Assembly (NCBI GenBank): GCA_943704415.1
Contig: CALSCO010001662.1
Location: 1 to 25,489, forward strand
Direction: 5' to 3'
Length of the DNA stretch: 25,489 nucleotides
DNA from: Parvularia atlantis
Lineage: Eukaryota; Opisthokonta; Rotosphaerida
The position numbers and the translations under genes are program-made. Below, piece by piece: positions 1-25,489 of the stretch (the stretch's first letter is position 1; every line of letters starts with the position of its first letter). The notes below the pieces were generated by a model. It did no database searches, had not been told where the DNA came from, and saw nothing but the letters and a program-made list of their open reading frames with translations.

Positions 1-471
1 CGCCGCCCGCCCGCCGCCCTCCCCGTCCGCGCCCCACGCGCCCACCAGCTACGCCGATCCGCGGCGGCCGCCCGGCCACGACGACGACGACGACGCGATG
101 GAAAACCCGCTCAACGAGTGGTGGTGCGCGCGTCTGCTCTTTGCTCTGCTCTCTCTCTCTGTCTCTCGCGTGCGCCTCACGCCGCGCCGCGCCACGCCAA
201 AGGTACGCCATCAAGACGTACCAGGCGCCGTCCGAGGAGCAGCTAAGCGCGATCGCCGGCGAGCCGCTGCAGCTGCTGGACGACTCGGACAACGAGTGGT
301 GGTACGCGCTCTCGCCCCGCACCGAGCTGGCCGGCTACATCCCGGCGCTGTTCATCGAGGTGCGGCGCCCTCCTTGTTGTCGTCGTCCGCCGCTCACGAC
401 GACGACGCGCACAGTCGACCGAGTCGCGGCGCGCGCGCCTCAACACGGCCAAGAACAAGCAGGCGCGCGGC

Positions 472-563
<92 letters not shown>

Positions 564-1726
564 ACCATCGACTGACGCCGCCGCCCGCGCAGCTCACGCT
601 GACGATGAAAGAGGACTATGAGCGCGCGGCCAAGCACAAGGCCGGCAAGAAGAAGAAGATCTCGTTCGACACCATCATCTACTTCGACGACGGCACGCAG
701 ATGGCCGCTTCACAGCAGCGCAGCAGCGCCACGTTCAAGCGCAAGAGCTTCTCGCAGCTGCTCGCGTCGGCCAAGGCGACCCTCACCACCGGCGCGCAAG
801 CCGCCCAGGCAGAGCCCGTGCGCGACCTCCGCGCAGAGATGGGTGTCCTGCGCATCCACGCAGACATCTGGAACCTTGAGGCGACCTACCGCGGTGCCGT
901 CGCCGCCCGCTCGCCTCACCGCGCCCGCGGCCGCTCATCCCGCCGCCCACCGCGCAGCCGTCAAGGTCACGAATGAGACCACCGCGGCCGAGGTCCTGCG
1001 CTCCGCCCTCGAGCGCTTCAACGCCGTGGACGACGGCAAGACCGAGTACGGACTATACCTCGTCGTCGACGGCGTCGGTGCGCCGTGCCGCGTGTCCCAT
1101 ACCCTGGGCAGCGCGCCGCTCACCTGCCGTCGAAAGAGACGCGCATCCCGCCGCACGGCTTCCCCTTTGTGCAGCTCAACAGCGTGCCTGAGAAGGCCAA
1201 GGCCAACGCCAAGATCCAGCTTAAGAAGCTACAGCCCGAGAAGGCGCGCGCCGGCCCGGCAGTGCGCCGCCGCTCTCGCTGACCGCGCCGCAGGACGCCA
1301 TCCCGCTGCGCGTCTACGGCGCGGAGGACATGTACAAGACGATCATGATCGACAGGCAAACGACCGTCGGCGAGGTGCGCACTGCTGCCGCCGCCGCCGC
1401 GCCACGCGTCGCACTCAGCCACACGCACGTGCAGGCCGTCAGCAGCGTCGTCAAGAAGTTCAAGCTCAGCTCGGACGACACCATGTTCCGCCTGCGTGAG
1501 GTCAAGAACGGCACGGGTGCGCCGAGCCACAGAGCTTGCGCGCACACAAGCGAAAGACCAGCTGAACGCCCGCCCCGCGCTACCAGAGTCCTTCTTCGAG
1601 CCCGAGAGCCTGCTGTACGACAAGGTGATCAAGGCCAACGATGGCAACAGCATCAACCAGAAGTTCTTCCTCGCGCGCAAGGCACGTAACGCCACATCGG
1701 CTGCGCCGCCGCTCACGACGACCGCT

Positions 1727-1771
<45 letters not shown>

Positions 1772-3741
1772 CCGCGCCAGGCCGACACCGGCGGCCCCGT
1801 CGCCGTGCGCATCTACGGCCACGGCATGGACCTCGATGTCGCGTACCGCGCGGTGCTGATCTCGGCGGTCATGGCCACGCCCGAGGTGCGCGCCGTGCGG
1901 CCTCGCCACCCCCGCTGCTCACGCGCCGCGCAAAGGTCACGCGCATCGTGCTCGAGCGGTACAACGCCAGCGACGGCCCCGCCGCGTACAACCTCGTCCT
2001 CGTCACGACCGGCCAGGGCGCGTTTACTGCTGGTCTTTCGCGCGCACCGCGCCTCTGACGCCCACCGCAGAAGAGCATATCATGGCCGAGAAGGAGTTCC
2101 CGCTCGCGATGCTGCAGGAGCGCGAGAAGAAGCACCCGACCGCCATCACCAAGATCCACCTGCGCAAGCGGACCGACACGACCAGCCTGACCACGCCCGC
2201 GGTGGTGCGCTGCCGCCACCCCCACGCCCGCGATGATGCGCAGCCTCATGACGGCGCGCGCAGTCCGCGTCCGAGCGCATTGTCATGACCAAGATGCCCA
2301 TGCGCGTCTACGCCGACTACCTCACCGACGGCGCCACGGACTTCAAGACGGTGCGCTCATTGTCGTGCGCGGGAGCAGCGTCGCGCTCACCGGCCGTCGC
2401 CGCGCCAGATCCTCCTGTCAGACACGACGCGCGCCGGCACGGCGCTCAAGCAGACGATGGAGAAGTTTAAGATCACGCCGACCGAGCCGTGCTACCTCGC
2501 CATGTCGTCCGACCAGCAGGGTGCGCTGGGCCGTCGCGGCGGTCGGGCGCGGGCGTGTCTCAATGCAGCCACGACTCTTCAGGGCTACGCACGCTCGACG
2601 ACGAGGAGATCCCACTGCTCGTGCGCAATGAGATGATCCAAGACAACCTGAGCAACATCCGCTGCGTCATTCGCAAGGTCTGCGCGACGGGTGGCCCTTG
2701 CAGGCGCCCCGTCCTGACGCGCGCACACGGCAGGGGACAATCGACCACAGCAAGGCCAAGTTCGCCGTACGCGTGATGGGGCACCGGGTCTGGCCGAAGG
2801 AGGGGTACAAGAGCCTCATGGTCGACGTGCAGGCCACCGCGCGCGAGGTGCGCAGCAGGGCGCAGTGCGCCACGGCCGCAGTGCTGAACCGTCCCGGCAG
2901 CTGGTCGCCATGGCCTACGCCAAGTTCAAGCTCACAAGCCCGTCGGTCGACCAGCTGTGCTTGTGCCTGCTCACAAGCAACCCGGACGACGACACAGCCA
3001 AGGGTGCGCGGACGCGTGCCTCGCCGCCGCTGCGTGTTCACACGCCCACGCGCCCCGCGGCAGACATCCGCCTACCGCACGACTACGTGATCACGCACAA
3101 GGTCCGCATGGCCTCGTACGGGCTCTACACGACCAAGGAAGCCGCCGGGCTCCCGACCGTCGTGCGTAGTGGCGTTCAGCGTGCGGTGTGTGGCGGCTAA
3201 CACGTACGCACGCGCGCTCGCAGGGCGCCGACGGCACTTCCGAGGGGCGACGCGTATCGCTGCTCATGAGCGAGCAGTCGGACGCGGCGGCACAGGCGTC
3301 TGCCAACGCGGCGGCCAACGAGGAGGCCGGGACAAAGGCGGCCGAGAGTGCCAAGGGCGGGCGCGGCGTGGGACCATCACCGCTGGCGGCGGTAACGTCG
3401 GCCGACGACCTGACCGAGGGCGGCGAGGACGAGGAGGACTACTACGTCGAGGAGAGCATGTTAAACCCGCTCATGGCCGGCCAGATGGACGACGTGAACG
3501 ACCCGTTGCAGCAGGTACACCTAAGCGCAATGACGATCACCGTGGCAGGTACGCCGCGCCCCTCGTCCCGCAGCCCCGCCGGCAGTGCTCACGCGTGCGC
3601 CGTCGCCCAGGCACCGACGTTGAGGGCACTATCTCGCCCTCGGTCATCCGCGAGCGGCCGCACTCTGTCATCGACAACCAGGACATGCTGCACAAGCTGA
3701 ACGAGAAGCTGCGGCTCGAGGAAGGGACGCCCGAGGAGTAG
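1..3741 (+). CDS. SH3 protein with five tandem RA-like domains (5' partial)
   Basis: Exons: <1-123, 203-359, 415-471, 593-893, 958-1077, 1137-1261, 1294-1374, 1435-1516, 1587-1681, 1781-1885, 1936-2017, 2071-2204, 2264-2350, 2409-2520, 2583-2677, 2734-2847, 2901-3003, 3064-3161, 3224-3548, 3611-3741. About 841 residues are visible. The frame is open to the window edge, so the start may lie outside; ATG at 98 is the first in frame. An SH3 domain spans roughly residues 36-93, with ALYDY-like YAIKTY, the WW of NEWWYAL and the GYIPALFIE end. A basic linker follows. Then come five similar modules of 85-105 residues starting near 195, 295, 381, 488 and 586. Each opens with a strand such as IPLRVYG, VAVRIYG or FAVRVMG and has a KF/RF/RY helix end, as in Ras-association (ubiquitin-fold) domains. 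The tail (690-841) is acidic. It is probably a cortical or signalling scaffold binding small GTPases, but I do not recognise the family. Donors at 472, 1262 and 2018 have alternatives (463, 1244, 2033). Confidence 0.75.
475..556. repeat. (CT)41 microsatellite in an intron
   Basis: This is an uninterrupted CT dinucleotide tract of 82 bp. It fills most of the intron at 472-592 of the SH3/RA-like gene and sits between the donor and the acceptor at 591-592. It forms a natural pyrimidine tract on the transcribed strand. Confidence 0.95.
1729..1770. repeat. (CA)21 microsatellite in an intron
   Basis: This CA dinucleotide tract of 42 bp lies inside the predicted GC-AG intron 1682-1780 of the SH3/RA-like gene. 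The intron is 99 nt and the frame stays open through it, so retention would add a His-Thr run; this leaves some doubt about splicing here. Confidence 0.95.
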
Positions 3742-3962
3742 AGCGGGCGGGCACGCGCGTAAACATTCGCTTGTTCAAACCCTTTCTGCGATCCCTCCGT
3801 TCCCCCGCCCTCCTCCTGCTCAGCGTAGCTCCCAATCCACCCCCGTGTGTGCGTCTGTTCCAGCCAAGACCGAATTTGCAGTAAACATAGGCCTACTTAC
3901 CCGTACGTGGGGCCAACAGGCATTGGGGCATTGCACTGATCTCTTGTGCCGCGCAGCGGCTG
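3742..3962. other. Convergent intergenic region
   Basis: These 221 bp lie between the stop of the SH3/RA-like gene (+) and the stop of the TauE gene (-). The sequence is locally pyrimidine-rich and less GC-biased than the genes. It must hold both 3' ends. I see no further gene and no clear AATAAA signal. Confidence 0.6.
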
Positions 3963-6149
3963 CTACCTGCTGCTGCACAGGCTGCGAAAGCCGTAGCTCC
4001 CTGTGGCAACGAGCGGGTGAGCGGCGCAGCACGTCGTGGGGCCGGCAGCGCACCGGCAGTGAGGTCGCTCGTCGCCTTGAGCACCGACAACACCTGGCAG
4101 CGCAGCGAGCGTCAGGGGGACACGCGCGGCAGCCGGCCCGGCGCACTGTCATGGCCACGCAGCCCGCGCCGATGTAGGCCGCGAGGAAGAACGTGATGAA
4201 CGAGAGGCTGCCGTACTTGCGGAAGAGCATCCGCATCAGGAAGTGCCCCAGCACGCCCGCCGCGAAGCCGAGCGTGACGTAGACCAGGGCTGCCGCGCGC
4301 ACGTCAGCAACCGCCTCGCGGAGTTCTCGCGCGCGCACCGGGGTAGATGGGCAGGCGGTCGAGCGCGGCGTACTGCGACCCGGAGGCACGTCAGCGCAAA
4401 GCCGGTCAAGCGACCAGCGCGCGGCGCACCTGGACCATCGCCGACGAGCTGCTGAGGATCAGCAGGAAGCCCGACGTCGCGGACGAGTGGTGCGGGTTCT
4501 TGAGCACTATTTGGCGGGGGGGCGGTCAGCACAGCACGCGCGACCACCCGCACGACGCGCGCGCGCACCAAAAAGCAGCAGCGGGCCCTGGATGGTCGAC
4601 CCGCCCACGCCCAGCAGCGCGCTCACGAGGCCGGCCACGAATGACGCCAGGACAGTGAGCACCGTGTTGCGCAGGTTCCACTCCATCGGCTGCTCGCCCA
4701 TCGCGCCGTCGTCGTCGTCGCCGATCTCGCCCAGCTGCGCCCGCAGCTGCTTGTCGTGCTCAGACTGGCGCACAAACCACCGCACGGAGCCGACCGTGAC
4801 GACTGCGAGCACGGGGACGGCGCTGCACAGCACGAGCCAGTACGCGGCCGACCCGCACGCGATCACCCCGGCAGACTCGACCGCGATGTTGATCGCGAGT
4901 ACAAACACCTGCGCGCGGCCGCGTGAATGTGCGCGTCTCAGCCGTCGTCGCGCAGCGCAGCAGGGCGCACCCACGACAGCCCCAGCACGACGAAGATGCG
5001 CCAGGGGTACTGCGGCCTGCGCAGCGCGGCCGGCCGCGGTTTGTGCGTCGCGTGGTCGTCGTCGTGGTTGTTGCCGTCGCTGCGGCTGTCGATGGCGGCG
5101 GCTGTGTCGTGCTTGCGCTTGCTCGTCAGCGACGACACGGCGTGCTCCTGCGTGAGCGACGCAATCGCGCCCGTCGACGCCGGGGTGTGCCCCGTGTCTG
5201 TGCCGTTGCTGCCGAGCCGCCCCATGGCGAAGACGGTCGGCCGGGCCGCGGTCGAGGCGCGGCGGTGGCCCCAGACGCCGTTGGCTGCGCTGCTCTCGTC
5301 GTCCGAATCGTCGGGTGCGAGCGTGGCGTGGTGCGCGTCGCGGTCGTACCGCGCGGCGGCGTCGGCGTCGGCGCGCACGTGGTCGCGGCGGACGATGCGG
5401 TCAAACTCGTCAAAGTCGTGGTGCAGCAGGCCGTCGCCGTCGAGCCCGCCCGGGTACATGCGCGGCTCGAAGGGCACGTAGCCGGCGATGACGAGCGTGG
5501 GTGCGGTGCCGGGTCCGAGCAGCGGCTCGTCGCGTGCTGCCGCGCCCTTGCTAGCCGCCGTGACGCCGCCGCCGGCCTTGCGCGCGCGCGCCATCTCGCG
5601 CCTGCGCATCTTGATGCCCGACATGAGCGTCTTGTACGAGGTGAAGGCGAGGAGCAGGCTGAGGAGGACGGCGATGAGGTAGTAGGGGAAGATCTTGTTG
5701 AGACGCACGCCGAAGACCGAGCCGAGGAGGATGGCCGGCTGCAGCACGAGCGCGACGCCGTAGTTGATCAGCGGCCGCAGCCCGCTCGCGTCGCGCGCCG
5801 GCATCGTGTACAGGTTCATCGCCTGGCGCGCCGCGATCAGCCGCCCGCCCGCTGCCGTCCGCCCCTCCGACGCGCCCGCACCAGCGCCCCGCCGAAGACG
5901 GCGCTCATGCTGACGGGGATCGCGGCAAACTCGGGCACTTGCGCCACGAGGAGCAGGATCGGGATGAAGAGCGCCGCGCCTGCGTCGCCCCGCGCGCGCG
6001 CATCATACACACACGCGCCGCACCACGCGCACGATGCGCATCGCCGCACCGCCGACGCCGCCCAGGCTCGCGCAGATGCCCGAGAGGAACACGAGCACGG
6101 TGCCGGCCGCGGCGAGGCCCGGCTCGACGTCGATCATCAGCAGTACCAT
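3963..6149 (-). CDS. TauE/SafE-family membrane transporter
   Basis: Exons (minus order): 6149-6050, 5979-5882, 5822-4971, 4908-4569, 4506-4430, 4372-4339, 4289-4147, 4093-4054, 4000-3963; 573 residues. The family (sulfite/sulfonate exporter-like, also called DUF81) consists of two homologous membrane halves, each opening with a glycine-rich helix. Both are visible: GVGGAALFIPILLLVAQ near residue 30 and GLVSALLGVGGSTIQGPLLL near 425. The second is followed by the typical SSATSGF and by several hydrophobic helices. The protein ends GSYGFRSLC, as many fungal and protist members do. Between the halves lies a hydrophilic loop of about 200 residues (roughly 145-345), rich in Asp, His and Ser, which probably faces the cytosol. 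The substrate cannot be told from sequence. The ATG at 6149 was chosen because the reading frame upstream meets a stop. It is divergent from the RS-protein gene, whose start is 45 bp away. Confidence 0.85.
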
Positions 6150-6194
6150 GCGTACGTCCCGGTGCTGATCAACATCTAGCTGTTAGTGCACACC
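6150..6194. promoter_or_regulatory. Very short divergent intergenic region
   Basis: Only 45 bp separate the start codons of the TauE gene (-) and the RS-protein gene (+). The two promoters must overlap each other or the neighbouring coding sequence, unless a non-coding first exon or a later start is used. Confidence 0.6.
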
Positions 6195-7090
6195 ATGGAG
6201 ATCCCGCCCATGAGCGCCGCTGAGCGCATCGAGCAGCGCAAGAGCCGCGGCGTGACGTGGTGCGCGCGGCGCGGGTGCGCGCGGAGCACGGGGGGGCTGA
6301 GGCGGGACGCAGGGAAGAGTTCAACGAGGAGCGGCGCAAGCGCGAGGAGGGCGTGGGGCGCCCGATGGACACGGCGCAGTACCGGCGGCTGCTCGACCGC
6401 GAGCGCGAGGAGAAGATGCGCGAGCGCGCGCAGGCCCGAGACAAGGAGCGAGACGGCGACAGCGGCAAGCCGAAGAAGAAGAAGAAGGGCAAGAAGGACA
6501 AGGGCGACGACAAGGACAAGGACGCCAAGAAGAAGAAGAAGAAGACGAGCAAGAAGAAGGACAAGAAGAAGGACGACAAGGTGCGCGCCCGTGCGCCAGC
6601 CATCGCCGTGCCGCCGCGCCCTCACGCCCTCGCCGACGCATTCGCGCTGCAGCCCGAGCGCGCGTCGTCGCCCGTGCGCCTGTCGGACTTTTTCCGCGCG
6701 ACCGCGAGCGTCAGCGCCAGCAGCAGCGACAGCAGCGACAGCAGCGCCGAGGAGGAGGGCGAGATTCGTGCGGCGCCTCGTGAGCGGACGCGCGATCGCG
6801 AGCGGGCGCGTGGGCGGAGTCGCGAGCGCAGTCGGGAGCATGATCGCGAGCGTAGCCGCAGCCCCGCTCGTCGCAGCCGCAGCCCCGCTCGTCGCAGCCG
6901 CAGTCCCGCTCGTCGCAGCCGCAGCCCCGCTCGTCGCAGCCGCAGCCCCGCTCGTCGCAGCCGCAGCCCCGCTCGTCACAGCCGCAGCCCCGCTCGTCGC
7001 AGCCGCAGCCCCCCTCGTCGCCGAAGCAGAAGCCCGCCTCGCAGGAGCAAGAGCCCGTCTCTCAAGCGCCACAGGTCAGGCACGCCGTAA
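6195..7090 (+). CDS. Lysine-rich RS-repeat nuclear protein
   Basis: Exons: 6195-6259, 6313-6580, 6653-7090; 256 residues. The second intron (6581-6652, 72 nt) is frame-neutral but has a GTGCGC donor, a CTCAC branch-like site and a GCTGCAG acceptor; if it is retained the protein has 280 residues. The N-terminus carries GVTWEEFNEERRKREEG, then a charged coiled-coil-like stretch (MDTAQYRRLLDREREEK) and a Lys/Asp run. A serine/acidic patch follows, and finally an RS domain made of RSRSPAR repeats with variants RSRSPPR and RSKSPS. RS domains are SR-protein-kinase substrates found in splicing and other nuclear RNA proteins, so a nuclear RNA-processing role is likely. No RRM is present, so this is not a classical SR protein. 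The TWEEF region faintly recalls the animal FAM133 family, which I do not regard as an identification. Confidence 0.75.
6852..7015 (+). repeat. 21-bp tandem repeat encoding RSRSPAR
   Basis: A 21-bp unit of the type CGCAGCCGCAGCCCCGCTCGT recurs about seven times head to tail with a few base changes. It lies inside the RS-protein coding sequence and encodes the heptad RSRSPAR. The near-identity at DNA level, including third positions, suggests recent expansion. Confidence 0.85.
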
Positions 7091-7115
7091 GAGGACCCAT
7101 GACACTGCCACAGAA

Positions 7116-7527
7116 TTACACAACACGGTGCTGGAGCAGCGCGGCTGGCGGCTGGATGAGGTCGTCGGCCGCAACGCACATGAGCCTGGCGAGCATCGCG
7201 CCGAGCCGGTTGTAGATGGCTCGCTTGTTCTTGACAGGCGCGTCGCGGTTGTCCGTCACGGGCTGGTCGGCCGCGGCCCCACCCACGCTGGCGGTCCAGA
7301 GCGGCTTGATGGCCAGAAGCTGGTACGCGCGTTGTACTTGACGAAGTATGCGGGCCGGACGGGTCTCGCTCGCGTTGGAGCGCGCGGTCGTCTCGTCGCC
7401 AGGCGTTTGGCGGAACAACAGGAGCACGGCGTTCACTGTTTCTTTCTGTGTGAGTGCGCGCGCGGCGCCAGCGTGCCTTGTCGTGAATGTTGTCGACCCT
7501 TCTTCGCGCCTGGCGCGTCGTCATCAT
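7116..7527 (-). CDS. Possible small gene, unknown function
   Basis: Proposed exons 7527-7477 and 7445-7116, giving 126 residues. The intron 7446-7476 would be a GC-AG intron (AAG|GCACGC, CTCAC branch, CACACAG acceptor). A GT donor at 7497 with the same acceptor (52 nt intron) is equally in frame and gives a 119-residue product. The second exon has an open frame of 330 nt with plausible protein composition: a hydrophobic stretch (VNAVLLLFRQTPG), a Leu-rich helix (RILRQVQRAYQLLAIKPLW) and a second helical part (KRAIYNRLGAMLARLMC). I recognise no family. Support comes from the codon pattern, the splice signals and the otherwise empty 600 bp between the RS-protein gene and AOAH. The stop lies 25 bp from the stop of the convergent RS-protein gene. 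It could still be a chance frame in GC-rich DNA. Confidence 0.4.
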
Positions 7528-7725
7528 CGATAGGTGGCTCAGGCGGGTGCGAGTGTCCTCTCACACGCACCGGCGCGCGGCGCAAGCAGGCAGAATCTGG
7601 CGTGCCCACAAGCGCTATAAAGTCTGAACGGCCTCATTGGGCCGTGCACGCGCCGTGCTTGACCGTGCGCACACCGTGCGATGACACATTTTCATGTTCG
7701 AGTTGCACATGCAACAGCACAGCCA
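7528..7725. other. Intergenic region downstream of AOAH
   Basis: These 198 bp separate the AOAH stop from the small putative gene, both on the minus strand. The region holds the AOAH 3' end and any promoter of the small gene. The only notable site is a TATAAA on the plus strand at 7616-7621, which faces away from the small gene. I see no coding potential. Confidence 0.5.
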
Positions 7726-8296
7726 TCAGTGGCCGCCCTGGTCGCCAAAGAGCTGGTCGATCAGCGCGTTGTTGGGGTTGACCGGGCCCAGCCAGCTCGG
7801 CAGCTCCAGCTCCATCCGGTCCCAAAAGAACTGCGCGCCCAGCGCGTTGGCCAGTTGCGACGGCTGTGCGTTGCGCTTCACGTCAGGCGCCGACCGCCAC
7901 ACACGCGCATGCGGCGCACGTGAAAGCCGTCCGCCAGCTCGATCAGGTCCTTGGCCTTGCCGCCCTGTGACTCCCAGTACTCGATCACCTCGAAGATCTG
8001 CACGCCGCTCGCCCGTCAGCATGCCGCGCGACCGCACTTGTGCCGCGCACACACCGGGTAGTCGAAGTAGGCCATGTCGAAGCGGTTGAAGCTGGGCGCG
8101 ACAAGCGGGGTCAGCCGGAGCACGCGCGTGCGCAGCCGTGCGTAGTGCCGCACCGGTACTCGTTGATGATGTCAATGTACTGCTGGTTGAGCTGCACCGC
8201 GCGTTCGCTGGCCGCGTCGCGATACGTCTGGTTCGAGTTGAGCCAGGCCGCGCAGGGCGAGATCTCGAGGCAGTTAAGGTAGTCGTACAACGCTGT

Positions 8297-8334
<38 letters not shown>

Positions 8335-10263
8335 TGTCACTTGCTGTGTCCAGAGCGAGCAGGGCCGCACACCGGCATAGGTTACGTTGATCGGGTGCGT
8401 CTCCGCGTTCATCGTGTCCCAGAGCACGCGGCCGTCGACGATGCCGATGAAGAGCACGTGGCTGCCGTACGGCAGGATCGTGTCGAGGTACACCATGGCT
8501 GCGCGCGCGCGCGGCGTGGGCTCAGCGGCGCGGCACGGCAGCGATGCGCGTCTGCGCACTGTTCAGCACGCGCTGCTTGAAGTCTTGCGGCGTCGTCATG
8601 CGCTCGGTGGTCGGGTTGCTGTTGCAGATATCGTTGCCGATGAGCGCGTACGTGACCTGCCGTGCCGCGTCGCTCAGCGCACGGACCGCACGGCTCACGC
8701 AGCGCCGCAGCGAACGCGCACCACGACGGGGTAGTCGGTTGTCTCGTTGCGGTTGGTACTCTTGGCGATCTTCTCCATCGAGCCCACACGTGCGCCGTTG
8801 ACGCCTGGCGTTGGGCAGGGCTCAGCACCGCGCAGCAGCAGGGCGGCTGGCGCCCGCGCACGCGCGCACCGATGTTGTGGTAGTCGCGGTGGTTGCAGCG
8901 GTTGCGCTCGCGCAGGCGCTTGTAGATGCTGTCGACGGGACCTGTGCGTGCGTGCGGTCAGCGGCGCACGCCAGCGCGGAGCATGCGGCTCGGTAGGTGC
9001 ACCGGGACAGTCCTTGTTGCCCTGCTCGAGGAAGCCCGTTGAGCCGGACTGGTGCGGCCAGTCGAGCTCGTTCGAGGCGACGAGGAGGATCTGGTCGTAC
9101 GTGTCGCGCGTGATCGCCGACGCGTTGATGTAGTTGGGCTGCCGTCAGCCTCGGCGCGTGAGCGACACGGTCCGGGCCCGACAACACGCGGCGCAGCCCG
9201 CACCGGGATGCTGAAGTGCGCCGTGGCCGAGTCGCCGAGGAAGATGAGGCCGCGCATGTCCGAGCGGCTGCACAGGCGCTCCTCCCACGAAACGCCGTTC
9301 TAACCCATGTGCACTTGCCGTCAGCGCTCACGCACGCGCGCCGGCCTCCGCGATTGCGCACCTCGTCCACGCCGTAGATGCCGTTGCAGTTGTGGTCGAC
9401 CTCGGGGCCGTACAGCGACACCTTGCGGCCCGGGTAGACCTCCTTGACCTCGTCGTTGCAGTCGCGGCCACGCCAGTGCCAGCCTGTGCGGCGTGCGCGT
9501 GAACCCGCCTGCTGTGTGCAAACACATCCCCGCGGGACGCACCGCGGAAGGTCGGGATGGTCGAGAACGAGTCGAGGTCTGCGTCTTGCAGCGGCAGATG
9601 CTGGTCGACGAAGCGCTCGAGCATCTTGCAGAATTCGGAGACGACGGGCAGGTCGCAGATGGCCTTCTCGCCCACGCCCGAGTACTTGAGCGTGAGCGGC
9701 TGCTCGTTCGGGTCGACCGTCGCGAGCACGCTCGTCGGCGGGAGCGGGAAAAGGTTGCACTGCGCCCGACGTGAGCCGCATGCCGGTCGCGCGATCGCGT
9801 CGCGGCGCGCACGGTCGGGTCGGTGCAGAGGCCGATGCGGCGGCAGATGATGTCGGCCGTCTGGCGCAGGACGATGCCCTCGATGATGCGCTCACCTGGA
9901 TCCGCCGATCGTCAGGCCGCGAGGTGGTCCGCGCGGGTGGTCCGCCGCACCGTAGCGGTCGAGGAAGAGCACGCAGGCGGCCTGCAGCTCCGGCTCGGGC
10001 AGGGTGTCGCAGTACTTCTTCGCGGCCTCGATCACCTCCTCCGAGTGGATCACCGCGAGCTGCTCAAAGAGGCCGACGATGAGCGTGCACGCGGCGCACG
10101 TGACGCCCTGCACGCGCGCGTCGGCTCAGCCACGCCGCACACGAGCACCGATCTGCCCCGCGCGACGCACGTCCTGTGCGCGCGCGGCCGGCGCCCAGCC
10201 CGCCGCCGCGATGAGCAGCAGCAGCACGAGGGCGGACAGGGTCACGGGACGCGTCGCCGCCAT
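7726..10263 (-). CDS. AOAH: Acyloxyacyl hydrolase (AOAH), secreted
   Basis: Exons: 10263-10171, 10107-9951, 9895-9813, 9759-9543, 9483-9362, 9299-9204, 9138-9003, 8941-8870, 8804-8722, 8656-8560, 8498-8373, 8292-8154, 8091-8055, 7997-7920, 7863-7726; 557 residues against 575 in human AOAH. A signal peptide covers residues 1 to about 29. A saposin-B domain follows with its cysteines (CAAC at 35-38, YCDTLP, AAC, IIC, GLC). Next comes the family-specific stretch FRGWHWRGRDCNDE...VYPGR...DHNCNGIYGVDE, which matches the calcium-binding part of human AOAH. The GDSL esterase part has FLGDSATAHF (nucleophile Ser248), ALIGNDICN and DGFHP (Asp509, His512). The C-terminus FGDQGGH is identical to human. 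In animals the enzyme removes secondary acyl chains from LPS and acts on some phospholipids; the fungal substrate is unknown. No active-site residue is missing. It is divergent from cwc15, with 83 bp between the starts. Confidence 0.95.
8298..8334. repeat. GCGGGC hexanucleotide array in an AOAH intron
   Basis: About six copies of GCGGGC lie head to tail inside the AOAH intron 8293-8372, close to its acceptor. On the transcribed strand it reads as C/G-rich GCCCGC units. Confidence 0.9.
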
Positions 10264-10346
10264 GCCCGCCGTCTGTCTGCGTGTGAGACCAAAGTGCGAA
10301 ACCCGAGCAGACGCGCCGTCGCACGTTTTTCGCGCGGGGGACAACG
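10264..10346. promoter_or_regulatory. Divergent promoter AOAH / cwc15
   Basis: These 83 bp separate the start codons of AOAH (-) and cwc15 (+). The stretch contains a short T run (10326-10330) but no TATA box or CCAAT box that I can see. Confidence 0.6.
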
Positions 10347-11411
10347 ATGACCTCGGCGCATCGGCCGACCTTCACGCCGGCCCAGGGCCGCGCCGCGCCG
10401 ACGCTCTCGTCCAGCCTGAGCAACAAGGACACGACGCTCGCGCCGCTCAAGACGCGCCAGCCGGGCCAGGTGCGCCGCCGCCGCGCCGCTGACGGGGGCG
10501 GTCGCTTGACGGCTCCGTGCGCATGCACGGCGAAGGGCACGGCAGAGGAGATCGCCCAGCGCGACCTGCGCGAGGAGCTCGAGCGCAAGGAGCGCGAGGC
10601 CGCCGAGAAGCGCGATAAGAAGGGCAAGGGCGTCGTGCACGGTGCGCACCAGACGCCGTTGCGCCGAGCGCGTGCTCAATGGCGTCGCGCAGACGACGCA
10701 TCCGGGCAAGCGCCGCGCCCCGTGCCGCGCATCTCGGCCGCGACGGCGCTGCAGGACGCTGACGTGCCGCAGAGCGACGACGACGACGATGACGATGACG
10801 ACGACGACGACGACGACGACGCACGCAGGAAGCGCAAGCGCGTCGCGGCCGGCAGCACCGACGACGACGGCGAGGGCGCGGGCGGCGCGAGCGCGAGCAG
10901 GAGCGGCCGCGGGGGTGACGGCGCCGACGAGGGTGGCGAGGACGACGACGACGACGACGACGACGACGAGGACGACGACACGGCCGAGCTTCTGCGGGAG
11001 CTTGAGAAGATCAAGAAAGAGCGCGCCGAGGAGGCCGCACGCGCGGTGCGCATTGCTCTCCCTTGCGCGACCGCCCGCCTGCCCGTCTGACCGTGGTCAC
11101 GGTGCGCGGTGCAGGCGCAGCAGAAGATGGAGGCCGAGGAGCGCGCGCGCAAGGAGCAGATGCTCGCGTCCAACCCGCTCATGAACGCGGGCGCGGCGGG
11201 CGGCGCGGCGGAGGACTACGCGATCAAGCGCAAGTGCGTGCGCGCGTGAGTGCGTGCGAGTGCAAGCGCTGACCGTGCGCCGCGCAGGTGGTACGACGAC
11301 GCCGTGTTCAAGAACAGCGCCAAGACCGAGCCCGAGCTCAAGAAGCGCTTCATCAACGACACGATCCGCTCCGACTTTCACCGCAATTTTATCAGCAAGT
11401 TTGTGCGGTGA
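10347..11411 (+). CDS. CWC15: Splicing factor Cwc15/Cwf15
   Basis: Exons: 10347-10469, 10536-10641, 10693-11045, 11115-11233, 11288-11411; 274 residues. Cwc15 is a component of the Prp19-associated (NineTeen-related) complex in the activated spliceosome. The N-terminus MTSAHRPTFTPAQGR is the family signature, followed by TRQPGQ, the helix AQRDLREELERKEREA and a long low-complexity middle. The C-terminal box DDAVFKNSAKTEPELKKRF...RSDFHRNFISKFVR is highly typical of the family. The middle contains two aspartate runs encoded by GAC/GAT repeats (about 10777-10820 and 10940-10980). They give a very acidic segment of the kind known in the family but longer than usual. The intron 10642-10692 is frame-neutral, so its removal rests on the GTGCGC donor and CGCAG acceptor. 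The start is the only ATG that gives the conserved N-terminus. Confidence 0.93.
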
Positions 11412-11569
11412 CGCGCAGCTGTGATCAACAGCGATGAGCGAAAGCAGCTGCAGACACATGCCGTCGTGTGGTCCAATGAGCGATCGTCCAGCCAATGGCG
11501 AGACGCTACGTCACACACAGCCGACCAATCAGACGCGGTGGCGCCAAAAGGCGTTTCTCTTGGCGCGCG
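11412..11569 (+). promoter_or_regulatory. Promoter of the Mrc1-like gene: three CCAAT boxes and two E2F/MBF-like sites
   Basis: This 158-bp gap holds CCAAT at 11473-11477, 11492-11496 and 11525-11529, and a CRE-like TACGTCA at 11508-11514. It also holds GGCGCCAAAA (11540-11549) and TTGGCGCGCG (11560-11569) directly before the ATG. The last two resemble E2F and SBF/MBF-type G1/S elements, which fits an S-phase checkpoint gene. Binding is inferred from motif shape only. Confidence 0.5.
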
Positions 11570-13597
11570 ATGGGCGACGCCAGCGACGACGACGACGACG
11601 CCGGGCCGGTCGTGCGCCGCCAGCTGCACCAGGTGCGCGCCGCCCCCACGCTCTCCGCTGCCCCCCTTTGCTGATGCCGCGCAGACGCCGTCGTTCGCGG
11701 CCGATCCCGAGGCGACGCAGTTTGCGCTGCCGCCGCCGTCGCCCGCGCCGTCGAGCGCGCCGTCCGCCGCCGAGGCGACGCTGCCGGCCTTCGACGACGA
11801 CCTGCCGACGTTCGACGACGCGCCCGCGCCGCTGCCGCCGCTACTGCCCGCCGCGCCGGTCGCGGTCGAGGCCGCGCCGCCTCGCGCCAAGAAGCCGCGC
11901 CGGCGCGCCGCGTCGAGCAGCAGCGAGGACGAGGGCGGCGAACAGGACGAGCCGGCGGGGCGGCAGAAGAAGCCGCGCAAGACGAGCGGCAAGGAACTGG
12001 TGGCGCAGTTGCGCGAGGAGCAGCGGCTGATCCGCGGTGCGCTGATCGGCGAACCGATGAGCGCGCGCTCATCGGCCGACGCAGAGCGCGAGCTGCACAT
12101 CGAGCCCGCGCCCTTCCGCAAGAAGACGCTCGGCGAGCTGATGAAGAAGCTCAACGGGTGCGCAGCCGGCATGTGGCGAGACGCGCTTGCTGACTCTGCG
12201 CCGTCCGCCCCGCACAGATCGCTCGGTGCCGCGTCCCCGGTCACTCAGACGTCGCCGTCGCCGCCCCTGCCAGCACCCGCAGCAGCACCCGCAGCTGCAG
12301 TACCAGCACCACCAGCAGCTGCAGCACCAGACTTCAGTGACGCGCCCTCGCTCACGCCGATGGCATCTTTCGTCGACGTGCGTTTGACACCTTCGCGCGC
12401 ACCCGCTGCTGACCGTGCGCCGGCGCAGTTTGGCATGGACGGCTTCTCGCAAATCGACGCGTCCACGCAGACCGTCGAGGCGACGCAGCCGACGCAGCCG
12501 ACGCAACCGCCCGCGGCAGCAGCGACCCCCGCGCTGTCGGCGACGCTCGACGCGCCCGCCGCAGCGCTCGCCAACTCGCTCACGTCGCTCACGCCCGTCC
12601 CGTCCTTTGTCAACGTGCGTCTGGTGTGCGAGCGCGGCTGCGTTGCTGATCGCCCCGCGTGCAGTTTGGCGGCGACGGCTTCTCGCAGATCGACGACAGC
12701 GCGACGCAAATGCCCCTGCCGTCGCTGCCCACACCAGCAGCGCTGTCGCAGTCGCTGCCGCCACTGCCCACACCAGCAGCTCAGCCGCTGCCCGCACCAC
12801 CAGCGCAGCCGCTGCCGCCCAAGCGCCTGCTGGCCAAGCAGTCGTCCTTCAGCATCCTGGACGGTGCGCGTGCACGTGCGTGGGGCCGAGCGCGGGGCGC
12901 TAACTCTGCGCAGACTCACCCGAGGTGTATCTGGACGAGAATGAGGCCGACCAGATTTACATGGAGCAGCGCGCGCGGCATCGCTGCGAGCTGCGCCAGC
13001 TGCGCCGGGGCCAGAGCTCCGAGGCGAGCCTGAGCCTGTTGCTTGACGACGAGAACTCGCAGGAGATCCTGAGCCTGTGCGCGCCCGCGGCCCGGGCCGA
13101 GAGCAGCGGGACCGGCGAGTCGTCATCCGGCAGCCGCTCGCTGTCGCGCACCGGCTCGTTTGCCCGCAGCTCCCTGTTCTCGCTCAAGCCGTCCGACAAC
13201 CACTTGCGCACACTCAACCAGTTCACGGGCGACGCGAAGACCGGCAGCGGGCCCGGCGCGGCCAAGGGCGCGGCCGCCGCGTCGCGCAGCTCGGGCGGAT
13301 CACGCCGCCCCGTCGTGCTGGCCAACTTCACAAACATCATCAGCGACCCTGTGGCGTCGACCGCGTCGCTGCCGCCGCTCTCAACTGCGTCTTTGTCCGG
13401 CGCACCGAGCAAAGCCAAAAAGCGCTCCGTGTCTGGTGCGCGTCCGTCGCTGCTGTGCGCGTGAGTCGTCCTAATCGCGCGAGCGCGCACGCACAGACGA
13501 CCTCAAGGCGCGCTCCAGCCTGCTGTCCAAGCTCGTACGCACGGCCTCCCACCCCATTACGTTCGGCCCGCAGGACTCGCTCCCGCTGGACCTGTGA
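11570..13597 (+). CDS. MRC1: Mrc1/claspin-like replication checkpoint mediator
   Basis: Exons: 11570-11632, 11685-12036, 12085-12157, 12218-12377, 12429-12614, 12665-12863, 12914-13435, 13497-13597; 551 residues, short for the family (often about 1000). The N-terminus is acidic (Asp run), then Pro/Ala-rich with DDDLPTFDD. The segment KELVAQLREEQRLIR followed by PFRKKTLGELMKKLN matches the family's RLIR...PKKKTLDE-type element. Several SQ/TQ sites follow, including FSQID twice and EATQPTQPTQP; Mec1/ATR-type kinases phosphorylate such sites in Mrc1. The acidic segment YLDENEADQIYMEQRARH and the C-terminal part with RSSLFSLKP and the end RSSLLSKLVRTASHPITFG fit fungal Mrc1 proteins. One exon is duplicated (see findings). 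The role would be fork stabilisation and Rad53/Chk1-type checkpoint signalling. The family call rests on motif order, not on an alignment. Confidence 0.7.
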
Positions 13598-13658
13598 GTT
13601 TGGACATTGATGGTCTCGCTCACACATGCCATGCATGAGGTCCGCACACCCTCTCTCC
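13598..13658. other. Convergent intergenic gap
   Basis: Only 61 bp separate the stop codons of the Mrc1-like gene (+) and the Zn2Cys6 gene (-), so the two 3' UTRs must overlap. Confidence 0.7.
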
Positions 13659-14677
13659 TCACATGCCCGGGCCGCTCAAGGACGGCCACGAGTTGGGCGA
13701 CACCGGCGCCTCAACGGCCCCGTCTAACGTGTAGACCGGCAGGATGCCCGCGGTGTCGCCGCCGCCCATGAAGCCGCCCAGGGACGACCACATATCCCAG
13801 CTGTCGCCCGAGCCGAAGAGCTCGGACGGGTACGTCCACGAGCCTTCTTCGGGCGGGCGCGCCTGGAGCAGCACGAAGAGCTGGTGTGCGGCCTCGACGC
13901 TGATGCCGAGCGGCGCCGCGCCGCCGTGCGTGACGTCGTTGCCCCCCTGCACGCCGATCAGGCCCTCGCCCGCCGCCCCGTTGCTAGCCACGCGGGCGCG
14001 CTTGCGCGACCGCGCATGCATCTCCGCGCCCGCAGCGGCCGCCGCCGCGCTCTTGTCCTTGTACATCTGGTCGGTCAGGCCCGGCGAGGCGCCGAGGACC
14101 GAGAGGCGTTCGATCGCGGTCACATGCCGCGCGGCCGCGCTGTCGGTCGTTGTGCCGTTGGTATCGTCGTCGTAGGCACGGCCCGGGCGCGCCGTCGTGG
14201 GCGCCGGCCGACGCGCGCTGCCGCTTGCACGCGGCGGCGGCGGCACCGTCGCGAGGCGCGACATGGAGACGAGGCCGTTGGCCGCCTGGGCGCGCAGCGA
14301 CTTGCTGCCGCCGGCGACTTCGCCCTGCGCACCGGCCGACCGTGAGCTGTGCAGCGGCTGCGTCTCGGACGACGGCGACGGCGACGGCTGTCCGCTGCCG
14401 CCGCCGCGCCCGGCCGCGGGCGACGTGGCGATGCCGAGGCTGGTCATGGTCCGCGTCCACTGCTGCTCGTGGTCGGGCAGGCCCAGGCCGAGCAGGCGCA
14501 GGTTGCCGAGGAACCAGCCCATGCGCCGCAGCGCCGACGGGCAGAACTTTGACAGGTTGAGCAGGGCTGTGAGGCACTGAGCGATGTCCTTGCGCGCAAA
14601 CTGCTTCTCGGTGCCCTCGAGGTCCCAGAAGATGCGGATCATGTGCACGGTGCTGGGGCACGCGCGCGCACGCAGCG

Positions 14678-14754
<77 letters not shown>

Positions 14755-16881
14755 CAGGCGGCGCAGCAGGCGAGCACGCGCGCGACGCGCACCAGGCCTG
14801 CATAACGTAGTGCAGGTAGAACGGGAAGTGCTGCGCCGGGTTGTCGGTCGACCAGAGCTTGGTCAGGTGGCAGATCTCGGCGGCCGACTCGATGCACTTG
14901 CTGAGCGCCTTCTGGCCCGCGTCGACGATGAGCTGCACCGTCGGGTCATCGCGGTCGGCGCCGACGCTCGGGCGGACGAGCGGGATGCACGCGCGGAGGA
15001 GGACAATGCGCGCCGAGTGGTACGACGCGTGCAGGTGCGTCGCGGCGGGTGAGGCGCGCGCGTCCTGGAACGCCTCGGGCAGGGACGCGTGCCACGCGTT
15101 GAGCGACTCCTCCTTGCTGTGCACGGCCGAGAGCAGCTCGATCGGCGTCGTGGGCTGGATCTGGCTGTTGAGCAGGCGCATGATGCGCCCGTGCAGAACC
15201 GACAGGGCCACGAGCGCGACGAGGTAGTGGTCGTTGTCGGTCATGAGGTGGTGCACGACGGGGCTGTGCGCGCTCGGGACTGCGGCGGGGCATGCGGGAT
15301 GAGGCGAAGGCGTCGAGATAGCGGGCTAGCGCGCGCACCGTGCCTGCTGTCCTCCTGCGCCGCCTCGGCCTCGCGCGACTGGTGGCTGCGCAGACGCTTC
15401 TGCAGGATCAAGATCGTCTCGAGCGTGGCCTCGGCGTCCTGCTGGTCGATGTTGGACGGGCGCCCGAAGCCGATCGACACGTGCACGTCGAGGATGACGC
15501 AGATCCACCAAATGCGCGCGCGCATCAGCCGCACCGACGGCGGCAGGGCCGCCAGCGGCGCGTTGTTGGGGTGCAGGCCCAGCTCCTGCGCGAGCCGCAC
15601 GGCCTGCGACGCGTGCAGCCACGCGCGCTGAGCCCGGCCAGCGTTGATCGTGGCCAGCGCGAGCATGGCGTGCGCTTGGATGCACGCGAGCTGCGGCTGG
15701 TCGGCGACGTAGCTGGCGAGCGTGGCGGCGAGCGAGGGCAGTGTGAGCCAGCAGTGAAGAGTTGGCGTGCCGTGTGCACGTACACAAGCGACGTCGACGC
15801 ACGCCCGACCAGGCTGTCGACGGCCGCGGTGACGTCGTTCTTGCCGATGTGCGCCGCGAGCGCGAGGCCGAGCTGTGGGTCGAGCGTGGCCGCGAAGGCC
15901 GCGAGCGAGTCGACGAGAAAGTCGGGCGGGCGGGCGGTGCCGGGGCCGGGCGCGCTGAGCGAGGCGATAAAGTCGTCGGCGTCGAGCAAGATCGGGAGGA
16001 GGCCGTGCCAGTGCTGGCGATAGACGCGTGCCAGGTCGAGGGCGAGCTCGACAGAGACGGACGGGGCGTTGAGCGGCTCGATGGGCGGGCCGACGGGGCT
16101 ACCGAACCAGCCGCGCGGCGGCGTGAGCTCGGGCGGGGGCGGCCACTGACCCTGCTGGATCATGCGCGTGACGGCGTTCCAGCTGGAGAAGATAAGAACG
16201 TACGAGCCCGAGGTCGGCCCGAAGAAGCGCGACGTGCCGTCGATCTTGCGCGTGAGCACGGCCGGGCGCACGATCTGCGACCCGTCGTCCACGGGCGCGG
16301 GCGGCGGCGTGGTCGGGTCGAGCGGATCGGCCATGGCCTGGTCCTCGAACGCAGGCGTGTCGGCCTGGCCAGCGCGGCCGCTGTCGCCGTCGGGCGTGGC
16401 GACGGCGCTGACGCGCGGCGAGCCGGAGCGGTGCCGCGGCGCGTGCTGCCCGTGCGCGTGCGTGTACGTGTGCGTGTGCGTGTGTTGCTGCTGCTGCGGC
16501 GGCGCGACGTCGTTGCGCTGGCGGATGACGGCCATCAGAAGGCTCTCGAGCTCCTTGAGGCGGGTCTGCCATCGGCTGCTATCAGCACACGTGACGCGCA
16601 CACGCGTGACGCCGCACCGACGCCGCCGTCTGTGACCCCTTCTGCGGGCCGCGCTTGCGCTGCGGGAGGTAGCGGCAGACCGTGCCGAGGCGGACGCACG
16701 TGTCGCAGGCGGGGAGCGTGCCCTCGCAGCGCGTCTTGCGGTTCCTGCACGTCTCACACGCGCGCGACACGCGTTGCCGCTTGGCGTGCGCGTGCGCGTG
16801 TGCGCCGCCGCTGCTGTCGCCGCCGTCGTCCTCGCTATCGTCCGCGCCGCCGTTGGGCCGCGCGGGCCGCGTCGAGGCCAT
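13659..16881 (-). CDS. Zn2Cys6 fungal transcription factor
   Basis: Exons: 16881-16618, 16565-15784, 15712-15339, 15279-14793, 14652-13659; 966 residues. The N-terminal binuclear zinc cluster reads ACETCRNRKTRCEG...ACDTCVRLGTVC, with spacing C-x2-C-x6-C-x6-C-x2-C-x6-C, followed by basic RYLPQRKRG. After the first intron a short coiled coil (RLKELESLLMAV) suggests dimerisation. A Gln/His/Thr-rich linker follows. The fungal_trans regulatory domain covers roughly residues 260-600, with the typical ACIQAHAMLALATINAGR...AWLHASQAVRLAQELGLH. The last exon holds low-complexity Ser/Ala/Pro and an acidic, aromatic C-terminus (SELFGSGDSWDMWSSLGG) that could be an activation domain. Intron 15713-15783 uses a GTACGT donor. 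The ATG at 16881 was preferred over upstream in-frame ATGs because they run into the neighbouring divergent gene. Target genes are unknown. Confidence 0.9.
14679..14752. repeat. (TG)37 microsatellite in an intron
   Basis: This is a pure dinucleotide run of 74 bp, reading (CA)37 on the transcribed minus strand. It lies inside the 140-nt intron 14653-14792 of the Zn2Cys6 gene, which is the longest intron in the window because of it. Confidence 0.95.
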
Positions 16882-17024
16882 GAGTCCAATGAGAAGCGAA
16901 GAGAAGTGTGACGCTTTGGCGCGTGACTGGCCGCCATTCTGGGCGTTGCTGTGATGCGGCTGTGTTCGGCGCGCGTAGGGTTGGCTAGTTAGCGGGGGCA
17001 GCGGACACAGCGGCAGTAACGGCA
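16882..17024. promoter_or_regulatory. Divergent promoter Zn2Cys6 factor / TRF-like gene
   Basis: These 143 bp separate two divergent start codons. They contain CCAAT at 16886-16890, TTTGGCGCG (E2F/MBF-like) at 16915-16923 and the heptamer TAGGGTT at 16976-16982. The heptamer is a permutation of the TTAGGG telomere repeat and lies 42 bp upstream of the telobox-protein start. Confidence 0.5.
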
Positions 17025-17234
17025 ATGGCGGCGGAAGTGGCGCCGCACAGCGCGCCGACGGCGGCGCAGACGACGGCGCACCGCTGGGTCTTCGAGTACT
17101 TCCTGGCGCGATGCACGGACGCGCTGCTCAACGGCACGGCCGACTACGAGGAGTGGGCGCGCGCGATCGAGGGTGCGCGCCGCGTCGCCCACGGGGATCC
17201 CAACGCGCCGCTGACCGGCTCCTTTGGCGCGCGC

Positions 17235-17272
<38 letters not shown>

Positions 17273-19430
17273 AGCGTTCCGCGGCGTCTACGTGCGCGAC
17301 GACACGCACGACACGACCGTGTGGACGCGCGCGCAGCTGGCCAAGATGCTCGTGTACATCGCCCAGCAGAAGTTCGCCGAGGCCGCCGCGAGCCTCGAGC
17401 AGATGCTCGACCAGGCCGGGCTGGGCCACACCGATGCGCAGGCGCAGCTGCTGCTCGTGCTGCGCGTGCAGGTCGGCGCCCGAGGCCGCGCGCAGGCCAC
17501 GTGTGCACGCACTCACGATGCGCGCACAGGCCGTCGTCAGCGCCGCTGCAGACCCGACCATGTTCCTCCTCGCCATCAACGCCAACTTCCAGGCGCCATC
17601 GGCCGCGACCGGCACGCCGCTGCAGCTGATGATCGCGCAGCAGCTGCGCCGACTGCGCAAGCAGGCACGCCGGGCGCCCTGTGCGCGTGCATTGGCGCGG
17701 CGCACTGAGGCGCGACGCAGCTCACCGCGTGCCTCGACACGGCCGACGACGACGACGGCGACGCCGCGCCCGTCGTCGACAACCGCAAGCTCGACACGAT
17801 CGACCACGAGTACGGCCTCGAGCAGCTCGTGCAGCACGTGCGCGTCGTCGCCGACGACATCATCGCCAAGCTCCCCGCGCCCGCGCTGCTGAGCGTGCGT
17901 TCGCCAAGGACCCAGCGTCCGCACCATCACCTGACGCGCCCACGCGCGTTGCAGATGGCCGAGCGCGAGCTCGCGGGCGGCAACCGCCGCGCCGGCGGCA
18001 GGGCCAGCGCACGCGCGCCCGACGGCCGGCCCGGGAACAAGTGCGTTGGCGTGTGCTGCTTCGCCGCCGCTGAACCGGCTCACAGTGCCCTGCCGCTCGC
18101 GGCGCTGCGGCGCATCGCACCGTCCGCCGCCACGTGGCAGCGCATCATCACCGAGACCGACCCGTTCGTCAAGACGTTCCTGCGCTCCCTGCGCGGGTCT
18201 GCTGGCGCGAACAGCACGAACGACACCCGCCCGGTCAGCCGCAGGGCGAGCCCAGCGCGCCCTGCCGTTGCGAGCAGGGCGACGTCGCGGCAGCTTGTGC
18301 GGCTGGCGCAGCCTGTGAGGAAACCGAGTGCGTCGTCGTGTGCTACCGCAACATGGGTACTGACGGAGCCCCGACAGTGCGCCGCACGCTCATGCCCGTC
18401 GGCGGCAGCGAGGACGACGGCGACGACGACGAGGATGCGCTGCCGACGTCGTCCGCGGCGCAGCAGGCCCTGGACGACCTCAAGCAGTCCACGTCCAAGC
18501 TCACGTGCGTGCACCTGAGCCGCGCTATCGACCGCAGCCTGAGCCGCGCACGCTCGCAGCCAAGTCGTGAACGACCCGCTGCAGGAGCTGATCCAGCCGG
18601 ATGGGCGAGTGCACGTGCCGCGGCCACCGTGCGTTGCCTTTTCGCACGCGCGCGTGTGCAGGGCCGCTCACCGCCTCCGCAGCGCCGCCAATGGGTCGGG
18701 CCGCGGCGTCGCCTTCGATGACGACGAGACGCAGGACCCGCGCGGCCCGGCCGGGCGAGGTGTGGTCAGGCGCATGGCCGTGCCCTTCTTGTGCTCATGC
18801 ATGCTCGCTCTGCAGCACAACAGCAGGCGAAGCGGAAGCGGCACATGCTCGAGAGCTTCTCAGACGACGAGCGCGACGAGTGGCCCGAGCTGTGCGTCGT
18901 TCTCTCGCACGAGCGTGCCGGCTGACACGGCGCGAACCACAGCGGCGACTCCAGTGCCGGCGGCGGTGCACGAGCGGGCGCAGCGGCCGCTGGCAACGTG
19001 GATGACGACGACGACATCGCCGAGGACGAGGGCGCTGGGTCGCTGGACGGTGTGCGGCGGCCAGGAGAGCGCGCAGCCGTGCTGACTCGTCGCCAACCGC
19101 CACAGGGACACGGCTGCAGAACGTCAACGTGCGCGTGTTCTCGCACCTGGTCACGCACCCGGTGGTCGTCGACCCCAAGCAGCAGCGCAGGCTGCCGCGC
19201 CCCTGGACGGTGGAGGAGGAGGACAACCTGGTGCGGCCGCTGCGTCCAGTGCGGCGCACGGGCGCGCCTCACGCGCGTCCGCCCAGGCAAAGGGCCTGCG
19301 CGAGTACAACGGCACGCACAACAAGTGGGCGCGCATCCACGGCGCGTACGAGTTCCCCAACCGCACGCCGCAGGATCTCAAGGACAAGGCGCGCATCCTC
19401 AGCTTCCGCATCAAGTACGGCCTGCAGTAG
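17025..19430 (+). CDS. TRF/Taz1-like telomere-repeat binding protein
   Basis: Exons: 17025-17172, 17275-17471, 17530-17664, 17721-17894, 17955-18040, 18086-18327, 18378-18504, 18560-18628, 18683-18759, 18816-18891, 18943-19049, 19106-19230, 19287-19430; 568 residues. The N-terminal 220 residues are helical and begin HRWVFEYFLARCTDALLNG, with later KMLVYIAQQKFAEAAASLEQ; this fits the TRFH dimerisation fold of TRF1/TRF2/Taz1. The middle is disordered and acidic, with a basic KRKR patch. The last 60 residues are a single Myb/SANT domain, RPWTVEEEDNLAKGLREY...NKWARIHG...NRTPQDLKDKARIL. This carries the telobox signature (VDLKDKWRxL) with Ala where the second Trp is expected. Architecture and C-terminal position match telomere duplex-DNA binders, so the protein probably acts in shelterin-like capping. 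Intron 17665-17720 is a GC-AG intron (CAG|GCACGC). Intron 17173-17274 contains A34 and is frame-open. Confidence 0.82.
17224..17239. repeat. 16-bp perfect palindrome TTTGGCGCGCGCCAAA
   Basis: This perfect inverted repeat lies in the first intron of the TRF-like gene, immediately before the A34 tract. It has the form of two back-to-back E2F-type half sites. Confidence 0.85.
17237..17270 (+). repeat. A34 homopolymer next to a splice acceptor
   Basis: Thirty-four consecutive A residues end 4 bases before the acceptor AG (17273-17274) of the intron 17173-17274. This is where other introns carry pyrimidines. If the intron were kept, the frame would stay open and add a lysine run. Confidence 0.95.
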
Positions 19431-19751
19431 GCTGGCCCCGTGCCGCGGCTTTTGTTCCTCCACCTCCCTTCTCTCCCCTTAACCCTCGTTCTCTCGGTGT
19501 CGACGGTTCATGTGTGCCCTATTTCGTCTGTGCCTCGCGAGTCGATCCGCCCGTCACGCGCAGAAGTGTGCCGGCCGCGACGGCGCAGCGGCGCTGAAAA
19601 GGGTACAAAAGTGCTTGCGTAAGTCTATGGCTGTGCGGGTGCATCGCTCACAGTGCCTTGCTCTCCTCGAGTGTTCGCCGCCGGATGTTGTCGCGCGCCT
19701 GGGCACCGCGACGTGTCAGTCCGTGCCACAACAGCAGCGAGAGAGGCTCGG
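19431..19751. other. Convergent intergenic region
   Basis: These 321 bp lie between the stop codons of the TRF-like gene (+) and Atg17 (-), forming one of the longest gene-free stretches in the window. The TRF-proximal part is pyrimidine-rich (about 19448-19500). TAACCCT, the complement of the permuted telomere unit AGGGTTA, occurs at 19480-19486. I see no convincing coding sequence, tRNA or other RNA gene. Confidence 0.55.
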
Positions 19752-21542
19752 TCACACCTCGGCGACGATCTCGGCGCTGATCGCTGGCAGCTCCCTCTGC
19801 GCCCTGCTGACGACGACCTGACAACGTGCGCACGCGATGTCAGCTCGTGGCGTGCCCGGTAGAGCGCGTGCGCACCTTTGCCTCGGGCACAGCGTCGCGC
19901 AGGAACACGCTCAGCGCCGGCGGCAGGTACTGCCCAAACTGGCGCGCAAAGGCGTCGCTGCGGTGCTGCTCGTCTGCCGTGACGCGTGCGCGGTCAGCCG
20001 CGCAGGCGTGCAACCCGTCTGCACACCCGCTCGTAGCGCATCCAGCTGCGCCTGCATCGCCGCGACCACCTCGGCGTGCTGCCGCGCGGTCTCGTGTCGC
20101 CGGTGGACCTCGACGATGAGCCAGTCGTACGCGTCGTAGAACAGGTCGTACCTGGCCGGTCCGTTAGCGCGCTCACCAAGCCATGGCGCGACCGTGCACC
20201 AGCTGACGAGGTCCACAAACTCGGCCAGGTTGAGCCTCGTCGTCTCGATGCGCGCGTTGAACGCCGTCTGCGGCACCGGTGGTGAGGACGGGAACGGCAG
20301 ACGGCACACGGCACACGGGCACACACCTCGGCCGACTTGAGGCTGGCGAGCTTTGGCCGCAACAGCGCCGCAAAGTCGTCCAGCTCGCCAAACAGCTCGC
20401 GGAGCTCGGCCAGCGCGGCCTCGTACGCCGCTGTCCGCTGCTGCACGCGCGCTCTGGCGGGCGCAAGGCTCAGCACAAGCACGGACGAGCGGTCACGCAC
20501 GTGCGCATACCCGAGCTCCTCAATGCGCTTCAGCCGGCTGTCGAGGTTGTCCATCATCGCAGGCAGTGTCCCGTCCTTGGCCTGCAGCTGCTGCATCTCG
20601 CCGTCTGGCAGCTGCTGACCATCGCGCACGCGCTTCCACGCCCCGACGCAGTACTCGTAGTGGTTGCCCAGGTCCCACAGCAGCCGTGCGAGCTCATCCG
20701 AGATGGCGAGCTGCTGCTGGATTGCTGTCTCGATCTCGGTCACAGCCGCGGTCGTGTTCGCGCGCTCGGGCCTCTGCAGCACGCGCAGGTCGTCGGCCAT
20801 CTTGTCGATCCGCTGGCTGAGCTCAGTGCAGACGGTGTCGCTCGCCTGCCGCAGCTCCTGCCGAGAGCGCGTGTGAGCGTGCCGCATGCTGCCAGTCGCC
20901 GTTGCGCACTTTGGCCGCCGCGAGCTCCTGCGTCGTCCGCAGCTTGAGCCGGTTGATCGAGTTGACGTCGACAAACTCAAACAGCGTCATCTCCTCGGCG
21001 GGCGAGGCCGGGGCCGGCGATGCCGTGCCGTGCAGCAGCGCGCGGCACTCGACGCAGAGGTCGCGCGCCACCCGCCGCTCCTTGAGCAGGCTGAACGCGT
21101 CCTCGAGGTCGCCGTACACGCGCTCGATCTCGACCGCGAGCGCCTGTGGCGCGATCGGCGCGCGTGAGGCCCGCTGCTGCCGTCCGCGCCCCTCCCGCGA
21201 CGCACGTCGTGCTGCCGGTACACGCCCTGGCTGTGATCGGCGACCTGCCGCATGATCTGCCGCAGCGCCTGCGCGCGCGCCGCTCAGCCGCCACGCCACG
21301 TCGCGTCCCCGCCGCACCTCGATCTGCAGCGCCATCTCGCGGCCAACGAAGACGAAGCGTGCGGCCAGCTTGGCGATGTCCTCGCGCTGCGTGCCGGCGG
21401 CGAGGATGACGGCGTTGGCGCGCGCGCCGTTATTCTGCGCCAGCGCGAGCGCGCGCTTGGCCGGCTCGATGAGCTTGATCAGCTGCACGACAGCGTCGCC
21501 CATCGTCGCTGCTGCCGCTGCTGCTGCTGCTGCGTCGCGCAT
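19752..21542 (-). CDS. ATG17: Autophagy scaffold Atg17
   Basis: Exons: 21542-21318, 21268-21206, 21143-20910, 20857-20327, 20267-20200, 20151-20027, 19973-19876, 19817-19752; 469 residues. Atg17 is an elongated, almost wholly helical scaffold of the Atg1 kinase complex that organises the pre-autophagosomal structure. The predicted protein is helical and coiled-coil-like throughout. Family marks are TLFEFVDVNSINRLK, the central LARLLWDLGNHYEYC and the C-terminal FVDLVSWYDLFYDAYDWLIVEVHRR. The end RSDAFARQFGQYLPPALSVFL corresponds to the conserved Atg17 C-terminus. The last exon depends on the intron 19818-19875 (GTGCGC donor, GCTGAC branch, GTCAG acceptor); without it the protein would end 11 residues after the donor. 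Two starts are possible: 21542, which adds an Ala run from a GCN repeat, and 21503 (MGDAVVQL). It is divergent from the next gene, 74 bp apart. Confidence 0.85.
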
Positions 21543-21616
21543 CGCGTGAGCCTCCTGTCCGGCGTCCGCAAGCGCCGACGACGTGGCGCAAGCGTCGTGT
21601 CATCAATTTAGAGGCG
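21543..21616. promoter_or_regulatory. Divergent promoter ATG17 / 21617 gene
   Basis: These 74 bp separate two start codons. The stretch is relatively AT-rich near 21600-21610 (ATCAATTTA). No named element is evident. Confidence 0.5.
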
Positions 21617-22065
21617 ATGTCTACACCCACTGCACTTCAACCAGCAATGTTCGTAGAGACCCTTGTGGCGCTCGGAGTCCTCTCCGTCCTCTGTGCGTCG
21701 TCTGCCGCGTCGCCTGCCGCGTCGCCTGCCGCGTCGCCCTGTGCTCACGGCGGGGACGACCGCAGCGCGTGAGAGCAGGCTGCTCGTCGCGCGCTACAGC
21801 GGCTTCGCCGTCGGGCGCGGGCTCGCGATGGTGCGGCGGATGCAGCGGCAGACGACCGTGATCGTGCGCTCGCTCGGCATCGGCGAGGCGCGTCGCGTTG
21901 CCGCTCCCGTCGACGACGTGCGCACGCGGGGGCTGACGGCGCGGTGAGCAGGCGCACAGCGATGTCGCGGCGCAGATGGACGAGCTGCGGCGCATCACGT
22001 GGGAGCTGCGCGCCGCCAGCCCGCGCAACGTCGTGCGCTCGACTCTGTCGTCGCTGCACCACCCG

Positions 22066-22097
<32 letters not shown>

Positions 22098-22550
22098 GGC
22101 CGACAATGACGAGCGCGGCTACATCGAGCAGACGGCGCGATCGCCACCACAGCCGCCTCCGCAGCAGGCGGAGCAGCAGCGACTGCACAACGATGTGCCG
22201 CCCGCCGCGCCCGTTCCAGCCGTGCGCGGCCTTGTCGCGGCGCGCCCAGGCTTTGCGCCGATGTACGCGTCGCCGACGGTCGTCGGTGCGTGCGCGCGCA
22301 CGTCTCCTAACCGACTGCTGACCGCAGCGCAGACCGCATCCCCGGCGGCGCCGACTACGTCGCCGAGTCGATGTTCCTGTCCGAGACGATCAGGCAACAG
22401 CAGCATACCCAGGCCGCGCCACCAACGCCGCCCAGCAGCAGCGACGCCGATGCGTTCTCGCCGAGCACCAAGTCGGTGCTGGAAACGCTCGGCGTGCTCG
22501 AGAGCGACGGGCAGCAGGGCGAGCGCGCAGCAAAACCTCAGGCAAGATGA
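21617..22550 (+). CDS. Unknown protein with N-terminal membrane segment, TatB-like look
   Basis: Exons: 21617-21692, 21766-21917, 21952-22285, 22333-22550; 259 residues. I do not recognise the family. An N-terminal hydrophobic stretch (AMFVETLVALGVLSVL) is followed by an amphipathic helix (RLLVARYSGFAVGRGLAMVRRMQRQ) and, after a short loop, a charged helix (SDVAAQMDELRRITWELRAA). This order recalls bacterial TatA/TatB proteins: a short transmembrane helix, an amphipathic helix and a coiled helix. The rest is low complexity, with a glycine run from a GGC repeat (about 22068-22096), Pro/Gln-rich stretches and a semi-conserved-looking piece RIPGGADYVAESMFLSETIR. It could be an organelle inner-membrane protein, but this is inference. 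Intron 21918-21951 is only 34 nt. The stop lies 21 bp from the convergent Brf1 stop. Confidence 0.65.
21703..21738. repeat. Three tandem copies of a 12-bp unit in an intron
   Basis: The unit TGCCGCGTCGCC occurs three times head to tail inside intron 21693-21765 of the 21617 gene. Confidence 0.85.
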
Positions 22551-22571
22551 TGATGTACAACACGTGGGCAC

Positions 22572-25151
22572 TCAGGCCTCCTCCTCCACGGGCACGGGCA
22601 CCGGCACCGGCAAGGCCGCGCGCCTGCTCGGGCTGCTCGTCGAGGCGGACGCGGGCAGGGGCTGCGGTGTCTGCGGTGCCTGCGCCCGCGACTGCCCGCG
22701 CGCGTGCGGCCGTCAGCTTTGCGCTCTCTGTGCACGGGACGGCAGCGCACCCCGCGCGTCGGCGCCAGCGGCAGCACCAGCGACGTCGGCTGCGGCACGC
22801 CGACGCTGGGCTTGGTCTCGTCCTCAAACAGGTTTTCAAGCACCTGCGCGGCGCGTCAGCCGAGCAGGCGCATGCACACGCACACGGGCCGCAAGCGCGC
22901 CTCGTAGTTGATCTTTTTTGAGAACTTTTTCTGGCTCAGGGCCTGCATCGTCGCCTCGGCCGCGCTGTTGGCCGGCGGCTGGCTGCGGACCTCGGCGCGC
23001 GTCTTGCGCTTGCGCTGCACGCCACCGCCGAGTCAGTCCCGCACACACGCGCCCACGCGCTCGCAACGCGCACCTTCTTCGCCTCCATTTTCTCGAGCGC
23101 GCCAGACTCGGCGAGCTGCTTCTGCTTCTCTGCAGCGCGCTGGCAGGTCAGCTGGCCGCGACAGCGCGCAGTGCGACCGGCCCCGCACGTACCCTCCTGT
23201 AGCGTGAGGTACTCCTGGTTGGCCTCGAGCCACAGCTGCGTCTTCACGCCGACCTCGTCCTTGGTCAGCAGCGCGCCGACAACCTCGACATCGTCGTCCA
23301 AGTCCGACAGTGAGTCGTCGGCCGGCGGCTGGCTGGGCGACTCGGTCACAGGCCGCTCTACGTGTGCCATCAGCGGCCGGGGGGCGCAGGCGCAGGCAGG
23401 CGCGCAGCGAGGCACGCACTGTCCTTCTCGGACTTGATCACGTTCTGGATGCGGTTCACTGGTGCGGGTCCGGTCAGCCCACACGCACAACGTGCGGCGC
23501 AGCCACGCACGCTCGTTCTTCTCCATCCGCAGCAGCTCGGCCTCCATTTGCTTTTCGGTCTCTTCGACCGCGCTCATCGATATCCCGCCCAGCACCTCGG
23601 CCATCTGCCGGGTATGTAAGGCACGCAAGCGGCAGCAACAGGCTGCACGGCGCACCGGCGTCATCATCGGGTCCGACACGAGCGACTTGATGCTCTCCTG
23701 GTACAGGTCGGCTGGGCGCTTCTCCGCGGGCGCTGCGGCGTGTGCACTTCTCGTCAGCCAACCAAAAGGCGCCGCGCAACAAGGCCGCCGCACCCTGCTT
23801 CTGCCGCTTGCGCGCCTGCGTGAACGACGGTGGGTCGGCCTCCTCCTCGAGGTCGATCGTTGCAAACTCCTGAGGCGTGAGCTGGCCTGGGCGTGCGGCC
23901 GCGTGAGCCCCCAGAGGCGGTGCAGCGTGCATGCGTACGCACCCGCCGGCGTCTGCTCAAACTCGCTCAGGCGGTTGCGCAGCGTGAGCTCGCACACGCG
24001 CACGACCTCGACGATCTCCTTGTGCGTGCGTTTGAACCCGTGCAGGCGAGCGGCAATGAGCAGGCCTGCCACAGGCCGGCGTGAGCTGCTCGCGTGCAAC
24101 AGTGCACAGCGGCACGCACTGGCGCCGCACAGGCCCGACGGGCGCCGCCCGACCTGCATCCAGTCGCGCTTCATGCGCCCGACAAGGCGCAGCGCGGTGA
24201 CGGCGACCTGCCGTGAAGGTGAGCATCGGACGCGCGGTGCGAACCAGTCGCGGCGCACTTGGCGCGTCTTGTCGCCAAACTCGAGCCGGCTGGCGAAGCG
24301 CTCGATGTAGAGCGACGGGTCGACGATCGGCACCTTGATGTGCAGCACATTGATGAACTTGGAGAACGTGTCGCCGAGCACAAACACATTCGTCTGGTGA
24401 AGCGCGCGCACGGTCAGAACGAGCGGGCGGCGCCGTGCGATCGCGCCGCGTGCCTGCAGGATGTCGGAAAAGTCGATGAGCATGTGCGGTGTCTGCTCGC
24501 GGCGGCAGATAATGTACAGGCACGCGGCGACGACGTTCTGCGTCTTGCGCCCCTGCAGTGCCCCCGGTGCGGGCGCGTTAGTGGCGGGCGGTGTACGGGC
24601 GGGGCGCCCCAGCCGACCTGGATGAAGTTGTGGTTCATCGCGGCCTGGAACAGCCGCACGGCCGCATCGACAATGTACGAGTTGAGGCGGAGCGCGGCGG
24701 CGAGCGTGCCGATGCGGATGCGGCCTGGGCCGTGACGTGAGCGGCGGCCGCGGGCTGCTCGGCGCGCCACACGCCACGACACCGTTGCGCATCGTCACCT
24801 CGCGCGACTCGCGCGACACGCCCGAAAAGCCCGGCCCGGTCACGAGGGGCTTGGCGCCGCTAGTGGCCGACAGGAACTGCAGCGCGCGGGTTGAGTGCGC
24901 GCCACCCACTTGCTGGCCCCGGCGCACCTGGCCCTGCAGCACGGACGCGCCCGAGGCGGTCTCGCTGAATGTGACCTCGGAGACGATCGCGTTCTCCTCG
25001 ACGACCTGCGGGCCGCGTGCGCGCGGGCCCATTGAGCGGGTCACCGGCACGCGCGCAAGTATCGGTTGGCACGCACCAGGCCGCACGAGCTGCACGCGAG
25101 CGAGCCCGCGTCCGACTCAACGACGGGCGCCGAGCACTTGGGGCACTTCAT
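22572..25151 (-). CDS. BRF1: TFIIIB subunit Brf1
   Basis: Exons: 25151-25077, 25005-24783, 24724-24618, 24552-24454, 24393-24259, 24207-24120, 24065-23943, 23886-23794, 23732-23656, 23604-23511, 23458-23420, 23357-23193, 23129-23074, 23014-22886, 22843-22751, 22679-22572; 567 residues. Brf1 joins TBP and Bdp1 to recruit RNA polymerase III. A zinc ribbon stands at the N-terminus (MKCPKC at residues 1-6, LACSSCGL at 18-25). The first cyclin fold includes [36 protein letters not shown] and [11 protein letters not shown]. The second includes [27 protein letters not shown] and [27 protein letters not shown] follows, and the Brf1 homology block is near the C-terminus ([21 protein letters not shown]). 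Intron 24394-24453 is GC-AG (CAG|GCACGC). It is frame-neutral, but retaining it would insert 20 residues into a cyclin repeat where the family has none. The protein ends Pro/Val-rich, VPVEEEA. Confidence 0.95.
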
Positions 25152-25346
25152 TGTGTCGCGCGGCGGTCTGGGGCGCGGCGCGCGTGAGGCGGCCGATGCA
25201 GGGCGAGGCGCAGGGAGAGGCGAGGGAGAGGGCGAACGAGAACCGGTGCCCCTCAAGACGGTTGTGTCAGCCAACTCCACACTGGGCCTGGCGGATGCGC
25301 GAGTGTATGCATCGCGGCTGTGATCGAGTCACAAGCGCGCGTAGAT
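25152..25346. promoter_or_regulatory. Divergent promoter BRF1 / 25347 gene
   Basis: These 195 bp separate two divergent starts. They include a purine-rich stretch at about 25199-25235 (AGGCGAGGGAG-type repeats). No TATA or CCAAT box is evident. Confidence 0.5.
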
Positions 25347-25489
25347 ATGAAGCGCGGATCGGGTGGCGGCGCACTGGGCGGCCGCAAGCGCGCCAACGCC
25401 GACCCGGGCCGGTCCACGCCCGTGCTGGACCTGTTCCGCGGGTTCCGCGCGAGCCTGGACGCGATCGTGCGCCCTGCCCCCACCCCCCC
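25347..25489 (+). CDS. Start of an unidentified gene (3' partial)
   Basis: An open frame starts at ATG 25347 with MKRGSGGGALGGRKR, followed by STPVLDLFRGFRASLDAI, and runs towards the window end. The N-terminus is basic and glycine-rich, then apparently helical. GTGCGC at 25469 has the form of the donor used throughout the window, so the first exon may end after residue 41. The position divergent from BRF1 and the coding character support a real gene. No family can be named from this much. Confidence 0.5.
   Translation, partial: MKRGSGGGALGGRKRANADPGRSTPVLDLFRGFRASLDAIVRPAPTP

What the first reader, a model, noticed from the sequence alone, without database searches (positions are those of the whole stretch)
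7726..10263. Complete acyloxyacyl hydrolase in a fungal genome
The 557-residue model keeps the whole AOAH plan: signal peptide, saposin-B domain, calcium-site region (RDCNDE...DHNCNGIYGVDE), GDSL serine, GND block, DGFHP and the C-terminal FGDQGGH. To my knowledge AOAH is described mainly from animals and Dictyostelium, where it deacylates bacterial LPS. Fifteen exons with the local intron style argue against recent contamination or a retrocopy. It may be an ancient gene lost from most fungi, or an old transfer. A fungus that detoxifies LPS or remodels glycerolipids with it would be new.
Basis: partly seen in the sequence, partly recalled or inferred. Interest (0 to 1): 0.75.

Follow-up and report, generated by a model that had tools for sequence, protein, structure and literature searches.

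The report
Animal-type LPS-deacylase gene in probable fungus
A probable flagellated fungus carries a complete, intron-rich gene for acyloxyacyl hydrolase, an enzyme that in animals trims the fatty chains of bacterial endotoxin, so this kind of lipase may be older and more widespread among the relatives of animals than its description as an animal enzyme suggests.

Summary
On the minus strand, 10263..7726, 15 exons splice to 557 residues that align end to end with mammalian acyloxyacyl hydrolase (AOAH): E 5.5e-140 over residues 29-557, 46% identity to the human lipase part. Saposin and GDSL domains, the SGNH positions and 16 of 16 mouse cysteines are kept. Only this locus matched in its genome. 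Codon use and introns match the neighbours, which include a Zn_clus/Fungal_trans factor, so it is a native gene, not a retrocopy or recent contamination. The host is an opisthokont (EF-1A insertion) with fungal-type transcription factors and CFAP20, a flagellar gene: most likely an early-diverging flagellated fungus; a non-fungal opisthokont is not excluded. Inferred function: a secreted or endolysosomal esterase acting on lipid A secondary chains and/or phospholipids. Vertical descent versus old transfer is undecided, since no non-mammalian AOAH sequence could be reached. Novelty: a new member of a known family in an unexpected lineage.

The parts
7726..10263 (-). AOAH gene: start codon at 10263, stop codon ending at 7726; 15 exons, 557 aa
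   Evidence: splicing; homology; only this locus matched in the genome
10171..10263 (-). exon 1: hydrophobic signal-like N-terminus with AxA-type end (ARA|QD)
   Evidence: hydropathy only; no signal-peptide program was run
9951..10107 (-). exon 2: saposin-like domain, first part (C35, C38, C64, C76)
9813..9895 (-). exon 3: saposin-like domain, second part (C101, C107)
9543..9759 (-). exon 4: C112, linker/propeptide and start of the lipase part (C146, C155)
9362..9483 (-). exon 5: putative calcium-site region RDCNDE...VYPGR...DHNCNGIYGVDE
   Evidence: invariant columns; weak PF11617 hit (E 0.063); calcium role recalled
9204..9299 (-). exon 6: GDSATAHF with the catalytic serine S248 (codon 9230..9228)
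9003..9138 (-). exon 7
   Evidence: alternative donor 6 nt upstream of its end
8870..8941 (-). exon 8
8722..8804 (-). exon 9: NGA with oxyanion glycine G329 (codon 8796..8794)
8560..8656 (-). exon 10: IGND with oxyanion asparagine N361 (codon 8635..8633)
8373..8498 (-). exon 11
8154..8292 (-). exon 12 (C435, C441)
8055..8091 (-). exon 13 (37 nt)
7920..7997 (-). exon 14: ends in DGFH with D509 and H512 (codon 7922..7920)
7726..7863 (-). exon 15: C-terminus ending FGDQGGH
10347..11411 (+). divergent neighbour, Cwc15 splicing factor (the predictor ran it into the next gene; end read by eye)
13659..17127 (-). Zn(2)-Cys(6) + Fungal_trans transcription factor on the same contig (fungal marker); upstream end approximate, the predictor over-extended it to 17863

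Best explanation
This is an intact, apparently single-copy, native acyloxyacyl hydrolase gene in the nuclear genome of an opisthokont that is most likely an early-diverging, flagellated fungus. The product is probably made as a precursor with a signal peptide. The saposin-like part would insert into or hold a lipid, and the SGNH esterase part (S248, G329, N361, D509/H512) would hydrolyse acyl esters: the secondary (acyloxyacyl) chains of bacterial lipid A and/or acyl chains of phospholipids, either outside the cell or in a lysosome-like compartment, to disarm or digest Gram-negative bacteria. Shown: gene model, family membership, intact catalytic and cysteine framework, native genomic context. 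Inferred: secretion, activity, substrate, role, and (somewhat more likely than not) vertical descent from the ancestor shared with animals.
For: Full-length collinear match to AOAH, E 5.5e-140. Pfam PF20825 saposin 4.6e-16 and PF00657 GDSL 1.1e-11. Lipase part 188 of 410 identical to human, 180 of 410 to mouse; saposin part 27 of 83 to mouse; 16 of 16 mouse cysteines kept (species labels recalled). SGNH positions kept; at the serine one of the four PDB rows shown bears Ser and three bear Ala. GC3 0.94, codon correlation 0.99 with the other eight predicted window genes, intron median 62 against 57-80 in them and 60 in 21 sampled loci. Neighbours include Zn_clus+Fungal_trans, Cwc15, BRF1, ATG17-like. 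EF-1A with opisthokont insertion, CFAP20, Zn_clus+PAS. In Dictyostelium, aoah knockout slows killing of ingested Klebsiella (PMC8545105, passages). Mammalian AOAH also deacylates oxidized phospholipids (PMC8594946, abstract and passages).
Against: No activity, expression or secretion data. No tree with animal or amoebozoan AOAH, so descent is open. Codon correlations are partly circular, because the first predictor was trained on the AOAH CDS. No chitin synthase PF03142, p25-alpha or PACRG hit in the genome; these negatives are weak, since the same kind of search missed the split GDSL domain of AOAH itself. Brr2 scores 1698 bits to the best chain (human) against 1527 to a filamentous-fungus chain and about 1100 to yeast, and EF-1A 832 (human) against 820 (yeast); chain species recalled. 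Brf1, by contrast, matched yeast best, but no human BRF1 is in that list. A FAE1-type synthase is, as I recall, unexpected in a fungus.
Confidence: 0.66

Rival explanations
1. The gene is a genuine AOAH but the host is not a true fungus: a nucleariid or another unicellular opisthokont that eats bacteria. The finding would then be ordinary retention of AOAH in a phagotroph related to fungi or animals.
For: The EF-1A insertion only says opisthokont. Brr2 is clearly nearer to the human chain than to fungal chains. No chitin synthase PF03142 found. A CYFIP-like gene (PF07159; assignment to the WAVE complex recalled) and a TNFR/ELAPOR-like protein suit a crawling, phagotrophic cell. FAE1-type synthase is unusual for fungi.
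Against: Zn_clus+Fungal_trans in one protein beside AOAH and Zn_clus+PAS, four Zn_clus places; such factors are, as I recall, fungal and not holozoan. Zoosporic fungi also keep WAVE-complex and flagellar genes (recalled). Human housekeeping proteins evolve slowly, so a nearer human match is weak evidence.
Confidence: 0.18
2. Old horizontal transfer of AOAH from an animal or protist into this lineage, followed by acquisition of local introns and codon use.
For: Transfer of AOAH out of eukaryotes is proposed for the planctomycete 'Ca. Uab amorphum' (PMC6906331, passages), so the gene may move. AOAH is patchy even in animals (PMC1483240, 2006, reported none found in fish or insects; passage).
Against: 14 introns of the local style, codon use like the neighbours, and only 41-46% identity to mammals, so any transfer would be ancient. 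No relative was confirmed in the prokaryotic, plasmid, phage or IMG/VR collections, though the pattern scans reach only sequences with the exact motifs.
Confidence: 0.22
3. Same enzyme, but the physiological substrate is the organism's own or dietary glycerolipids, with LPS incidental.
For: AOAH has phospholipase, lysophospholipase and diacylglycerol lipase activity in vitro (title of Munford and Hunter 1992, seen only in the reference lists) and acts on oxidized phospholipids (PMC8594946). The saposin part is the less conserved one here, 32.5% identity against 44-46%.
Against: In Dictyostelium the knockout phenotype is in killing of a Gram-negative bacterium (PMC8545105).
Confidence: 0.35
4. 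Assembly chimera or contamination: an animal or amoeba gene stitched into a fungal contig.
For: A draft of 616 contigs. The 1-kb window 7001-8000, which holds the 3' end and flank of the gene, has the lowest GC of the contig, 65.1%.
Against: GC of the remaining gene windows (68.5-73.1%) is like the rest of the contig; intron signals and codon use are as in neighbours and other contigs; genes of the same style lie on both sides.
Confidence: 0.03

Closest known systems
Mammalian acyloxyacyl hydrolase (AOAH; PDB 5w78, 5w7a, 5w7d; species labels human, rabbit, mouse recalled)
   Same: Full-length collinear alignment, saposin plus SGNH lipase, 16 of 16 cysteines of the mouse chain, metal-site motifs, C-terminal FGDQGGH
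   Different: 41-46% identity; one extra cysteine C300 in a 3-residue insertion; two 4-residue deletions in the saposin/linker part and a 5-residue deletion before NVTYA; host is a probable fungus
Dictyostelium AOAH (the only putative one in that genome; PMC8545105, passages seen)
   Same: Named as the same enzyme, with a saposin domain (PMC11542183, PMC5890168 passages)
   Different: Sequence not available here, so no direct comparison was made
AOAH of the planctomycete 'Candidatus Uab amorphum' (PMC6906331, passages seen)
   Same: Another AOAH outside animals, in an organism that engulfs other cells
   Different: Bacterial host, presumed transfer from eukaryotes; no AOAH was recovered by the GTDB pattern scans, and whether that genome is in the collection was not checked
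Ordinary GDSL/SGNH esterases (for example C271 of this genome, PF13472 4e-28)
   Same: GDSL fold family
   Different: Only GDSL matches in the one exon scanned, no saposin match; related only as superfamily members

Membership tests
Acyloxyacyl hydrolase (AOAH) | N-terminal saposin-like domain | tested here: met
   PF20825 E 4.6e-16 over 34-156 and SapB_2 5.9e-05; saposin cysteines C35, C38, C64, C76, C101, C107 match mouse
Acyloxyacyl hydrolase (AOAH) | C-terminal GDSL/SGNH esterase domain with S, G, N, D/H positions | tested here: met
   PF00657 E 1.1e-11; S248, G329, N361, D509, H512 align with AOAH; the naming of these residues as SGNH positions is recalled
Acyloxyacyl hydrolase (AOAH) | Collinear full-length similarity to mammalian AOAH, above any other family in the PDB | tested here: met
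   Six best hits all AOAH, first E 5.5e-140; the best other hit is a saposin (proactivator polypeptide) at 1e-4
Acyloxyacyl hydrolase (AOAH) | Conserved cysteine (disulfide) framework | tested here: met
   16 of 16 cysteines of the mouse chain aligned with cysteine, one extra in the window protein; bonds themselves not tested
Acyloxyacyl hydrolase (AOAH) | Metal-site region DCND...YPGR...D.NCNGI | tested here: met
   Invariant residues within 190-223 of A1; calcium binding itself recalled, not tested
Acyloxyacyl hydrolase (AOAH) | Signal peptide and secretory/lysosomal location | tested here: inconclusive
   Hydrophobic stretch near residues 7-24 and ARA|QD end, by hydropathy only
Acyloxyacyl hydrolase (AOAH) | Proteolytic maturation into small and large subunits | not testable with these tools
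   Linker present (residues 114-143) but weakly conserved, 10 of 29 identical to mouse
Acyloxyacyl hydrolase (AOAH) | Deacylation of lipid A or phospholipids | not testable with these tools
   Needs purified enzyme
Acyloxyacyl hydrolase (AOAH) | Orthology shown by a tree with animal and amoebozoan AOAH | not tested
   Only PDB AOAH chains could be reached
Fungal host | Fungal-type Zn(2)-Cys(6) transcription factors with Fungal_trans or PAS | tested here: met
   Window gene Zn_clus 1.4e-08 + Fungal_trans 9.7e-15; C570 Zn_clus 1.7e-4 + PAS_3 9.9e-19; four Zn_clus places; restriction to fungi recalled
Fungal host | Opisthokont insertion in EF-1A | tested here: met
   C464 gene model has GWKKLDKKGAEVKGVTLVEALDAI; the meaning of the insertion is recalled
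Fungal host | Housekeeping proteins nearest to fungal ones | tested here: inconclusive
   Brr2 nearest human, EF-1A human 832 / yeast 820 bits, Cwc15 nearest 8xi2 and then 8ro0, Brf1 nearest yeast; no trees built
Fungal host | Chitin synthase | tested here: inconclusive
   PF03142 not found, control rang in 4 of 14 genomes, but this kind of search also missed the split GDSL domain of AOAH
Zoosporic (flagellated) fungus | Flagellar genes | tested here: inconclusive
   CFAP20 present, E 1.5e-43 for the gene model; PACRG and p25-alpha not found, no control rang

The most novel reading that the evidence does not exclude
A walled or parasitic early-diverging fungus has kept, from the common ancestor of fungi and animals, a working AOAH that it secretes to disarm or digest Gram-negative bacteria. 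The LPS-deacylase thought of as an animal immune enzyme would then be an ancestral bacteria-eating tool, lost from most fungi when phagotrophy was given up.
Probability: 0.38. Interest if true: 0.65.

Novelty: new member of a known kind. Interest (0 to 1): 0.5.

Why it matters
AOAH is described as a highly conserved animal lipase that inactivates endotoxin (PMC8594946, passages), with a killing role in Dictyostelium (PMC8545105, passages). A complete gene in a probable early fungus would help to date the enzyme and to separate an ancestral bacteria-digesting role from its later immune role. It would also offer a divergent natural enzyme for testing which residues set LPS against phospholipid preference, and raises the question of whether fungi modify bacterial LPS in their surroundings.

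Tried and rejected
Contamination or chimera: rejected on GC, intron style, codon use and neighbours.

Retrocopy or pseudogene: rejected; 14 introns, no internal stop after splicing, catalytic positions kept. Chance assembly of motifs: rejected.

Bacterial or viral relatives: two GTDB pattern scans gave 37 and 368 pattern matches, none confirmed by tblastn. IMG/VR gave 43, none confirmed. Plasmids (whole protein) and phages (lipase part only) by tblastn: none. The scans need short exact motifs, so distant bacterial AOAH could be missed; no gene like that reported for 'Ca. Uab amorphum' was recovered.

Naming the organism: a query with the 3' end of 18S rRNA found nothing (without a positive control this shows little). 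Hydrophobin, p25-alpha (52), PACRG (28), bacterial-type rhodopsin (54) and chitin synthase PF03142 (53) were not found; for the first four no control genome rang either. Brr2, Cwc15, Brf1 and EF-1A against the PDB did not settle fungus against animal relative. I recalled Caulochytrium or a Blastocladiomycota species as GC-rich candidates; nothing here confirms either. Two batches of 45 exons, 90 of the 262 that passed the filters, plus 20 exons chosen from the list, were scanned with Pfam; apart from the items listed under Noticed in passing they gave widespread families and no clear lineage marker (one search lists at most 25 families).

Papers: ten searches, all used. AOAH with fungi: 25 papers, 20 listed, titles and abstract starts seen, none about a fungal AOAH; with chytrid: none; with fungal and phylogen: one, about Dictyostelium; with horizontal gene transfer: one, the planctomycete; with protist: six. 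So no print record of a fungal AOAH was seen in this open-licence library. Subscription papers and sequence databases were not searched, and the 28-taxon AOAH tree of PMC6906331 (supplement) could not be seen.

Structure prediction was not run: the spliced protein is not a letter-for-letter translation of the window, which the tool requires.
Full report
WHAT IS THERE. The window is the whole of contig C399 (25,489 bp) of a 16.25-Mb, 616-contig assembly that has no relatives in the genome collection held. GC in 1-kb windows is 65-73%; the lowest, 65.1%, is 7001-8000, the 3' end and flank of the gene, and the windows over the rest of the gene (68.5-73.1%) are like the contig. On the minus strand from 10263 to 7726, 15 exons (37-217 nt) and 14 introns (53-80 nt) splice into 557 codons and a stop. 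Every intron is GT-AG, 11 of 14 start GTGCG and 13 of 14 end CAG; 12 of the 14 introns of the predictor's model have a CTGAC-like motif near the 3' end. Keeping any single intron introduces an early stop, 14 of 14. A small splice-aware predictor trained on seven neighbouring gene models without this one recovered 13 of 14 introns exactly; intron 7 had a donor 6 nt upstream, which would drop two residues. The same run fused the gene to spurious upstream stretches, and the seven training models came from a first run trained on AOAH, so this supports the junctions, not the gene borders.

WHAT IT IS. Pfam finds a saposin-like domain (PF20825, 4.6e-16, residues 34-156) and a GDSL lipase (PF00657, 1.1e-11, residues 243-520). 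Against 177,635 PDB sequences the six best hits are all acyloxyacyl hydrolase, the first with E 5.5e-140 over residues 29-557; the next, a saposin, is at 1e-4. Identity is 27 of 83 in the saposin part (mouse) and 180 of 410 (mouse) or 188 of 410 (human) in the lipase part; mammal-to-mammal identity in the lipase part is 80-82% (species labels recalled). All 16 cysteines of the mouse chain are matched; the window protein has one more, C300. S248 in GDSA, G329 in NGA, N361 in GND and D509/H512 in DGFH occupy the SGNH positions; of the four PDB chains shown, three carry Ala at the serine and one carries Ser, consistent with dead mutants made for crystals (that explanation is recalled). The metal-site motifs and the terminal FGDQGGH are invariant. 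Membership in AOAH is as firm as sequence can make it.

IS IT NATIVE. Predicted neighbours are a protein with five RA domains (605-3741 +), a TauE-type exporter (6149-3963 -), an SR-like protein without a Pfam match (6076 on, +), Cwc15 (10347 on, +), Zn_clus+Fungal_trans (about 17127-13659 -), a Myb protein (17025-19430 +), an ATG17-like protein (21503-19752 -) and BRF1 (25151-22355 - as modelled). AOAH GC3 is 0.94 against 0.91-0.97 in the eight other predicted genes, codon correlation 0.99 (0.89-0.99 in the others), introns per kb of CDS 8.4 against 4.5-11.3 (part of this is circular, as said, and the other models are unproved). In 21 sampled loci, 72 predicted genes hold 1,346 introns of median 60 nt, 576 starting GTGCG and 1,074 ending CAG (some of these models are antisense artefacts). 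The gene has the style of the genome.

WHOSE GENOME. EF-1A on C464 carries the insertion that I recall as typical of opisthokonts. The window factor has Zn_clus and Fungal_trans in one protein, C570 has Zn_clus plus PAS, and four Zn_clus places were found in all. These point to Fungi. A CFAP20 gene on C598, beside a Brr2 gene with introns of the same style, points to a flagellum. Against or neutral: no chitin synthase PF03142, PACRG (28), p25-alpha (52), hydrophobin (38) or bacterial-type rhodopsin (54) was found; but the six-frame family search missed the split GDSL domain of AOAH itself, so its negatives are weak. Brr2 scores 1698 bits to the human chain, 1527 to a filamentous-fungus chain and about 1100 to yeast; EF-1A 832 to human and 820 to yeast; Cwc15 is nearest to 8xi2 and 8ro0, not fungal as I recall; Brf1 is nearest to yeast. 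Slow human and fast yeast sequences may explain this, but it does not support a fungus. A CYFIP-like gene and a FAE1-type synthase on C320, and a TNFR/ELAPOR-like protein on C600, would suit an early fungus or a phagotrophic relative. I put a fungus at about 0.8.

HOW IT PROBABLY WORKS. In mammals AOAH removes secondary acyl chains from lipid A (PMC1483240, passages) and both acyl chains from two oxidized phospholipids (PMC8594946, abstract and passages). In Dictyostelium, loss of Aoah slows killing of ingested Klebsiella but not of the other bacteria tested, and the authors suggest that Aoah and BpiC open the LPS layer for a lysozyme (PMC8545105, passages). PMC6906331 suggests LPS breakdown for a planctomycete AOAH (passages). 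By analogy, the protein here would be secreted or lysosomal, bind lipid by the saposin part and hydrolyse acyl esters with S248. This is inference; the weaker conservation of the saposin part leaves the preferred lipid open.

DESCENT AND NOVELTY. With 41-46% identity to mammals, local introns and local codon use, any transfer would be old; vertical descent from the fungus-animal ancestor with later loss is the simpler reading but was not tested. No prokaryotic, plasmid, phage or IMG/VR relative was confirmed. In the paper library no fungal AOAH was seen; the supplementary AOAH tree of PMC6906331 and protein databases were out of reach, so fungal AOAH may already be listed there. I file it as a new member of a known family in an unexpected lineage.

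Noticed in passing
8297-8334: A perfect CGCGGG hexanucleotide array (6.3 copies) lies almost wholly inside AOAH intron 11, the longest of the 14 introns (80 nt).
   Followed up: no
475-563, 1729-1770, 14679-14752, 17236-17270: Long simple repeats (44 CT at 97% match, 21 CA, 37 TG, 35 A) in a 70% GC contig.
   Followed up: no
6854-7021: Eight copies of a 21-bp tandem repeat that read as RSRSPAR in one frame, an SR-like protein next to AOAH.
   Followed up: no
605-3741: Predicted + strand protein with five Ras-association stretches (PF00788, 1.6e-40), with an SH3-like reading just upstream judged by eye.
   Followed up: partly
L047 (C320:29000-35000), 2008-4164 minus: A FAE1/3-ketoacyl-CoA synthase-like gene (PF08392, 2.5e-127), of a type I recall as plant-like and unexpected in a fungus, beside a CYFIP-like gene (PF07159).
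   Followed up: partly
L032 (C600:1-10000), 3-3438 plus: Cysteine-rich repeat protein; the exon 972-2306 matches TNFR/ELAPOR1-like and, below cut-off, NCD3G, resembling receptor-like proteins of animals and protists.
   Followed up: no
L048 (C570:26500-32500): Zn(2)-Cys(6) domain followed by PAS folds in one predicted protein.
   Followed up: partly
L023 (C200:1-10000), 2932-3498 plus: DDE_3 transposase-like exon on a contig stretch of lower GC (66.6%).
   Followed up: no
L016 (C598:1-10000), 55-495: CFAP20 gene apparently truncated at the contig start (matches only the last part of the profile), followed by a Brr2 helicase gene.
   Followed up: partly
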